Shown here: positions 1 through 64,000 of the stretch, one piece after another
Position numbering within the stretch: the stretch's first letter is position 1
How the letters are laid out: each line of letters opens with the position of its first letter
Assembly: GCF_001467695.1 (NCBI RefSeq)
Contig: NZ_LNYE01000029.1
Coordinates: 448,759-512,758 of the forward strand
DNA from: Legionella gratiana
GTDB taxonomy: Bacteria; Pseudomonadota; Gammaproteobacteria; Legionellales; Legionellaceae
Length of the DNA: 64,000 bases
Reading direction: 5' to 3'
The notes under the pieces: model-generated
Database searches by the model: none
What the model was told of the DNA's origin: nothing
The model's input: only the letters and a program-made list of their open reading frames with translations
Made by a program: the position numbers and the translations under genes

Positions 1-2
1 TG

Positions 3-656
3 ATTCTTATTCCTATTATTCTTATTGCATTGACACTTAAATTAACTGTAGGTGCTGTTCACTTTGTTGTGACATCCATGGCGACATCTGGTCTTGCAGG
101 AGCAGGGATGGGAGCTGGATTAAGGATGAGTGCTGTAGGAGTAGGTGCTGGTGCTGGTGCAGGAGTGGGTAGTACGCTTACTTTTAGTACTGCTTTGGGT
201 ATAGGAGCTTTTCTTGTTTATGGTGCCATTGGGATGCTCTATTTGTATTCTAGCACTAAAGAATGTTACGGCAGTAATAGAAATGTGTTTCATATGATTA
301 AATCACAAGTTGTCAATGAGGATGGTTTGAGTTTTACAGGTGCTGTGAAATCTATAGGCGCAATTCTATGGTCGCCCTTTTTGCTGATTGGGGGATTAGC
401 GGGTATGGGAGCTAAAGCTGCCGTTCAGGCTTATAGATCTCGATTTTCTCATTCAAAGGAAGATGAAGATATAGAATTTGAGGAGATAAAAACATCTCAT
501 ACTCAAATGAACGATCTTGGTCTAAAGAACACCCTGAATACAGGTTTAGGCCAAAATCCAGTGCAAAAAGTTTCATTATTTTATGATCCATCTACAGAAG
601 AGCTGCCTGATGGATTTGATCATCTACCAACTAATAGGTCACTTAGGTGTAACTAA
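3..656 (+). CDS. Partial Gly/Ala-rich membrane protein, unrecognised
   Basis: The reading frame is open back to the window edge, so the 5' end is missing; a TTG at 30 is only the first start-like codon inside the window. The visible part begins with a run of Ile/Leu (a membrane segment), followed by a Gly/Ala-rich stretch to about residue 60 that could form one or two more membrane helices. A third hydrophobic segment lies near residues 105-130. The C-terminal 80 residues are hydrophilic with an acidic patch (EDEDIEFEEI). I do not recognise the family. Gly/Ala-rich multi-helix proteins with an acidic tail occur among Legionella effectors, but that is only an analogy. Confidence 0.6.
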   Translation: MLIPIILIALTLKLTVGAVHFVVTSMATSGLAGAGMGAGLRMSAVGVGAGAGAGVGSTLTFSTALGIGAFLVYGAIGMLYLYSSTKECYGSNRNVFHMIKSQVVNEDGLSFTGAVKSIGAILWSPFLLIGGLAGMGAKAAVQAYRSRFSHSKEDEDIEFEEIKTSHTQMNDLGLKNTLNTGLGQNPVQKVSLFYDPSTEELPDGFDHLPTNRSLRCN

Positions 657-746
657 ACGCACGTTAAATAAGAAATTATGAGCATTTTGAAGTGCTGAAT
701 CCTTCCTTTAGTGTATAATGACGATAATTTGTTTTCAGGTTGCCCT

Positions 747-1763
747 ATGAATAAAGAGGACTTTTATTTTGATTTACCTACAGAGCTTATTGCTCAATAT
801 CCTCTAGTAAATCGCAGTGATTCCCGACTTTTGGTTTATGACCGGAATATAGGTGAATATGGTCATTATCAATTTCGAGAAATTGCTGATTTTTTAAAAC
901 CTGGCGATTTGCTCGTCATGAATGACTCTAAAGTAATTCCGGCCCGATTATATGGTCATAAACCTACCGGGGGAAAGGTTGAGCTGTTGGTAGAGCGCAT
1001 TACAGGTGAATTGACTTTTCTCGCTCATATTAAAGCAAGTAAGGCATTGAGAGCGGGTTCCATTATTCATTTGGCACAAAACAAAGAAATTGAAATCCTT
1101 GACAGGCAAGATGATTTATTTGTTTGTAAGGCAGATACGGAAGTATTGGAATTACTCAATGGCGTAGGGCATATTCCTCTACCGCCATATATTGCTCGAA
1201 ATGATGAAACTTTAGATAAAGATCGTTATCAAACAATTTACGCTAAATATGATGGATCAGTTGCAGCACCTACCGCCGGATTACATTTTGATGAGGCTGT
1301 ATTATCCAGCATACGTTCAAGGGGTATTTCGGTAGCTTATGTAACCTTACATGTTGGAGCGGGAACGTTTAGGCCTGTTCGCTGTGATAATATTAAAGAT
1401 CATAAAATGCATTCTGAGCATTTTACCCTTAGTGCAGAATTATGTGCTGCTGTCCAAGCGACAAAAGCCGCGGGAAATAGAGTGATTGCCATAGGTACTA
1501 CTGCTTTGCGTAGCCTTGAAAGTGCTGCACAACAGAATGGAGTTTTAACTCCTTGCAGCAGAGATACAGATATCTTTATTTATCCAGGATATGAATTTAA
1601 AATTTGTGATGGTTTGATGACTAATTTTCATTTACCTGAATCTACTTTACTCATGTTGGTGTCAGCTTTTATTGGCCATAAACAAGCAATGAAGCTTTAT
1701 GAAGAGGCGATTGAGAAAGGATATCGATTTTTTAGTTATGGCGACACCAGTTTGTTGCTGTAA
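747..1763 (+). CDS. queA: S-adenosylmethionine:tRNA ribosyltransferase-isomerase (queuosine synthesis)
   Basis: QueA transfers and isomerises the ribosyl part of SAM onto preQ1 in tRNA to give epoxyqueuosine. The 338-aa product opens MNKEDFYFDLPTELIAQYPL, the family's usual start. It carries LLVMNDSKVIPARLYG, AAPTAGLHF, LHVGAGTFRPV and a C-terminal FHLPESTLLMLVSAF, all QueA hallmarks. I chose the ATG at 747 because residues added by the upstream GTG at 711 match no QueA. TATAAT at 714-719 is a good -10 box, but the nearest TTGAAG (687) is 21 bp away, so the promoter is uncertain. The next gene is a TGT-like protein, which echoes the usual queA-tgt order. Confidence 0.96.
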   Translation: MNKEDFYFDLPTELIAQYPLVNRSDSRLLVYDRNIGEYGHYQFREIADFLKPGDLLVMNDSKVIPARLYGHKPTGGKVELLVERITGELTFLAHIKASKALRAGSIIHLAQNKEIEILDRQDDLFVCKADTEVLELLNGVGHIPLPPYIARNDETLDKDRYQTIYAKYDGSVAAPTAGLHFDEAVLSSIRSRGISVAYVTLHVGAGTFRPVRCDNIKDHKMHSEHFTLSAELCAAVQATKAAGNRVIAIGTTALRSLESAAQQNGVLTPCSRDTDIFIYPGYEFKICDGLMTNFHLPESTLLMLVSAFIGHKQAMKLYEEAIEKGYRFFSYGDTSLLL

Positions 1764-1777
1764 TTAGGAGAATAGAC

Positions 1778-2602
1778 ATGTTTGCGGTCACTCAAAATTT
1801 TATCCCTATTTTAACTTCAGAGGCAGGTTTATGCCTTACTGCGAAAAATTGGCAGGAAGTCAAGATAAGTGCAGCCTCTTATTCTTTGGAACATTTACTG
1901 TATAAACCAGGTAAGGATATTTTAAAGAAAATAACAGACATTGGGCATTATTTAGCTTGTCCTGGTTTTATTATATTCAATGCGTTATCGCTTGTAGCCA
2001 ATAGGGAGGGTTTTTTTGTGCTTAAATCGCCTTATGATGGTTCCAAAATAAAATTTACATTTTTTGATTTACTTGAGTTAATCCAACATTTAAATCCTAA
2101 AGCAGTTATTTTACCTAAAAATATCATTAATGATTTCCCTGCGTTTTGGGACCATTGGAATCATTCCATTTTTCCTTTTTTGCATGCGGATGATGTAGAA
2201 AAACAAAGTATAAGCCAATTACATGGAGTTTATTTCAATGCTGAGGCCAGTAAGTTGAATTGGGAGCAGTTCGATCAATGGTCTAACGTACCGCGTTATG
2301 TCATAGGAAATTTTGAACCCGAATTAATTCAACATTTTCGTGATAAAGGAATTGAGTTTATTGAGACAGATGAGCCTGCAAAAGCTGCGCTACAAGGAAA
2401 AGTATATAACCGATCTGGAACTATAGATTTAACGGATTTGAACACACAAATGCAGTTTGAGGCAATTGATGCTGAATGCATTTGCCCTACCTGTAGTCAA
2501 CAGTTTACCAGAGCTTATTTGCATCATTTATTGCAACATACACCATTATTATGCCAACGATTTTTAATTCAGCATAATGTATTTTATGTGCAGAATACTT
2601 AG
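1778..2602 (+). CDS. Divergent TGT-family protein with degenerate active site
   Basis: The 274-aa product resembles bacterial tRNA-guanine transglycosylase in its C-terminus: DAECICPTC followed by RAYLHHLLQ and IQHNVFY. This gives the zinc ligands C234, C236, C239 and H266. The catalytic part is degenerate. Where TGT has the DSGGFQ motif with its general acid/base Asp, this protein reads FNALSL (about residue 68). Where TGT has the nucleophile Asp before xxxPTRNAR, it reads IETDEPAKAAL (about 196). It is about 100 residues shorter than Tgt (about 375 aa). It starts 14 bp after queA with AGGAG upstream, so it is probably co-transcribed. I infer a non-catalytic TGT homologue, perhaps a tRNA-binding or partner subunit; a true tgt is not in the window. 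Confidence 0.72.
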   Translation: MFAVTQNFIPILTSEAGLCLTAKNWQEVKISAASYSLEHLLYKPGKDILKKITDIGHYLACPGFIIFNALSLVANREGFFVLKSPYDGSKIKFTFFDLLELIQHLNPKAVILPKNIINDFPAFWDHWNHSIFPFLHADDVEKQSISQLHGVYFNAEASKLNWEQFDQWSNVPRYVIGNFEPELIQHFRDKGIEFIETDEPAKAALQGKVYNRSGTIDLTDLNTQMQFEAIDAECICPTCSQQFTRAYLHHLLQHTPLLCQRFLIQHNVFYVQNT

Positions 2603-2690
2603 GGACCTCAAAATTAATTTTGAGATACCTAATGAGACTTTCCGATTATTCTGAAGCATCCAAACTTACAGTAGGTATCGAAAAAACGCA

Positions 2691-2717
2691 TTGACAATCA
2701 AAAAACAATTCTATACA
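2691..2717 (+). promoter_or_regulatory. Sigma70-like promoter for the 2756 gene
   Basis: TTGACA at 2691-2696 is a perfect -35 box, followed after 15 bp by TATACA at 2712-2717. The ATG chosen for the downstream gene lies about 40 bp further on. The spacer is 2 bp shorter than the 17 bp ideal. Confidence 0.5.
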
Positions 2718-2755
2718 TTGCGCCACTTTAATAAAATAGAGCAGGGATGTGGATT

Positions 2756-5700
2756 ATGCGCGATAATTTCTTTCGTAGTTTTACTGTAACTGGGGCTGCA
2801 ATCACCGGCATACCGAGTGCTTCGGTGTCAGGGATAGGTAGTGGCGTGTCTCAATCTGTAGTGGCTGCAAAAAACGCTTCTGCGGTGTTATCAGAAAAAA
2901 GTGGCCAGCGTGATTCCATCCTTCGAGCATTGCATGTTTTATTTGAAAATCCCGCAGATTTGGATCACAGTGCTTTAGAAACTTATTTGGACGAACTAAG
3001 AGAAGGGCTGATTGCGACCAATGACTCCATAGCATTTATTGTCAGAAACGCATTATTGGGTTTGCTAAGTGGCGTAGGTCATGTGGTACAAATTCCTAGC
3101 GATGTTGCATCGGTAGTGAAAGAAACCGGACATGGCTTATCACAGGTAAAAATTCCTACTGATAAAATGCAAGATGCAAGCAAACAAGCATTCAAGTTCG
3201 ATGCTAAAGGTAAGGGCTCTTCAGTAAGTGTTAACAGTGTATCTCAGGTTATTGGTGACCAAGGCGGTAATATTATAGATGAGGTCGCTAAGGCGATTAA
3301 TATAGATGGTAATTCCCATGCAGAAACTCATGCGCGTGTCGCAGCTTCTACAGGTGCGGGTGCTAGTGTAGCAACCACAGCGATCCTTCCCACAGCTACA
3401 GCATTGTTAATCGATATGATTGGCCAAATTTTTAGAGAAGGGAGCGCCATTGGTCATTTTTATGGCAATGAATCGGCAAGTGAAGATGACGAAAAAAATG
3501 TATACCACGCGAGCAGCGGAGTATCTAAGGCAACACAAAACGCTGATAGTCGTGCATCGAAGCAGCAGTTACGTGATCTTGAGGCCGCTCTATCCCATAC
3601 TGCACCTGCAGCAGATTTAATGTCTGATCAAAACGTTACTAGTCCATTGACCACGGCACTGCTTCGTTTAATTGTTTTATCTTTCTTTGTTGAATCTTCA
3701 CGTGGCATCAATAAAACAGCCATTGTAACAACAGAAGGGCGCCTCCAAAAAGCACTTACTGAAGCAACAGCTCAAGGTCCTTCTGGTGGAGTAGACCGTA
3801 TCAACAGCATACACTCTAATCTGAGTTTTCTTTCAAATATTATGCGTCTTTGCGCCGAAAATTTGGGTGGATCCCCAGCAATCATGACAGCAGAGCGTAG
3901 TAGTGAGGTAATCTCAAGTCGCTCCATGAGTGTGTTGCTAAGTCATGTGAGTGAGTTAGCTGAAGCATTACGTCAACTTGTTAGTCCGCAACAAGCAGAG
4001 GGTCATTCTTTAAAGATAGTCAATAGCTCGGTTGATTTTGCCAATCCAGATATATTGGATCGATCGGAAGCGACTATCAAAGCTGTGCTTGATCGAATGG
4101 AACAAGAGAATCAACAACATGTTATTCCTGGCCTTAATCAAGATATGGCCAGCCAACTAAGTTCTGTTGCGCACAGTGCTGTTTCTTCGCTGGTGGCGAC
4201 GCATAGCCTATTTAGCAATCCAGTGACGCTGGCTACTAAAGCTTCCAAAGAAGCAGTGGCTAAAATAAACGATGAACAAAAAAATGAAGCTTTAATGGAC
4301 ACGCTTCCTGGCATGACGCAAATGCTTAATGTTATCCAAGCATCTACACGAAATTTTATCGCCGAAATTGAAAAAGAGGTGAAGTCGGGGAAATCTGAGA
4401 AGCAGGGTTCTTTATTATCAACGCATCAATCAGTGGCCAGCAATACTGCCACTGTATATTGGGCAGCAAGTACTGTAGCTTTATTATGTGATGAAATGCT
4501 AAGTATTTGTCGTTCACTAACTTTAATTGATCAAAATCGTTTGCAAGCTATATCACAAAAAGCCAGTCAGGTGCCCAGCAAAGAAGAATCAGCTCAATCT
4601 ACAGACCAGATTGGTTGGGATAGCCATTTGGGACAAGACTATAGCGCTACTCATGCAATAACTGCACTACGCTTAACTTTATCGCATACAGGCATTGCTT
4701 TGATGAGAATCGCATTGGATTTACATCATGCATTGAAAGATAACATGGATACGGTACAACGAGATCTTGCAATGCATACCTTACAGCAAAGCCTACTGAC
4801 TTCCAGTGCTTATGCGTCACTCTACCTTGCAGAAGGCTTATTATTATCCACCGGTGCTGTTTCCGCATCTCCTGCAAGCTTAAATGGTTCAGTGAACTGG
4901 TCTCATAAAAAAGTTCATACTACTGATGCTCATTTACATCCTGCACAAACACACGAGAGTGAAAAGTGTAGCAAAGGAAGTAGTGACTCGTCTCAGTCCG
5001 TAGGGTTTAGTACCGACCTTGTGGCAGGAACAGTCACCAATATACTCAAAGTTTTGGCCCAAGGAAGTTTAGTTGGTCTTGATACTCTCTTAAGGCTTAT
5101 TAAGATATTGGAAATTATCAGTTTGCATCGAGACTCGCATATTGCACTGCGATTGGAAACAAACGATTCCTCCAATCCTAATGGGTTGTTAATCAATACA
5201 TTAAGTCAGCCTAGCGTCGGTTCTAGTGCAGGAACTAGTGCTATATTAATGAACATTCTTGAAGCGTTTAAAACTTTTGATCAAAGTAGCGATACCCAAT
5301 CTACTTTACATACGCAAAACAGACTGCAAGATGTGATTGATCAACAGATTGCTGGCCTTGCAGTACTGAAAGATGATGAAGAACAGTCGGATCATAAAAA
5401 AGGGTTGAAAGAATTTTATAAAATCATTATTCGTTTATTGGCACCTCATGTTCAGGCGTCAGATCTTGATAGTTTGATTAAGCGACTCGATTTTGGTGGT
5501 ATTTCTTTATCAAGTTACCACTCAAAATTTGGTGCTTACAGCGAACAGCCTGCATCTGATTTAAGGTTCGTGGCTCAATTCGCAAATGCGGATGATGCTC
5601 AAGGCATACTGCGTAAATTTATCGATAAGTCTAAAGATGATCTCTCTTTAATGAAAGCGTTACATGATGCGTTACCGCAAGATCAAAGAAGTCGAAAAGC

Positions 5701-5887
5701 TCAAATATTGTATGAACATGTTTTCGAAGAGCTATTTCAACATTATAAACAAATCAAAATGAGTGATGTCGCACGGCATAGTTCTACTAAAAGAAAACTT
5801 CCTACACGGCAAGAGTTCCAAAGTGATGTAGGTCTGGTGCAGTCCCAGCTAGAAGAGGTTCATCAACCAAGCACTCCGAGGATGTAA
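2756..5887 (+). CDS. Very large unrecognised protein (about 1,043 aa), candidate effector
   Basis: No known domain is recognised. The N-terminus is Gly/Ser/Ala-rich, and most of the chain is predicted-helix-like, Ser/Ala/Leu-rich sequence with many QQ and charged patches. There is no signal peptide. The C-terminal 40 residues are hydrophilic (RHSSTKRKL, then QSQLEEVHQP), loosely like the Glu/Ser-rich tail of Dot/Icm substrates. The ATG at 2756 is preferred to the one at 2747 because AGCAGGG at 2740-2746 is 9 bp from 2756 but abuts 2747. The gene is followed after 12 bp by a 1,531-aa gene, so the two probably form one operon ended by the hairpin at 10507. Secreted effector status is an inference from size, genus and layout only. 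Confidence 0.8.
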   Translation: MRDNFFRSFTVTGAAITGIPSASVSGIGSGVSQSVVAAKNASAVLSEKSGQRDSILRALHVLFENPADLDHSALETYLDELREGLIATNDSIAFIVRNALLGLLSGVGHVVQIPSDVASVVKETGHGLSQVKIPTDKMQDASKQAFKFDAKGKGSSVSVNSVSQVIGDQGGNIIDEVAKAINIDGNSHAETHARVAASTGAGASVATTAILPTATALLIDMIGQIFREGSAIGHFYGNESASEDDEKNVYHASSGVSKATQNADSRASKQQLRDLEAALSHTAPAADLMSDQNVTSPLTTALLRLIVLSFFVESSRGINKTAIVTTEGRLQKALTEATAQGPSGGVDRINSIHSNLSFLSNIMRLCAENLGGSPAIMTAERSSEVISSRSMSVLLSHVSELAEALRQLVSPQQAEGHSLKIVNSSVDFANPDILDRSEATIKAVLDRMEQENQQHVIPGLNQDMASQLSSVAHSAVSSLVATHSLFSNPVTLATKASKEAVAKINDEQKNEALMDTLPGMTQMLNVIQASTRNFIAEIEKEVKSGKSEKQGSLLSTHQSVASNTATVYWAASTVALLCDEMLSICRSLTLIDQNRLQAISQKASQVPSKEESAQSTDQIGWDSHLGQDYSATHAITALRLTLSHTGIALMRIALDLHHALKDNMDTVQRDLAMHTLQQSLLTSSAYASLYLAEGLLLSTGAVSASPASLNGSVNWSHKKVHTTDAHLHPAQTHESEKCSKGSSDSSQSVGFSTDLVAGTVTNILKVLAQGSLVGLDTLLRLIKILEIISLHRDSHIALRLETNDSSNPNGLLINTLSQPSVGSSAGTSAILMNILEAFKTFDQSSDTQSTLHTQNRLQDVIDQQIAGLAVLKDDEEQSDHKKGLKEFYKIIIRLLAPHVQASDLDSLIKRLDFGGISLSSYHSKFGAYSEQPASDLRFVAQFANADDAQGILRKFIDKSKDDLSLMKALHDALPQDQRSRKAQILYEHVFEELFQHYKQIKMSDVARHSSTKRKLPTRQEFQSDVGLVQSQLEEVHQPSTPRM

Positions 5888-5899
5888 ACGAGTGAAACT

Positions 5900-8800
5900 A
5901 TGTATGACTACCACACGTTTGATATCGGCAATGATCAAGATGATAACATTGCCTTACTAAGGAAACTCAGAACCAAACTGCCACGCGTGATGCGTGAGCA
6001 GTTAAACCTGAAGACCCAGGCGCGCGCTTACTTTTTATTAGCGATGTTGAGCGATGATGACTGTGTCCACCGACTTCGTGACCATTTGCGGGAACAATAC
6101 AAAGCACCCTCTAGTTCTACGACTCCTATAGAACAAGCTTTGTCATTAATCACCCAATTACAAGAAAGTCCATGTAATCACTTAGCTCCGTTCAAGTATC
6201 GTTTACCCAGTTTCTTAGGCGAATATCCTATTCACAGTAGGGAAATCAACAGTAAGATTAAACGATTTAACCAGCTTATTGAGGTATATCACGCTGATGA
6301 ATTTGCTGAAGAGTTAGATGCTTTTGCATTAGATCAAGCCTATCAGGATGTGTTGCTTGCCCTAAAAGAGCATTATATGGGCTGCAATATTAATAGCTTA
6401 TGGCAATTGCTACAAGCCATGAGCGCCTGGTCAACAACTCCTATAGAAACATTTTTATCAAACTATCCTTATTTGTTATCGTCTGTGGATCACAACGCCA
6501 ACGCAACTCAGGCGCAATCACTGCCGCTTTCAAAAAAAACGGTTGATCCGATTGGTCAACCTATTTCCGCAAATAAGAAAACAGTGGAGCAACCTTTTTC
6601 TTCAACTTTTGATTATCAAATTAATGAAGCTGGACGTATCGCGGATAAAAGCGTTTATTTGTCAATTCATGGCTTTGCTTTAAAACCAGGTGGTCATGCA
6701 GATGCATTGGCCAAGAAAATCCCGGATTTTTTGCCTTGGGTACAATGGCAATCCAACATTCGACGTCAATTATCTCAGCTTATCAATCTGCCACTTAACG
6801 ATGAGTTTTTTGACTGGTTACAAACTGTATTACAACGTTTAGGGGTCGAGTTTATCACCCTAAAAGCATCTTCTTATGAGTGCTATGTTAGTCCATTTCT
6901 CAATCACAAGATAATATTAAATTCATTAAATGAAGAAATGGTTCTTCGTATTTTACAAGAACAGTGTGAGCAAGCAGATATAACCATTGAGGCAGCACAC
7001 TTAACCATAATCAGTCGTTATTTAATTAGATTTTTACAAAGATTTCAATTTAATCGGGGAGAGGCTTTAGGGATTGGTGCGAACTGGGGTGGGGTTGTTA
7101 GTGATGCTAACGAAGCTGGAGTAGATGCATTTCGATTTAATGATCCTGAATGGGCTGCTCATTTCAGAAATTTAAGTATCCATAGACAAGGTCCCTCTGA
7201 GGCGCATATGAATGCAGCGATTGGCATTAAATATGAGCTGCAGGCACTTCTATCAAGCTTTGAGTACATGACTCAGCTGCAACCCTCTGAATACCCTAAT
7301 ACACTTTACAATGCTTTGGTAGATAATCTCATCACGGGTCTTTTCCCTGAGCCGCCTTATTTTGAAAATTCAGCTTATACCAAGTATCGTCGTCATTATG
7401 CAGTGCGATATACTGACGATGGAATGCAACAAATTGATTCTTTTTACCAACTCGATCCACAAGGTACCTATTTTAAAACGAATAAAGGGGACTACAAACA
7501 AACGCCCATGTTCCGACAAGCGGGTTCATTGGTGGTAGAATCATTTCCGAGAGATACGGGTTCTAGCGATTGCTCTCAATCGCTCTCCGTAGCAAATCCC
7601 TTGTGGCCACTGCAATTGCAGTATGCCCAATGTTCTTCTACAGGAATGCGCGGACACTTGGTTTACAATCCCTTAGGTCCCGATGAATTTATACCCGATG
7701 CTTTTTATGGCCAAATAATTCGTGAATCGGATGATATCGTTGTGCCATTTATCGGCGTGATTCCCAAAAATTTTGACAAACATTTTAAGCAAGTGGAGCT
7801 TTGTGCTTCATTTGTTATCCGAATGGTACAATCATCGCGTTTAATGACGTATTGCCCTGCATTTAGTGCTTATTATTCTGCGATTGCAACACGATTTTTA
7901 CCGCCTATCGATAGACCGACTCCACCATTGCCTAGCCAAACTAATATCGAAATAAATCGTAAATGGCAAAAACTGGATAAGGTCTTACACGATCCACAGC
8001 GAACAGCAGATGTCTGTCAGAAAGACTTCTTTTCCCTATTTAAAGAGCTTATTTACAGTCTGTATCCCTTAGCTCAGGAAGATGTTGATTTGCATTATTA
8101 TTTTGCCGAGTTAATAAGCTCACCTGATGCATTTGCTCCTCAAAATCGTGCTACTTGCGATCGTTTGATTCGTGAGCTCACCACACTTAAACCGTTACAC
8201 AGTGCAATTGATCTACAACGCTATGAACGTATTTTGAATTATCTTCGCGAATTAACTGACTTTTTCTATCCCACTCCTAGTGATGAGACTGCAAAAGCGA
8301 TAGCACAACAAGCTCGATTACATGTGAAGCCTTTATTGGCGTTGCCTGATGTAAAAGGATATTTTGCAGATCTAAATAAGAGTCCAGCAGCGAATATTTC
8401 CCCCAAAGTGTCACCTGGATTAATGTATGATGCTTTAAAATATCAAGCCCCATCTCCAGCGATAAATCGTGATTTTTACAGTCGACGTCATGCAACCAAT
8501 TTTCATTCTGGCTATCGCGATTTGGAGGGGAATCAAATTGTTAGACCATCAACTCGTGAAATCTGGTTAGATAAAGTAGTTAAAACTGGCGGCGCTTTAT
8601 TGCCTCTAATTCGTCGCGATAAAACCATCTTTAGTTTGCTTACCCAACCTTTCTCACAGGCTTACATTGCGGGTTATCAAAAGTACCGCACCCAAGAGCA
8701 CTATAGAGTATTAAAGGCAATTTGTTCTGGCATTGGTGGTTTTGTTTATGGCACTGGTTTGGGTGCAAGCCATGCATTAAGCTCAATACCAAGGACTCTC

Positions 8801-10495
8801 TACAATGGTTTTTTTGCATCAGTAATACGGCAACAAAAAGCGGATCATAGCTTAGCTATTTCTTCAGCACCGAGTAACGAACCTGGATTGCGTGTTCAAG
8901 CGATTATGGATATTCGTGATCATTTACTGCAGTGCATGGCCACAGCGAGTGGTGATAGCTTCTCAAAGGAACAGTTAGTTAATCGGTTACTGACTCATGT
9001 AAAAAAGATCCATCCGTCTTTATTGTCAGGGCGAGTCACAAAAGAAATGCGCTATCAACAAATTTTATTAGATGCGTTCCCATTAGGAGCATCTGGATGG
9101 CAACAATTATTTGAGCCGGTGATTGATGCTAGGAATAATAAAGTTTTGGAGCGCTTGATCAATAAACATGCTTTGCAAATTGATAATGTATTAATTTATG
9201 CGCTTTATGAGTGCTTGACCGCACCGAATTGTGAGCAAAATACTGATGAAATGATTAAAACAATAATTGACAAGCACAAATTGAAAGAGCCACAAGATAA
9301 AGCCTTAACTGCCTTTGTTTTTTATTACGCTAATAATCCTGAGGCCAAAAGACAAGATATTGCTCAGTACTGTTTTAATGGCACCGCGCTTGCAAAATTG
9401 AAAGAAAAAGAACAAGGCTTACGCAAGATACAAACATGGATGAATAATGCACTTGATAGTCAATGGGGATTAGAAACTTTATTCTCCAGTTTTATGGATC
9501 AATATAAAATTCTGTTGAATCAATTCACATTAGCTGACATTGTTTCAGAATTACCTGATAGTATGAGAGAGGTACTCCAGGAGCTCTTATCCCGACCAGG
9601 AAATGAGAAACAAATACTCAAAAAATATGAATTGGATGAACCGCAAAAAGAGTTTCTTTTGCAATGTGCTTTCTGTTATCAGTCAATCGCTTCCAAAGAA
9701 GTTAGGGATAGCATTATAGAACGAGCTCGTATTTGTGAATCTCAAGATTCGTCATTGAGTACCAAAGCACGTGAACATTTAAAATTAACTCAGTTCGTAG
9801 GACGCGAATGGCATCATCACCTTTTACCTATGGATAGTGTGCAGTCCATTATTAATGAGATTAAAAAACAGATTGCAATCACTGATCATCCTGTCATTAA
9901 TGAACTGTCTCACTTATACGAAGCAGTATTACAAGACTCTAAAAGTATTCAGGCATTTGATGCATTTTATGATGCTGCCATGAAGATACAAAAGGATTAT
10001 GAGGTAGAGAGTCCTCTGCACGAATGGGTGAATGTGACCATGAATGTATTGGTGAATTTACTTCTGGATGAAATTACATGGACTAATGAGAAGCAATTAA
10101 TAAATCCTTTAAGTAACTCGCAGGCTATAGTGACATGGTTAAATCATCTCATGAATTATAAGCATGGGGTACGCGCCTTACTTGTTCAGCAAATCGAGCA
10201 GGCACAATCCTATGATCAAGCTGCATGGCGTTGCCAACATATTTTACATGTGTTGGAAGAATCACAACCTGATAAAGAATATATTCACGGCACCGGAATG
10301 CAAAAATTACTGCGGGTGATTTGCCAAAACAGTAATACAATTACTACAACAGGTGAGCAGAAAGCCAAAGAGGTACCTATTAGCGTGCTTTGTAAATACT
10401 CCATCACGATGCAGCATGCTTTAAGTCGCGTTAGGGAGAAAATCCCTGATACTGATTTTGTAAGACCTACTGATGTTACATTGAAAGGCTTTTAG
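5900..10495 (+). CDS. Very large unrecognised protein (1,531 aa), partner of the upstream gene
   Basis: A single uninterrupted frame of 1,531 codons. I see no signal peptide and no domain I can name. Residues 1-200 are helical and charged. A hydrophobic stretch around 965-990 (GIGGFVYGTGLGAS) could be a membrane-inserting hairpin. The C-terminal 450 residues are rich in Lys, Glu and Leu and look like helical repeats. GAGTGA at 5890-5895 precedes the ATG. It lies 12 bp behind the preceding large gene and ends just before a strong terminator hairpin. The two genes probably act together; neither looks like a known secretion or surface protein, so host-directed effectors are one possibility and structural cytoplasmic proteins another. 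Confidence 0.8.
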   Translation: MYDYHTFDIGNDQDDNIALLRKLRTKLPRVMREQLNLKTQARAYFLLAMLSDDDCVHRLRDHLREQYKAPSSSTTPIEQALSLITQLQESPCNHLAPFKYRLPSFLGEYPIHSREINSKIKRFNQLIEVYHADEFAEELDAFALDQAYQDVLLALKEHYMGCNINSLWQLLQAMSAWSTTPIETFLSNYPYLLSSVDHNANATQAQSLPLSKKTVDPIGQPISANKKTVEQPFSSTFDYQINEAGRIADKSVYLSIHGFALKPGGHADALAKKIPDFLPWVQWQSNIRRQLSQLINLPLNDEFFDWLQTVLQRLGVEFITLKASSYECYVSPFLNHKIILNSLNEEMVLRILQEQCEQADITIEAAHLTIISRYLIRFLQRFQFNRGEALGIGANWGGVVSDANEAGVDAFRFNDPEWAAHFRNLSIHRQGPSEAHMNAAIGIKYELQALLSSFEYMTQLQPSEYPNTLYNALVDNLITGLFPEPPYFENSAYTKYRRHYAVRYTDDGMQQIDSFYQLDPQGTYFKTNKGDYKQTPMFRQAGSLVVESFPRDTGSSDCSQSLSVANPLWPLQLQYAQCSSTGMRGHLVYNPLGPDEFIPDAFYGQIIRESDDIVVPFIGVIPKNFDKHFKQVELCASFVIRMVQSSRLMTYCPAFSAYYSAIATRFLPPIDRPTPPLPSQTNIEINRKWQKLDKVLHDPQRTADVCQKDFFSLFKELIYSLYPLAQEDVDLHYYFAELISSPDAFAPQNRATCDRLIRELTTLKPLHSAIDLQRYERILNYLRELTDFFYPTPSDETAKAIAQQARLHVKPLLALPDVKGYFADLNKSPAANISPKVSPGLMYDALKYQAPSPAINRDFYSRRHATNFHSGYRDLEGNQIVRPSTREIWLDKVVKTGGALLPLIRRDKTIFSLLTQPFSQAYIAGYQKYRTQEHYRVLKAICSGIGGFVYGTGLGASHALSSIPRTLYNGFFASVIRQQKADHSLAISSAPSNEPGLRVQAIMDIRDHLLQCMATASGDSFSKEQLVNRLLTHVKKIHPSLLSGRVTKEMRYQQILLDAFPLGASGWQQLFEPVIDARNNKVLERLINKHALQIDNVLIYALYECLTAPNCEQNTDEMIKTIIDKHKLKEPQDKALTAFVFYYANNPEAKRQDIAQYCFNGTALAKLKEKEQGLRKIQTWMNNALDSQWGLETLFSSFMDQYKILLNQFTLADIVSELPDSMREVLQELLSRPGNEKQILKKYELDEPQKEFLLQCAFCYQSIASKEVRDSIIERARICESQDSSLSTKAREHLKLTQFVGREWHHHLLPMDSVQSIINEIKKQIAITDHPVINELSHLYEAVLQDSKSIQAFDAFYDAAMKIQKDYEVESPLHEWVNVTMNVLVNLLLDEITWTNEKQLINPLSNSQAIVTWLNHLMNYKHGVRALLVQQIEQAQSYDQAAWRCQHILHVLEESQPDKEYIHGTGMQKLLRVICQNSNTITTTGEQKAKEVPISVLCKYSITMQHALSRVREKIPDTDFVRPTDVTLKGF

Positions 10496-10506
10496 AAATT
10501 GAGTTT

Positions 10507-10540
10507 GTTGGGTCTAAAATGACCCAACTTACATTTTTTC
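10507..10540 (+). terminator. Rho-independent terminator after the two large genes
   Basis: GTTGGGTC (10507-10514), a 6-base loop and GACCCAAC (10521-10528) form a perfect 8-bp stem, followed by TTACATTTTTTC. It lies 12 bp after the stop codon of the 1,531-aa gene. Confidence 0.8.
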
Positions 10541-10581
10541 ATACTTAAGCAGAAAGAATGACAAAAATTTACATTATTTAA

Positions 10582-10640
10582 ACGTTCGTTTAGCGACATA
10601 AATGGCATAGAAATGCCTTTTATGTCGAACTCAGGTTATT
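10582..10640. repeat. Interspersed palindromic repeat, copy 1
   Basis: The arms CGACATAAATGGCAT (10594-10608) and ATGCCTTTTATGTCG (10613-10627) pair with one mismatch around the loop AGAA. The left flank is ACGTTCGTTTAG and the right flank AACTCAGGTTATT. The same unit recurs at 16996 and, inverted, at 21609. Here it sits between two convergent genes, where it could also help to end transcripts. Confidence 0.85.
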
Positions 10641-11031
10641 TAAATGTGGCCTTGATATCACTAAATCCAGGATTAATGTCGTTCTGATCGAATTTCGTAA
10701 AAATTCCTAAAGTGCTAAGAGCAGATTTTTTCTGAATTTCTTGTTCATTTTTAATAATCTCTTCTGCATGATCTTTTACGTAATTCTGTAAATATTGTTT
10801 CGATTCGCTTCGAAAATAGAGATATAGATCTGATTTTAATTGTCTAATTGCATTTTTAAGTTTGGAGACTTGCTCTTCATCGATATCTTTTTTTAAATTG
10901 TTAAGAATATGTTCAGCATATTGAATTGTTGCTTTATACATAGGAATATTAGTATATGTAAGGTCTATGGTATTTGTTACAGAGTCACAAATTTCGATTG
11001 CATTAATTAAATCTTTATGTCTAAATTTCAT
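10636..11031 (-). CDS. Small helical hypothetical protein (131 aa)
   Basis: The product starts MKFRHKDLINAIEICDS and is highly charged, with heptad-like Lys/Glu/Leu patterns at residues 45-100 (DEEQVSKLKNAIRQLK, then HAEEIIKNEQEIQKK), suggesting a coiled coil. There is no signal peptide and no recognised family. AAAACCC lies upstream of the ATG without a clear Shine-Dalgarno. Its 3' end runs to the edge of the palindromic repeat at 10594. It is monocistronic, with AT-rich sequence upstream. It could be a small effector or simply an orphan gene. Confidence 0.6.
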   Translation of the reverse strand: MKFRHKDLINAIEICDSVTNTIDLTYTNIPMYKATIQYAEHILNNLKKDIDEEQVSKLKNAIRQLKSDLYLYFRSESKQYLQNYVKDHAEEIIKNEQEIQKKSALSTLGIFTKFDQNDINPGFSDIKATFK

Positions 11032-11407
11032 AGGGTTTTTCTCTTTTTTAAAATGTTAAGGCTTGCATAAATATACTTACTAAGTAAAAGTATTTATATG
11101 TTGTTTTTAAAAACAGTGATATTGTAATAGATTAAAATTAAGACATTATTAACAATATTCTAATAGGTAGAGTTAATTTGAAGCAAAACTAAAAGATCTG
11201 AGCTGCAATGTGAGAGAAAACCGATGCTAAAAACCAAAATGCCTTTAAAGGAAGATTATCAAAATGATAAATGGATGAATAAACGCTCATGCCATTTCAG
11301 ACAATCAACTCAAATCCATCCTGTAACATGTCAGTCCCTATCAGGGAACGGCCAAGATTCACCATCCCACGTGACCTCTTATTTCATCCTTTTATCAAGA
11401 TTCAATA
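11032..11407. other. Intergenic region without a supported gene
   Basis: Very AT-rich to about 11200, as expected for the promoter region of the 131-aa gene. A 64-codon frame at 11224-11418 on the plus strand overlaps the end of the U-box-like gene and has unlikely composition (many His, Ser, Cys), so I do not call it. I see no convincing terminator or repeat. Confidence 0.5.
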
Positions 11408-12364
11408 CTATCTCCTAAACAGTTGCTTATTGGATTGTGCTTCTTCATCAAGGTGAGCAGAAGCATTTTGTTTTGTTGCTTCACGTTTTTTATTGAGATT
11501 GAGAACGGCATCATCGAAGCTGTTTAATAGGGTACGCGCGGAATAAAAACCTTCTAATTTCAGCGGCTTGCGTGTATAAGGATCGGGTTTATTGCTCTTA
11601 TACAACTCTAATAGCGTACTTAAATTATAATATCTTTCGTCATACATCACAGGAATATCATCGAAGTAGTCTCTCATGATGCAATCCTTAAAACCTTCAA
11701 ATAGTGGTTCTTCTTCTTGGGTTAAGTTCAGCTTATTGATACGAGCAGCTATTGTTTCAATATTGCTCGTATGGCAGCGATCAATATATTCTTGAGTGAG
11801 TGACGTATATTGATCCACTGTATTTTCTGATTGAGAAGGGGGGGCAGGTCTGTCCTGTGACAGTCGGCTCAAAACGCTTGTTGTTGATTCACGGAGCTCG
11901 GGTATGGGTTGTCTTGCTAGGCCTAAGTTGTGATGCCTATATCCTTGACTGGACAGAGGTAAAATCATGCCGGCGCAGATGACTCGTGCTGCACTACCTC
12001 GATTTTTGATTGATCGAATGACTTCTTCGCTCGGTTGTTGGTTAAAAATTACATCTCCTCTACCGTAGAGCGTTAATTCTAAATCGTCTGCTACGGCACC
12101 CTCAAAAGTTAAAGTTCCATTACCTTCTTTGAGAATTTTGCAGTCACGGCCTACGTTACCTATTATTTTTAGACTGCTATTTTCACGAATAGTTAAGTTG
12201 ACATTTTGTCCTACTGCTCCAGTGATGATTGTAAGCCCACTACCCTCGCGGATGAAATCGGAGTTGTCAGGGATTATTTCTAAAATAATAGAGCCGGGAT
12301 TTTCGTGGGAGATTGTGGATCGATTAGAGCGCCTAAATCCTAATAATTGTGCCAAAGATATCAT
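11408..12364 (-). CDS. Beta-helix-like / U-box-like protein, candidate E3 ubiquitin ligase effector
   Basis: 318 aa, two parts. Residues about 24-110 show short repeated strands with regular Gly/Asn turns (SLKIIGN, TLTFEGA, LTLYGRG), like a small right-handed beta-helix or polymer-forming-protein fold. Residues about 225-290 read CIMRDYFDDIPVMYDE, then ERYYNLSTLLELYKSN and PDPYTRKPL. This matches the U-box layout: a PV pair after an acidic turn, an aromatic, a helix, then P-x-T-x-x-P-L. U-boxes bind E2 enzymes without zinc, and Legionella uses them in secreted E3 ligases. There is no signal peptide. The tail has Asp/Glu/Gln. The U-box reading is pattern-based; the target is unknown. Confidence 0.65.
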   Translation of the reverse strand: MISLAQLLGFRRSNRSTISHENPGSIILEIIPDNSDFIREGSGLTIITGAVGQNVNLTIRENSSLKIIGNVGRDCKILKEGNGTLTFEGAVADDLELTLYGRGDVIFNQQPSEEVIRSIKNRGSAARVICAGMILPLSSQGYRHHNLGLARQPIPELRESTTSVLSRLSQDRPAPPSQSENTVDQYTSLTQEYIDRCHTSNIETIAARINKLNLTQEEEPLFEGFKDCIMRDYFDDIPVMYDERYYNLSTLLELYKSNKPDPYTRKPLKLEGFYSARTLLNSFDDAVLNLNKKREATKQNASAHLDEEAQSNKQLFRR

Positions 12365-12477
12365 GGTAATTCCTTATAAAATCAGGGATTTTAATATACG
12401 TAACAAAGAGGAATCAATTTTATCCAGTTATAATATTTGACAGTTTTTTTTATCCACGATAGCATAGCTACCAATAG

Positions 12478-12552
12478 ATGGCGCGGGGTGTCGTAAAGCG
12501 GCTGAGAAATACCCGTTGAACTTGATCTGGTTCATACCAGCGTAAGAACGCC
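12478..12552 (+). promoter_or_regulatory. TPP (THI-box) riboswitch
   Basis: GCGCGGGGTGTCGTAAAGCG is followed by GCTGAGAAATACCC, then GAACTTGATCTGG, TTCATACCAG and CGTAAGAACGC. These are the conserved P2-P5 pieces of the thiamine pyrophosphate aptamer in their usual order. It lies about 160 bp before the first thiamine gene, on the same strand, so TPP should repress the operon. Confidence 0.95.
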
Positions 12553-12585
12553 TGATGTCTGAAAAGTATTTTTTGACTCTTGAGT

Positions 12586-12649
12586 GAACAAAGTTTGGGT
12601 TTGTTCGTCCAAAGATACGTTTGTTTCAGACTGAAACGTTTCAGTTTTT
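12586..12649 (+). promoter_or_regulatory. Possible expression platform of the riboswitch
   Basis: GAACAAA (12586-12592) pairs with TTTGTTC (12600-12606). Further on, CTGAAAC (12631-12637) can pair either with GTTTCAG upstream (12623-12629, one-base loop) or with GTTTCAG downstream (12638-12644), which is followed by TTTTT. Mutually exclusive hairpins ahead of a T-run would suit terminator/antiterminator switching, but the stems are short and tightly looped. Confidence 0.35.
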
Positions 12650-12709
12650 CTTACCGTAAATATTCCTTGCCATCCTTTAATCTCACTATTGAACACAAGG
12701 AGCCAAGGT

Positions 12710-13654
12710 ATGAATGCATTATCTACACGAACAACTTTGCTACTTAATTGGTATGCAAATCCTTATCACGCCCCAATTTTTGTTGCTCATGCTTTAGGGT
12801 TCTACCAACAAGAAGGAATAAAGCTTGCCATTCTGGAGCCTAGTGATCCAAGTGATGTCACTGAGATTGTTGGCATGGGGCATGTTGATTTTGGTGTTAA
12901 AGCGATGATTCATACTTTAGCCGCACGTGCAAAAGGTTATTCTGTAACTTCTATCGGCACCTTGTTGGATGAACCACCGACTGGTCTGATTGCACTTAAA
13001 TCCAGTGGCATTAATTCGTTTCAAGATATTGTTGGTAAGCGAGTGGGTTATATTGGTGAGTTTGGCAAAATTATTATTGATAATTTAGCAACTTTAGCTG
13101 GCATTGATTCCTCCAGTTATGAAACAGTGCGTATTGGCATGAATGTGACGGATGCGATTTGTCGCGATCTTATTGATGCGGGTATTGGTTTTATTAATTT
13201 TCAGCGGGTTGAATTGGAGCATTTACGTGGTGAAACTGTATTCTTACGTTTGGATCAACTTGCTGGATTAGGTTGCTGTTGCTTCTGCTCTATTCAGTTT
13301 ATTGTACCCGAACGTATGTTAGCTCAACCTGATGTGATGAAAGGCTTTCTTAAAGCTACCCAACGAGGTGCTGCTTTTACTACAGAAAATCCAGATGAAG
13401 CTTACGAGCTTTTATGTCGCGCCAAGCCCCCATTAAGAACCCCTATGTATCATACGATTTTTATTCGCAGTTTACCTTTCTTCTCGCGGACATTGTTAAA
13501 TGTGGAGCGTGATTGGAATAAAGTAAGCCGATTCGGTAAACACTTAAGAATTATTGATGAATCTTTTGATGTTCCTGCTTGCTATACCAATGAGTTATTA
13601 CCAAAGGTACCTCATTCTGATTTAGAACCTATTGCTTGTTGCGTGAGTGACTAA
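12710..13654 (+). CDS. thi5: THI5/NMT1-type HMP-P synthase
   Basis: Makes the pyrimidine half of thiamine (HMP-P) from PLP and a histidine of the protein itself, in the yeast manner. The 314-aa product has the periplasmic-binding-protein-like NMT1 fold, the PLP-binding lysine and donor histidine in VKAMIHTLA (K64, H68, spaced as K62/H66 of yeast THI5), and the diagnostic CCCFC iron motif at 189-193. The start at 12710 is set by AAGGAG at 12697-12702; the TTG at 12689 would lie before that site. First gene after the TPP riboswitch, with thiO 5 bp downstream. No thiC is seen here. A bacterial THI5 has been characterised in Legionella pneumophila, which fits. Confidence 0.93.
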   Translation: MNALSTRTTLLLNWYANPYHAPIFVAHALGFYQQEGIKLAILEPSDPSDVTEIVGMGHVDFGVKAMIHTLAARAKGYSVTSIGTLLDEPPTGLIALKSSGINSFQDIVGKRVGYIGEFGKIIIDNLATLAGIDSSSYETVRIGMNVTDAICRDLIDAGIGFINFQRVELEHLRGETVFLRLDQLAGLGCCCFCSIQFIVPERMLAQPDVMKGFLKATQRGAAFTTENPDEAYELLCRAKPPLRTPMYHTIFIRSLPFFSRTLLNVERDWNKVSRFGKHLRIIDESFDVPACYTNELLPKVPHSDLEPIACCVSD

Positions 13655-13659
13655 ATTAA

Positions 13660-14724
13660 ATGAAAAATGCTGCTGTTGTCGGTGCTGGAATTCTGGGATG
13701 TTTGCTGGCTTTACGTTTGCATCATGAAGGCTGGCAGGTGACTGTATTTGAATCAGAAACCTCGTTCAATAATTGCAGTAATGCTGCAGCAGGTCTTTTA
13801 GCTCCTATGTCAGAGCTCGATAAGGCAGAACAAGTGATTTTTGATTTAGGAGTGGAGTCGGTTAAAAAATTATGGAGGTGCATTCTCAATCAATTAAATG
13901 AGCCAATTTATTTTCGTCAACAAGGCTCCCTTATTCTACATCATCCACAAGATAAAGCAGAATGGCAAAAATTTAGTGCGCGAATTGTTAATAAATTGAG
14001 TAGCACCTGTTATGAGTTACTCAATCATCATGCATTAAAGCAGATTGAACCTGAGTTGAGCCAATTTCAAACCGCCTACTATTTTCCACAAGAAGGGCAG
14101 ATTGATAATCAGACTTTATTATGGGCATTGAAAGATCATCTTTGCCAATTAGGTGTTTTATGGCGAGGAGGAGTTTTTGTTTCATCAATGTATCCGGGAA
14201 GAATAGAAATAGGTCAGCAAAGCTATGCTTTTGATTTTGTTTTTGATTGTCGAGGATTAGGTGCGAAAAAAACGTTTCCTGATTTACGTGGACTGCGCGG
14301 AGAGCTTATTTGGTTACATGCACCTGAAGTAAAATTACAGCGCCCTATAAGACTCTTACATCCACGTTATTATATTTATATTGTGCCGCGTCCTCATTCT
14401 TATTATCTTCTTGGTGCTAGTGAATTGGAAACAGAGGATTTAAGTCCGATTTCGGTACATACCACTCTTGAATTATTAACTGCTGCTTATTATGTGCATC
14501 GAGGTTTTGCTGAGGCACGAATCATTAAAACGGTAACTCATAGTCGTCCCACTTTAACTCATCACCAACCACGCATTAAATATGCAAAACAGTTTATTGC
14601 AGTTAATGGACTTTATCGTCATGGATATTTAATCGCTCCGGCATTGGTAGAAGAGGTCTTACGTGGGCTTAAAAGCAATCAAGAAGAAATTTATTATCCA
14701 GAGCTTTGGGAGGCTTATTCATGA
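13660..14724 (+). CDS. thiO: Glycine oxidase ThiO (FAD-dependent)
   Basis: ThiO oxidises glycine to the imine needed by ThiG for the thiazole ring. The 354-aa product starts with the FAD-binding GAGILGCLLALRL (GxGxxG) and an acidic end to strand 2 (VFESE). It has SNAAAGLLAP, typical of DadA/ThiO oxidoreductases, and ends with GLYRHGYLIAPA, which resembles the ThiO C-terminal GHYRNGILLAP signature. It follows thi5 by 5 bp, and its stop overlaps the thiS start (ATGA). Confidence 0.92.
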   Translation: MKNAAVVGAGILGCLLALRLHHEGWQVTVFESETSFNNCSNAAAGLLAPMSELDKAEQVIFDLGVESVKKLWRCILNQLNEPIYFRQQGSLILHHPQDKAEWQKFSARIVNKLSSTCYELLNHHALKQIEPELSQFQTAYYFPQEGQIDNQTLLWALKDHLCQLGVLWRGGVFVSSMYPGRIEIGQQSYAFDFVFDCRGLGAKKTFPDLRGLRGELIWLHAPEVKLQRPIRLLHPRYYIYIVPRPHSYYLLGASELETEDLSPISVHTTLELLTAAYYVHRGFAEARIIKTVTHSRPTLTHHQPRIKYAKQFIAVNGLYRHGYLIAPALVEEVLRGLKSNQEEIYYPELWEAYS

Positions 14725-14921
14725 TTATTTACATCAATGATCAACCCTTATCTTTAGACTCATCGTGTACTCTACAGGAGGTGCTCGATCAAAAAAATAA
14801 TAGTGCAGCACATTTAGCAATTGCTATAAATAATCAATTTATTCCTAGAACCTTGTTTGCTAGCACCACATTACAAGAAGGTGATCGTATTGATTTGATT
14901 ACGCCGATGCAAGGAGGGTAA
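14721..14921 (+). CDS. thiS: Sulfur carrier protein ThiS
   Basis: 66 aa, a ubiquitin-like carrier whose C-terminal Gly-Gly is adenylated and thiocarboxylated to deliver sulfur to ThiG. The protein starts [12 protein letters not shown], has [12 protein letters not shown], and ends in DLITPMQGG. The ATG at 14721 overlaps the thiO stop; GGGAGG at 14708-14713 supports it over the earlier TTG. The activating enzyme is probably the MoeB/ThiF-like protein encoded at 21800. Confidence 0.93.
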
Positions 14922-14923
14922 CC

Positions 14924-15709
14924 ATGTGGACTTTAGCTGATCAAACGATAACGAGTCGCTTGCTTTTAGGAACAGCTGCTTATCCATCACTTGAGGTGAT
15001 GGCTGGTGCCATTCGTGCTTCCAAAGCAGAGGTAATCACTGTTTCTATGAAGCGCCAAATGCCATGTAACCAAGGAGGTGATTTATTTTGGAAAATTATT
15101 CAAGCCTTAGGATGTCATTTACTTCCCAATACTGCCGGCTGTCGTGATGCACAAACCGCAATTACTACTGCTGAAATGGCGCGAGAACTTTTTCAAACTT
15201 CGTGGATTAAATTGGAGGTAATTGGAGATGATTACAGTTTACAGCCTGATCCCTTTGAATTGGTACACGCAGCTGCAGAATTAGTAAAACGCGGATTTGA
15301 GGTATTCCCCTATTGCACGGATGATTTAGTTTTGTGCCAACGACTCATCGATTGTGGTTGTCGTATTTTGATGCCATGGGCTTCGCCTATCGGTTCTGGA
15401 AAAGGTTTATTGAATCCCTATGCATTAGAAACTTTACGTCAACGCTTACCTAATATAACACTTATTGTCGATGCAGGAATTGGGAAACCTTCGCATGCCA
15501 CACATGTTTTAGAGTTAGGTTTTGATGGAGTTTTGCTCAATAGCGCCGTCGCTTTGGCGATTCATCCGGTGACTATGGCTGAAGCTTTTTCACTTGCGGT
15601 TATTGCTGGTCGCAATGCGTTTGAAGCAGGGATTATGCCTGAGCGAATCACAGCACAATCATGTACTCCTTTGATTGATACACCATTTTGGCATCGGGAG
15701 TTGCAATAA
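14924..15709 (+). CDS. thiG: Thiazole synthase ThiG
   Basis: ThiG condenses DXP, the glycine-derived imine and ThiS-thiocarboxylate to the thiazole phosphate. The 261-aa TIM-barrel protein has the Schiff-base lysine in [29 protein letters not shown] and [11 protein letters not shown] with LNSAVA, all ThiG signatures. It starts 2 bp after thiS behind AAGGAGGG. Its TAA shares one base with the ATG of thiDE. Confidence 0.95.
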
Positions 15710-16989
15710 TGCGAATGGTGTGGGCTAATGCTGAACTAGAGGCAGACGTACTCACTTTTCAAGGTTTGGGGATTGAAGTACAACCACCCCAACTTCATGG
15801 TGAACGAATGCCTGCAGCACTAAAAATAAATGTTCAAATCGCTTTGGAGGACGTTTATTTTATAAAGCGTCATTCAATTCCTGTCGTTTTAGATGCTGTT
15901 TTTTTACTGCAAAAAGTGTACCGAAAGAGCGACTTAATGACATGGTTCTCTTTGGCTGATCTTTTAGTATTGGATACTCATGAAGCAGAAATGATTTTAG
16001 GTTATAAAGTTGTTTCTCATCAGTCCATGCAAAAGGCAGCCCATGAATTATTAAGTTTAGGGAGTCAAAGTATCCTTCTATTAGGTGAGCATTTATCTGA
16101 AACCTGGGATCATGATTATTGGACTAATGGGACGGCTTCTTTTTGGTTGAGCCAAGCTCGTTTTCCTCATGCAAAGCAACTCGAAATTCGCTCTGTTCTC
16201 TCAGCGGCTATTACTGCTTCTTTGGCTCTTGGTTATTCGTTAGCGGATGCACTAGTTATTGCAAAAATGTATATTCACCAGGCAATACGTCGAGCACAAA
16301 CAAACCTTTATTATGGAGGCTTTCCTGAACATGAAATTGATTTACCCTATCTTGCGTCAATGCCATTATATGAAACACCTCAACCGTTTAAGTGTTGCCA
16401 TCGCTTGGGTCTCTATCCCATTGTAGATAGTCCAGCTTGGGTAGAGTTATTGTTAAGTTTGGGAGTAAAAACCATTCAATTACGGATTAAAGAAAGAACA
16501 GATACTTTAGAAAAAGACATTCAGAGAAGTATTGCTTTGGCTAAAAAACATCATGCCATTTTATACATTAATGATTATTGGGAATTGGCATTAAAATTCA
16601 ATGCTGATGGAGTGCATTTGGGACAATCCGATTTAGATACTGCAGATATTGATGCAATTAGAAGGAAGGGATTATTACTAGGAGTAAGCACTCATTGTTA
16701 TTACGAGGTGGCAAGAGCACATGCGATTAGCCCTTCATATATTGCAGTTGGACCAATTTATCCTACAACCAGTAAAGAAATGCCTTTCTCAGCACAAGGC
16801 ATTGAGCGTTTAAAACGCTGGCGACGTACTTTAAATTATCCTTTGGTCGGAATAGGAGGTATCAATAGTGAACGCATGTCAGATGTGGTTGCTACAGGTG
16901 TTCAAGGAATAGCTCTTATTTCCGCAATTACCAAAGCTCAAGATCCACGAAAAGCTACGGAGCAATTGTTGAGTTTTATAAAAATGTAA
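15709..16989 (+). CDS. thiDE: Fused ThiD-like / ThiE protein, ThiD half degenerate
   Basis: 426 aa. The C-terminal half (about 225-426) is a complete ThiE thiamine-phosphate synthase: QLRIKE, INDYWELA, ADGVHLGQSDL, GVSTH, YIAVGPIYPTTSK and VGIGGI. The N-terminal half resembles the HMP-P kinase ThiD (EADVLTFQGLG for QADLKTFSALG, DAVFL, LVLDTHEAEMI), but the GG of the N-terminal substrate loop is gone and the catalytic GTGC motif reads EIRSVLSAA. I infer that the kinase half may be inactive, so another ThiD would be needed. The ATG at 15709 overlaps the thiG stop by 1 base, with GGGAG 8 bp ahead; the TTG at 15688 is less likely. Confidence 0.88.
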   Translation: MRMVWANAELEADVLTFQGLGIEVQPPQLHGERMPAALKINVQIALEDVYFIKRHSIPVVLDAVFLLQKVYRKSDLMTWFSLADLLVLDTHEAEMILGYKVVSHQSMQKAAHELLSLGSQSILLLGEHLSETWDHDYWTNGTASFWLSQARFPHAKQLEIRSVLSAAITASLALGYSLADALVIAKMYIHQAIRRAQTNLYYGGFPEHEIDLPYLASMPLYETPQPFKCCHRLGLYPIVDSPAWVELLLSLGVKTIQLRIKERTDTLEKDIQRSIALAKKHHAILYINDYWELALKFNADGVHLGQSDLDTADIDAIRRKGLLLGVSTHCYYEVARAHAISPSYIAVGPIYPTTSKEMPFSAQGIERLKRWRRTLNYPLVGIGGINSERMSDVVATGVQGIALISAITKAQDPRKATEQLLSFIKM

Positions 16990-16995
16990 GTGGTA

Positions 16996-17050
16996 CGTTT
17001 AGCGACATAAAAGGCATTTCCATGCCTTTTATGTCGAACTCACGTTATTT
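16996..17050. repeat. Interspersed palindromic repeat, copy 2
   Basis: CGACATAAAAGGCAT (17003-17017) and ATGCCTTTTATGTCG (17022-17036) form a perfect 15-bp stem with loop TTCC. The flanks CGTTTAG and AACTCACGTTATT match copy 1. It lies between the convergent ends of thiDE and the J-domain gene. Confidence 0.9.
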
Positions 17051-18091
17051 ATTATTTAAAAGATAATTGCCTCTTTCTGATTGTTTCTTTTCTTCAGGAT
17101 TTGTTTGAGATGAAGAGCTGGGCGATGAAGGAGAAAAAAATAGCCAATTCCAACCCGCACGAATGTTATCACGAATATAAAATCCCGTTATGCTATGAGA
17201 AGAATTGCTTGGTTTTTCATTTTCAATTACATGTGGTTTTTGACCTTTGGTATAGAATGCAACAGGGTTTTCACTATAAATCTCTCCAATATGTGAACCT
17301 GCTTTTTCTAAAGAGTGCATAAAGCGGACTGAGTTACGGTACTCTTTCCAACTCATTGGTTGTACAGTATAAATATCTTCTTTATGAATGACAGTATTGG
17401 GCTGCAAAGTAAAATATTTATCAGCTGAACGTGCATTTAATATATTGGGAGCAGCGAGTTCTTTCTCCGAGGCTCTGGCATCGGATAACCGTGTTATAGG
17501 TAGTCTGAGTCGAACAATGAGAGACATACTGTTATGGCCATGTTGATTGACAATATCCACTGCTTCTTTATAAGTTACACCGACCTGATAAATGCCATTA
17601 TTTGAGTTAATAATAAACTTTCTGATATTTTCTAAGTTTATTTCTCGTTCTTTTGGATCAAGCGAAAGATGAACTCGAGCATTGCTTAAGCCTGGTACAA
17701 TTGAAGGAGAAAAAGGTACTGGGATAAAAATGTCAATCTCATCAGTCCGATATTCATTGAGAGCATCGGAGGGTATTACATTGGCTTGTCCATTTTTTTC
17801 TGCAGGAAACGAGAATGGAGACTTAGAAAAATTTGAAGACAGCTTTTCATCAAATTCATGAACTCGATTTTGTTGATAAAGTTCAAAATATAATCGAAGC
17901 TTTGCTTCGCTATTTATTTTTTCCCAGGCATTTTGGAGCACTTTGAACTCTTCATCAGATTTACCAGGGTTTTTATCAGGATGTGTTGCTAATGCTTGTT
18001 TAATATAGGCTTTTTTTACCACTGTAAAATCATCGGTAGGTGCTATTCTCAATATTCCATAAATATCTTGCTGATTTTTCTCGTTTTTCAT
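17045..18091 (-). CDS. J-domain (DnaJ-like) protein, candidate effector
   Basis: 348 aa. Residues 8-70 form a J-domain: DIYGILRIAPTDD, KKAYIKQALATHPDKNPG with the HPD at 37-39, then FKVLQNAWEKINSE. J-domains stimulate the ATPase of Hsp70 partners. The G/F region and zinc-finger domain of true DnaJ are absent, and residues 100-348 match nothing I know. The C-terminus is Ser-rich (SPSSPSSSSQ), then NPEEKKQSERG, a hydrophilic tail of the sort seen on Dot/Icm substrates. There is no signal peptide. It is a monocistronic gene convergent with the thiamine operon, with TTCGAGGAAAA upstream of the start. An effector that recruits host Hsp70 is an inference; a cytoplasmic cochaperone is equally possible. 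Confidence 0.75.
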   Translation of the reverse strand: MKNEKNQQDIYGILRIAPTDDFTVVKKAYIKQALATHPDKNPGKSDEEFKVLQNAWEKINSEAKLRLYFELYQQNRVHEFDEKLSSNFSKSPFSFPAEKNGQANVIPSDALNEYRTDEIDIFIPVPFSPSIVPGLSNARVHLSLDPKEREINLENIRKFIINSNNGIYQVGVTYKEAVDIVNQHGHNSMSLIVRLRLPITRLSDARASEKELAAPNILNARSADKYFTLQPNTVIHKEDIYTVQPMSWKEYRNSVRFMHSLEKAGSHIGEIYSENPVAFYTKGQKPHVIENEKPSNSSHSITGFYIRDNIRAGWNWLFFSPSSPSSSSQTNPEEKKQSERGNYLLNNK

Positions 18092-18239
18092 TTTATGTTT
18101 TCCTCGAACGTTATTAAAGAAGCGATTTCTCTAAAAGTCTTGGAATATTCTAGAGAAGAGATCTGAGTGAATTCTTAAGAATGAGTGAGTTTTTATACTA
18201 AGGTATTCTTTTTAGGAATGGGGATGCTATAAGCGTATC

Positions 18240-19232
18240 TTACAAATGCAGTTTTAAAACTTTCTTGGTCGGTATGCTTTTTCCTAATAAAATTCGTTCG
18301 ATATGGGGGCGTAAGATATCCAGCTCCGTTGATTTAAAATGGCTATTGGGAAAATACGCTTCATTCATCCTTTGTTTGTTCAAAATGATTTTGTCTTGCT
18401 GGAATGCTAAATAAATGAAAGGCAAGAAAAGGAATTTTTTTACCCACCGATTCAACCAATGATTTCTGTAAATAATTAATAAGAATACTCGATATTCATT
18501 TGTATCATTTACTGGACTCAAGAAAAAAGTAAATCCGGCGGTAAGATGTTGATGGTTGTGATACTCCAGCTCAGCTATAAGTGGGGAGTTAAATCGCCCT
18601 ATAGAAAATTGGCGATCGTGTTCCAAAAGGGAGCTTACCCATCCGGATTGTTTGTTTTCATTTTCATAACGTATTTCTGCACTAAACTTTTCTACAGTCA
18701 AGGTTGCAGTTACCATTTGCCTTTTATCATTATGTCTTAGTAAGCCCGCATGAACAAAATGAGTGTGGGTTGCATCTAAGACATTTTCCAATACATTAAG
18801 TAAATCACCTTTTAATTGAAATTGAATGCAATGTGATAAATACTCTTTACCTTGAAGTGTGGTTACTGAATATAAAGGTAAAGTATATTCATCAGGCTCC
18901 AAACAAACAAAAACCATGCCTAGATGCACTTGGGTTGCATAAGTAGGGACACAATAATGATGGGTATCAATAGGTTTGTTAAGACCAGGAATTGCGACAC
19001 AAAGTCCTTGCGCATTAAAACGCCAACCATGATAACAGCATTGGATGCCATCTTCTGTTAATGTGCCTTCTGACAAAGGCACTCCTCGATGTGGGCAGCG
19101 GTCTTGCAGTACGATTACTTCTTCTTTTAACTTAAAAAGCACCAAGGGTATATTGCACAATAAAAAACGCTTTGGTCGTGTTTTTATCTCTTTAACCCAA
19201 GCTACAGGCAACCACTGGTTCTTTAAATTCAT
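18240..19232 (-). CDS. Rieske non-heme iron oxygenase
   Basis: 330 aa. The N-terminal Rieske [2Fe-2S] domain has CPHRGVPL (C46, H48) and CCYHGWRF (C65, H68). The catalytic domain has ENVLDATHTHFVH, supplying D153, H156 and H161 for the mononuclear iron. This is the layout of aromatic-ring or small-molecule oxygenase alpha subunits (VanA, PaO and similar) that hydroxylate, demethylate or desaturate. Its reductase is not adjacent. The gene is the last of a three-gene minus-strand operon; its start overlaps the stop of the acyltransferase-like gene by 4 bp. The substrate is unknown but probably the product of the two upstream genes. Confidence 0.88.
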   Translation of the reverse strand: MNLKNQWLPVAWVKEIKTRPKRFLLCNIPLVLFKLKEEVIVLQDRCPHRGVPLSEGTLTEDGIQCCYHGWRFNAQGLCVAIPGLNKPIDTHHYCVPTYATQVHLGMVFVCLEPDEYTLPLYSVTTLQGKEYLSHCIQFQLKGDLLNVLENVLDATHTHFVHAGLLRHNDKRQMVTATLTVEKFSAEIRYENENKQSGWVSSLLEHDRQFSIGRFNSPLIAELEYHNHQHLTAGFTFFLSPVNDTNEYRVFLLIIYRNHWLNRWVKKFLFLPFIYLAFQQDKIILNKQRMNEAYFPNSHFKSTELDILRPHIERILLGKSIPTKKVLKLHL

Positions 19233-20317
19233 AATTGATACCTTTTCAAAATGGAAATGAACAGGCTATTGAGTAAACCTTGAATTATTCTCCATGCCAT
19301 ACGTCGATAAAGAGGCAAATGTTTGGTGTATACCGCAGAATATTCAATAAAAGGTTGCCCCCCACGCAAGCGTTTAAAACCCGAAGCACCAGAGCTCAAA
19401 TTGAGGCAAATTCCCTTTTTATCAGTATAATCCAACACTAAGTAGATCAGCATGCGGTATAAGGCACATTGATTAGGAAGATGGGTGTTGTATCCAACCA
19501 GAGGTGCTGTGATTACCGTTTCGCTATCAAATATTCCCATAATTCCTTGCAGCACACCCTTTTTATCTCTGAGACCAAAAAAAGTCAGTAATTTGTTTGT
19601 ATGCCAATAAGCAATTAAATCTTCACTAAATTGAGGATTATGTTGCGAATATTTTTTCAAATACAAGAGATTATACAAATGCACGATGACTGGATAATCC
19701 TGTTCCGAAATCTGCTCGTGCGTCACTAGCACGAACTCTCCCTTAGCTAAAGCTCTACGATCGTTTTGCGTGTTGTTGCGTTGTTTGAATAGGCAAAGTT
19801 TATTATCAAAAATATAAACCTGACGTGATGCTACACAAAAGAAATCCAACTGACGCAAATGTTCAAGAAGTTCTTTATTTGTATGTTCATTGAGCGAACG
19901 ACACATAATCGCATGATGTGGGTAACGCACAGATAAGCTCTTTAAAGCCTCTTCTGCACCTTTACCATTCCAATCAGGGTAGGGGTTGGTCGACAAGTAG
20001 AAATTATTGATGCATACATTTTGATTAATATGCACCACTCTCAAAAAACCACCCAGAGCTTTCATGAGCCCGCTTAAAATCAATCGTAAAGGATAATTTT
20101 TAATTTTAAATAGCTCATCTTGTCCATAAGTGACTAGGGCGTTGTACGGAGAGCAGACGTATGAAGAGTGATATTCCTGATTATTGACGGTCACCGGAAA
20201 GATAAATCCGTCGATGTTTAAAGAAAACATTTGTGACTCTACATTGAACATCCATTTTTGCGTTGGTCCTTGGATAAAAGGCGCGCTGTATTTTTGACTT
20301 TTTTCGTTAAAGTTCAT
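19229..20317 (-). CDS. GNAT/FemAB-like acyltransferase-fold protein
   Basis: 362 aa. The C-terminal half (about 170-330) has the look of a GNAT or FemAB acyltransferase fold: LLTFFGLRDKKGVLQGIMGIF, a central strand and helix, then LNLSSGASGFKRLRG near 305, resembling the S-G-x-x-x-FK-x-x-x-G seen in CelD/FemAB-like proteins. The N-terminus has no obvious domain. It overlaps both neighbours by 4 bp (ATGA) and so is translationally coupled with the ATP-grasp and Rieske genes. A role in attaching an amino-acyl or acyl group to the ATP-grasp product is plausible but inferred. Confidence 0.6.
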   Translation of the reverse strand: MNFNEKSQKYSAPFIQGPTQKWMFNVESQMFSLNIDGFIFPVTVNNQEYHSSYVCSPYNALVTYGQDELFKIKNYPLRLILSGLMKALGGFLRVVHINQNVCINNFYLSTNPYPDWNGKGAEEALKSLSVRYPHHAIMCRSLNEHTNKELLEHLRQLDFFCVASRQVYIFDNKLCLFKQRNNTQNDRRALAKGEFVLVTHEQISEQDYPVIVHLYNLLYLKKYSQHNPQFSEDLIAYWHTNKLLTFFGLRDKKGVLQGIMGIFDSETVITAPLVGYNTHLPNQCALYRMLIYLVLDYTDKKGICLNLSSGASGFKRLRGGQPFIEYSAVYTKHLPLYRRMAWRIIQGLLNSLFISILKRYQL

Positions 20318-21435
20318 AAATACCCATTAAATTCAATGTCATCTGTAGAAGCACCGTGAAAACTTTTTCTTTCTTTCACCATACGCAAAATAATATTACC
20401 CAAGGTAACCATGCTTTTAAACCCCAACCAAGGGTAAGCCGGATCATCCAACACATCTTTCGCTGCACGATAATCAGCAATAAATTGCTTGGGATTCTCG
20501 CGTAAATACGGTAAACCATGCATCATCATTCCAAGTCCAAGCATCAATGCTTGTTCTGTTACTTGGTAATTTTGTTTTTTTCTATCCCAAATCTGTAACC
20601 AATTGAGGTAGGGCGCAACTAAATGAAATCCACTTGTTGTTCTTGGATTGCATTCTAAAACAAAGGCTCTCTTCTCGTTCAAAATAAAATCGAAGGCAAT
20701 TTGTCCGCTAAATTGATATTGCTGACAAAATATCTCAATAAATTTTTGAATAGATTCTGGAGCTGCTGGTTCAAAATAAATTCCAGCAGCGGGGCCAGCA
20801 GTATATTTTGGATGGTAGCATGAGTGAATTAATACTTTTCCTTCATGTGCTATAGCATAGGCACAATATTCCTTTCCTCGAATGAAACGTTGTGCCAAAT
20901 AAGGCACATCTAAAACTAATGCATCAATAACGTCCTGATTGGGTTTCAGGATCACATGCTCCCCAAAACGTGAGAATATGGGTTTTAAAACAATATCTGC
21001 ATGCGAAGGAATCTGTTTCTTATCTTCTTCAGTACGTAATAACCAACTTTCTGGTGCGTTAAGTCCATAGTGTAATGCAAGTTGATTAAATTCGTGTTTG
21101 TTATGTAATGGATTGAGTCTGTGAAAGGGTTCGCAAAACAATTGGGTATGTTTGGATAATTCCTCATGGCCTTGGCTAATAAAGAAAATTTCTTCGCAGG
21201 TGGGAATTAACCAATCAATTTGATACTCAATCAATAATCTCTTGATCGCACTTAAAAAAGCATCCAAATTTCGGTTGGGTTTTGGGAAAGTCAGATGTTT
21301 TTTAAGCCCAGAGACAAAACGACCCAAGGGAAAATTCATACTGTCCGCACTATAAACTTCATGACCCTCTCGTATCAAAGTACGGATAATATCCATACTT
21401 GCTGGAGCACGGGCTCCTGTGACTAATACTCTCAT
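20314..21435 (-). CDS. ATP-grasp ligase-like protein
   Basis: 373 aa. It starts MRVLVTGARAPASMDIIRTL, a Rossmann-like pre-ATP-grasp domain. It continues with the ATP-grasp core: VLKPIFSRFGEHV (lysine and glycine loop), AQRFIRGKEYCAYAI, and FDFILNEKRAFVLECNPRTTSG with the metal-binding Glu and Asn. This is close to carbamoyl-phosphate-synthase-like ATP-grasp enzymes that join a carboxylate to an amine. First gene of a minus-strand operon with the GNAT-like and Rieske genes. The partner amine and acid cannot be told from sequence. Confidence 0.85.
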   Translation of the reverse strand: MRVLVTGARAPASMDIIRTLIREGHEVYSADSMNFPLGRFVSGLKKHLTFPKPNRNLDAFLSAIKRLLIEYQIDWLIPTCEEIFFISQGHEELSKHTQLFCEPFHRLNPLHNKHEFNQLALHYGLNAPESWLLRTEEDKKQIPSHADIVLKPIFSRFGEHVILKPNQDVIDALVLDVPYLAQRFIRGKEYCAYAIAHEGKVLIHSCYHPKYTAGPAAGIYFEPAAPESIQKFIEIFCQQYQFSGQIAFDFILNEKRAFVLECNPRTTSGFHLVAPYLNWLQIWDRKKQNYQVTEQALMLGLGMMMHGLPYLRENPKQFIADYRAAKDVLDDPAYPWLGFKSMVTLGNIILRMVKERKSFHGASTDDIEFNGYL

Positions 21436-21799
21436 TGCTCCCCATTTCCAATCAGTACTGGAAAAAAACTAAATGTTAATGTTCAAGACCGGTAAATAAC
21501 TTTGTCCATCTTAGTTATAGTTTAAACTTGTTTCTGTCTTTCTCAAACTTAAAATTGATCCCGTATTTTGTTTTCTGAAATCCCTACTCTTGTTAAACTA
21601 GTGTGTGCTTGACATAAAAGGCATAGAAAAGCCTTTTATGTCGCTAAACGAACGTTATCCCATAAAGCTTGTCCCCAGCGAAAGCGGGGATTTGTACCCT
21701 TTATACGGGATTCAGTTCCCAATAAAAACAGTTCTATATAAAAATGACGTTTATTTTTTACATAGAACCCGCACTACCCTGTATTAATAGGAACTTAAA
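21436..21799. other. Intergenic region with repeats, between divergent operons
   Basis: Holds promoters for both sides that I cannot place with certainty, the third palindromic repeat (21609-21656) and a small hairpin CCCCAGC-GAAA-GCGGGG at 21673-21689. A 60-codon frame at 21605-21787 runs through the repeats and is not a gene. Confidence 0.6.
21609..21656. repeat. Interspersed palindromic repeat, copy 3 (inverted)
   Basis: GACATAAAAGGC (21611-21622) pairs with GCCTTTTATGTC (21631-21642). It is followed by GCTAAACGAACGTT, the reverse complement of the left flank of copy 1, so this copy lies in the opposite orientation. Two inner bases differ (AT against AA), shortening the stem to 12 bp. Confidence 0.85.
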
Positions 21800-22885
21800 A
21801 TGTCTTTTTTACCTGAGTTAAAACGTTATGCTCAGCAAATCAAGTTAGAGGAAATTGGTCTTTTTGGACAAGAAAAACTGCAAAAAGCAAGAGTATTGTG
21901 TGTAGGCGCTGGAGGAATTGGAGTTACGTTACTCACTTATCTTGCGGGTGCAGGGATTGGGACTCTAGGAATTATCGATGATGATTTTATTGAGGAAGGT
22001 AATTTGCATCGCCAAATTCTTTATCAAGAAAAGGATATTAGCAAGGCAAAAGCAGCTGTTGCAAAAAATAAATTGCAGGCGTTAAATTCAACTATTAATG
22101 TACACTCTTATGTGTTTCGTTTAACCGCAGATAATGCAGAAGAAATTATTGCTCAATACGATCTGGTGGCTGATTGTTCCGATAATTTTTATACGCGTTA
22201 TCTAGTTCACGATACTTGCTATCGTCTCGAAATACCCTATGTTTACGCTAGTGCTTATCAGTTCCATGGCCATTGTTCTTTATTTCATGGAAGGAATAAT
22301 CCCTGTTTGCATTGTTTATTTCCAGTCGTTCCTGATACAGGTGCAAATTGTCAGAGTGGTGGTGTTTTAGGTACTCTTCCTGGGTTATTGGGTATTTTGC
22401 AAGCAACAGAAATAATTAAATGGATTACCGCCAGTGGAGTTTCTCTACTGAATCGATTACTTAGTATCAATTTTCTAACCATGGACATAAAAAATATACG
22501 GCTCACTAAAAATGAAGAATGCCAATTTTGTGTTTATGGCCAGACTTTAGAGGAGCATGTTTTTGGATTGTGTATCGAATCGAATAAGGAGCAGTCTTTC
22601 GCAGTCTCAGGCGATAACTTATCCAATTTTTTGCAAGAAAATCCAGAGATATTATTGTTGGATGTCAGAACAACAGAAGAATACAGCCATAAAAATTTAG
22701 GTGGAAAATTAATTCCTTTAGCTGAGTTGCCTAGACGTTTGAATGAACTTGATCCTGCAAAGCCCATTCTTATTTATTGCCAGTCAGGTCAAAGAAGTCA
22801 ACGAGCGGTACTTTTATTAAAAGAAGCTGGGTTTCGCACAATTTATCATTTGGCTCATGGAATCGATTCATTATCTAAATATTGA
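21800..22885 (+). CDS. moeB: MoeB/ThiF-type adenylyltransferase fused to rhodanese
   Basis: 361 aa. Residues 1-250 form the E1-like adenylating domain: VGAGGIGVTLLTYLAGAG, DDDFIEEGNLHRQ, DCSDNFYTRY, two CxxC zinc pairs (CLHC, CQFC) and GANCQSGGVLG. Residues 260-361 form a rhodanese domain with LLDVRTTEEYSHKNLGG and the persulfide cysteine in YCQSGQRS. This MoeZ-like fusion both adenylates a Gly-Gly carrier and hands it sulfur. As the thiamine operon lacks thiF, ThiS is the likely client; MoaD is the alternative. The ATG has AGGA 10 bp upstream. Confidence 0.88.
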   Translation: MSFLPELKRYAQQIKLEEIGLFGQEKLQKARVLCVGAGGIGVTLLTYLAGAGIGTLGIIDDDFIEEGNLHRQILYQEKDISKAKAAVAKNKLQALNSTINVHSYVFRLTADNAEEIIAQYDLVADCSDNFYTRYLVHDTCYRLEIPYVYASAYQFHGHCSLFHGRNNPCLHCLFPVVPDTGANCQSGGVLGTLPGLLGILQATEIIKWITASGVSLLNRLLSINFLTMDIKNIRLTKNEECQFCVYGQTLEEHVFGLCIESNKEQSFAVSGDNLSNFLQENPEILLLDVRTTEEYSHKNLGGKLIPLAELPRRLNELDPAKPILIYCQSGQRSQRAVLLLKEAGFRTIYHLAHGIDSLSKY

Positions 22886-22980
22886 AAAACTGTTTTAATT
22901 TCCACTTTGATTCATTTACCTTAAGAACAATTCGCTATATGATGTCACGCGATTATCAATCGTAGATTAAAGGAGACAGT

Positions 22981-23316
22981 ATGAGTTTTTTTATTAGCGA
23001 TGCTTTTGCTGCAGCGGGGACTACACCAGCGCCTCAAGCAGATGGAACTTTTTCGCTCATTATGATCGCCGCTATTTTTGTGTTGTTTTATTTTATGCTC
23101 ATTAGACCTCAAAACAAAAGAGCAAAAGAACATCGTGACTTAGTAAGTAATTTAAAGAAAGGCGATGAAATTATCACTTCAGGAGGCATATTAGCTAAAG
23201 TAGTTAGCCTAGATGAGCAATACATCAAAATTAGTCTTGCAGAAGGTGTGGAGATTAACTTACAAAAAGGCGCGGTGAGTGCTGTATTGCCGAAAGGTAC
23301 TTTAAAATCCCTTTAA
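22981..23316 (+). CDS. yajC: Sec translocase accessory subunit YajC
   Basis: 111 aa with one membrane helix (IMIAAIFVLFYFMLIRPQNKR), the YajC signature, then GDEIITSGGILAKV and a short basic C-terminus. YajC associates with SecDF in the inner membrane. AAGGAG is 8 bp before the ATG. It precedes secD by 20 bp. Confidence 0.96.
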   Translation: MSFFISDAFAAAGTTPAPQADGTFSLIMIAAIFVLFYFMLIRPQNKRAKEHRDLVSNLKKGDEIITSGGILAKVVSLDEQYIKISLAEGVEINLQKGAVSAVLPKGTLKSL

Positions 23317-23336
23317 AAAGTCATAGGTACACGGAA

Positions 23337-25193
23337 ATGCAAAATAAATATCCTTTATGGAAAAACCTGATGCTGATTGTTATTGCAGTAATTGGGTTAG
23401 TTTATGCCATCCCTAATTTGTATACGGAAAATCCTGTAGTACAGATATCATCTGAAACACCAGTAGATTACGATGAATTAAAAAATCAAGTAGAAGATAT
23501 CTTAAATAAGAATAAGCTACAGTATAAATCTCTGATTGTACAAAGCGAAGGTGTTGAAGTGGTTTTTTCATCTACCGATGCTCAATTATTAGCTCGTGAC
23601 TCCATTAAAAACGCTTTAGGATCTCAATATACAGTGGCTTTAAATTTGGCACCCTCTACTCCAAATTGGTTGGATGCGATTCATGCTGCGCCAATGAAGC
23701 AAGGCCTAGATCTTAGAGGTGGAGTGCACTTTTTATTAGAAGTTGATGTAGAAAGTGTAATTAGTCGCCGCTATGAAGGAATCATGAAAAACATCAGTCA
23801 GGAGTTAAGAGAACTTGGCATTCGTTATACAGGTATACGTTTTATACCTGATAAAGGTGTTGATTTACGTTTCCGTGATGCTGAATCTACGGATAATGCT
23901 TTTTTAGGTTTAAAAGAAAAATTACCTGATCTCGTTTTTGTAAAAAGTAAAATAAATAATGAAATTATAGCATCAGTCTCACCTACTGAGTTAAACACAA
24001 TGCGGCAAAATACTATTGAACAAACAATGAGTATTTTACGTAATAGAGTGAATGAACTAGGCGTTGGTGAGGCAGTAGTTCAACAACAAGGTGCAACTCG
24101 GGTTGCTGTGGATTTACCAGGGATTCAGGATGCGGCGCGTGCTAAGCAAATTCTTGGAGGTACCGCAACACTGCAATTTTATTTAGTCGATCAAGATAAT
24201 GATCCACAAATTGCCAAACAAACAGGGATCGTTCCTGTCAATGATAAATTATTGATGATGGATGGATATCCTATTTTATTAAAGAGACAAGTAGTTTTAA
24301 GTGGTGATTCAATCACTTCTGCAGTCTCTAGCTATGATCAGCAATCAGCAACTCCAGCAGTACAAATACAACTTGGTGGAGGGGGAGAAAGCTTATTTAC
24401 TAAAGTTACCCGCGAAAATATTGGTAAGCGCATGGCTATTGTTTATGTTGAAACTAAAAACAACATACAAACGATCAATGGAGTTGAAAAAAGAATTACG
24501 CATCGCGAAGAACGTGTTATTAGTGCTCCGGTGATTCAAAATGCTTTGGGCAATAATTTCCAAATTACTGGACTTGCTGATTCTAAAGAAGCGAGCAATT
24601 TGGCTTTACTGTTAAGAGCGGGAGCATTACCAGCAGCAATCTATCCTATAGAAGAGCGTACTGTTGGTCCAACGTTAGGAAAAGAAAATATTCGCAGAGG
24701 TATGATTTCTCTAGAAGTGGGTATGGGCTTAATTCTAATTTTGATGTTGGTCTATTACCGGTTTTTTGGACTCATTGCTAATATTGCTTTGTTACTCAAT
24801 CTGGTTTTGCTTTGTGCTTTATTATCAGTAATTGACGCAACTCTTACTCTTCCAGGGATTGCTGGAATTGTATTGACGGTAGGTATGGCTGTAGATGCGA
24901 ATGTGTTGATTTATGAACGTATTCGTGAAGAATTACGCCATGGTTTGTCGCCACAAGCAGCAATTTATGCTGGATATGAGCGTGCTTTTTCAACCATTCT
25001 TGATGCGAATATAACAACCTTAATTGTAGCAATCATTCTCTTTGCAGTAGGGACGGGGCCTGTGCGTGGATTTGCGGTAACTCTTTCATTAGGATTATTA
25101 ACTTCCATGCTTACAGGCATCACTTATACCCGTGGAATTGTAAATTGGTATTATGGTGGTAGAACTGTAAAGAAACTATCTATAGGTATTTAA
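23337..25193 (+). CDS. secD: Protein translocase subunit SecD
   Basis: 618 aa, the usual length for Proteobacteria. N-terminal membrane helix, large periplasmic region including MKQGLDLRGGVHFLLEVD, then the RND-type half with TVGPTLGKENIRRG, AGIVLTVGMAVDANVLIYERIREE and ILDANITTLI. SecD with SecF uses proton motive force to pull exported proteins through SecYEG. 20 bp after yajC, 13 bp before secF. Confidence 0.97.
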   Translation: MQNKYPLWKNLMLIVIAVIGLVYAIPNLYTENPVVQISSETPVDYDELKNQVEDILNKNKLQYKSLIVQSEGVEVVFSSTDAQLLARDSIKNALGSQYTVALNLAPSTPNWLDAIHAAPMKQGLDLRGGVHFLLEVDVESVISRRYEGIMKNISQELRELGIRYTGIRFIPDKGVDLRFRDAESTDNAFLGLKEKLPDLVFVKSKINNEIIASVSPTELNTMRQNTIEQTMSILRNRVNELGVGEAVVQQQGATRVAVDLPGIQDAARAKQILGGTATLQFYLVDQDNDPQIAKQTGIVPVNDKLLMMDGYPILLKRQVVLSGDSITSAVSSYDQQSATPAVQIQLGGGGESLFTKVTRENIGKRMAIVYVETKNNIQTINGVEKRITHREERVISAPVIQNALGNNFQITGLADSKEASNLALLLRAGALPAAIYPIEERTVGPTLGKENIRRGMISLEVGMGLILILMLVYYRFFGLIANIALLLNLVLLCALLSVIDATLTLPGIAGIVLTVGMAVDANVLIYERIREELRHGLSPQAAIYAGYERAFSTILDANITTLIVAIILFAVGTGPVRGFAVTLSLGLLTSMLTGITYTRGIVNWYYGGRTVKKLSIGI

Positions 25194-25206
25194 AGGCGAG
25201 GCTCAG

Positions 25207-26124
25207 ATGGAATTTTTTAATCCAAATTCAAACGTAGACTTTATGGGTGCTCGTCGTTGGACGGCGATGTTCTCTCTATTGATTTTTGTTCTTTCTATTG
25301 GTGCTTTGGCTTTCCATGGTTTGAAATGGGGCTTGGATTTTACGGGTGGAACTCAAATTGAAGTTTCATATTCTTCTGCCGCTGATTTACCCTCCATTCG
25401 AGAAAACTTAGCGAAAGCAGGGTTTAAAGAAGCACAGGTTGTAAGCTATGGTACGTCTAAAGATGTATTAATTAGTATTGCCCCACGTGAAGACAAAGAA
25501 CAAGCACGTTTGGTCGATCAAGTTATGACTGCTTTGCCAGGAGCAACCAAGCAACGAGTGGATTTTGTTGGTCCACAAGTAGGGCAGGAATTAGCTACTA
25601 AGGGCGCGTTAGCTGTGGTAGTTTCATTATTAGCTACAATGATATATATCGCGATGCGCTTCGAATATAGACTTGCGGTGAGTTCTGCTGTTGCATTAAT
25701 ACATGATCCTGTTTTGATATTGGGGATCTTTGCTTTTTTTGGTGTCGAATTTGATTTAAAGGCATTAGCTGGATTATTAGCTGTAATTGGATATTCATTA
25801 AATGATACGATCGTAGTTTTTGATAGGGTGCGTGAAAATTTTGTTAAAATTCGTCGCGCTACTTCTATTGAAATTATGAATATCTCGATTAACCAGACAC
25901 TATCGCGAACCATTATGACTTCTATGTTGACACTTTTTGTGGTTCTTGCATTGTTTATTTATGGTGGAGAAGCCATACATGGATTTTCTTTAGCATTGAT
26001 CATTGGTATTATTATTGGTACGTATTCTTCTATCTATGTAGCTGGAGCTTTGGCTGTAGCAATGGGGCTAGATAGAAAAGATTTTATGCCAAGTCAGCGC
26101 AAAGAAATTGATAGTCGTCCTTAA
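25207..26124 (+). CDS. secF: Protein translocase subunit SecF
   Basis: 305 aa with WGLDFTGGTQIEV, FVGPQVGQEL, IGYSLNDTIVVFDRVREN and SINQTLSRTIMTS, all SecF signatures, and six predicted membrane helices. AGGCGAGG lies just before the ATG. Last gene of yajC-secD-secF. The 269 bp that follow contain no gene and no clear terminator. Confidence 0.97.
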   Translation: MEFFNPNSNVDFMGARRWTAMFSLLIFVLSIGALAFHGLKWGLDFTGGTQIEVSYSSAADLPSIRENLAKAGFKEAQVVSYGTSKDVLISIAPREDKEQARLVDQVMTALPGATKQRVDFVGPQVGQELATKGALAVVVSLLATMIYIAMRFEYRLAVSSAVALIHDPVLILGIFAFFGVEFDLKALAGLLAVIGYSLNDTIVVFDRVRENFVKIRRATSIEIMNISINQTLSRTIMTSMLTLFVVLALFIYGGEAIHGFSLALIIGIIIGTYSSIYVAGALAVAMGLDRKDFMPSQRKEIDSRP

Positions 26125-26393
26125 ATCAAATTTAATACAGATGCAGTTGGATCTTGAGTATATTAACTTTTCTCACAAAGGTTCAACTGTATCAGTGCTC
26201 TTTTAGGAATAAGTAATTTTGTATCTGTTCAAGGAAAGGACTGCTTGCCTCTTGACGAAAAACTTTATTTGAGAGCGCAGGGTGCACTACCATTAAGTGA
26301 TAAATTTCCAATCTAAGCAAGTGGTATTGTGTTAAACCAAGGAGAGCCCTCAATGCAGCCTTTCGGTGCATGAGGCGTGAACGATTTCACTTT

Positions 26394-27665
26394 TTAAATG
26401 AGGGCTAATCCATCAATTTCATCAGGCTCTGTGATTATAGGTTCTTTACTGTCTGATTGCTTTCCTCCTGAATTTTGTTGATTTGGGTTCCATAGCGTTA
26501 ATTGTTTGTTAAATTCTTCGAGTATTTCAGGAGGAATTTGCATCGGGGTATCTTTTATTTCTTCACCTTCAATATGTACTTCACCTGTTTCTGTAATTTC
26601 AAGAGTTTTTTTGGTACATCCTTGAGGTAATTCATTTTCAGGAACAAGTTGGATAGGAATTCCAGCAATGATCGGTGCACCATCAGCAAGGCGTATTCCA
26701 TCTATGATTGCAAGTTGCGGTGTCTTGCTGTAGTAACGACTAATTAAAGAACATACAGACCAAAGTAGATTATAAGCAAGATCAAAAGGAAGTCCTACTC
26801 CCATACCTATTCCTTGACCCAGATATCCGGCTGCTTTACCCATAGCATGGGCAAGACTTATTGTACAAAAAGAAGTGAGAAGCTTAGTTGCAATTACGGG
26901 AGCCAAAAGAGCAACCCCAGTAGTTCCCGCTGGGCTGAAAACTAATAAAGTACTGCCAACCAGAGCAGTTAATTGAACACGAGGAGTGATTGCTGTTGTA
27001 GAGTTAGTCACTCCTTCTGCCAATACAACGCCAACGGTTGCTCCAACGTAAGAAAATGCCATTCCAAAGAAAGGTTGAGTAATTGAGATAACAGGAAAGC
27101 TTGTATATTGATCTTTTTTTTCTTTTTTATGGCACATTTCTTTTAAAAATGTAGAAAACTGTTCCCACTCTTTTTCGGTAAATGGCAAAATTCCTTTTTT
27201 TGCTAATGAAATATTAGCTTGTTCAAAAGCACCAGTGGTTTCAATAAGTCGTTTTGCAGTCAAGTAGTATTCTTCTTTATCCTCATCATCTAAGAAATTT
27301 TCAGAGGTTATCCCTAAATTATCTTCGATGATTCGGTATAAAACGGAGTTTCTTTTTGAACTGCTAATTTGAGATTGTACATAAAGACAGGCTGCCATCA
27401 TAAATCGTGACGCAATAATGTAAACATGTCGTTGTATTGGAGTTTTAATTTCATCTTCATTTAATAAATGTACTTTAAAAATCGCATACATCTTTTCTAA
27501 AAATGCAATTTGCTTGCTTCTATTCACAACATCAGTTCCACCAAAAAAAACAGGTGTACCTATAATTGAAGGCTTCGCATTGAGATCAACATGCTTTTCA
27601 GTTTCATAAGCTTTACGTAGGTTATCAAATTTGGCTAGATTTCCTGGTGCAAGAATAAAGTGCAT
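26394..27665 (-). CDS. Unrecognised protein with central hydrophobic region, candidate effector
   Basis: 423 aa from the ATG at 27665, chosen because GGGAG lies 6 bp before it, while the frame's upstream ATG at 27746 has no ribosome binding site. Residues about 195-310 are hydrophobic and Gly/Ala-rich (GATVGVVLAEG, LLAPVIATKLL), enough for three or four membrane helices or a membrane-inserting domain. The N-terminus is charged and helical. The C-terminus is hydrophilic and acidic (ITEPDEIDGLALI). There is no signal peptide and no family I know. Monocistronic. The layout (soluble head, membrane hairpins, acidic tail) is seen in membrane-targeted Legionella effectors, an inference only. Confidence 0.7.
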   Translation of the reverse strand: MHFILAPGNLAKFDNLRKAYETEKHVDLNAKPSIIGTPVFFGGTDVVNRSKQIAFLEKMYAIFKVHLLNEDEIKTPIQRHVYIIASRFMMAACLYVQSQISSSKRNSVLYRIIEDNLGITSENFLDDEDKEEYYLTAKRLIETTGAFEQANISLAKKGILPFTEKEWEQFSTFLKEMCHKKEKKDQYTSFPVISITQPFFGMAFSYVGATVGVVLAEGVTNSTTAITPRVQLTALVGSTLLVFSPAGTTGVALLAPVIATKLLTSFCTISLAHAMGKAAGYLGQGIGMGVGLPFDLAYNLLWSVCSLISRYYSKTPQLAIIDGIRLADGAPIIAGIPIQLVPENELPQGCTKKTLEITETGEVHIEGEEIKDTPMQIPPEILEEFNKQLTLWNPNQQNSGGKQSDSKEPIITEPDEIDGLALI

Positions 27666-27842
27666 AATGTCTCCCGTCCTTTTGGTATGCAATGTACGTG
27701 TTGTTCCATTAGATATTAATCTTACTTCTAAATTGTATAAATGCAATGTTATTTGATTATTTTTTACTAAATTGTTGTATTAAATTGAAAGTTTTTAGTT
27801 TATTTAGAGATTAACTCATTGAAATGATGCTTTTTTTCAAGA

Positions 27843-27872
27843 TTGTGATACTTTTAATTTATTGGCTATAGT
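27843..27872 (+). promoter_or_regulatory. Promoter for the glycan-modification operon
   Basis: TTGTGA at 27843-27848 and TATAGT at 27867-27872 are 18 bp apart. Transcription would start near 27879, so the TTG at 27862 cannot be the start codon; this supports the ATG at 27940. Confidence 0.45.
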
Positions 27873-27939
27873 ATTGTTCATCAAACTAAGTTTTTATAAG
27901 GTAAGTGAATTGATAGACAACACGCAACAGGTAAGCTTC

Positions 27940-28788
27940 ATGGAAAGGCTTAAGCATTTGTTTAAGCTTCTTCGCATATCGCATTGGACTAAAGGTGCGT
28001 TTGTAATGCTTGGATTTTGTTATACACCTATTCCTGGATATTTTATTCCTGCAGTATTAGCTACCTTGGCTTTTTGCCTTATTTCCAGTGCTGTGTATGT
28101 TTATAATGATATTGAAGATCGAACCGAAGATAGTTTACACCCCCATAAACGACATAGACCATTAGCAAGTGAGAAAATTACAGTTTCTGAGGCAATTTTT
28201 ATGCTGTTTTTGCTTTTACTTGCTGGGCTTACTTTAGGTTGGTTAATTTCCAAAAAATTAGCAATTATTCTTTGTATTTATTTAGTAATAAATATAGCTT
28301 ATAACCATCTTTTTAAACTTATTCCTGTTATCGATGTGCTTTGTATTGCCGCGGGATTCCTGCTGCGTGTGTTGGCTGGTACTGCAGGTATTGGTTTAGC
28401 TATTTCTGTTTGGCTTATTATTGCAGCAACGTTAGTGAGCCTTTTTATTGCCTTAAATAAACGCAGAATGGAAATGCAATTAGGCCTAAAACATACAACA
28501 CGTAAAGTATTGAAGAAGTATAATCCTTTAATGCTTCATTGGTTAATAATTGCTATAGGTGCTGCTAGCTTTCTTACTTATGTTTTTTATATTATTTACG
28601 CAAGAGATCAGTCCTTTTATTTTATGTTGACTGTACCTTTTGCAGCGATCGCATTATGGCGTTTTGCTTGGCTTGCAATGCAAGACCTTGAAAATGACGA
28701 TCCTGTAATCGTTTTTTTAAGCGATCGGTTATCACGAATTAATCTTTGGTGCTTTATTGTTTTAACTTTTATGGCATTAGCTCAATGA
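27940..28788 (+). CDS. UbiA-family prenyltransferase, DPPR-synthase-like
   Basis: 282 aa, about eight membrane helices. The UbiA active-site motif is NDIEDRTEDSLHPHKRHRPL (residues 56-75), which matches the NDxxDxxxDxxHPxKxxRP of decaprenyl-phosphate 5-phosphoribosyltransferase (mycobacterial Rv3806c) better than that of quinone prenyltransferases. Such enzymes start decaprenyl-phosphoryl-arabinose synthesis from PRPP. The GT-C transferase gene overlaps its stop (ATGA), so the two are probably coupled. The oxidoreductase pair (DprE1/2-like) that would complete the pathway is not in the window. Confidence 0.8.
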   Translation: MERLKHLFKLLRISHWTKGAFVMLGFCYTPIPGYFIPAVLATLAFCLISSAVYVYNDIEDRTEDSLHPHKRHRPLASEKITVSEAIFMLFLLLLAGLTLGWLISKKLAIILCIYLVINIAYNHLFKLIPVIDVLCIAAGFLLRVLAGTAGIGLAISVWLIIAATLVSLFIALNKRRMEMQLGLKHTTRKVLKKYNPLMLHWLIIAIGAASFLTYVFYIIYARDQSFYFMLTVPFAAIALWRFAWLAMQDLENDDPVIVFLSDRLSRINLWCFIVLTFMALAQ

Positions 28789-30320
28789 AATCTGAATTAC
28801 GCTGGTATGATTGTATTTTCATTGTATTATTTTTCTATTTACTGATTTTACAAATACAGGCGATCTGGCCATTTACCATTGATGATATGTATATCTCCTT
28901 GCGCTATTCGAGACATTGGGTAGCAGGTAACGGTTTATTGTGGAATGTACAAGCTCCTCCAGTGGAAGGTTATTCAAATTTTCTTTTTGTTGCACTTGGA
29001 GCTTTAACACTCCTTTTAAAAGGGAATCCAATTATTGTTTTAAAAATTGCAGGATTAATTGGACTTTATTTTACCTGTTATTTTATCTACTTAATTAGTC
29101 GATTTTGGTTTTCTAAACGAAAATCACTCCTCCCTTGTTTGGGTTTATTACTTTACAAAGGGCAAATTATTTGGGCAATTAGTGGTTTGGAAACAGCTGT
29201 TTACCAAGCATTTATTTGTGGGACTGTATATTTCTGCTTCAGAGGAATGGGATATCAATTGTTCCCCCATTCTCGTAGCAAATCAGAAAACATTTACTTT
29301 ATTTTTGCGGGATTATTTCTTGCACTTGCGGGAATGACTCGACCGGAAGCTCCAGCTTTAATGATATTATTTTTTATTTTGCTTTGTTGGGATAGACCTC
29401 AAAAAGAAATAAAACATTATTGGCAAGGAGTGTTTCTTTTCTGTGCGGCTCTTGCTCTATTTTATGGACCTTATTTTTTATGGCGTCTCACTTATTTTGG
29501 ATTTCTTTTTCCTAATTCAGTGTATTGTAAAGGATTATCTAATGTTTTTACGTTGACTTTAGATAGAAATTATTTAAAGTTGATATGGCCATTTGCTCTT
29601 CTTGCTCTACCTGCCTGTAGTATGTCTGAAGGAAAGCGACATTATTTTTTATGGTTGCCTAGTGTTTTGTATTTAATAATGTTGGTAAATTCAGATCCAA
29701 TAGTTGCTTTTGATAATCGTCTTTTTTTACCTGCATTTGCGTTGCTTCTTCCTTTAGCATTGCTAGGGATTAGTACTTTGGTAGACGCTTTTTGGCAAAA
29801 AAGAGATTTTGTTTTTAACACACTTTTTTATTTAATCTATTTTACAGTAGTATTCTTTTTTATACCGAAAATGAGTTTGTCAGATTATCGTTATTTTTAT
29901 CAAAATCCTATTCGAGGAGAGCAGTTACGTATTAAGGTAGTAGATTGGTTAAATAGTCATGTTGCTTTTGGGGCTTCAGTGGTTTTGGCCGATTGTGGAC
30001 TGATACCTTATTTAAGTCATTTAAATTTTATTGATTCATATTGCTTAAATAATTTAACAATGGCGCATTATCCTGAAAAACTCAGGTATGAACTATTTTG
30101 CAACACTATTTTGCATAAAAAACCAGAAGTTATTATTTTGACTTCATTAATTGAACAAAGAAAAGTAATATATACGCCTAGTGATGTTTGTTTAAAGAAA
30201 TTGTTAAACAAGCAAAATAAGTATACATTAAGTCAAATTTACATGACTAATAATTCTGATTCAATTTATCGTTATGAGATATATACAAACTCTTCTGTTA
30301 TTTCACCGATTAGTCAATAG
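28785..30320 (+). CDS. GT-C family membrane glycosyltransferase (AftB-like)
   Basis: 511 aa with 10-12 membrane helices. The first loop carries the catalytic-type DD in FTIDDMYISLRYSRHW (D33, D34), followed by NGLLWN and PPVEGYSNFL. This motif set is typical of polyprenyl-phosphate-sugar-using GT-C enzymes related to arabinofuranosyltransferase AftB and pilin-arabinosylating enzymes. A small periplasmic C-terminal domain follows. The ATG overlaps the UbiA-like stop; the frame's earlier TTG at 28746 lies inside that gene. It probably moves a pentose or hexose from the lipid carrier made by its neighbour onto a surface glycan or protein. Confidence 0.75.
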   Translation: MKSELRWYDCIFIVLFFYLLILQIQAIWPFTIDDMYISLRYSRHWVAGNGLLWNVQAPPVEGYSNFLFVALGALTLLLKGNPIIVLKIAGLIGLYFTCYFIYLISRFWFSKRKSLLPCLGLLLYKGQIIWAISGLETAVYQAFICGTVYFCFRGMGYQLFPHSRSKSENIYFIFAGLFLALAGMTRPEAPALMILFFILLCWDRPQKEIKHYWQGVFLFCAALALFYGPYFLWRLTYFGFLFPNSVYCKGLSNVFTLTLDRNYLKLIWPFALLALPACSMSEGKRHYFLWLPSVLYLIMLVNSDPIVAFDNRLFLPAFALLLPLALLGISTLVDAFWQKRDFVFNTLFYLIYFTVVFFFIPKMSLSDYRYFYQNPIRGEQLRIKVVDWLNSHVAFGASVVLADCGLIPYLSHLNFIDSYCLNNLTMAHYPEKLRYELFCNTILHKKPEVIILTSLIEQRKVIYTPSDVCLKKLLNKQNKYTLSQIYMTNNSDSIYRYEIYTNSSVISPISQ

Positions 30321-30425
30321 TTTTTTTATCAAAGTTTTTCATTATAAAGAGCGATTTTTTGGTGTTATGAATGCAAACTTCATGTACTATCTCTTCATCA
30401 CAAATGAGTTCAGAAGGATTAGTAT

Positions 30426-32297
30426 ATGATCGAAATTGTGAAAATTTTTTTGAAGAGGTTGTATCTAAAATCACCCGTTCTTCTGAATGATATTCTTGCA
30501 ATTCCTATAGCTTGGTATGCTGCTTATTGGTTACGTTATAATTTGCAACCCTTCCCGGAAATACTTACGTCTACACATTCGTTTATTGCTTTGGTTTTGT
30601 TAACAATTATTCAGGTGACTTGCTATTTCTATTTTAAAACATATCGAGGTTTATGGCGTTTTTTTTCATTAAACGATGTAATTAGAATATTGAAAGCATC
30701 TTTGACTGCCACGATAATAGTAATTCCTGTTTTGTATCTAACTTCTATTCTTCATGAACTGCCTCGTTCATTATTTCCTTTGTACGATGTTATTTTAACT
30801 GCTTTTCTTTGTGGTGGTAGGCTATTGAGACGGATTTATTGGGATCAACAAGCTAGAGGCAGTCAGACGGCCGAAATAAAGCGAGTGCTTATTGTCGGTG
30901 CTGGTATGGCTGGTGAGGGTTTAGTCCGAGATTTAAAACGTAGCCATCAGTACAAGCCGATTGGTTTTATTGATGATAACTTATCTAAGAAAGGCTTAGA
31001 AGTTCACGGGGTCCCAGTCTTGGGAACTACAAGTCAAATTACCATGCGAGTTCGAGAATATACAATTGATTTGATTTTTATTGCTATTCCTTCAGCAAGT
31101 TCTTCAATTATGCGGCGTATCGTAACCTATTGCGAAAATAGTAATGTTCCTTTCAGTACACTCCCAGGCCTCAATGATTTAGCCTCTGGTAGAGTTGAAG
31201 TGAATGCCTTAAGGCCGGTAAATATAGAAGACTTATTAGGAAGAGAACAAGTTCATTTGCAATGGGATAAGTTAATCGCCGGAATTTCTGAAAAAAGAGT
31301 ATTGGTAACTGGCGGAGGAGGATCCATTGGCTCTGAATTATGCAGGCAAATTTTGGCTCTTAAACCCCAAAGTTTGGTAATTGTTGACAATAGTGAATTT
31401 AATTTATACCAAATTGAACTTGAGTTGAAACAGAGCTTTCCAGATATTCCTTTAGAACTTAAATTGGTGAGTGTTACTGATGAAGTAGCTATTAATCATC
31501 TGTTTTCTGATTACTCTCCTGAAATTGTATTTCATGCTGCTGCTTATAAACATGTTCCTCTTTTGCAAAATCAAATACGTGTTGCTGTTTTGAATAATAT
31601 TTTAGGAACTCAGATTGTTGCAAAAGCCAGTGTATTTGCTCATACTGAAAAATTTATTTTAATTTCCACTGATAAAGCAGTAAATCCAACTAATATTATG
31701 GGAACTACCAAGAGAGTTGCAGAAATTTTTTGTCAGAATTTGAATAGTAGAGTAAAGACTCAATTTATTACAGTTCGTTTTGGTAATGTTTTAGGTTCTG
31801 CCGGAAGTGTGGTTCCACTGTTTCAAAAACAATTGCAAAGTGGTGGTCCAATAAAGGTAACTCATCCCGATATGCAACGATATTTTATGACTATACCCGA
31901 AGCAAGCCAGTTAATTTTGCAGGCTATGGTTAATGGACAAGGTGGTGAAATTTTTGTGCTTGATATGGGCGAGCCGATTAAAATCAGCTACTTGGCAGAG
32001 CAAATGATCCGTTTGGCAGGGAAAGAGCCCGGAAAAGATATCATGATCGAATACACGGGTTTACGTCCAGGAGAAAAATTGTTTGAGGAGCTTTTCCATG
32101 AGTCAGAACAATTGGATTCAACCGAACATGAGAAATTATTCAAAGCAAAGTTTCGTGAATTAAATTGGGATGAGCTCATGCAAACAATGAATTTACTCAA
32201 CAATGCGTGCAAAGAAAACCAAGAGGATGAATTACTTATTTTATTGAAGAGCTTGGTTCCCGAATTACACACAACTGTTCTAAAGACAGTATGTTAA
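30426..32297 (+). CDS. WbpM/CapD-like membrane nucleotide-sugar 4,6-dehydratase
   Basis: 623 aa. N-terminus with four membrane helices, a CoA-binding-like first Rossmann domain (VLIVGAGMAGEGLVRDLKR), then a second Rossmann domain with VLVTGGGGSIGSELCRQIL, HAAAYKHVPLL and STDKAVNPTNIMGTTKR, the TDK/M/K catalytic set of long WbpM-type UDP-GlcNAc C6-dehydratases. LRPGEKLFEEL is the usual end motif. It makes UDP-4-keto-6-deoxy sugars for LPS O-antigen or QuiNAc/FucNAc residues. GAAGGATTAGT precedes the ATG at 30426. Confidence 0.9.
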   Translation: MIEIVKIFLKRLYLKSPVLLNDILAIPIAWYAAYWLRYNLQPFPEILTSTHSFIALVLLTIIQVTCYFYFKTYRGLWRFFSLNDVIRILKASLTATIIVIPVLYLTSILHELPRSLFPLYDVILTAFLCGGRLLRRIYWDQQARGSQTAEIKRVLIVGAGMAGEGLVRDLKRSHQYKPIGFIDDNLSKKGLEVHGVPVLGTTSQITMRVREYTIDLIFIAIPSASSSIMRRIVTYCENSNVPFSTLPGLNDLASGRVEVNALRPVNIEDLLGREQVHLQWDKLIAGISEKRVLVTGGGGSIGSELCRQILALKPQSLVIVDNSEFNLYQIELELKQSFPDIPLELKLVSVTDEVAINHLFSDYSPEIVFHAAAYKHVPLLQNQIRVAVLNNILGTQIVAKASVFAHTEKFILISTDKAVNPTNIMGTTKRVAEIFCQNLNSRVKTQFITVRFGNVLGSAGSVVPLFQKQLQSGGPIKVTHPDMQRYFMTIPEASQLILQAMVNGQGGEIFVLDMGEPIKISYLAEQMIRLAGKEPGKDIMIEYTGLRPGEKLFEELFHESEQLDSTEHEKLFKAKFRELNWDELMQTMNLLNNACKENQEDELLILLKSLVPELHTTVLKTVC

Positions 32298-32325
32298 TTC
32301 CACCTTTTTAAGGTAGAGGTATTTT

Positions 32326-32502
32326 AACCTAGAAAAAGCAGTTGGGTCTTACTATGCGAGCTTAAAAGTACTTAACCTTCCTGATTTTTTTAAATTTTTT
32401 TGTGAAAGTAGTTACCACTACGGTGAACAAAAAAATTTAAAAAATCCAACATCTTCAGCACTTTTAACTCGCTCACTATGGAATCACCGTTTTTTCTAGG
32501 TT
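32326..32502. repeat. 177-bp imperfect palindrome, MITE-like
   Basis: The ends AACCTAGAAAAA (32326-32337) and TTTTTCTAGGTT (32491-32502) are exact reverse complements. Inside, GCGAGCTTAAAAGTAC (left) faces GCACTTTTAACTCGC (right), and a TTTTTTAAATTTTTTTGT stretch faces ACAAAAAAATTTAAAAAA. The two halves pair over most of their length around a centre near 32414. Terminal inverted repeats without a gene suggest a miniature inverted-repeat element or a very large terminator/processing hairpin between the dehydratase gene and csaA. Confidence 0.75.
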
Positions 32503-32535
32503 TAATTTTTAATTAAGAGAAAAGAGGTTTTTGAA

Positions 32536-32871
32536 ATGATAGTTTCTTATGATGATTTTGCAAAAATAGAATTGCGTTCTGGCACAGTTGTTAAAGTTGA
32601 AGAATTTCCACGTACAAAGAAACCAGCATATAAGGTATGGGTTGATTTTGGTAAGGATATAGGTATCTTGCAAACTTCTGCACAAGTCACAGTCCATTAC
32701 ACTCCGGAGTCTTTATTGGGACGATCCGTAGTAGGATGTGTCAATTTAGGCGAAAAGAATATTGCAGGTTTTATATCTCAGTTTTTATTAGTTGGATTTT
32801 CTGATGAGAATGGAGCTATATGTTTGATTACAACTGATCCAAAAGTACCTAATGGACAAAAGTTACATTAA
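32536..32871 (+). CDS. csaA: tRNA-binding domain protein CsaA
   Basis: 111 aa of OB-fold EMAP/CsaA type: FAKIELRSGTVVKVEEFP, KPAYKVWVDFG, LLGRSVVGCVNLGEKNIAGF and SQFLLVGF match CsaA along its full length (about 110 aa). CsaA is a dimeric tRNA-binding protein with chaperone-like, export-related activity. AGAGAAAAGAGG precedes the ATG. Single gene between the palindromic element and a convergent permease. Confidence 0.93.
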   Translation: MIVSYDDFAKIELRSGTVVKVEEFPRTKKPAYKVWVDFGKDIGILQTSAQVTVHYTPESLLGRSVVGCVNLGEKNIAGFISQFLLVGFSDENGAICLITTDPKVPNGQKLH

Positions 32872-32896
32872 TTGTATGTCCCCCTGAACAGTACAA

Positions 32897-34378
32897 TCAA
32901 ACTGGGGGAAATAGATCATGAAATTTAACTCGAGTTTTTAAGTGTAAAGCTTTTTTCCTCTTCTTGGATAAATCAAAGATCTTATATATTATTATAGGAA
33001 TCACAAAGCTAACCATACCAATATAGAAAGCGATTTTATAGGTTGGATCTTTATTGAGTACTAAGAAAAACAACGCAATAAACATGAGTATGATTGCAAG
33101 AATCCCGGTATAGGGTGAATATGGGGTTACATAGCGGAGATTTGCTGTTGTATATCCTGCTTGATATAATCTGCTTCTAAAACGAATCTGTGATGTGCAT
33201 AAAGATATCCATGCAAGTGTACCCGTAAAACCAGATACAAGCAGTAGGGCTATATAGAGCTTTGTTTGTCCAAAAAAGTAACCTACACCCAAAAGGATCC
33301 AAATGGTTATTAATGTTGCAATAACCGCATTTCTGGGTACAGAATTTTCATTAAATTTTGCAAAGGTATGCGGTGCCATTCCATCACGGGCTAGGGCATT
33401 CAAAGCGCGTACAGTGCCGTAAAATCCAGAATTAGCACAAGATAAAGTTGCACTAAGGGTCACAAAGCTGGTTACTGTTCCGGCCCATTTTAGATTATAG
33501 AAATTGAGTGCATCAGCAAATACTGAGTTTGATAAACCTGCTTTTTGCCAAGGAAAAATTAATACCAAGCAAAATACCGGAATAATGTAGATGAAAAGAA
33601 TTCTTAAAGTGACATTTCTAATAGCATGTGGAATCATTCTTGCCGGATTTTCTGATTCTCCAGCAGCAAGACCAATGATTTCAGATCCTTGATAATTCAC
33701 TAACAAAAGAACCATGGCTGTTAACAACGGCATAGTTCCATTAGGAAGAAAGCCGCCGTCACCCAAAATATATCTAGTTCCAATTATGCCATTAGACGCT
33801 GTACCATGAATTAAGCCAAAGAAAATTAAAATCGATAGAATAACAAAGCCTAATAAAGCTAAAATTTTAATTAAAGCAAGCCAAAACTCAATTTCTCCAA
33901 AAGTATCTACTTTTGCAAGGTTAATATAAGTAATAAGTAAACCAAAACAAATGGCCCATACATAGCCATTTACCCCAGTAAACATTTCCATAATTATCCC
34001 CCCCGCCACACATTCAGCGGGGATATACGCCACCCAACTAATCCAATAAGACCACCCCACACCACAAGCAACTGATGGAGATATAAAGTCAGCAGTATAA
34101 GTAACGAAGGAACCTGAAATGGGAATAGCTACAGCAAGTTCACCCATACAAAGCATGGTTAAGAAAATGATTAAACCGCCTAATATATAAGCTAAAAATA
34201 CAGAGGGTCCGACCAGGTTTATGACTTCACCTGTGCCTAAAAAGTAGCCTGAACCAATAATCCCCCCCAATGCAATAAGTTGCACATGACGGTCTTTTAA
34301 TCTGCGGCTATAACCACTGTCTTTAACGGTTCTTTCTGTCTCTACTGTACTATTTTTCACGAGCTGTTTATTTCTCAC
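32897..34378 (-). CDS. Amino-acid permease, APC superfamily (AAT family)
   Basis: 493 aa, about 12 membrane helices after a hydrophilic 30-residue N-terminus. The first helix holds LIALGGIIGSGYFLGTGEVI, the substrate-binding GxIGxG region of AAT-family importers. GSEIIGLAAGESENPARMIP and ARDGMAPHTFAKFNENSVP are further AAT signatures. It takes up an amino acid by proton symport; specificity cannot be read. Monocistronic and convergent with csaA; CCCCC and GGGGG at about 32880-32909 could form a weak shared terminator. Confidence 0.9.
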   Translation of the reverse strand: MRNKQLVKNSTVETERTVKDSGYSRRLKDRHVQLIALGGIIGSGYFLGTGEVINLVGPSVFLAYILGGLIIFLTMLCMGELAVAIPISGSFVTYTADFISPSVACGVGWSYWISWVAYIPAECVAGGIIMEMFTGVNGYVWAICFGLLITYINLAKVDTFGEIEFWLALIKILALLGFVILSILIFFGLIHGTASNGIIGTRYILGDGGFLPNGTMPLLTAMVLLLVNYQGSEIIGLAAGESENPARMIPHAIRNVTLRILFIYIIPVFCLVLIFPWQKAGLSNSVFADALNFYNLKWAGTVTSFVTLSATLSCANSGFYGTVRALNALARDGMAPHTFAKFNENSVPRNAVIATLITIWILLGVGYFFGQTKLYIALLLVSGFTGTLAWISLCTSQIRFRSRLYQAGYTTANLRYVTPYSPYTGILAIILMFIALFFLVLNKDPTYKIAFYIGMVSFVIPIIIYKIFDLSKKRKKALHLKTRVKFHDLFPPV

Positions 34379-34757
34379 AGGTTGACATGATTTTGGTGAC
34401 GCTATGTTATATTCATCTGCAATAATTTAAAACTATTCTTAATTAAAAAAGCAGAAAAATATTTCCTATGTTACATTAAATTCATTTTCTACTGATGTAG
34501 AAAATTATTCAGCATACCATTATAAATTATTTTTTATCTATTTGAATATTTTTTTGCTAGTTTGGTGAAAAATATTGTTAACTAAAGTTAGGACATTCAT
34601 ATTTAGTTTTGCAAGAACGAGCAAAAAAAGCCAATTTTATTTTATTTTTCAATAAAACTAATTACTCAACGATTCTATTTCGTTTTAGGTTAGAACAAAA
34701 CAAATAATGCGTATAAGCTGTTGCATCATCATTTAACTTAAGTATACTTTTTCATAA
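34379..34757. other. AT-rich intergenic region upstream of tRNA-Thr
   Basis: No open frame of interest. It must hold the promoters of the permease (minus) and the tRNA (plus); AT content is too high to pick boxes with confidence. Confidence 0.4.
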
Positions 34758-34830
34758 GCCGCTGTAGCTCAGTTGGTAGAGCAGTTGATTCGTAATCAAG
34801 AGGTCGGAGGTTCGACTCCTCTCAGCGGCA
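34758..34830 (+). tRNA. tRNA-Thr (anticodon CGT)
   Basis: The 73-nt cloverleaf has acceptor arms GCCGCTG and CAGCGGC, D-loop AGTTGGTAGA, anticodon loop TTCGTAA (anticodon CGT) and T-arm GAGGTTCGACTCCTC; CCA is not encoded. The top pair of the anticodon stem is a mismatch, as in other bacterial tRNA-Thr(CGT). Such tRNA 3' ends are common island attachment sites. Confidence 0.95.
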
Positions 34831-35124
34831 TGGTAAAATCAATGAGTTACAAATAGAAAGTTAAAAATTGAAAAAATTTGGTACCGTTTTTGGTACCAGT
34901 TTTGAAATGTAATTAATAGACATTAATTGATATCAAAATAACATTAGGTATTCTGGTTCTTTCCCAATTAGGAGCAGCTTTAATCATTCGCAGAACACCC
35001 TAACACGAACCCTATAATTTTCTAAAACCATAAGTTCGGTTTAAATGAGAACAAAATACAATATAAATGATCATTTTGTGAGTTTATATAGATCATAGTG
35101 TAAAAAAACACTCCTTAATATGAT
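34831..35124. other. tRNA-downstream spacer with TTTGGTACC direct repeat
   Basis: TTTGGTACC occurs at 34877-34885 and again at 34889-34897, 47 bp after the tRNA. The rest is AT-rich with no supported frame. A spot just downstream of a tRNA with short direct repeats suggests an old integration site, but no second copy of the tRNA 3' end is seen in the window. Confidence 0.4.
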
Positions 35125-35152
35125 TGTCTTGATCAAATAATAAAATTATAAT
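35125..35152 (+). promoter_or_regulatory. Promoter of the short-peptide operon
   Basis: TTGTCT (35125-35130) and a perfect TATAAT (35147-35152) are 16 bp apart. The peptide's ATG lies 39 bp after the -10 box. Confidence 0.6.
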
Positions 35153-35190
35153 CCAATACTGTTATTCAAGGATATTAATTAGGAGATGTT

Positions 35191-35256
35191 ATGAACGTAT
35201 ATTATTCTAATAGAATTGATACCGACGAAGATAAGGATGAATATATGCCTTGGTAA
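35191..35256 (+). CDS. 21-aa acidic peptide, candidate RiPP precursor
   Basis: A 22-codon frame with an ideal AGGAG (35181-35185) 5 bp before the ATG and its own promoter. The peptide begins MNVYYSNRID, continues with TDEDKD and ends EYMPW: two Tyr near the N-terminus, an acidic middle with seven Asp/Glu in nine residues (10-17), and a Tyr-Met-Pro-Trp tail. There is no Cys, so it is not a lanthipeptide, bottromycin-like azole or methanobactin-type core. A perfect 8-bp hairpin follows 4 bp after the stop, then a 2OG/Fe(II) oxygenase gene. I infer a precursor peptide modified by the oxygenase (for example hydroxylation of Asp, Pro or Trp). It could instead be a regulatory leader peptide, though no repeated codon points that way. 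Confidence 0.6.
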   Translation: MNVYYSNRIDTDEDKDEYMPW

Positions 35257-35260
35257 ATAA

Positions 35261-35285
35261 AGGAGATATAAGTATCTCCTTTTAT
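35261..35285 (+). terminator. Hairpin between peptide and oxygenase genes (partial terminator)
   Basis: AGGAGATA (35261-35268), loop TAAG and TATCTCCT (35273-35280) form a perfect 8-bp stem, followed by TTTATAGTTTTAT. The T-run is interrupted by A, so read-through is likely. Such a hairpin would give more peptide than enzyme mRNA. It also contains the only AGGAG near the oxygenase start. Confidence 0.6.
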
Positions 35286-35299
35286 AGTTTTATATTGAT

Positions 35300-36058
35300 A
35301 TGAAATTAGTTTTTAACAATGATGTTCTAGCGGTCATTGATGATTTCCTGGAGCAACCATCTTTTGAAAAAATTTGGAATTTTATTCAAACTGAAAAATT
35401 CAAGTTTGTTCACTCTTCTAAATGGGTAAATGCTTTTAGTCTCGAGGATGGATCTCCTCTATGGAGCAGCGTTACTATTTCTCATCCTAGGCCGGAAGCT
35501 TGCACAACAGAGAAAGTTTACCCTACAAACTCAACCATTGATTTATTTATAAATGAATTAATTGCAAGATCCTCTGATTATTCTCATTTAATTGGTTTCA
35601 AGGATAGAGATTGGGATTTTTTCTATGCGAGACCTTATCTATATCCTAGAGGATCAGGACTTTCTTGGCATACTGATGGTAAGTATAAAATTTCAGGAGC
35701 CTATGTATATTACTGCCATCCAATTTGGGACATAAATTGGGGAGCTGAATTACTAATAAATCCTACTCCTCAACTTGATTTCGATTATCCTGAAGTGACG
35801 TTAATCAATGATAAGAAGAAAAAAGTAGGGTACCATCTAAATAGCGCTGAATTGAATAAATATGCTGATGATGGAGTTGGATATTATATTGTCCCAAAAC
35901 CCAATAGGTTGGTTATTTTTAAAAATAATATTCTGCACTGCATAAAAAAAGTAGAAAAGGCAGCTGGTAATCATGTAAGAGCATCAATAACGGGTTTTTT
36001 TATGAGCAATGAGAAAATACATGAAACGAAAGAGGCGGAAAAAGAACATTCAATCTAA
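35300..36058 (+). CDS. 2-oxoglutarate/Fe(II)-dependent oxygenase
   Basis: 252 aa with a double-stranded beta-helix prolyl-hydroxylase-like core. Iron ligands: H124 and D126 in SWHTDGK and H213 in NNILHCIKKV. The 2OG-binding basic residue is R227 in HVRASITGFF. Also NRLVIFKNN, the strand that precedes the distal His in this family. Family members hydroxylate, desaturate or cross-link amino acids, peptides or proteins. The N-terminal 90 residues may give substrate specificity. It follows the peptide gene by 43 bp, and the peptide's promoter is the nearest one. No good Shine-Dalgarno lies directly before the ATG, so expression may be low or coupled. Confidence 0.85.
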   Translation: MKLVFNNDVLAVIDDFLEQPSFEKIWNFIQTEKFKFVHSSKWVNAFSLEDGSPLWSSVTISHPRPEACTTEKVYPTNSTIDLFINELIARSSDYSHLIGFKDRDWDFFYARPYLYPRGSGLSWHTDGKYKISGAYVYYCHPIWDINWGAELLINPTPQLDFDYPEVTLINDKKKKVGYHLNSAELNKYADDGVGYYIVPKPNRLVIFKNNILHCIKKVEKAAGNHVRASITGFFMSNEKIHETKEAEKEHSI

Positions 36059-36127
36059 CAATTATTTTAATTAGTTTAGCCCCACCAAATTATAGATAAC
36101 TAATCTGAATATGCTTGGAATTATGAA

Positions 36128-37207
36128 ATGAACTTAGTGCATCAAATCACACCTACACTAGCTCAGGAAAAAGTAAATTTTGTTATCTCAATACCCCATT
36201 CTGACGAGGCAGCTTTATCTAATTTTAAACTTAGAGTAGAGGATATTCCTTATAATGAACAACCAAGCCATTATCAATTTAAAAAATGGTCTTCTTGGTG
36301 TTCGGCTCATTTCTCTTCCTATTACTACTACATTAAGTATAAAAATGCTCTCTTAAGATGTAAGCAATTTTTGTATGACTTTGGACCTTTATCAACATTA
36401 GATCACGCTGCTCTTTACGATCATTGGGTTTGGGAAATGAAACCCCACGTATTGAATCAGGAAAATATTTGTTGGATTGGTTATGACTATTCAAAATCGA
36501 AAACATTAAGTTTTTTATCTCATGGAACTAATATTGAACTTCGTCTTCTTGAAGGAAATTTGAGCGATGAAGAGTTCTTGGAACTTTGTAAATTTTTTTC
36601 TCCTCTTTCATCATCAAGTGAAATCTTAGAAAAGAGTTTTTTTGAACTATCCTATTGGTCACGTTACCGCAACTGCATAGAAAATGCGTGCATTAATAGA
36701 AATGAATATAAACCTCCCTCAAGCATATGGAATTTAAGATGGCCAATGCATAATATCTTTAGAGGCAGCAAGCCGGATTGCTATATCAAGTACTCAAACC
36801 AACTTAACTTAGACTTTATTCCAGATAGCCAAATTATTTATGGTAACGAAAATCAAATAGAAGAAATTCAATTTGTCCTGTTTCCGAAGAATGGAAAGAA
36901 AAATCAAATGGCATGGTTTCGTGTTTTCAATAAAGCCTCTTTTCCAATAAAGAAGCCAGCCCTCTCTAGATTGCCTAGTATGAATTCATTTAGTGGCTAT
37001 AGTAATTTTAATTTAACCGTCTTAAGTCCGAAGAGTAGTATGATTGCGAGCAATATATACATTGCAAGTCTTAATAATTGTTATGGACCACATGATGCCC
37101 TTTGGTGGGATAATGAAAATGCTTATCTACTGCAACTAAGCGCTAGCGCTAATAACTCTATAGCGTATTTGAAGGGAATTCTTTGTCAACTTATAGAAGA
37201 CAAATGA
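36128..37207 (+). CDS. Unrecognised 359-aa protein in the peptide-oxygenase locus
   Basis: No family recognised. No signal peptide or membrane helix. The sequence is rich in aromatic residues (SSYYYYIKYKN, DHWVWEMKP, WWDNENAYL) with dispersed His and Cys. Residues 255-340 look like alternating beta strands. It lies 69 bp after the oxygenase on the same strand, after a short AT-rich gap, so co-transcription is likely. It could be a second tailoring enzyme, a peptide-binding partner or an immunity protein. The neighbouring transporter is convergent. Confidence 0.65.
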   Translation: MNLVHQITPTLAQEKVNFVISIPHSDEAALSNFKLRVEDIPYNEQPSHYQFKKWSSWCSAHFSSYYYYIKYKNALLRCKQFLYDFGPLSTLDHAALYDHWVWEMKPHVLNQENICWIGYDYSKSKTLSFLSHGTNIELRLLEGNLSDEEFLELCKFFSPLSSSSEILEKSFFELSYWSRYRNCIENACINRNEYKPPSSIWNLRWPMHNIFRGSKPDCYIKYSNQLNLDFIPDSQIIYGNENQIEEIQFVLFPKNGKKNQMAWFRVFNKASFPIKKPALSRLPSMNSFSGYSNFNLTVLSPKSSMIASNIYIASLNNCYGPHDALWWDNENAYLLQLSASANNSIAYLKGILCQLIEDK

Positions 37208-37226
37208 TCAATAGATTTATGCACTT

Positions 37227-38060
37227 TTAGTATGGATATATTAAGCTAGCGCCCAAAGCCACTAGGAAGGCTCCAATCCACTGATATTGGGAAATCTTTT
37301 CACCAATAAAATAAGCAAATATTTGTGCAAATACCACGGAGGTATTACGAAGAGTAAGGGCTAGTCCAGCTTCAGAATGACGCAATCCGATTAAAAATAG
37401 CAAGAAGGACAATGCACTTATAATTCCTCCTAGAGAAGTTATTTTCCAATTGGATTTAATTTGCTCTTTGAATACTTGTTTTTGTTCTTTGTTCATCAAA
37501 AGATAAACACAAGGTAAAGCAATCCATAAAGCTGCAGAAAAGAGTGCAGCTGGGTTTGCCCCATATGCTAAAGAACGACCGTAGCATAAATGATAACCAG
37601 CAATGCAGATGCCACATAAAACCGGAAATAATAATTGCCTTGATTGATCGGGGTTAAAAGTTTGGCTTGTAAGTATCAATCCAAAAAGAACTGATGATAC
37701 ACCTATGATATTAGATAAATTTATATTTTCACCAAGGAAACATGCCGAAATAAACCATACAATTATCATGGCGCTTCCTCGCATAATAATGTAGGCCTTC
37801 CCAAGTGAATACTGACTAAGACAAATAGCTAGTGTGATTATATAACCTCCTTCAAATAAACCAGAGGTTAGTGCCCATAAAAAGGAATCAGATGTTTTAA
37901 ATAATGGACCTGAGAAAAAAGGAATAAATACAAGCGAGAATATAGTTGCAAAACTCATAATTCCCAATACTTCGTAATAGGGTGTTGAATTGCGTTTGGC
38001 AAATGTATTCCATGCTGCATGGAGGATTGCGGATAAAATTATAAATACACCAGAACCCAT
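37227..38060 (-). CDS. EamA/DMT-family transporter
   Basis: 277 aa, 9-10 membrane helices, with two tandem EamA halves (LSAILHAAWNTFAKRN at the start and AGLALTLRNTSVVFAQIFAYFIGEK in the second half). DMT proteins mostly export metabolites or small molecules. Its stop is 20 bp from the stop of the 359-aa gene, convergent. Export of the peptide-derived product is possible but not shown. Confidence 0.85.
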   Translation of the reverse strand: MGSGVFIILSAILHAAWNTFAKRNSTPYYEVLGIMSFATIFSLVFIPFFSGPLFKTSDSFLWALTSGLFEGGYIITLAICLSQYSLGKAYIIMRGSAMIIVWFISACFLGENINLSNIIGVSSVLFGLILTSQTFNPDQSRQLLFPVLCGICIAGYHLCYGRSLAYGANPAALFSAALWIALPCVYLLMNKEQKQVFKEQIKSNWKITSLGGIISALSFLLFLIGLRHSEAGLALTLRNTSVVFAQIFAYFIGEKISQYQWIGAFLVALGASLIYPY

Positions 38061-38175
38061 TTCAGTTCATTTCGAGATAAATAATCGATTATTGTAACAT
38101 TGGACCAACAGCCTATAACATAAAATTTTTAAAACCTAATAGAAGTTGCAAAGTGATTTTAGAGTTTAAAGTATT

Positions 38176-38199
38176 AAAAAAGATGCCCCAAAGAGGGGC
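38176..38199 (-). terminator. Rho-independent terminator of ardA
   Basis: On the minus strand GCCCC, a 5-base loop, then GGGGC is followed by ATC and six T. It abuts the ardA stop codon. Confidence 0.85.
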
Positions 38200-38706
38200 T
38201 TAATAGTTCGCAAAAATATATGCCTGTCCACCAAACTCTACCGAACAATAATCACTAATAAAAAGATCCCGAGCAAAAGCTTCAAAATCAAAATAGCAGA
38301 TCAAATTATCCGGCATTTGATGGGCATAACAGTCATCAAATAACTGCCTAGAAAAATCAACCTCTGAATCATAACAACCTTGGTAATGATCCTCCAACAT
38401 GGTTTGTGCATCATCTACCGAATAATCGCAGAGAAGAGCTAAGCCTAGCTCTCCGTGTTCTTTAATAAATGAAGCATACTCCACAATATTACTTATTGAC
38501 TCATACTCATGGATTTTGATGCTGCCGAATCCTTCATAATCGTGTATGGCATATTCTTCAGCATTGGGTTCAGAGCTGTTATCCAGCATTTCCCAGATTT
38601 CTTCCATAATGTCATCTTCGCTTTGTGTGGCATCTATCCAAACACCATGCAGGATGGCACTGTTGTATGAGGCTAAACACGCGACGTAGATTGAAGGGGT
38701 GTCCAT
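38200..38706 (-). CDS. ardA: Antirestriction protein ArdA
   Basis: 168 aa, strongly acidic (a DNA mimic), with SIYVACLASYNSAILHGVW at the start and EYAIHDYEGFG, both ArdA signatures; FDFEAFARDLFISDY near the end. ArdA blocks type I restriction enzymes when an ICE or plasmid enters a new cell. It lies downstream of ssb in the same direction, separated by an inverted repeat. ATCTCCTTG before the start on the plus strand reads CAAGGAGAT on the minus strand, a good ribosome binding site. Confidence 0.95.
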   Translation of the reverse strand: MDTPSIYVACLASYNSAILHGVWIDATQSEDDIMEEIWEMLDNSSEPNAEEYAIHDYEGFGSIKIHEYESISNIVEYASFIKEHGELGLALLCDYSVDDAQTMLEDHYQGCYDSEVDFSRQLFDDCYAHQMPDNLICYFDFEAFARDLFISDYCSVEFGGQAYIFANY

Positions 38707-38740
38707 GGGATTATCTCCTTGTATAAAGGGAGCAATCCCA

Positions 38741-38760
38741 CACGGGAGCTTGCTCCCGTG
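38741..38760. repeat. Perfect inverted repeat between ssb and ardA
   Basis: CACGGGAGC and GCTCCCGTG, 9-bp arms with a 2-base centre. There is no T-run, so it is more likely an mRNA-processing, attenuator or protein-binding site than a terminator. Confidence 0.7.
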
Positions 38761-38771
38761 GTAGGGTATGA

Positions 38772-39194
38772 TTAAAACGGAATTTCTTCTGAATCGGTTT
38801 GCAACATTTCACGCATTTGCACCATGTGGTGCTCTGCGGTCTTGTTGCTAGATTCATCAGCAGATTTGAAGTGACTAAGTAGCTGGATATGATTGACGAC
38901 GACGCTTAAGGTTTGATGTGTCTTACCTTCATTGTCAGTCCATTGATTAGAACGCAGTTTACCTTCAAGGTATACTTGCGAACCTTTCTTTAAATATTCA
39001 GCTACTTTGGTAAGTTTTCCAAAAAGCACCAGTTGATGCCATTCCACTCTGGTTTGCCATTCATCATTCTTCTTGAATGATTCATTAGTTGCCAAAGTAG
39101 CGGTGACAAAAGATTGTCCGTCTTTCCCAGTGATGTTTTTGGGATCAGCACCAAGATTGCCAATTAATTGAACCTGGTTTAAAGATGCGGTCAT
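38772..39194 (-). CDS. ssb: Single-stranded DNA-binding protein
   Basis: 140 aa. OB-fold with NQVQLIGNLGADPKN, ATNESFKKN, VEWHQLVLFGKLTKVAEYLKKGS and VYLEGKLRSNQW, then a short acidic tail ending EEIPF, which binds partner proteins. Carried by the ICE to protect and complete transferred single strands; with ardA it forms an early entry pair. GGAG lies 6 bp before the ATG. Confidence 0.96.
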   Translation of the reverse strand: MTASLNQVQLIGNLGADPKNITGKDGQSFVTATLATNESFKKNDEWQTRVEWHQLVLFGKLTKVAEYLKKGSQVYLEGKLRSNQWTDNEGKTHQTLSVVVNHIQLLSHFKSADESSNKTAEHHMVQMREMLQTDSEEIPF

Positions 39195-39225
39195 TGTATT
39201 CTCCTGTTATTGTTAAATGTGAACG

Positions 39226-39271
39226 GCATAACAGAAAAACATCCGCATAGGCAGATGATTTTCTGTTATGC
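39226..39271. repeat. Long inverted repeat upstream of ssb
   Basis: GCATAACAGAAAA (39226-39238) and TTTTCTGTTATGC (39259-39271) pair perfectly; the inner CATC and GATG extend the stem to about 17 bp with one mismatch. Located between a small gene and ssb, both on the minus strand. Possible terminator, operator or single-strand promoter. Confidence 0.7.
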
Positions 39272-39294
39272 GGATAAGACTTAATTTGCTTCAA

Positions 39295-39489
39295 TTAACA
39301 AGCAATCCGTTGAGTATCAAACTGTTTGACAAATGAAATCAGGGACTCCAGTTTGTGCAAACTTAACTCTGCTTGCTGAATGTCATAGGGATTAATTTGC
39401 AGTCGGTGACGACTTAAATCATTGACACAACAATTCAGTTCAAATAGCAAATGTTCAATTTCAAGTTGCGCTGGTTCCTGCTGTTGCAT
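39295..39489 (-). CDS. Small ICE protein (64 aa), unrecognised
   Basis: From the ATG at 39489, chosen because AAGGAG lies 7 bp before it; the longer frame from 39543 lacks one. The peptide is helical and charged (QLEIEHLLFELNCCVNDL, LHKLESLISFV). Same strand as ssb and ardA and probably transcribed with them. Confidence 0.6.
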   Translation of the reverse strand: MQQQEPAQLEIEHLLFELNCCVNDLSRHRLQINPYDIQQAELSLHKLESLISFVKQFDTQRIAC

Positions 39490-39902
39490 GGTATGCTCCT
39501 TAGGTCTAAAGAGGATTAGCCCCAAAGGGACTATGAATCCCAATTGGGTTATGCAAAAAAGATCACCGAAACTTCGGTTGATTTACCTGGTTATTAATGA
39601 TGATGTGCTCGAAGCACTCCTCGGGCGTAAAGCCGTAAAGACAACTCCTGATAGGGCTTCCCTGCTAAACGCTTTGCCATGGAATTAGGGAACAAGATGG
39701 CATATCACAAGACCTGGTGGTTTCGTCAGAATTGCACTGACTCATCAGTTGTGTTGCTTTCAGATTATCAAGCCAGTATTAGAACGCAAGCGTTTTTTAC
39801 TGTTGATATTAAATGAACGTATTTGAATCAGTCACCTAAATAGATAGGCATATGAATTTGTTCTATAATTGATCAATATAATTATTACCTGTTAGGTGAA
39901 TT
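39490..39902. other. Spacer with degenerate copy of a short coding-like repeat
   Basis: At about 39661-39740 the plus strand translates in one frame as AMELGNKMAYHKTWW. A similar stretch at about 42226-42270 reads ATELGNKVALHKTLDY. The two flank the recombinase gene pair and look like remnants of one small gene or a duplicated element end. Otherwise I see only promoter-like AT-rich sequence before the 81-aa gene. Confidence 0.45.
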
Positions 39903-40148
39903 ATGTCTGATCATAGAAAAACAAGGTTAGCGTTTTATTTTCTTTGTGAGAAAGAGGCTTGCTCAGAGAGCTTTTCCTTAGATGAGCTGGAGCAGGCTGC
40001 TGAGTGGAGTGCATCGACTGTAGATACATATCTGAGTAAGAAATGGAAGCATATAGTTAGCAGGTCTGCGGATGGTCTTTATACCTGTGCTGGTATATGT
40101 AAAATGTCTCTAAATGAGTTCGTAAATTTGCAAAAACAAACTGCTTAG
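39903..40148 (+). CDS. Small helix-turn-helix-like protein (81 aa)
   Basis: The product starts MSDHRKTRLAFYFL and has FSLDELEQAAEWSASTVDTYLSKKWKH compatible with a winged or simple helix-turn-helix (in pieces: SLDELEQAAEW, then STVDTYLSKKW). It has four Cys. A GTTAGGTGAATT site precedes the ATG. Opposite strand to the recombinases. It might regulate them, or be the DNA-binding part of a larger lost protein. Confidence 0.5.
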   Translation: MSDHRKTRLAFYFLCEKEACSESFSLDELEQAAEWSASTVDTYLSKKWKHIVSRSADGLYTCAGICKMSLNEFVNLQKQTA

Positions 40149-40221
40149 CTTGGCATGAAAACAGTTTTTTTAGAGGGATTGAAGTTTTTTATGGCCACCA
40201 TTTAAGGAAAGCAGTTCCTTC

Positions 40222-41121
40222 TTAACCGAGGTAACTTTTGGTTATAGATATTCTGGAGTGGCCGAGGTCTCTACTTATAATTTCACGAGCTTCTCTGTCT
40301 ATGGCTTTTTCTGATTGAGATAAATATTTAGATGTTTTTCCACCTTCAATGGGACATTTGAATGGTTGTTTATCAGGCGATAACTGCCTGGTTAAATCGT
40401 GGTATCTTCTTTGAGCATAAGCATGACGCAGACCATGACAATTTTTCAACCCTAACTTTTCTGTCTCAGTTTGATATTGCCTCAGATACTGTTTATAAGT
40501 TTTATTTTTGGGGATCAATGAATGGCCAGGAGAGATTTGTTTTATTGTTTTTTCTAGCCATTCTTTTTGTTCCTTGCTTGTAATATCTATGGCTCTTCCA
40601 ATTCCGCCTTTAGTCCAGCTTGATTTTAATATCAAACGTTCGCCAAACCAAGCTTCGCTTATAACCAATTTCATCGACTCTTCACGACGTAAACCAAAGA
40701 GGTATTGAGCCTCAAGAGATAAGCGTATCATTGGATTTTCGCATTTTGAGAAGTCTATATTAGTGATAGCTTTATTGTATGTGGGTACATAATTTCGGTT
40801 ATCAATTTGATAATAGTCATTGCTAGGTTTGATTATCTCTGGTTTATTAAGCCAGATGGATAATTTCCTGAGTTTAGACATGTAATTTTTGATAGTGGCC
40901 GGATTTTTACCCTGTTTTTTCCAGTACTCTACTAACACATGGATGTGCTTTGATTTTAGTCCCTTGATATGAGCTACCATAAAACCTTGCTCATGCAGAT
41001 CCTTGATGCAACGATTCAATATATGGCGTGTATCAGCTTTACTGGCATGGGAATATACACTTAGTTCTTTGATACATTCGTTGATAGAAAATAGTGCGCT
41101 TTTAAGTTTTGATTTACTCAT
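40222..41121 (-). CDS. Tyrosine recombinase / integrase, apparently intact
   Basis: 299 aa. N-terminal helical SAM-like arm-binding region (to about 115), then the catalytic domain with first Arg in FGLRREES, HGLRHAYAQ (H-x-x-R), LGHSRISITKSYLG (His and the nucleophile Tyr 3 residues before the end). All five usual catalytic positions can be found. The nucleophile Tyr is nearly C-terminal. The gene overlaps the upstream recombinase-like gene by 8 bp, so the two are co-translated. Presumably integrates the ICE, alone or as a pair. Confidence 0.88.
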   Translation of the reverse strand: MSKSKLKSALFSINECIKELSVYSHASKADTRHILNRCIKDLHEQGFMVAHIKGLKSKHIHVLVEYWKKQGKNPATIKNYMSKLRKLSIWLNKPEIIKPSNDYYQIDNRNYVPTYNKAITNIDFSKCENPMIRLSLEAQYLFGLRREESMKLVISEAWFGERLILKSSWTKGGIGRAIDITSKEQKEWLEKTIKQISPGHSLIPKNKTYKQYLRQYQTETEKLGLKNCHGLRHAYAQRRYHDLTRQLSPDKQPFKCPIEGGKTSKYLSQSEKAIDREAREIISRDLGHSRISITKSYLG

Positions 41122-41920
41122 GCAGGTATGTCCATAGTGTGTTGCGAGATTTTATTCCAAGTTCATCCTGTAATATCAAACAGGTTTGATAGTTACCTAA
41201 TATTGGCAGTAAGTATTGATACATTTGTTTTGCATATAGATAACGCCAGGACTTTTTTACGGGTACGTCAAAAGCCATGAGGGTATGATTCCAGCTAAGT
41301 TTGACTTGTTTATAACCAAAAAATTGTACCAAACTTTGTCTATTAGTTAGTTTTTCTAAGTCAGATACGACGTTTTTTTGAATTTCATTTCTGAAAGGGA
41401 TCGTTCTGTCCACCGAGTTAAAAGTGATTTCTCTCGTGAGCGAAAGTTTATGCTCTTTGATATGGATTCCAGGTTTAATCTGTATTGCTTCACTAAAGGT
41501 CAAACCAAACTCTGTTTGTAAGGCCATAATAATGCGTGATGTCATTTCAGAGAACGATTCCCAGAGATTGGGTTGCCATTTTAATCGTTGGGGTTTTAGT
41601 ATTTTTCGATGCAATTGCAGAGACTTGTTGTCTATATTCTGTATTGGACAATTAATGCTTAGTAAATAATTTCTAATAATTGTCATATAACGCATAATTG
41701 TTGCATCTTTAACATGGTTTCTTTTCCAATATCCAACCAGTTTTTGAATATGCTCTGATTTCATGTTTTGCCATGAAGTAGGAACATCTCCAATACGGAA
41801 TAGATCATCAATCATCTTTTGTATGACGTATGCGCGTTTTTTCTTTTCTTGGTAGCTGCCTCGGTTATCAAGTTGAAAGTACCGGTTTGCAGCTTGTCTT
41901 AAGGAATTTTTTCTCATCAT
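41114..41920 (-). CDS. Second tyrosine-recombinase-like protein, catalytic residues incomplete
   Basis: 268 aa, homologous in layout to the downstream 299-aa recombinase (SEHIQKLVGYWKRN parallels SKHIHVLVEYWKKQ; ATIMRYMTIIRNYL parallels ATIKNYMSKLRKL). The first catalytic Arg is missing (FGLTFSEA in place of FGLRREES), and the HxxR motif reads SWRYLYAK with Arg but no His. The final LGIKSRNTLWTYLHE keeps a Tyr but has Lys-Ser in the GHS position. I infer a non-catalytic or weakly active partner, as in paired recombinases, rather than decay, because the frame is intact and overlaps its neighbour. Confidence 0.75.
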   Translation of the reverse strand: MMRKNSLRQAANRYFQLDNRGSYQEKKKRAYVIQKMIDDLFRIGDVPTSWQNMKSEHIQKLVGYWKRNHVKDATIMRYMTIIRNYLLSINCPIQNIDNKSLQLHRKILKPQRLKWQPNLWESFSEMTSRIIMALQTEFGLTFSEAIQIKPGIHIKEHKLSLTREITFNSVDRTIPFRNEIQKNVVSDLEKLTNRQSLVQFFGYKQVKLSWNHTLMAFDVPVKKSWRYLYAKQMYQYLLPILGNYQTCLILQDELGIKSRNTLWTYLHE

Positions 41921-42563
41921 CCAATCCGAAAATTCATTTGCCCTGTCTCTGGTTTAGTGTTGGTCGAGCGGCTCACTCAAAGATGAAACCTGGCAAAAGC
42001 CATAAAGCTCGAAGTGGGGGGCAAAACAATCGTTATAAGGCAAACGATCTCGCCGATTTACAACAGTTTTTCTGGTTATTTCCTCCTTGTGTTGTTGATT
42101 AATAAAAACGACAAAACGATGGGCTTTGTCACAAGTCCATGGTCAAATTGAAATAAATTGACTTAAACTCCCGAGGGAGTTGCCCTGTCGGATGACAGAG
42201 ATTCCTAGATGATTTTCCCGACTGAACGTCCAGCCACAGAGTTAGGGAATAAAGTGGCTTTGCACAAGACGTTGGATTACGTTTCGCTGGAATCGCGCCA
42301 GCTCTTCAGTTGTGCTTCATTAAAAAATATCAAAGTGGTGCTTGCTGTGCAAGGGTTAAAAGAGAACAATTTTGTCCTGACGCCAGTCTGGCGTCAGGAC
42401 AAAATACAGTAATGTGTTGATTTTACGAAGTAAAATCAAGGGTTGTGTTCTGCGTCACTGCACATAAATTGCAGTGACGCAGAAAAAATGCATTGTCACA
42501 GATGATGAATGGACATCCAATGTGCTATATTTTTATATAATTGTCGGGGCTAATGGAGTAGTG
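41921..42563. other. Non-coding region with series of perfect hairpins; candidate oriT or control region
   Basis: Five inverted repeats in 320 bp. AACTCCC/GGGAGTT at 42166-42181. CTGTC/GACAG at 42185-42198. An 18-bp-arm palindrome at 42369-42405 (left arm ATTTTGTCCTGACGCCAG, one-base centre). TTGATTTTAC/GTAAAATCAA at 42417-42439. TTCTGCGTCACTGCA/TGCAGTGACGCAGAA at 42448-42484. A 67-codon frame at 42209-42412 ends inside the large palindrome and is part of the degenerate repeat noted at 39490. A 39-codon frame at 41982 has no ribosome binding site. I call no gene here. Confidence 0.7.
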
Positions 42564-43898
42564 ATGAAGAAATCGCAATTATCAAGAAACCATATCATCA
42601 CAGACCCAATTCATGGTGTTATGTCTTTTAGCAAAGACGAGAAGGAATTAATTAAGCAATTTATTGATAAACCGATTTTTCAAAGATTAAAAAGGATTAA
42701 GCAACTGGGTTGTGCTGATATGGTTTTTCCCGGAGCAGTTCATACTAGGTTTAGCCATTCTCTTGGGGCTTGTTATATAGGTAAGTTGGTTTGTGACCAA
42801 TTAGACATAAATAATGGTGATAGAAAAATTATAATGGGGGCTGCTTTACTGCATGATATTGGCCATGGGCCTTTTTCTCACGCTTTTGAGTCCATTTTTA
42901 AAGGGTTCGGTGAGGGAAAAATATCACATGATAAACAATGGACTCCTAAGTTTATTGATTCCTTTGAATGTGACTTAAAGGAAGATATTCTTAATGTTTT
43001 TATTGATCCTAATCATCATGAGTATTATGACCCATTGATTGCCTCACAGTTAGATGTAGATAGATTAGATTATTTGCTGCGAGACAGTCATTTTTGCGGA
43101 GTTCCATACGGCAATATTGACTTGCAATGGATTATATCCTGTATGAAACAACAAGAAATCAATGGTGACACAGTAATTTGTATTACTCCTAAAGGTATCG
43201 GAGCAATTGAGCATTATATTTTGTCAAGAAGATTGATGACAAAATACATATACTATCATGGGAAGAAAAACTCATCAGAATATTTAATTTCAACTTTTTT
43301 AAAGAATTTAGAAGGTCATTTAGATATAGCAGAATTAGCTCAATCGCCATTATTTTTGTTTATGAAGAATTACTTTGAATACAAGCGAATAATAAATAAA
43401 AATACTGACAACAATGAATCTAATAGAAATGATTTTGTTGATAATTCTTTTAATTATTATAAAGAAATCACCGATGATGATATTTGGATAGTTTTGAGAA
43501 GATTGTCAAACGAAGATTCAATTGCTGGACGAGTGGCGCACAAGATTTGTAACAGAGAGTTGCCAAACAGTTTTCTAATAAATCCTTCCCGAAGATTTGA
43601 TGCAAAAAAAATAATTGAACGATATAAAGATCAAGAAGATGAAGATAATAAATGGCGTATATATTTTGATGAATTAAATTTTGAATCTTATGGCAGTAAA
43701 AAGATACCTATTTATGTTTCTGATCACAATACGGTTACAGATCTATATCACAGCTCAAATATGCTTAATCAGATTTCAGACAAGCCTGAGCCAACATATT
43801 ATGTATATATAGATGCAAAACATCCAAAAGAAGAAGAGTTATTGTGCGAGCTCAGTTCCTATCATTGCCTTGTTTCCCCTTATTTTAAATCAGGCTAG
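42564..43898 (+). CDS. HD-domain phosphohydrolase, SAMHD1/dGTPase-like
   Basis: 444 aa from the ATG at 42564 (GGAG 5 bp upstream; the ATG at 42474 lies in a hairpin and adds nothing conserved). Starts with ITDPIHGVMSF and FQRLKRIKQLG, then HTRFSHSLGA (H60, H65), LLHDIGHGPFSH (H97, D98) and QLDVDRLDYLLRD. This is the YdhJ/SAMHD1-like arrangement that cleaves dNTPs. A C-terminal region of about 200 aa is unrecognised. Single cargo gene on the ICE, opposite in direction to the recombinases. dNTP depletion is a known antiphage strategy, so defence is plausible. Confidence 0.85.
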   Translation: MKKSQLSRNHIITDPIHGVMSFSKDEKELIKQFIDKPIFQRLKRIKQLGCADMVFPGAVHTRFSHSLGACYIGKLVCDQLDINNGDRKIIMGAALLHDIGHGPFSHAFESIFKGFGEGKISHDKQWTPKFIDSFECDLKEDILNVFIDPNHHEYYDPLIASQLDVDRLDYLLRDSHFCGVPYGNIDLQWIISCMKQQEINGDTVICITPKGIGAIEHYILSRRLMTKYIYYHGKKNSSEYLISTFLKNLEGHLDIAELAQSPLFLFMKNYFEYKRIINKNTDNNESNRNDFVDNSFNYYKEITDDDIWIVLRRLSNEDSIAGRVAHKICNRELPNSFLINPSRRFDAKKIIERYKDQEDEDNKWRIYFDELNFESYGSKKIPIYVSDHNTVTDLYHSSNMLNQISDKPEPTYYVYIDAKHPKEEELLCELSSYHCLVSPYFKSG

Positions 43899-43931
43899 AA
43901 AGTAATTTTAGAACCTACTCCAGTTTTGCAT

Positions 43932-43955
43932 CTATTTTGTAATAATAGTTTTTTT
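43932..43955 (+). terminator. Possible terminator of the HD-domain gene
   Basis: CTATT, a 7-base loop and AATAG, then seven T. The stem is only 5 bp and AT-rich, so the call is weak. Confidence 0.4.
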
Positions 43956-44223
43956 ATTTTCCTTGCTTGTTATATTTTGGTTGGAATTTCGATATTTGTT
44001 TGGCTTCACTTTTGCGAGCTTCTTGTATCGATGAAAATTGCTTTATTTTAACCTGAGCTCCAGGAATAGTGCCAATATGTTCGGCAATCCTGCCTGTTAC
44101 CCTGCCTCTTTTAGCTGTGCCTATATAATTTTTATTGCCACCTGCTGTTTGAATTTCATATACGACAGGCTTGTTATTTGGTAATTGGTTGATTAAATTA
44201 GAGCTATATTTTGTTGTTTTCAT
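43954..44223 (-). CDS. GIY-YIG nuclease-like small protein
   Basis: 89 aa from the ATG at 44223, chosen because GGAG lies 7 bp before it. PVVYEIQTAGG and NKNYIGTAKRGRV fit the GIY-YIG core (VYEI and NYIG in place of GIY and YIG). They are followed by IAEHIG, QVKIKQFSSIQEARKSE (the conserved Glu) and FQPKYNKQ, which resembles the usual P-x-x-N end. Minimal length for the fold. Close to traD but probably not in its operon. A role in DNA processing or in defence is open. Confidence 0.65.
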   Translation of the reverse strand: MKTTKYSSNLINQLPNNKPVVYEIQTAGGNKNYIGTAKRGRVTGRIAEHIGTIPGAQVKIKQFSSIQEARKSEAKQISKFQPKYNKQGK

Positions 44224-44323
44224 GTTACACTCCGTTGCTAAATCATGAGATCTCATATTGACAAAAATGATCAAAAAATGCAACAAGTTATGTATAAAAA
44301 ATTGATTAATAATGAGGGTAGGT

Positions 44324-46309
44324 TCATATGGCATTTGCTTGCAAAGAGATGGGGGATTTTGATGTTAAATACTGTGTATTATTGGGCAATGGAATTCTAA
44401 TTTTAAACAGTTCGCCTCCATTAATTAGAATAAATGCCTGTCCTTTTGGCAAAGAAATAATATCATCTACCCCAATCATTGGTACAGAAGAAGTTTGAAC
44501 CCGATCCTCATTAGTCGTATTAAAATAAACCCCATCGTCCCCATGAGGTGTATCGTTAACCATAGAAACCTGCGTATGTCCAACAACACCAACTTGAGGT
44601 AGCACTTTAACCAGTAAATTGGCTGTTTCTTCATTTTTAATACGAAGCATAATCAGGGTATTAAAATTTCCTTCGGATACTTCTGCTTTAGCCCTGGAGC
44701 CGAGTGCAACTTCCATATCCTGAATAGTCTGAGCATAAGCGGTGACTTGAAACCCAGCACCACCTGCTTTATTGAGAATCTTCACAAAAGAGTCCTGGAT
44801 AATCTCTGACAACTCATCACAATGCAGATTTAAAGTATATCGTGCGTTGGGTTCTTTATAGATTTTACCAGCTGTAGACACCAGATCAGACAAAAAGGCT
44901 TTTCCTACTGCTTGGGCAATATTGGGATTGGTTAGGCTATCTAAGCCGATATAAAGAACTTTCTTATTTTTAATTACATCCATCAATTCAATTTCACCTG
45001 GTTGAGCTTTTGACGATAGGATTTTTGAGGCATTACTTTTATTGATTTCAGACAGTACAGGACCGACACTGGCGGTGATTTTGTCGTAATAGTGTTTATC
45101 CATAATGGCTGCATCGTAGAGGTCGATTAGTATTTGATCGTGCAGAGCTTCAGCATTGTTGTTTTTGATCGTTTTATTGATGTGGTCTTTGACATATTGA
45201 ATGACTGCTTGGTGGCGTTCCATAGGGGATTTTGTCTTATTATTTTTGCCTATTTTACTATCATGCTCATCGATGATTTCATCTATCTCTTGATGGTAAT
45301 TTGGGTAGTGGTTAGGAAGAATCTTATCAGCATAGGACATTAATAATTGTTCTAGTCGGCTGATATAGAAGGCTATTGTTTGGTAGGTAAGGGGTTGATT
45401 CATTTCTTCTAGGCATATAGCCACGATATTGACGTATTTCCAGGCGAAGGCTGCGAACTGTTTTCCTTCTCCCTCTGCGGAGATTGCATCGGTGATACGT
45501 GTTGCAACCTCACTGATTTGGTCGAAATTTTTTAAGGGGTTGTATTGTGCAGATTGTTCTGGAAAGCCTAAGTGTACGATTTTGAAGTCTTCTGTTCGGC
45601 CTGATACTTTACAGGCTGCCATCATGTCTCTAACCAGGTCTTGATCGCCTTTTGGATCTACAACGATAACCGCATCCCCATTTCGGATGTCTTGGTTAAT
45701 TAGAATACTGGCCAACCGTGTTTTTCCTACTCTGGTTGTACCGACTACGAAGGTATGACCGACACGTACATCTTGAGGGATGTATACAGGTTTATCTTCT
45801 TCGCCTACACCATGCAAGAATGGACTACCGCCAACAGGTGGATCAGGTCGAAAAGGGTTTAGTTTAGAATTTGTATTTAACCATTTGGCTAGCTTTGTAT
45901 GTTCATGATTTTGGCAGAATCTTCTGGCAAGTTGGTAGCAAGAGCTTCGTTGCATGAACTTTTCATTTTTGACCTGTTTAATTTGATGCAGCTTTTGAGT
46001 GTGGCTTGGTCGCCAGCGAAAGCCTTTGCCCAAGAACAACCAGTTTTTGGATAAAGGTATTTCTGTGGTGGATAGGGCATAAGTGGGCATGGCTAATAAT
46101 CTTCGGTGATAGCGTTTTACTTTAATTGCTTGCCAGGCTCTATAAATTCCAGGGATTAACAATGCGAGCGCAGCGTATAATCCCATAGTTTGTGTTAGTA
46201 AAAACAAATGCGGTTGAGTATATGCCAGCAAGGCTAGAGACAAACAGGTAATGGCTGACCAGGCTTCTGTTGGTTCTCTTAATAGGTTATTAATGGGGTA
46301 ATTGCTCAT
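44324..46309 (-). CDS. traD: Type IV coupling protein TraD (VirD4-like ATPase)
   Basis: 661 aa. Two membrane helices near the N-terminus (residues 20-60), then Walker A in VVGTTRVGKTRLASIL, Walker B in DAVIVVDPKGDQDL, and NLHCDELSEI with AQTIQDMEVALGSRAK. Belongs to the SXT/TOL-type TraD group used by genomic-island T4SS. It brings the relaxase-DNA complex to the channel. It overlaps the 109-aa membrane gene by 4 bp. Here it sits at the far end of the transfer block. Confidence 0.93.
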   Translation of the reverse strand: MSNYPINNLLREPTEAWSAITCLSLALLAYTQPHLFLLTQTMGLYAALALLIPGIYRAWQAIKVKRYHRRLLAMPTYALSTTEIPLSKNWLFLGKGFRWRPSHTQKLHQIKQVKNEKFMQRSSCYQLARRFCQNHEHTKLAKWLNTNSKLNPFRPDPPVGGSPFLHGVGEEDKPVYIPQDVRVGHTFVVGTTRVGKTRLASILINQDIRNGDAVIVVDPKGDQDLVRDMMAACKVSGRTEDFKIVHLGFPEQSAQYNPLKNFDQISEVATRITDAISAEGEGKQFAAFAWKYVNIVAICLEEMNQPLTYQTIAFYISRLEQLLMSYADKILPNHYPNYHQEIDEIIDEHDSKIGKNNKTKSPMERHQAVIQYVKDHINKTIKNNNAEALHDQILIDLYDAAIMDKHYYDKITASVGPVLSEINKSNASKILSSKAQPGEIELMDVIKNKKVLYIGLDSLTNPNIAQAVGKAFLSDLVSTAGKIYKEPNARYTLNLHCDELSEIIQDSFVKILNKAGGAGFQVTAYAQTIQDMEVALGSRAKAEVSEGNFNTLIMLRIKNEETANLLVKVLPQVGVVGHTQVSMVNDTPHGDDGVYFNTTNEDRVQTSSVPMIGVDDIISLPKGQAFILINGGELFKIRIPLPNNTQYLTSKSPISLQANAI

Positions 46310-46635
46310 AGTTTGCCTCCAATCATCAAAATATCAATAAATACAAAAATACCCAGCAGATACCACCGAGTTTTTAAAGCGGTGTTCAGCTGCTCTGTGG
46401 TTATTTGGTGTTGATTCTGTAGGCGTAAAATTAGCCTTGGCCATAATAAGACAAGGGATAAATAGAGTACTCCATGCAGACCAAGAAATAATGGTTGAAT
46501 GGTAGTGAAGGTGCTTTGCCAGCGAGTCAGTAGATTGCTATTAATGAACCAGGGCGCAATTGCTAATAAGGCAATGATTGGTAAAACGGTTTGAATTAAT
46601 ACTATAATGGATGAACGGATATAATGTTTAATCAT
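46306..46635 (-). CDS. Small membrane protein next to TraD
   Basis: 109 aa, three membrane helices (SSIIVLIQTVLPIIALLAI; FLGLHGVLYLSLVLL; LLGIFVFIDILMIGG). GGAG lies 8 bp before the ATG, and its stop overlaps the traD start, so the two are coupled. Presumably assists the coupling protein in the membrane; I cannot assign a named family. Confidence 0.7.
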   Translation of the reverse strand: MIKHYIRSSIIVLIQTVLPIIALLAIAPWFINSNLLTRWQSTFTTIQPLFLGLHGVLYLSLVLLWPRLILRLQNQHQITTEQLNTALKTRWYLLGIFVFIDILMIGGKL

Positions 46636-46649
46636 AGGGATAGCTCCAA

Positions 46650-46823
46650 ATGAGAAAGGTATTTCGGTTGTTGGCAGTTGTTCTTGATGCCATTGTTGGA
46701 GTGGCAGAGGATAAACCTGCCAAATGCTACATGTCTGTTTATGAGGCTCAAGATAAGCTTGATAATGGCTTGATCACTATTCGTGAATACAATGAAGCCT
46801 TTGAACGTAAAGATGTGCTTTAA
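46650..46823 (+). CDS. 57-aa SHOCT-like protein on the opposite strand within the transfer block
   Basis: The plus strand between two minus-strand transfer genes encodes a plausible protein: MRKVFRLLAVVLDAIVG, a hydrophobic start, then KPAKCYMSVYEAQDKLDNG and LITIREYNEAF. The LDNGLITIREYNEAF part resembles the SHOCT motif (a leucine-rich short C-terminal domain, LxxGxITxxEFE). AGGGA lies 9 bp before the ATG. The minus-strand frame of 66 codons in the same place looks far less protein-like. Its start is 14 bp from that of the divergent 109-aa gene, and its stop is 5 bp from the TraG stop, so it fits the gap exactly. Confidence 0.55.
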   Translation: MRKVFRLLAVVLDAIVGVAEDKPAKCYMSVYEAQDKLDNGLITIREYNEAFERKDVL

Positions 46824-46828
46824 CATAT

Positions 46829-48382
46829 TCATTGAATTCCTTTTGAAATAATTTTTACTCCTGTCTTGGCTACCTGCATACCGGATTGCGCCATGCTTTC
46901 GCTTTGCCTATCTGCACCATTGACCAAATCCATAAGACCCGCCCCAGCGTCACCGCCAAAATGACTTGATAATCTCAACAATAAAACAGGTGCAACAAAG
47001 TAAAACATCACAGCCATATTCTTCATGGCAGAAATCGCATCGTTTTCACCTAATGGATCAAGCACAGAGCGTTCTAGAAATCCTACTAAATGCCAGAGGT
47101 ACTGAAGAAAAATAGCCATGATAAATAAGGCGCATAAACTGCCTAATGCTCTGGTGCTGTAGCAGCTTAAAGACAAAACCATTGGAGTGAGAATGATTAA
47201 AAAGAATATGAAAAACGCCTGCATGACGGGCAATGTTTGCATGATTGCTTCTCTTTTTAATGGGGTGGATGTCCATGATTTTGTCCATTGTCCGACATTG
47301 ACCAGGCTATGGGTAATGGCAGATGCGACCTTTCCATTGTTATTATCCATGAGGTTTTGCACAGAACTGGTCTGCATGTCTTTGCTTTCTTGCAAGAGCA
47401 TTTTCGCAATAAAATCTTCTGCGCTGATGTCTGCTTTCCAGGCTTTTGGGTGTTTCACTTTATATTGGCGAACCCTATCAAGCATGGCGTAGTAATTTAA
47501 GTGTTTATTAAAAACACTGGCCTGATTAGAGACTTCAACCAGGTCAGTTTTGATTTTGTTCCACCATTGCTGACAGCTGGGATAACCATCTTCTGGCAAT
47601 CGTTCGGGTGGGATATCGCCACGATTAGCTGCCTTTTCAAGATTACGATTAGGGGCTTGATGAAAGGTAAATCCTGGCACGGGTTGGCGAGCATGAAGTT
47701 TGCTGTAATACATTTTTTGCAGGATTTTAGAACCCATCCAGTTTAAGTCATCTTCACCGCCATAGCGTTTGAGCATAGGGTCTAATTCACTGGCTTCATG
47801 CTTTTCACTATTGAATTGAGTTCTGGCTTCAATAAAACATTGTCTATGAAAATCCAATGCCTGCTTGCGAACGCTCTGGGGGAGATAGGTTGATACCAAA
47901 TCTCCTTGAATGGATTGCAAACTATCTGTGCAACCCGTCACCTTCATAAGGCTATAGGTAAAGCTCGATATAAAATTCTGGATGATGGCAAAGCCTATAG
48001 GAATTTTGACCTGGTTAGTCAGTAGATCTGCAAAGGCTTCATCATAAGTTGTGCCGCTGTCGCCAATGACCGCAGTCGTTGGGTTTTTCAGTCCGCATAA
48101 GGGTTTAAATTGTAGGGCTTTGGTTTCCAACGGTACACAAGGATAGACAAATAAGCTGCATATCAGGAAAGTTATTGCCAATTCATAAAGAAAATTATTT
48201 AAAGCATGTTCAACCGCATAGAACGCGCCAGCTGGATTGAGCACATTTTTAAGAAAGCGATAACCAATGGCCAAAAAGCCAAGATACAACAGCCCTGTTT
48301 GCCACAGGGCGTTGAATAGAACCTCATACTGTTGCCAGCCTAGATAGGTGGTATAGAGAGATAAAGGATTAAAGACAATCAT
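46829..48382 (-). CDS. traG: TraG-like mating-channel membrane protein
   Basis: 517 aa with several membrane helices at both ends (LGFLAIGYRFL, LAITFLICSLFVYPC, FFIFFLIILTPMVLSLSCY, FYFVAPVLLLRL) and a soluble middle with few Cys. This is the layout of the TraG N-terminal domain proteins of genomic-island T4SS (mating pair stabilisation). AAGGAG precedes the ATG. 2 bp from the preceding gene's stop. Confidence 0.85.
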   Translation of the reverse strand: MIVFNPLSLYTTYLGWQQYEVLFNALWQTGLLYLGFLAIGYRFLKNVLNPAGAFYAVEHALNNFLYELAITFLICSLFVYPCVPLETKALQFKPLCGLKNPTTAVIGDSGTTYDEAFADLLTNQVKIPIGFAIIQNFISSFTYSLMKVTGCTDSLQSIQGDLVSTYLPQSVRKQALDFHRQCFIEARTQFNSEKHEASELDPMLKRYGGEDDLNWMGSKILQKMYYSKLHARQPVPGFTFHQAPNRNLEKAANRGDIPPERLPEDGYPSCQQWWNKIKTDLVEVSNQASVFNKHLNYYAMLDRVRQYKVKHPKAWKADISAEDFIAKMLLQESKDMQTSSVQNLMDNNNGKVASAITHSLVNVGQWTKSWTSTPLKREAIMQTLPVMQAFFIFFLIILTPMVLSLSCYSTRALGSLCALFIMAIFLQYLWHLVGFLERSVLDPLGENDAISAMKNMAVMFYFVAPVLLLRLSSHFGGDAGAGLMDLVNGADRQSESMAQSGMQVAKTGVKIISKGIQ

Positions 48383-48384
48383 GA

Positions 48385-49752
48385 TTAAGCTCCTTTATTT
48401 TCTTTAACGTAGATTGCGCCGTTTTTAACAGCAGGCTGTTCGTGATCCTGGCCTGGCATATTTTGGCTTTGGGCTTGATGGCGAATGTCCATGATGGTTC
48501 CCAAAGTCTCAGTCATCATTTTTTTGCGGACATCGTTTTCAAAGGACAAAGAATGAATGTCATCGTCTAGTTTTTTCAGGGCAAACAAGACCATATTCAT
48601 AGCAGGTTTTAAATTCTGTACTTCTTGCACTTGTAATCCTGCTTGTAAGATGCGGCGCATCATTAAGGCTTTATCCAGCATATTTTGAACAGCGATTTCT
48701 TCTGCCAGTTTTGAGATAGTAAGCATTTGTTCTTCACGGGGCAGGTGCTGAATAGTAGTAATGACTTCATCAGTAATCAGTAAATTGGAGGCACTGACTT
48801 TACTCAGATTTTCTTCAGTAAGCGTCCAAGTACCATTGACTAAATTCCATAAGGCCTTGGCAATGTTCTGGCTACAGGTATTGGCGTTCGCGCAGCTTTG
48901 CAATAAAGCTGATAAACCAATCCCTGCTTTAGCATCATGGCTTTGTTTGTTTTCACTGCTGCTGACCTGGATATCGCCAAGAACCTTAACTGCCCAATTA
49001 GCAGCATCGGTAGGTGTTGGCCAGCTTTGTACCATAGGAATTTTGGTGCTTGGTTTTTCCAAAGAATCTAAAGGTTTTCTCTCTAAAAGAATGTTGTAGC
49101 CCGCAATGACTACATCATTAATTACCTTAATGGGGCGTTGAAACTTACCGCCCGCATTGCCTTTATTGCTGCCTATCCAGGGTAGACCATATTCATCTCG
49201 CTTTTGAGCGATGCTTTTTGATGTTTCGGTCACATCGACGTTTTCCTTTTTAGCTCGTTTGGCAGCATCAAGCCATCCTTGACTATCGGATACTGATAAT
49301 ATGCCTTCCATTGGAGATTGGTTTTGTTCCAGTGCTTGTTTGACTTCCTGACAATCTTTAACCTTGAGGGTAAATTCGTTTTGTGCACTGGATGCAGCGT
49401 TTTGTAGAACATTGTATAAAGCAGGCATGGACTGTTGCAGCTTATAAAGAGGGAATCCTGCGACTGAACCTTTTAAGTTATCAATGACACCACCAGGGAT
49501 ATTTAACGCTGATTTTTTTAAATCCTGAAAGGTATTGGTAATGGATACGACAGGATTAAAACCGCTACAAGAGAATCCCATACGGCCATCAATATCTGCA
49601 CCAATAACCAGCGTTTGATCTTTATTAACAGGTGGTATAAATAAATTGGAGGTTCCTCCTAATTCATAATAGTAATCTGATTGGCTGGGCATAAAGTTTC
49701 CGGCATGGGTTAGGTGCGGAATAAGTAAGGTTAATAATAGATATTTATTCAT
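48385..49752 (-). CDS. T4SS protein, TraH-like (ICE PFL_4711 family)
   Basis: 455 aa with a signal peptide (MNKYLLLTLLIPHLTHAGN). YYYELGGTSNLFIPP and LVIGADIDGRMGFSCSGFNP at the N-terminus and AAKRAKKENVDVTETSK are features of the PFL_4711/TIGR03755 ICE family. TraH-like periplasmic proteins belong to the outer part of the channel or pilus assembly. 9 bp after the TraU-like gene. Confidence 0.85.
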   Translation of the reverse strand: MNKYLLLTLLIPHLTHAGNFMPSQSDYYYELGGTSNLFIPPVNKDQTLVIGADIDGRMGFSCSGFNPVVSITNTFQDLKKSALNIPGGVIDNLKGSVAGFPLYKLQQSMPALYNVLQNAASSAQNEFTLKVKDCQEVKQALEQNQSPMEGILSVSDSQGWLDAAKRAKKENVDVTETSKSIAQKRDEYGLPWIGSNKGNAGGKFQRPIKVINDVVIAGYNILLERKPLDSLEKPSTKIPMVQSWPTPTDAANWAVKVLGDIQVSSSENKQSHDAKAGIGLSALLQSCANANTCSQNIAKALWNLVNGTWTLTEENLSKVSASNLLITDEVITTIQHLPREEQMLTISKLAEEIAVQNMLDKALMMRRILQAGLQVQEVQNLKPAMNMVLFALKKLDDDIHSLSFENDVRKKMMTETLGTIMDIRHQAQSQNMPGQDHEQPAVKNGAIYVKENKGA

Positions 49753-49761
49753 GTTGATGTC

Positions 49762-50817
49762 CTATCGTTTTTGAGGTTGTCCAACTTTTGGGAAAGTGAG
49801 AAAGTTCACGAGTTTGCCTTTGTTCTGAATACAGCCGCGATATTTGCGCCAAAGGACAAACACGTAATTGCCATTTCCGGCTTTTTCGTCTTCAATGCCG
49901 AAATCCTGTGCATCGCCTGGGTGGATATTGCGATTTAAAGGATAGATTTCCTGCCAGATGACTTTATTGTTTTGTGGGTCGTAAATGGCATTAGCCACCA
50001 CACAATTTTTACCGCAGGAATTATTGGTTGACTTGGTGACATGCAAAGGATTTTTATTGGTGACAATATCTACGGCGTGCATGGCTGCAACAACTGAAGC
50101 TCTGTAGTTATAAGGTTGTGTTACGCGCATCAACCTGGGAATTTCAGAACCCCAATGTTGTGTTAATGTGCCAATTTCATGATTAATTAACAGATGAGGA
50201 TGCGTTCCCATATATAACAATTCAGCTGCTTCTGTTCTATCCATGACTGCATCAGCTTCGGCCAGATAATAAGGAACGCCAAAACCAGTTTCCGGCCTGT
50301 GTGATAGATAAGGGATACGGTAAAATGCAGCAGGGCTGCCGATCACATCAACAATGCGCGTCCGCTCATCATTGATGTGAAGATCTGTGGTTTGACCGCT
50401 GTCATTGCCAAATCCTAACGCTGAACCAGTCGCAGCTTTATAGGCTTGTTGGTACATCGTTCTTGCTGCTTTATTTTCATAAAGCGTTCGAGCTTCAAGC
50501 CAGGGATTTTCTTCTGGTTTATTGCTGACGGTAATCACTAAATCAGGTAAAAACTGTTCAACCGCAGGAGTGACTTCAAGTCTTGGCGGTAAACGTCCCA
50601 CCGTCCAAGTGCAAGAACCAATGACTTTGTAATGACTGTTTTGAAACAGTTTTTGCAAAACCCGTGTAGCGATTGTGAAGGTATTCACAGGATGAGGTGG
50701 GCTTGTGCTTTCTAAAGCAAGGGCAGTGTTAGTCATAAAAATAAGCCCTGTTATGAGTAGTTGCCTTTGGTTGTTCGAGTTTCTTAGCCATGATTTCAGC
50801 GGCGACCAGGACATCAT
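49762..50817 (-). CDS. T4SS protein, TraU-like (ICE PFL_4710 family)
   Basis: 351 aa with signal peptide (LLITGLIFMTNTALALE). VIGSCTWTVGRLPPRLEVTP and YRIPYLSHRPETGFGVPYYL are TraU-like/TIGR03756 signatures; the C-terminus has FVLWRKYRGC. Starts 89 bp inside the 3' end of the ATPase gene, in another frame, with GGAG 8 bp before the ATG, so the overlap appears real. Confidence 0.88.
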   Translation of the reverse strand: MMSWSPLKSWLRNSNNQRQLLITGLIFMTNTALALESTSPPHPVNTFTIATRVLQKLFQNSHYKVIGSCTWTVGRLPPRLEVTPAVEQFLPDLVITVSNKPEENPWLEARTLYENKAARTMYQQAYKAATGSALGFGNDSGQTTDLHINDERTRIVDVIGSPAAFYRIPYLSHRPETGFGVPYYLAEADAVMDRTEAAELLYMGTHPHLLINHEIGTLTQHWGSEIPRLMRVTQPYNYRASVVAAMHAVDIVTNKNPLHVTKSTNNSCGKNCVVANAIYDPQNNKVIWQEIYPLNRNIHPGDAQDFGIEDEKAGNGNYVFVLWRKYRGCIQNKGKLVNFLTFPKVGQPQKR

Positions 50818-53479
50818 GTTCTTTCTCCAGGAGGTGGCGTTGTGCTTTTTCTGATTTCTCAGTCATTAATAAGGCAAGCAGGTAGCGAGGTGGAATGACG
50901 CGAAACAATCCCTGATAGCGTGAGCCTAATAAAACTGCTTCTGCATACAAACCTTTTTGCGAATCAATATCTCTGATTAAGGTTTCCTGTTGCGGTGTTA
51001 AGGATTTAAAGCGTTTCACATCAGTGATTTCTTTTTCATCCAGCCCCAACAAAATCCAGGTTTCAATTAGCGATAAAATCTTTGCAGCCTTTTCAGAATT
51101 CATGTCGGTGACGTTTTGGGTAATTGCAACCAGCCAAAGCCCGAGCTTTCTGGCTACTTTGGCCACTAATAGGCACACCGTTACCACAGAAGGAATTTGA
51201 AATTGCAGATGGGATTCATCAATAAAAAGAAAGGTTGGCCTATTGTCGTTTTGAGTAGCCTCTGCCATGGCCAGTATTCTTGGCAACAAAGAAACCATAA
51301 CCAAAGCCAGTTTTCCGGTGTCATCTTTAATGGCAGAAATATCAATATGAAAGATATCAAAATCACCTAAAGGTTCTGTTGGCACATTAAAGAAGCGTGA
51401 TTTTGCGCTGTTAATGACATAACTGTTTAATCGGTCGTGCATATCCAGAATTCGGTCTTTCTTGCGAGATACCGTTTCTTTATCCAATCGCCGTTGAAAT
51501 GCACTCACAATATGCTCAGTCAGCATTTGTGGTATGCCATCGTTAAATGAAGTTAGAATGGCATCAATTAATACTTCGATTAGCAGCGTTTCATCAGCCA
51601 GGGTAAATTGTTCTTCTTCCATGGCATTGGCTTCCGTAATCATGGTACGCAAAGCCAAGGCAAGCTCTGCAAGATATGCACGAGAACCATCACCACAAGC
51701 TAAATCTTCTGAGTGAGCAGGATCTTTAAGATCCATGATTTTTTGAGCTATTAAAGCAGCTTGTTCTGCGCTTAAATTATCTGTTATTTCTGGAATTGCT
51801 TTATACGCTTCACAAAATGGATTTAATGGAACAGCTTCCTCTTTTTTATTGCTTAATAATAACTGCTTGGTTTTTTTACCATGAGCTTTGGCATGAACGA
51901 GCATCCGATCAAACGAGTTTCCCATTTCAAAAAGTACTACACGGGCGTTTTTCATGGCGAGTAGTGATTGAATCATCCAACCTGTTAAAACTGACTTACC
52001 ACCACCAGAGTTGGCGAAAATCGCGCAATGCGAATTTTGACTAATAAAATCATGGTGTAGTAAGTCAAAGAAAACGGGTTCGCCTAAGCGGTTGAAAAAG
52101 GGAAAGCAGGGTAAATGCCTTGCACCTTGGTTTCGGCCATAGACTGGAAGCAAGGCAGCAAGTTCTGTAGCAAACATCAGACGATCAAAACATAAGTACT
52201 TACGGGCATAGTGAGGATCGAAATTAAACGGCAACGCATTGAGCCAGGAATTTAAAGGGTGAATATCATAGCTGGAATGAATTAATGGCATCTTGGCGTC
52301 GTTGAAAATGGTATGCAGGTTTTTTTCTATGACTTGTGCTTGTTGTTCATCCTCTGCTTGATAAAAAACAGCCTGATTAACCCAGAACAGACGATTGCCA
52401 GTGCTTAATTCATTTCGGGCAGTTTTTATATCATCTCTTACTTCCTGTGGTTTTAAGCTGGTTCCCACAATTCCCTTTTCTAATCGTGTGAGATGATAAT
52501 CCAGATTTTCATCATGGCTAAAGACGACTTGAATGGTGTAGATACTTCCTTCTGGCAAGGTATCCAAAAGCGCATAGCGGTGTTTCGGATTGGCTTGTTG
52601 TCTTTCTCGGGAGACTAAACCAATAATGGGTGCTTCTTTTAAGCCATCAACATACAGGATTCTTTGTTTTCGGCCTTCAAAAATAAATCCTTGCTCATCG
52701 CTCTCAGGCGGGGAAAAGAATATATTTTGCGTCAGATTAAAACCTGCGGGCATGGGATTAGGGTAGGGATATTGTTCCAAGATCTCATCGGCTGATTTCG
52801 GATTAAACCAGCGTATCCACCACTGATAATAATCCTGACCTTTAAGGCGTTTGATTTCTAAACCTGGTGAGCGTAGTTTGGTTTCAATCTGGCTGATGAC
52901 TTCTTGATGTTCGAGAAGAATTTGTTCTCTGGTTAAAGTGGTTTGATGTAGTTGCCTATAAAATAACACTCTGATTCGTCGTCTTCGTCCTCGATAGGGC
53001 GCATCTGTTTTAGGATCGAGAAATAAACCTTCTGGCCTGGTCATTTTATTGTAGAGATCGTGCAGGCGTTGTAAGTAATCTTGCGTTAATGGGCTGTCAA
53101 TAAACTGTTGTGGAATTTGGGCTTTAATATGGTCGATAACTGGATCAAGGCAATATTCGTCTTGAACAAACATTTGCATAACCCAAGGGTCTATTGCATG
53201 GAGGGGAACCACCGTTGCAAAGGTATCGCGGATTTTATTAAAGACGGCTTGCAAGTATTCGGGGGAGGCAGCTTCGGCTTGGATATCTCCTAGCTCAAAC
53301 CCTGATCCCAAACTTTTTCCATCGGCAAATAAAAACACCTGTTCTTGTTCGTTGAAATCAACAATAGCCAGTCTGTCAGCAAAAGAGGGCAACGGATTGG
53401 CATATTGCTTTTTAATCATTTGTTCTTTGATAGCCTGGGGATTCATTTCCCCAAGCAACCAGTTAGATAATCGTTTCAT
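50729..53479 (-). CDS. T4SS ATPase, VirB4/TraC-like (ICE PFL_4706 family)
   Basis: 916 aa. Walker A in FANSGGGKSVLTGW, Walker B in RPTFLFIDESHLQF, then VARKLGLWLVAITQNVTDM. The long N-terminal half is typical of VirB4/TraC. It energises pilus and channel assembly at the inner membrane. AAGGAGG lies just before the ATG at 53479; a GTG one codon earlier is the alternative. The 3' end overlaps the TraU-like gene. Confidence 0.95.
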   Translation of the reverse strand: MKRLSNWLLGEMNPQAIKEQMIKKQYANPLPSFADRLAIVDFNEQEQVFLFADGKSLGSGFELGDIQAEAASPEYLQAVFNKIRDTFATVVPLHAIDPWVMQMFVQDEYCLDPVIDHIKAQIPQQFIDSPLTQDYLQRLHDLYNKMTRPEGLFLDPKTDAPYRGRRRRIRVLFYRQLHQTTLTREQILLEHQEVISQIETKLRSPGLEIKRLKGQDYYQWWIRWFNPKSADEILEQYPYPNPMPAGFNLTQNIFFSPPESDEQGFIFEGRKQRILYVDGLKEAPIIGLVSRERQQANPKHRYALLDTLPEGSIYTIQVVFSHDENLDYHLTRLEKGIVGTSLKPQEVRDDIKTARNELSTGNRLFWVNQAVFYQAEDEQQAQVIEKNLHTIFNDAKMPLIHSSYDIHPLNSWLNALPFNFDPHYARKYLCFDRLMFATELAALLPVYGRNQGARHLPCFPFFNRLGEPVFFDLLHHDFISQNSHCAIFANSGGGKSVLTGWMIQSLLAMKNARVVLFEMGNSFDRMLVHAKAHGKKTKQLLLSNKKEEAVPLNPFCEAYKAIPEITDNLSAEQAALIAQKIMDLKDPAHSEDLACGDGSRAYLAELALALRTMITEANAMEEEQFTLADETLLIEVLIDAILTSFNDGIPQMLTEHIVSAFQRRLDKETVSRKKDRILDMHDRLNSYVINSAKSRFFNVPTEPLGDFDIFHIDISAIKDDTGKLALVMVSLLPRILAMAEATQNDNRPTFLFIDESHLQFQIPSVVTVCLLVAKVARKLGLWLVAITQNVTDMNSEKAAKILSLIETWILLGLDEKEITDVKRFKSLTPQQETLIRDIDSQKGLYAEAVLLGSRYQGLFRVIPPRYLLALLMTEKSEKAQRHLLEKEHDVLVAAEIMAKKLEQPKATTHNRAYFYD

Positions 53480-53488
53480 CACACCTCC

Positions 53489-53836
53489 TTAATACAACTC
53501 TGATGCCAGGGCATATTGATTTTGCTTATAAAGAAAAAAGCGTGTGGTATAGGCTGGTTTGATGATTTGTTCATCGCCAAGCTGAGCCACATGAGCAAAA
53601 ATATGGATAGGCACTTCGGAATTCGGCAGCTGCTTAAATTCTTCGCCTGAATCCTCAAACCGTACCTGTTGAACAACAGCCTTTTGTATAGGCTGTTGCA
53701 TGCTTTGTTGATAAAGCTGACTGACTGTTAATCCCTGCTCAGGAATGGCGCTTTGCGATATATTGGCGGTTGAACAAGCGCTCAAAGCCAGACTAGCGCA
53801 AAGCATTGTCAAAGTTCTTTTGTTGATGGTAACCAT
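53489..53836 (-). CDS. T4SS lipoprotein (ICE TIGR03751 type, VirB7-like position)
   Basis: 115 aa with lipobox LALSACS, so lipidated at the Cys at about residue 21. YQQSMQQP, then IHIFAHVAQLGDEQIIKP and TRFFLYKQNQYAL fit the short conjugation lipoprotein that anchors the VirB10-like ring at the outer membrane. It overlaps the VirB10-like gene by 44 bp; GGGAGGG lies 9 bp before the ATG. Confidence 0.88.
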   Translation of the reverse strand: MVTINKRTLTMLCASLALSACSTANISQSAIPEQGLTVSQLYQQSMQQPIQKAVVQQVRFEDSGEEFKQLPNSEVPIHIFAHVAQLGDEQIIKPAYTTRFFLYKQNQYALASELY

Positions 53837-55052
53837 AATCTAATACCCTCCCTTGGTGTTCTTTATCAATTGCTATTGTTTGACTGAAATGAAGACTGAA
53901 TTGGTTTGGTATAAAACCTGAGTGACTGCGGATGCTGGCAGGAACAAAAACCATATCGAAGCTGCCTTGTATTCTTTTCTCAAGCCAATCAGTAATTTTT
54001 TGGCTGCCCTCGTTAATAGCACCGCCAGCTGCAAAATGTGCTAAATCACCCGTAGGCGTGGCAATCGCAGAACCACCTTCGGCTTGATAACTCATTTGCC
54101 ATTTGGATAAAGCATTGCCAGCCCCCTGAATACCGCCAGCAGCCATGAAAGCGGCTAAAACTCTGGGGGCATTAGTGATGTACTGTCCTTTGATGCAAGG
54201 ATTGCCGAATTGAGTAGTCAGATAACCAATGCTGTCATTGTTCACCATCTCCGCAGAGCTTTTCATTTGCTCTTGGCCGATACTGACAAAATGCCCATCC
54301 TCAAAGACAAATAAAGCGGCAGTGACATACGCGCGAACGCAGCTGATGTTATCGAGAAAAGAACCTACGCCAATGGAGTAACCACTGATTTTCATACCGA
54401 TAATTTCTTCCGGCAATTGCATCCCATTGGCTGTCATTAAGTCTCCACGGCTGACCATTGCGGTAAAGGGAAACAAGGGCTGCATCAGTTTGCCTTCAAC
54501 AGGTACTTCACCCATCAAGGCAGATAACAGCGTGACTTTACTGAAATCACTGCCTGCTGGAATGGTATAGAAGGGCGTTTTGGTTGGGGCTTCTTCTTTG
54601 GTTGAGGTGTCTTGTTCTGCAAAGACTTTACCCTCAATAGGAGCTTTATCCAGTAATCCATCCAGATCTTTGATTTGGCAAGATACAGGAGCTTGATTGC
54701 CCTCCATGGGGTATGATTGAGTTTGATGATCAGTAAGGGCTGAGAGCTTTTCTTTCAGCGTTTGCAATTCATCTTGTAGCGTATGGCTCGCTTCTTGTAG
54801 CGGTTGCTTTAATTGCTTTTGCAGCGATTTATTCTCCTTATGCATTTGTTCCAGTTTCTTTTCTGTTTCCAGAAGTCTTGCGGACACATCACGGATGTTG
54901 TCGTTGAATTGGCTGGTAATGGCTTCATGAAAATTGTTGGGATTAGGCGTATCATCATGAGCAGACGTAGTATGACGGCTATTGATAAGAATCATGACGA
55001 CTGCGAACACCACCGATCCAGCTAAGATTTTAATGCCTTTATTTTTGTTCAT
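53793..55052 (-). CDS. T4SS core protein, TraB/VirB10-like (ICE PFL_4705 family)
   Basis: 419 aa. One N-terminal membrane helix (ILAGSVVFAVVMILIN), a coiled coil at about 50-110 (LLETEKKLEQMHKENKSLQK), then a periplasmic domain with FYTIPAGSDFSKVTLLSALMG and LFPFTAMVSRGDLMTANG, typical of TraB/VirB10. It spans both membranes. Confidence 0.9.
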   Translation of the reverse strand: MNKNKGIKILAGSVVFAVVMILINSRHTTSAHDDTPNPNNFHEAITSQFNDNIRDVSARLLETEKKLEQMHKENKSLQKQLKQPLQEASHTLQDELQTLKEKLSALTDHQTQSYPMEGNQAPVSCQIKDLDGLLDKAPIEGKVFAEQDTSTKEEAPTKTPFYTIPAGSDFSKVTLLSALMGEVPVEGKLMQPLFPFTAMVSRGDLMTANGMQLPEEIIGMKISGYSIGVGSFLDNISCVRAYVTAALFVFEDGHFVSIGQEQMKSSAEMVNNDSIGYLTTQFGNPCIKGQYITNAPRVLAAFMAAGGIQGAGNALSKWQMSYQAEGGSAIATPTGDLAHFAAGGAINEGSQKITDWLEKRIQGSFDMVFVPASIRSHSGFIPNQFSLHFSQTIAIDKEHQGRVLDYGYHQQKNFDNALR

Positions 55053-55825
55053 CGGCTGTACCTCGCATGTTGAGTAAGTGCTGTGGCAAAGGGTTGATCT
55101 GAAACCAAAAAGACGGTGGTGCTTTCATGTTGATTTCGTGGAGGCAATTCCCCTTTGGGATAGAAACTTGCGGTTTGCCAATGTCCCATGAGTTTTGAAA
55201 ATTGCAGTTTCACGGGTTGATTCAACAGGTTTTTCAAATCGACCGCAGTGACATAGAGACTACCGCCACGCCATGAAGCCAGAGGGTGCGCTTCAATGCT
55301 TGCACCATAAAATAAGGGAATGGTTTTGTTGGTTTGCATGGGCGAGCGATAAATACCCTCTGGAATATTTCTGACGCGTTCAGGCGAATACAAGGCTTGA
55401 ATAGCAAATCGGGTAAGCTGGATGGCGTTATATTCGTATTGGCTTGCACCTGACTGATGAGTGGTTTTGGGATCATCAATCAGGATTTCAATAGGCGTGG
55501 TATTGACGGCTTTCTCATTGGCTTTAAGGTTCAGTATGATCACTTCACCTTCGGGTAAGAGCTGGACAATCAAACGTGCATCGTTGAAAGTGTCTTTGGC
55601 CTTTAAATACAAACTGCCTTTAACTTTTAGAATATCGAGGTTGGTACTGAGCTGTTGATCAATGATTTTAATGGCCTGGGGAAATTGAACCAGCCTTTCT
55701 TTATTGATAGGTAATTCAATCGTTAAAGGGACTTTTTCCCAAACCAGATGTTCGCTTTGCAGGGCGTAGCTCACTTGCGTGAGCATAAAGCCAAGCATTA
55801 ATAAAATGTGTTTAATGCGTTTCAT
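55049..55825 (-). CDS. T4SS outer-ring protein, TraK-like (ICE PFL_4704 family)
   Basis: 258 aa with signal peptide (MKRIKHILLMLGFMLTQVSY). The ATG at 55825 is preceded by GGAGGA; the frame's upstream start at 55885 lacks support. IKIIDQQLSTNLDILKVKG and YGASIEAHPLASWRGG fit the TIGR03749 family, VirB9-like. Overlaps the TraE-like gene by 14 bp. Confidence 0.88.
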   Translation of the reverse strand: MKRIKHILLMLGFMLTQVSYALQSEHLVWEKVPLTIELPINKERLVQFPQAIKIIDQQLSTNLDILKVKGSLYLKAKDTFNDARLIVQLLPEGEVIILNLKANEKAVNTTPIEILIDDPKTTHQSGASQYEYNAIQLTRFAIQALYSPERVRNIPEGIYRSPMQTNKTIPLFYGASIEAHPLASWRGGSLYVTAVDLKNLLNQPVKLQFSKLMGHWQTASFYPKGELPPRNQHESTTVFLVSDQPFATALTQHARYSR

Positions 55826-56468
55826 GGGATTCCTCCGTGTCGACCAATAAATCTTGTAAACGTTCTTCAGGACGGGTATAGCCATCGAGAGCGAGTTGGA
55901 AAGGGTTGTGTAAACGAGACAAATTGAGTTTGACTACACGCAGGTGATAGGCTACTACTTTGTCAGCAATCACCATGCCGCTGTTGTCTTTCAGTCTTTG
56001 AGTAATGCGCAGGATTAATTTCACCTCCCAAGTATCAGGAGCAATTTTTCTAATATCTTGGGGTTCCATGAAACGATAAAGACTGGCTACTTGGCTACGG
56101 TCAAAGAGCTGCGCGTTTTTATAAGCACCCAGCGTGTCTCTAAGTAATTGTTCATGACGAGTGGTAAAATAATAGTGAAAGGCTTTGATGTTTTGGTTAA
56201 ATTCTTCTTTGCCTTTATTAGACCAGGTATATAGCGTTGGCATTAATGAGGACACAAATCCTTGTACATATTCATTAGGGATATCGTTTGCTTTCATTAA
56301 GCCGCCATTGGCTGCCATATTAGGGCTTAGCCAAAACTCATAGCGTTTGGGCATGGTCATGAGGTTAATGATTAAGGCCAAAACGATGACTGATAACAGG
56401 CCGATAAAAGCCAGTAATAAACGGTTATGGTGTTGTAGGTTGTCGATTTTTTTCCAATATTCAAACAT
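55812..56468 (-). CDS. T4SS inner-membrane protein, TraE/VirB8-like (ICE PFL_4703 family)
   Basis: 218 aa with one membrane helix (LLLAFIGLLSVIVLALIINL) and a periplasmic domain (YEFWLSPNMAANGGLMKAN, ITQRLKDNSGMV), matching TIGR03746. The ATG at 56468 has GGAGAG upstream; the TTG at 56480 overlaps that site. Confidence 0.9.
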   Translation of the reverse strand: MFEYWKKIDNLQHHNRLLLAFIGLLSVIVLALIINLMTMPKRYEFWLSPNMAANGGLMKANDIPNEYVQGFVSSLMPTLYTWSNKGKEEFNQNIKAFHYYFTTRHEQLLRDTLGAYKNAQLFDRSQVASLYRFMEPQDIRKIAPDTWEVKLILRITQRLKDNSGMVIADKVVAYHLRVVKLNLSRLHNPFQLALDGYTRPEERLQDLLVDTEESHETH

Positions 56469-56823
56469 GAGGCTCTCCAACAGATTTATTCTTTTGCCAC
56501 TGTCCTTGATAATGAATCCAGGGCGAGTGTTTGAGCCTTAATCGCACCATCCATAGAATGGTTTTCTTCATCACATAACCATAAGGTTTGCCTGCTTTGA
56601 TACGGGCGACTCCTTTTGGCCACACGGTAATGGAGAGGATGAATCCAATCACAAAACCGATGCAGCCAGCGGCCAGTGGATACCCTGCCATTGTTCCTAA
56701 AAGGATAAAAAACAAGGTGGTTACTGGTGTTGTAGTGATGACAATCCAAAATAATTCACGCAGACTTAAGCCTTTCCAGGCTGGGAAGTCATGTGATAGA
56801 TGGCGCGAAGAAGGCTGACTCAT
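56461..56823 (-). CDS. T4SS membrane protein (TIGR03750 type, TraL/VirB3-like position)
   Basis: 120 aa with two membrane helices (IVITTTPVTTLFFILLG and AAGCIGFVIGFILSITVW). WPKGVARIKAGKPYGYVMKK is typical of this ICE family. 8-bp overlap with the next gene. Confidence 0.9.
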   Translation of the reverse strand: MSQPSSRHLSHDFPAWKGLSLRELFWIVITTTPVTTLFFILLGTMAGYPLAAGCIGFVIGFILSITVWPKGVARIKAGKPYGYVMKKTILWMVRLRLKHSPWIHYQGQWQKNKSVGEPHV

Positions 56824-56834
56824 AATTTCACCTC

Positions 56835-57200
56835 CTATATTTTGAACTTGGTAATCATGGTATAACCCACATAACCAGAAGCGATGCTAATGGCTAAATA
56901 GGTGATTCCCATTACGGCAAAAGTACCGAAGGCCACCATGGAACCTTCGTTCTTTTTGGATTCTTCAATACCGTGTTGCACCGTGGTAATGAACTTGATA
57001 AAGGTCACGACTGCGGTAATGAACAGCAATAAGCCAAGACCCTGTTTGACGTAATTGCCTGTTACCGACATCATGCTTTTGGAACCGTCACCAATGTTGT
57101 CCGCATCAGAAATTTTAGGGAACCAGTTATCTGCCAATAACACAGGGGCGTAAAAAAGATTGACAGCTCCCAGGTAGAGCGTGCGAAGCGTTGTTTTCAT
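56835..57200 (-). CDS. T4SS membrane protein (TIGR03745 type), pilin-like
   Basis: 121 aa. N-terminal signal or membrane segment, then two helices (LGLLLFITAVVTFIKFI and MVAFGTFAVMGITYLAIS). KNEGSMVAFGTF and SVTGNYVKQGLG are family features. Size and two-helix layout suit a VirB2-like pilin. 4-bp overlap with the upstream gene. Confidence 0.87.
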   Translation of the reverse strand: MKTTLRTLYLGAVNLFYAPVLLADNWFPKISDADNIGDGSKSMMSVTGNYVKQGLGLLLFITAVVTFIKFITTVQHGIEESKKNEGSMVAFGTFAVMGITYLAISIASGYVGYTMITKFKI

Positions 57201-57463
57201 GTTGTCTCCTTAACGAATAACACTAAAATGAAAATCATCAGGCCAATGACAAGCCTGACCATTCGAGAGCCGAAATTCAGCAAGTATCCTTGTTGCTGTT
57301 TTTCCTCGGTTCCCATCATGTGGTTGACGCACCACATCACCGCTAAAATCACCAGGCTTATGGCAATAAAACGGATACTGCTGGAAAAGACTTGGGCTGA
57401 GATGTTGTTGCTGGCTTGTTTGAATGTTGAAGCAAACATTCTCGCTATTTCGTCTTTACTCAT
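57197..57463 (-). CDS. T4SS membrane protein (ICE PFL_4701, TIGR03758 type)
   Basis: 88 aa with two helices (IRFIAISLVILAVMWCVNHM and MVRLVIGLMIFILVLFV). MFASTFKQASNNISAQVFS is the usual N-terminal region. Small channel or pilus component. Confidence 0.85.
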   Translation of the reverse strand: MSKDEIARMFASTFKQASNNISAQVFSSSIRFIAISLVILAVMWCVNHMMGTEEKQQQGYLLNFGSRMVRLVIGLMIFILVLFVKETT

Positions 57464-57789
57464 TAGGGTTTCCTCACAAAATCCATTTCTAATGGTTTAA
57501 TTTTTCGAGGGGCAATGATGGGCTGGTTGATGTAGTCAATCAGGCCGTTTCGAATGTTTAGCAAGTCTTCTCTCAATCCGGAGTGATGCTGGCCTTGGAG
57601 ATCTTCAAATCCTTCGATTTGCAATTGGATACGGGCATTTGGTGTTATCTGTGTTTGCGCTTCATCAAGCAAAGGCATGATGGCGTTAATCTGATTAATG
57701 ATACGTACCAGCGTTTCATTCAAATCAGGGTTATTCGCAGAGCATTGCAGGCTTATTATCATTAAGGTGAGGCATAGTATTCGTTTCAT
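57463..57789 (-). CDS. T4SS periplasmic protein, RAQPRD-like
   Basis: 108 aa with signal peptide (ILCLTLMIISLQCSAN). INAIMPLLDEAQTQITPNARIQ followed by LREDLLNIRNGLIDYIN fits the RAQPRD family of ICE proteins, although the motif itself is altered (AQTQITPNAR). Position between PFL_4701 and PFL_4697 homologues agrees. Confidence 0.75.
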   Translation of the reverse strand: MKRILCLTLMIISLQCSANNPDLNETLVRIINQINAIMPLLDEAQTQITPNARIQLQIEGFEDLQGQHHSGLREDLLNIRNGLIDYINQPIIAPRKIKPLEMDFVRKP

Positions 57790-57798
57790 GGTTTCTCC

Positions 57799-58431
57799 CT
57801 ATAAGTATTTCTTAAAGCGGCTGGCCGTCATGGCTACCATTAATCCCATCAACAAACTGACAGGCACAAAGACATAAGCAGGGGTGATGCTAACGGGCAG
57901 GGCAAGCCACAGTATGAGTAAAATCACCAGTCCTTTTTTCAAATAGTGATTAAGCCTGTGGAACACGTAAGAGGATTCACGACCTAAACAAGCAGTGCGT
58001 ATCGCTCTTTGATTTAGACCGTCAACCAGACCTGCAATCATGGTCAAAGCAAATAAGGGCATGGCAGCGAATAGGATAATGAGTTTTATTAAAAGGCACT
58101 GGCTGCTTAATAAAAGGATCTGCACGAATTGCTGTGATTTTTCGATTAAATCCTTGGCAAGATCATTGATGGCCAATTTGTTGAAATAAGGAATGGTAAA
58201 TACCCAATCTGGTTTGGCATTTAAAGGAAGTACTACCAGCAATGAGCCTTGATAAACAGGGGTGATGGCCTCTCTTTGTGTGTTTACAAGGATATTCACT
58301 TTTTCAAAAGCAAAGGAGTAGCCATGCAACAGCCATTGACTTAACGCCCAGATAATAATCGCCAACCAACCTAAAAATAGTACTATGGTTAACTGCATGG
58401 TCATTTGTCTTGAATATTGTTTTACTGCCAT
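57799..58431 (-). CDS. T4SS membrane protein (ICE PFL_4697, TIGR03747 type)
   Basis: 210 aa, four membrane helices. LFLGWLAIIIWALSQWLLHG and LVDGLNQRAIRTACLGRESSYVFH are strong family signatures. 10-bp overlap with the neighbouring 143-aa gene. Confidence 0.9.
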   Translation of the reverse strand: MAVKQYSRQMTMQLTIVLFLGWLAIIIWALSQWLLHGYSFAFEKVNILVNTQREAITPVYQGSLLVVLPLNAKPDWVFTIPYFNKLAINDLAKDLIEKSQQFVQILLLSSQCLLIKLIILFAAMPLFALTMIAGLVDGLNQRAIRTACLGRESSYVFHRLNHYLKKGLVILLILWLALPVSITPAYVFVPVSLLMGLMVAMTASRFKKYL

Positions 58432-58853
58432 AAAGCCCCCTCAGCAATGATTAAGGGGTAATGTTGTTCGTGAAGGTATGCAAGCAAGGGATCAACATTA
58501 ACGGGCAGTAACGGTAGTTTGAATTTTTCTTGCAAAGCGACAATGGTTTCAAAGTCATTGACGTTGGTAATGAATCCTGTGGCTTGCATGAATTTTAATT
58601 CTTCTTGATGCTGTTCCAACCATTGAATCGATGCTTTATCTGCACCTATGACAAACAAAGGCATGTTTAATAAAGTGGTATCCAATGTTTTGCGGCTGAC
58701 TTTGCCTGCGGTAGCTTTGCTTTTGGCTGGTACGCCTATTGGGCTGGACAAATTTAATTTTAATGACGTATCACTTTGTGACAGGGTTAAAGGAATGACG
58801 TTCATGCTATGAACATTCAACGCGACCGACAGTAAAAGTAGAATCCTAATCAT
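58422..58853 (-). CDS. T4SS-associated periplasmic protein (ICE PFL_4695, TIGR03765 type)
   Basis: 143 aa with signal peptide. FVIGADKASIQWLEQHQEEL, GFITNVNDFE and LLPVNVDPLLAYL match this family. A lytic transglycosylase usually sits near this gene in related islands, but I see none in the block. Confidence 0.87.
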   Translation of the reverse strand: MIRILLLLSVALNVHSMNVIPLTLSQSDTSLKLNLSSPIGVPAKSKATAGKVSRKTLDTTLLNMPLFVIGADKASIQWLEQHQEELKFMQATGFITNVNDFETIVALQEKFKLPLLPVNVDPLLAYLHEQHYPLIIAEGALWQ

Positions 58854-59674
58854 TAAAATCTTCCTAAATCGACAACTTGCGAGGTTTTACCATTGGCTAT
58901 TAACAGTAATGGGGTTTGTTTCTTGGCAAGTGCTAAGCCTTCAAATTGTTGGTTGCCAGGGGTTAGCGTGATTTGCTGATTGGTCACTAATTGAATGGGG
59001 ATTTGATGTCGATTCGCCCACAGTTGTATGGCGTTATTGTTCATATCCAGAAACAGCAGGTTAAGTTTTGTATTGGGAGTGCGGTTAATCGCGTCAATCA
59101 GTTGCAGTACAATGGTGGTAACCGCATCGTCAGGTTTTATAAATAAATAGAGTGTTTCACCCTCTTTTAATTGAATAGGTTGATGAGCATAGGGTGAGTA
59201 AGGGGAGGGATCAAAATCGCCAACCACGGGTACGTCTTTAAATAGTTCGTTATAGGCCTTATAAAAAGCATTGTTCCAAGCGATATTTTGCGCCACTTTT
59301 TGTGCTTCCTGGCGAGCAGCAAGGCTTGCAAAATGTTCACGTTCCGCATCATCTCTGGCGTTAAGTCCAAGAATATCAATCGGTGTCATGCGCAAGTCTT
59401 TATAATACACACCGCTTCTGCTTTGCATTAATTGCAGATAGCGTTTTTCTTCTTTTTCATTCAATCCCCAGATTTTAGCTTCTTGCTTTTGAACATCATT
59501 CAGTAGGAAATCCTTTTCTTCGATCACTTCATCATGAAACTCAGTAAGACCTGCTTTTGCTAGGGCATTGTCGGCTTGTTGCATGGGTGAGGTGGCAATG
59601 CCAGGGATATACAAACCTGCGATGGCTTGCTGGCCTAATAACAGGCATAGAGTGATGGTAGACAATTTATTCAT
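58853..59674 (-). CDS. T4SS-associated periplasmic protein (ICE PFL_4693, TIGR03759 type)
   Basis: 273 aa with signal peptide (ITLCLLLGQQAIAG). AKIWGLNEKEEKRYLQLMQS, DLRMTPIDILGLNARDDAER and LFLDMNNNAIQLWANRHQI match the family, the last part being thioredoxin-like without a CxxC. One-base overlap with the next gene. Confidence 0.88.
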   Translation of the reverse strand: MNKLSTITLCLLLGQQAIAGLYIPGIATSPMQQADNALAKAGLTEFHDEVIEEKDFLLNDVQKQEAKIWGLNEKEEKRYLQLMQSRSGVYYKDLRMTPIDILGLNARDDAEREHFASLAARQEAQKVAQNIAWNNAFYKAYNELFKDVPVVGDFDPSPYSPYAHQPIQLKEGETLYLFIKPDDAVTTIVLQLIDAINRTPNTKLNLLFLDMNNNAIQLWANRHQIPIQLVTNQQITLTPGNQQFEGLALAKKQTPLLLIANGKTSQVVDLGRF

Positions 59675-60254
59675 TGCCCACCTCTTGTTGAGTCAAATGC
59701 ATCAGAACATGGGCTTTATCTGCGTTCTCAAATTCGATAGTTTGCTTGGCAAAATTGATATCTAGGATTTTCCATCCGGCTAGGGAATCCCCTTTCTCTA
59801 GGGCTTGGGTTTTATAATCGTAAGCAACCGATGCGACTGAAATTTCCTGTACGCTGTCTATGCTTAAAACTCTAAAAGGAAGTTCGCTTGCTGGCAGCAT
59901 TTTAATAGGCTGCTTTTGGCTATCTAAATGCTTCAGCAATTCTTTAATGCCATCGAGCTGGTTTTTAATAGCAGCTTGTTCGGTTGAAAAAAGATCACCT
60001 AATTGATGGTCGTCTTTGTTTTGCATTTGTTGGATGAAATCCCCAAGCTGTTTGATATTGTCAGTAATAGGGGAAAGATCGGGTTGTTGGTTAGGTTTAT
60101 TTAATTGCGATTGAATAGTTATAAGTTTTTGTTCCAGACCATTCAGATTGTTATTATTGATGGATGAAGATTGGTGTTTTACACACACAAACACAATCAC
60201 CAGAACATTTAAAACAACCAGGCCAAGCCATTTGGCATCCAGAAATTTCTTCAT
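59667..60254 (-). CDS. Membrane-anchored coiled-coil protein of the transfer block
   Basis: 195 aa. One membrane helix (WLGLVVLNVLVIVFVCV), a coiled-coil stretch (about 40-115), then a small domain (PFRVLSIDSVQEISVASVAYD, GWKILDINFAKQTIEFEN) resembling PilP-like periplasmic modules. 8-bp and 4-bp overlaps with its neighbours tie it to the operon. Not assigned to a named ICE family. Confidence 0.65.
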   Translation of the reverse strand: MKKFLDAKWLGLVVLNVLVIVFVCVKHQSSSINNNNLNGLEQKLITIQSQLNKPNQQPDLSPITDNIKQLGDFIQQMQNKDDHQLGDLFSTEQAAIKNQLDGIKELLKHLDSQKQPIKMLPASELPFRVLSIDSVQEISVASVAYDYKTQALEKGDSLAGWKILDINFAKQTIEFENADKAHVLMHLTQQEVGNE

Positions 60255-60664
60255 TGTGCTCTCCTTGCATTAAGACTGAAATTGATTTCTCTTAAGAGGT
60301 CATCCTGCTTGAGGCTAAACAGGGTTTTCCCAACCAATACCGTGAGCCCGTCGGCTATAGTTAAAGGACCAAGGTTTCTGGTGACTTGGGGTAGGGGTTG
60401 TTGGAAGATTTGTTTAAGGCTTTCGTTTTGCTTATCCTGGGGAGCAAGATGGTAACCTGAATAACGAAGCCAATACTCAACCGCTTCACCTATCGTTTGA
60501 ACTGAGCTTGGGAAATGAATCTGCTGGACTGTTTTAAGCGGATTTATCTGTGCTGCCAGGGGTTGATTATTCACGGTAGCATAACGTCCAACCTGGGTGA
60601 TATTAGCAGCTTGTATTTGCAGGCTGCTTAGGGCTAAAAGGCCAATAATGGTTGTTCTCAACAT
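60251..60664 (-). CDS. PilL-like N-terminal domain protein of the transfer block
   Basis: 137 aa with signal peptide (TIIGLLALSSLQIQAAN). YATVNNQPLAAQINPLKTV and AVEYWLRYSGYHLAP, followed by LPQVTRNLGPLTIADGLTVL, are the signature of the TIGR03748/PilL N-terminal family, a secretin-stalk-like module that opens these islands. Confidence 0.85.
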   Translation of the reverse strand: MLRTTIIGLLALSSLQIQAANITQVGRYATVNNQPLAAQINPLKTVQQIHFPSSVQTIGEAVEYWLRYSGYHLAPQDKQNESLKQIFQQPLPQVTRNLGPLTIADGLTVLVGKTLFSLKQDDLLREINFSLNARRAQ

Positions 60665-60672
60665 AACTATCC

Positions 60673-60873
60673 CTATCCTTGATTTGACTTGTTTTCTTGG
60701 TCTAATTTTTGAATGTATTTGCGGATAAAGACTTCTTTGCGATCGATATCGATTTCGCTGGGTGCTCTGACACCAATTCCTATCAGGCCATTTTTTTCAT
60801 AAAGAACAGTGATTTTGATTTTGCCTTTATTGATATAGATTTCTTCACCAATTTTGCGGTCTAGGATCAGCAT
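60673..60873 (-). CDS. csrA: CsrA-family RNA-binding regulator of the ICE
   Basis: 66 aa. MLILDRKIGEEIYI, KIKITVLYEKNGLIGIGVRAP and the RKEVFIRKYI end give a full CsrA fold; in place of the usual L4/R44 surfaces it keeps L4 and VFIRK. Such ICE-borne CsrA paralogues (lvrC, csrT) bind GGA sites in mRNAs and repress ICE or host traits in Legionella. Overlaps lvrB by 7 bp. Confidence 0.93.
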   Translation of the reverse strand: MLILDRKIGEEIYINKGKIKITVLYEKNGLIGIGVRAPSEIDIDRKEVFIRKYIQKLDQENKSNQG

Positions 60874-61385
60874 GATTTTTTCTCCTTAACTGAGGGACTG
60901 GTTAGCTTTTCCATCATCTCTTTGATGTGGGATTTAACGATTTGTGGGTCGGTTCTTTTATGGTTTTCGGGTTTAGCCCGCAGAGCTTCTTCTCTTGCCT
61001 TAATACTTTTTTGAATGCTGATGCAAAGTTCTACAAAGACAGGAATAACGGGAGGGCGTTGTTGCGTTCTTTTTATTTTTTCCACCGCAAAGGTTAAGAC
61101 CTGGCTATCAAATTCTTTGATGCTGTCAGCCCATTCCAGCTTGGCAGCTTCAAGGGCTTTTTCATTGTTATAGGCAGAAAGCCATAAGGCACCATAAATG
61201 GCATTAAATCTTAAGAACAAAGTATCAACCCGTTTGTCATACGCTTCTTGTTGAATTGAAGTGGAGGACGTTGTTTCCTGTTTGGGGTTTATCTTCAAAG
61301 TTGATGCTGAAGCTGGATTCTTTGCAGGATTCAGCGAGAATATCTGCGGCTGATTTTTTTCTATAACTTGTTTGAATGTTTGCAT
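60867..61385 (-). CDS. lvrB: LvrB-like ICE protein, phage-replication-P-like
   Basis: 172 aa. Disordered Ser/Pro-rich N-terminus, then RFNAIYGALWLSAYNNEKAL, EWADSIKEFDSQVLTFAVEK and RTQQRPPVIPVFVELC, which resembles the lambda P-type replication/helicase-loader proteins. GGAG lies 8 bp before the ATG. The first 149 bp lie inside the end of lvrA in another frame. Member of the lvrA-lvrB-lvrC head of Legionella ICEs. Confidence 0.82.
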   Translation of the reverse strand: MQTFKQVIEKNQPQIFSLNPAKNPASASTLKINPKQETTSSTSIQQEAYDKRVDTLFLRFNAIYGALWLSAYNNEKALEAAKLEWADSIKEFDSQVLTFAVEKIKRTQQRPPVIPVFVELCISIQKSIKAREEALRAKPENHKRTDPQIVKSHIKEMMEKLTSPSVKEKKSC

Positions 61386-62148
61386 GGCCTTGCTCCTGTT
61401 TTCTTATGGGTAAAAGTTCATCATTCCAGCATTGTTGGGCTAGCCAATTGGCTGGAAACTTCCATTTAGGAACCCACTCGCCACAGAGCTCCATGTCTAA
61501 ACGGTTTTCAATTTGTTCTTGCAGAGCATCCATCATCTGTCTAAACAGCGTTTCATCGGGCTTGAGTTTATAAAACTCCTGGAATGCCCTGGTCTCATCT
61601 TGCTTCTGTGGATAAAGTTCCCAAAATTTTTGAAATTGGGCGCGCACATACACACACAAATTTTCTGAGTTATGAGGTGTGTCGGGTTTTGTGTTTTCAA
61701 CTGTGTTGGATTTTTTAGAAAAATCATCGTAACTTGATGATTTGTAATTCTTTTTGATGTTCGGGTTTGTGTCGGGTTGCTGTGTCGGGTTTGTGTCGGG
61801 TTTATTTTGGACAGAAATATCCGTATCAGCTAAAAGGCATTTTACAATCAGGTTCATGCCTATGGACTCAATCTTGATTAAACCAGCTCTCTCCAGCGCA
61901 TAGATGATTCTTCGCAATTGTTGACGACTAGGACTACCGGATTGTTGAAAGCCTTGATGAGGCTCAATATATAAAGCCTCAGCGAGTTGCTGATAACTGA
62001 TTTTTCGTTTAACCCCAACCAGAAAGGTTTCCCTATCCATATAAGGTCGAATCCCCAGCAAGTAGGTCGATTGCTGGATATAAGGCAATCCCATCAGTGC
62101 GGATAATTCGTTAGTAGTAACAAACAAAAATCCCATTTTCTTATTCAT
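61237..62148 (-). CDS. lvrA: LvrA-like ICE protein with winged-helix-like N-terminus
   Basis: 303 aa. Residues 45-105 look like a winged helix (KISYQQLAEALYIEP and QQLRRIIYALERAGLIKIE). A linker with DTNP repeats follows, then WELYPQKQDETRAFQEFYKL and WVPKWKFPANWLAQQCW as in phage/plasmid replication-initiation-linked proteins. First gene of the leftward block, divergent from the XRE gene. The C-terminal 49 codons overlap lvrB. Confidence 0.82.
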   Translation of the reverse strand: MNKKMGFLFVTTNELSALMGLPYIQQSTYLLGIRPYMDRETFLVGVKRKISYQQLAEALYIEPHQGFQQSGSPSRQQLRRIIYALERAGLIKIESIGMNLIVKCLLADTDISVQNKPDTNPTQQPDTNPNIKKNYKSSSYDDFSKKSNTVENTKPDTPHNSENLCVYVRAQFQKFWELYPQKQDETRAFQEFYKLKPDETLFRQMMDALQEQIENRLDMELCGEWVPKWKFPANWLAQQCWNDELLPIRKQEQGHANIQTSYRKKSAADILAESCKESSFSINFEDKPQTGNNVLHFNSTRSV

Positions 62149-62304
62149 CCATCTAAAAACACTGTTCCAAATTCAGTGTTTGCAATATCAAATAATTTCA
62201 TTTAGTATCAATCAATAACACGAAACGTGTTGTTGATAACCCATTGTAAATAAGCACTTTTTAGTGTCAATGGGCTATTTCCGTTTGATATCAAATGAAC
62301 CTAA
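62149..62304. promoter_or_regulatory. Divergent control region between lvrA and the XRE gene, with palindromes
   Basis: ATCAATAACAC-GAAAC-GTGTTGTTGAT (62211-62237; arms match with one mismatch), CCCATTG (62240-62246) with CAATGGG (62268-62274), and the perfect 12-mer TTTGATATCAAA (62284-62295) just before the XRE start. These are good candidates for repressor operators on an ICE control region. Confidence 0.65.
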
Positions 62305-62559
62305 ATGAACATGAAAAAAATTATAGGTAGTAGGATTACGCAGGCTAGAAAAGCAAATGGGTTGACGATTAAGATATTGGCAGAGAGAACAGGATTTGGC
62401 GCTGCCAGGATTGGGAATTGGGAGCAGGGTACGAGAAGCCCAGGACCTGAAGAGGCTTTAGTTCTGTCCAAAGAGTTGGTTGTTGCTGCTTCTTGGTTGC
62501 TTGGTATTTCTAATGACCCACATGGAGAGTGGATGGATCATGTTATATTTGAATATTAA
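62305..62559 (+). CDS. XRE-family repressor (LvrR-like)
   Basis: 84 aa, essentially one Cro/C1 helix-turn-helix domain: GSRITQARKANGLTIKILAE, TGFGAARIGNWEQGTRSPGP and EEALVLSKELVVAASWLLG. Divergent from lvrA across the palindromic region it probably binds. The ATG at 62311 two codons later is an alternative start. Confidence 0.88.
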   Translation: MNMKKIIGSRITQARKANGLTIKILAERTGFGAARIGNWEQGTRSPGPEEALVLSKELVVAASWLLGISNDPHGEWMDHVIFEY

Positions 62560-62568
62560 GATCGCTTT

Positions 62569-62700
62569 TAATGCAATCTGAGTTTGGCAAAGTTGAAGGC
62601 AATCAACGACGTCTTCTAGATATTGGCGATAGCCATTCGGGGCTCGTTGTGGTGTCTCAATCAAACCGTAGCGTTCATACAGACGAATGGCAAACAGGAT
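62569..62700 (-). pseudogene. Remnant of a MerR-family regulator
   Basis: The minus strand translates as FAIRLYERYGLIETPQR, then APNGYRQYLEDVVDCLQLC. This is the second helix and wing of a MerR-type DNA-binding domain (IRYYERxGL...NGYRxY). A TGA precedes it, the first helix is missing, and there is no C-terminal effector part, so it is a fragment. It sits between the XRE gene and the secreted histidine-containing protein. Confidence 0.5.
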
Positions 62701-62752
62701 AAATCATTATGCTAGGCCTAACCCCTGTGAATTCACAATCCATCAAAGATCT

Positions 62753-63604
62753 TTATGAATTTACTGTGACTCCAAACGGAACAAACAGTGTTTTCCCATC
62801 GATTTGCACTTGGGCGAACATTTTAATAAATCCTACTTTGTTAGGTTTTATATGAAATAGCAATTCAGGTCCTCCTCGTTCCGTATTATTTGTAGGTTCC
62901 TTGCCCATTGGATGAACATGAGTTACTGTTTTAAAGTCCTCATTAAAACCAACGATGTGGGCATAAGCACCCATAATGGGTTCTAGGGTATGAACTGGGT
63001 TTTCCTTTGCATCGGTGATGTCAATTTTGCCCATGACTGCTTGACCGACGTGCAATGGTGTTTTATCAAAAGACAATTTAAAATGGTAGCCATCAACACT
63101 ACTTTCAAATAATGGTTGTCGATGAATAGGATTTTCCAATTTCTTTTTTGTCTTTGGGTAAGGTAAATCAGCAACTACATATTCTTGGGTTTTTGTATTA
63201 GTCGGTATAAGATCAGCCCATGCTCGATAGGAGGCACTCTTAAGCGTAGGCTGCCATTCAAATTGATAGATGCCTGGTATCGTTGTTTCGACTGGATGGA
63301 CATGACTGTAGTCAAGAAGTGTATCATCGATAATCAACAAATGAATCTTTTGTGTATGTGCTTCAATAAGATCGTTTAAGGTGATTGGTTTATTGCTTTT
63401 GGTGTCAATTAATTTGATTAATACCAGTTTCTTGTCCTTTTTATCCATTATCTCTTGAATAGATAATTGCAAGGTATTTTTTGATTTCAAAGAATGTGTC
63501 GATTGATTGTTCATCATGCGTTGATTAGGTTTTTCGGAGAAAGCAGTAGGATAATATGAGTTAATGAATATCAAGCTCATTAGGGTGATGGCAAATTTCT
63601 TCAC
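62753..63604 (-). CDS. Secreted protein with HxH motifs, possible metal-related cargo
   Basis: 283 aa with signal peptide (MKKFAITLMSLIFINSYY). Pairs of histidines occur in LLDYSHVHPVE and TVTHVHPMGKEP, with further His and Met residues, and the chain looks like two beta-sandwich domains. Similar proteins of heavy-metal islands sit near copper or silver genes. With the MerR fragment next door, it may be what is left of a metal-resistance insertion. Function not shown; the signal peptide is clear. Confidence 0.65.
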   Translation of the reverse strand: MKKFAITLMSLIFINSYYPTAFSEKPNQRMMNNQSTHSLKSKNTLQLSIQEIMDKKDKKLVLIKLIDTKSNKPITLNDLIEAHTQKIHLLIIDDTLLDYSHVHPVETTIPGIYQFEWQPTLKSASYRAWADLIPTNTKTQEYVVADLPYPKTKKKLENPIHRQPLFESSVDGYHFKLSFDKTPLHVGQAVMGKIDITDAKENPVHTLEPIMGAYAHIVGFNEDFKTVTHVHPMGKEPTNNTERGGPELLFHIKPNKVGFIKMFAQVQIDGKTLFVPFGVTVNS

Positions 63605-64000
63605 AATATTTTCGTCTCCAAGAAAACCAATAGGTTTTAAAATAGTTTCTTATAGTTATATTTTGTATGCTATTTATTTTAATCAGTAAATAGAATGATA
63701 TCATGATTGTCTTTTTAAGACAGGCATTAAATATAAGTAGAGGTACCCTAAATGTTGGTTAGGATCGTCAGCGATGGTTCTTTGTTGGGATGACGAAATG
63801 GATGTGATACGTGTCAATTAATTAGTTTAATATTTCAAAAAACTAACTCAAATTTTGAATCGGTTTAGGATACGAAAAAAGTGAGCTAAAAACAATTCAA
63901 CTATCATTCAATTAATTCAAAACAAAGGGACAAAGTTTTCTTTTGCACGTAAATTTTTTTAGGTTTTTTTGAGGACACATCAAGACATTTTAATTGAGCT
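63605..64000. other. AT-rich intergenic end of window
   Basis: No supported frame, RNA gene or clear repeat in the last 400 bp. The right end of the ICE is not reached. Confidence 0.4.

What the first reader, a model, noticed from the sequence alone, without database searches (positions are those of the whole stretch)
35125..38060. Possible new RiPP-like pathway: 21-aa acidic peptide, 2OG/Fe(II) oxygenase, unknown partner, DMT exporter
Seen: a promoter, an ideal ribosome binding site and a 21-codon frame of unusual composition (acidic middle, Tyr-Met-Pro-Trp end), then a hairpin, an oxygenase with H124/D126/H213/R227, a 359-aa protein of unknown family and a convergent EamA-type transporter, all beside a tRNA. 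Known: small precursor + modifying enzyme + transporter is the usual RiPP layout, and 2OG oxygenases can modify peptides. I know of no described class made only of these parts. Inferred: the oxygenase acts on the peptide and the 359-aa protein is a second enzyme, a binding partner or immunity.
Basis: partly seen in the sequence, partly recalled or inferred. Interest (0 to 1): 0.88.

Follow-up and report, generated by a model that had tools for sequence, protein, structure and literature searches.

The report
Tiny peptide with its own oxygenase
A 21-residue peptide gene sits in front of an iron-dependent oxygenase gene in many Legionella species, and similar pairs occur in two unrelated bacterial groups with the same kind of peptide end, which suggests an undescribed kind of enzyme-modified small peptide.

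Summary
The 21-codon frame (35191-35256, MNVYYSNRIDTDEDKDEYMPW) is a protein-coding gene: in 24 of 24 Legionellaceae loci examined (15 distinct DNA sequences) the last nine residues are identical while their codons vary only silently. Peptide and oxygenase occur in the same 13 of 92 related genomes, at 17 loci each. Outside the phylum, the oxygenases found in a Bdellovibrionales and an Elusimicrobia genome bin are each preceded by a short frame ending VYVPW or DFVPW and a hairpin. So a C-terminal [Tyr/Phe]-[Met/Val]-Pro-Trp tail goes with this oxygenase in three phyla. The 359-aa protein is a second partner without a Pfam family, predicted as two domains with general likeness to RseB and PsbP. 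The EamA exporter is optional (10 of 22 loci). In the window the cassette lies at the tRNA end of an apparent integrative element of about 111 kb. Best reading: a RiPP-like precursor oxidised near its C-terminus by a prolyl-hydroxylase-like enzyme. The main rival, a ribosome-arrest leader peptide, is weakened because the hairpin is absent in 7 of 24 loci while the peptide stays intact. No modification has been shown.

The parts
34758..34830 (+). tRNA-Thr (CGT), apparent integration site of the mobile element that carries the cassette
   Evidence: ARAGORN; a 24-base stretch of the tRNA gene's 3' end is repeated 111 kb downstream in the same contig
35124..35152 (+). promoter-like site TTGTCT-17-TATAAT
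   Evidence: not above shuffles by count; TATAATC kept in 15 of 16 aligned loci
35181..35187 (+). Shine-Dalgarno AGGAGAT of the peptide
   Evidence: sequence; AAGGAGATGTTATG in 13 of 16 aligned loci, one-base variants in the other three, the window among them
35191..35256 (+). 21-aa putative precursor peptide MNVYYSNRIDTDEDKDEYMPW; last nine residues invariant in 24 of 24 Legionellaceae loci
35259..35282 (+). terminator-like hairpin between peptide and oxygenase
   Evidence: strong in 17 of 24 Legionellaceae loci and in the Bdellovibrionales and Elusimicrobia loci
35300..36058 (+). 2OG-Fe(II) oxygenase (PF13640), H124/D126/H213/R227
   Evidence: predicted fold nearest to prolyl hydroxylases, model of modest confidence
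36128..37207 (+). 359-aa partner protein, no Pfam family, predicted as two domains with general likeness to RseB and PsbP
37227..38060 (-). EamA-type transporter, convergent, optional neighbour (10 of 22 loci)
38200..38706 (-). ArdA antirestriction protein, neighbour of mobile-element type
   Evidence: PF07275 E 7.8e-40
38772..39194 (-). single-strand binding protein
   Evidence: PF00436 E 1.9e-28
40222..41920 (-). two overlapping tyrosine-recombinase-like genes (40222-41121 and 41114-41920)
   Evidence: PF12834 and PF12835; PF12834

Best explanation
The cassette makes a ribosomally synthesised, enzyme-modified peptide (RiPP-like). The 21-residue peptide is the precursor: a variable N-terminal part acts as leader or spacer and the conserved C-terminal tail, [Tyr/Phe]-[Met/Val]-Pro-Trp, carries the modified site. 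The Fe(II)/2OG oxygenase, whose predicted fold is nearest to prolyl hydroxylases, oxidises the tail; hydroxylation of the invariant proline is the first guess, the terminal tryptophan the second. A leaky terminator after the peptide gene keeps peptide in excess over enzyme. The 359-aa two-domain protein is a partner that binds, processes or further modifies the peptide. Shown here: the gene, its protein-level conservation, its co-occurrence with the oxygenase, and recurrence in genome bins of two other phyla. Inferred: that the peptide is the substrate, the site and type of the modification, the role of the hairpin and of the partner, and cleavage and export by general cell machinery or, in some strains, the EamA transporter.
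For: 24 of 24 Legionellaceae loci (15 distinct DNA sequences) encode the same last nine residues; pN 0 against pS 0.58 there, and all six variable columns are silent (the loci were collected by the partner protein or the oxygenase, not by the peptide). Oxygenase and peptide pattern occur in the same 13 of 92 genomes, 17 loci each, with no match of the reversed-pattern control. Bdellovibrionales: peptide MKQNKKVVEPKEDIKDVYVPW, hairpin, oxygenase at 46% identity and partner at 34%, in that order. Elusimicrobia: MENKIDDKAKAAHIAEAKAKGEQFPDFVPW, hairpin, oxygenase at 42%, with the partner at 36% on another contig. A frame ending [YFW]xPW in the 200 bases upstream arises in 1 and 0 of 4000 shuffles (motif set after the Legionella peptide was known). 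Distant relatives of the oxygenase lie in RiPP or bacteriocin settings in 4 of the 7 plasmid loci opened (of 17 records with a match): MNIO PF05114 (L026), TP_methylase with a repeat precursor (L027), PqqD (L030), C39-peptidase ABC exporter (L025). Top-ranked solved folds are PHD2 and, at rank 33, a Pseudomonas prolyl 4-hydroxylase.
Against: No product or modification is known. No leader peptidase was recognised and no exporter is constant. The oxygenase model is of modest confidence (pLDDT 64), so the prolyl-hydroxylase likeness is tentative. Conservation of the C-terminus with a freer N-terminus, a terminal Pro-Trp-stop and a hairpin after the stop would also suit a ribosome-arrest leader. 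In three loci (L036, L037, L047) the stop codon is lost and five residues follow the Trp. More distant oxygenases (plasmid L025-L031, viral L078-L088 and L133, G178 L095) showed no such peptide in scans for short frames. The two loci outside Legionellaceae come from metagenome bins.
Confidence: 0.7

Rival explanations
1. The 21-aa frame is a regulatory leader peptide of the TnaC type: the nascent chain stalls the ribosome at Pro-Trp-stop, which prevents the hairpin from terminating transcription and so switches on the oxygenase operon. The peptide is not a substrate.
For: The C-terminus is conserved and the N-terminus nearly free; in the window only two bases lie between the stop and the terminator-like hairpin, and a hairpin recurs in two other phyla; I see no clear Shine-Dalgarno site before the window's oxygenase start.
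Against: The hairpin is absent in 7 of 24 loci (four different sequence forms) while the peptide's last nine residues stay invariant. Three loci have lost the stop after Trp. The peptide keeps the same kind of oxygenase as its neighbour in three phyla, also where the 359-aa gene is elsewhere. Relatives of the oxygenase lie in RiPP settings.
Confidence: 0.17
2. A sub-case that overlaps the best explanation: the peptide is a scaffold from which a small molecule (cofactor, metal-binding compound or modified amino acid) is cut after oxidation, in the manner of PqqA or of 3-thiaglutamate pathways, rather than a peptide end product.
For: Very short precursor with an almost invariant end within the family, while antimicrobial RiPP cores often vary (recalled); relatives of the partner protein sit in Streptomyces clusters rich in amino-acid-type enzymes; EamA exporters often move small metabolites (recalled).
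Against: No radical SAM, peptide ligase or dedicated peptidase among the eight window proteins scanned by Pfam.
Confidence: 0.3
3. The peptide acts unmodified (signal, toxin or regulator of the oxygenase protein) and the oxygenase works on a separate metabolite.
For: No modification is shown; short peptides beside enzymes can be regulatory subunits (recalled).
Against: The RiPP settings of oxygenase relatives and the invariant Pro next to Trp facing a prolyl-hydroxylase-like enzyme fit a substrate better.
Confidence: 0.1

Closest known systems
Biarylitides and other minimal RiPPs (five-residue precursor plus P450)
   Same: A tiny precursor gene, easily missed by annotation, tied to one oxidising enzyme (PMC13417212, search listing and start of abstract only).
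   Different: The enzyme here is a 2OG-Fe(II) oxygenase, not a P450; the precursor has 21 to 30 residues; a second, unrelated partner protein is present.
PQQ pathway (PqqA, about 23 residues)
   Same: Very short precursor with conserved C-terminal residues, small gene before its enzymes (recalled).
   Different: No radical SAM PqqE or PqqD among the eight window proteins scanned by Pfam; other motif.
2OG-oxygenase tailoring in larger RiPP pathways (MNIO clusters, borosin-like clusters)
   Same: Distant homologues of this oxygenase at 36-37% identity lie beside MNIO PF05114 (L026) and beside a TP_methylase with a repeat precursor (L027).
   Different: Here the oxygenase is the only recognisable modifying enzyme, and the precursor is unrelated.
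Prolyl hydroxylases (HIF PHD2, Pseudomonas putida P4H)
   Same: Nearest solved folds of the oxygenase model; HxD...H...R motif; a conserved proline in the peptide.
   Different: About 15% identity, modest model, substrate untested.
TnaC-type arrest leader peptides
   Same: Short frame with a conserved C-terminal end before a terminator-like structure and an operon (PMC8429421, search listing and start of abstract only).
   Different: Hairpin absent in 7 of 24 loci although the peptide is kept; tied to one enzyme in three phyla.

Membership tests
RiPP pathway | Precursor peptide encoded by a gene under protein-level selection | tested here: met
   24 of 24 loci, codons 13-21 pN 0, pS 0.58
RiPP pathway | Precursor gene tied to a candidate modifying-enzyme gene | tested here: met
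   Same 13 of 92 genomes, 17 loci each; also in a Bdellovibrionales and an Elusimicrobia bin
RiPP pathway | Post-translational modification of the peptide | not testable with these tools
   Needs mass spectrometry
RiPP pathway | Leader removal and release of a core | not testable with these tools
   No peptidase among the eight window proteins scanned by Pfam; cleavage not observable
2OG-Fe(II) oxygenase superfamily | HxD...H iron triad and distal Arg | tested here: met
   PF13640 E 1.6e-8, above cut-off; H124, D126, H213 invariant, R227 in 90% or more of 16 rows
Prolyl 4-hydroxylase type oxygenase | Prolyl hydroxylase fold | tested here: inconclusive
   Top matches are PHD2 chains, P. putida P4H at rank 33, TM about 0.5, on a model of pLDDT 64
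Known oxidative RiPP classes (MNIO, radical SAM, P450, YcaO) | Class-defining enzyme in the cassette | tested here: not met
   The oxygenase, the 359-aa protein, the transporter and five flanking proteins match no such Pfam family; genes elsewhere in the genome were not examined
Arrest or attenuator leader peptide | Terminator structure after the frame in every locus (my criterion for a strict attenuator) | tested here: not met
   Strong hairpin in 17 of 24 Legionellaceae loci, absent in 7
Arrest or attenuator leader peptide | Ribosome stalling by the nascent peptide | not testable with these tools
   Needs toeprinting
Mog1/PsbP-like or RseB C-terminal-like domain (359-aa protein) | Fold match over both halves | tested here: inconclusive

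The most novel reading that the evidence does not exclude
A new class of minimal RiPP in which a single prolyl-hydroxylase-like 2OG oxygenase modifies a C-terminal [Tyr/Phe]-[Met/Val]-Pro-Trp end of a 21-30 residue peptide, helped by a two-domain protein of an undescribed family, present in three phyla and moved between Legionella species on integrative elements.
Probability: 0.55. Interest if true: 0.85.

Novelty: new variant of a known kind. Interest (0 to 1): 0.75.

Why it matters
It would add a RiPP class whose whole chemistry may need one enzyme and one peptide of 21 residues, a size that automatic gene finders tend to skip. The conserved four-residue tail gives a search handle and a directly testable substrate for a bacterial prolyl-hydroxylase-like enzyme. 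It also gives a function lead for a protein family without a Pfam entry that reaches from Legionella to Streptomyces and haloarchaea.

Tried and rejected
Plasmid tblastn with the peptide: no match. Phage tblastn with the 359-aa protein: no match. Peptide pattern over viral contigs: 0 matches. The 359-aa family in viral contigs: none confirmed. Solved structures by sequence: none for the oxygenase, chance-level cathepsin D hits for the partner. PHROGs: oxygenase matches labelled DNA endonuclease V (E down to 1.1e-13) and a weak partner match of unknown function, not followed. Rfam around the peptide: two matches, both far below their gathering scores.

Oxygenase relatives in wider samples were rare, and each count includes the starting genome: 4 of 369 class genomes and 1 of 198 Elusimicrobiota at E 1e-25, 2 of 398 phylum genomes and 1 of 5 around the Bdellovibrionales genome at E 1e-20. 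Viral L133 has no such frame among the SD-preceded frames of the 1.5 kb upstream; L132 encodes a 595-aa fusion whose first half looks glycosyltransferase-like to me, and it was not scanned for small frames; viral L134 and L135 were not opened. In the scan for frames ending PW, another one with an SD-like site (L028 7090-7173) lies inside an annotated reductase gene and was dropped.

Oxygenase trees leave the Elusimicrobia row unresolved: Legionella plus Bdellovibrionales 83/89, one clade for all peptide-bearing rows not rejected (p-AU 0.44) but not shown. In the first tree a long, partial viral row (L085) fell among the Legionella rows. Six rows of the first tree were left out of the second: L040, L028, L029, L031, L085, L132. 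The transporter as a core part was dropped. The acidic stretch as the modified part was dropped, as the Elusimicrobia peptide lacks it.

Papers: the searches listed no paper that I recognised as describing this peptide or pathway; I saw listings and starts of abstracts only, except PMC5126622, where passages were read: it reports antiSMASH bacteriocin clusters in every Legionella species it studied, does not name this one in the passages, and its tables were not seen, so overlap is possible. A search on mobile elements was not used. Remarks on PQQ, 3-thiaglutamate, WelO5, the ribosome footprint and EamA are recalled. The codon count used a search string that demands the nine residues; all 24 loci given to it matched, so none was dropped. 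The pattern also demands those residues with at most one base changed.
Full report
What is there. The window (G000:C29:448759-512758) is from a Legionella-type genome; the nearest named relative at this locus is Legionella parisiensis (94% in the 359-aa protein).

Is the short frame a gene? A search with the 359-aa protein found matches in 14 of 92 related genomes, the own genome included, one of them (G043) only as degenerate pieces. Of the 19 match loci, 16 have the oxygenase beside it, and the frame is present in 16 of these 16: 14 print as 21-residue peptides, and in L011 and L012 the stop codon is changed and the frame runs on. A pattern-based scan of a collection of 84,980 species genomes with the protein family gave 46 loci, 21 of them Legionella or Fluoribacter; all 21 carry the frame. 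With the window and two further Legionellaceae loci (L094, L096, found by oxygenase) this makes 24 of 24 loci, 15 distinct DNA sequences, with identical last nine residues EDKDEYMPW. Codons 13-21 show pN 0 and pS 0.58, and the six variable nucleotide columns are all silent (rough chance 2e-6); codons 2-10 are nearly free, pN/pS 0.9.

Tie to the oxygenase. Separate searches of the same 92 genomes with the oxygenase alignment and with a degenerate DNA pattern of the peptide gave the same 13 genomes. The 18 oxygenase rows are 17 loci (one gene is split in two pieces; L096 holds only a fragment), and each has one of the 17 peptide matches beside it; the reversed-pattern control gave none.

Beyond Legionellaceae. 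A Bdellovibrionales genome bin (L054) has, in order, peptide MKQNKKVVEPKEDIKDVYVPW, a strong hairpin with a T run, the oxygenase at 46% identity and the 359-aa homologue at 34%. An Elusimicrobia bin has a 359-aa homologue at 36% (L052); on another contig it has peptide MENKIDDKAKAAHIAEAKAKGEQFPDFVPW, a GC-rich hairpin with a T run, and the oxygenase at 42%. Shuffled upstream stretches give a frame ending [YFW]xPW in 1 and 0 of 4000 trials. The shared core is [Y/F]-[M/V]-P-W at the C-terminus. These are the only two genomes outside Legionellaceae where I found the pair; both are metagenome bins, and sampling by oxygenase was limited.

The enzyme. The oxygenase belongs to PF13640 with the full iron and 2OG motif. 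D126 argues against a halogenase of the WelO5 kind, which has Gly there (recalled) and to which there is a sub-threshold match. Its predicted structure, of modest confidence, is nearest to PHD2, with a Pseudomonas prolyl 4-hydroxylase also high in the list. I opened 7 of the 17 plasmid records with a more distant relative: L026 has an MNIO enzyme and a Cys-containing precursor-like frame, L027 a TP_methylase and a three-repeat precursor that looks like a split borosin, L030 a PqqD protein beside an unannotated oxygenase piece, L025 a C39-peptidase exporter; in L028, L029 and L031 I recognised no RiPP gene. So this oxygenase group recurs in RiPP or bacteriocin settings in 4 of 7 loci.

Hairpin and the arrest-leader rival. 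A conserved C-terminus, a freer N-terminus and a hairpin just after the stop are what an arrest leader would show, so I tested it as far as sequence allows. The hairpin is strong (z -3.4 or lower) in 17 of 24 Legionellaceae loci and absent in 7, which hold four different sequence forms, with the peptide end unchanged. In L036, L037 and L047 the stop after Trp is lost and LS[MK]EI follows. These facts weaken a strict attenuator and suit a leaky terminator that keeps precursor in excess; they do not exclude stalling.

Where it sits. A 24-base stretch of the tRNA 3' end is repeated 111 kb away in the same contig, and the genes after the cassette are ArdA, SSB and two tyrosine-recombinase-like genes, followed by genes that look conjugation-type to me (not searched by family). 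In 22 Legionella-type loci, within the flanks held, homologues of ArdA occur in 16, SSB in 14, the recombinase in 12 and EamA in 10. This suggests that the cassette is often cargo of such elements; the element's ends were looked for only in the window's genome.

Verdict. A real, conserved peptide-oxygenase pair, most likely an undescribed RiPP class or a peptide-scaffold pathway. The chemistry is unproven.

Noticed in passing
window 34758-34830; G000:C29:483565 and 594562: Direct repeats of the tRNA-Thr 3' end lie about 111 kb apart and seem to bound an integrative element that begins just before the cassette and carries ArdA, SSB and recombinases.
   Followed up: partly
L002, L003 (Streptomyces), L074, L075 (Rhodobacteraceae bin, Stappia): Relatives of the 359-aa protein lie in Streptomyces with annotated MBL-fold, AsnB, SUMF1-like, PLP and pyridoxamine-oxidase-like genes; in L074 and L075 the next gene looks pyridoxamine-oxidase-like and in L074 an MBL-like gene is near, by eye only. 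Possibly an undescribed pathway.
   Followed up: partly
L027 3996-7947 (Serratia liquefaciens plasmid): A three-repeat precursor, a TP_methylase, a 308-aa protein without a Pfam match, a relative of this oxygenase and an MFS exporter: looks like a split-borosin-type cluster with a 2OG oxygenase.
   Followed up: partly
L036 7066, L037 7066, L047 7068: The peptide's stop codon after Trp is lost and five residues LS[MK]EI are added, in three Legionella genomes.
   Followed up: no
L096, L053, L051: Copies of the cassette with a broken or shortened oxygenase or partner but an intact peptide frame.
   Followed up: partly
L025 2422-3300: The Serratia ureilytica plasmid that carries an oxygenase relative also carries an annotated IMI-type carbapenemase gene nearby.
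   Followed up: no
window 40222-41121 and 41114-41920: Two overlapping tyrosine-recombinase-like genes in tandem.
   Followed up: no
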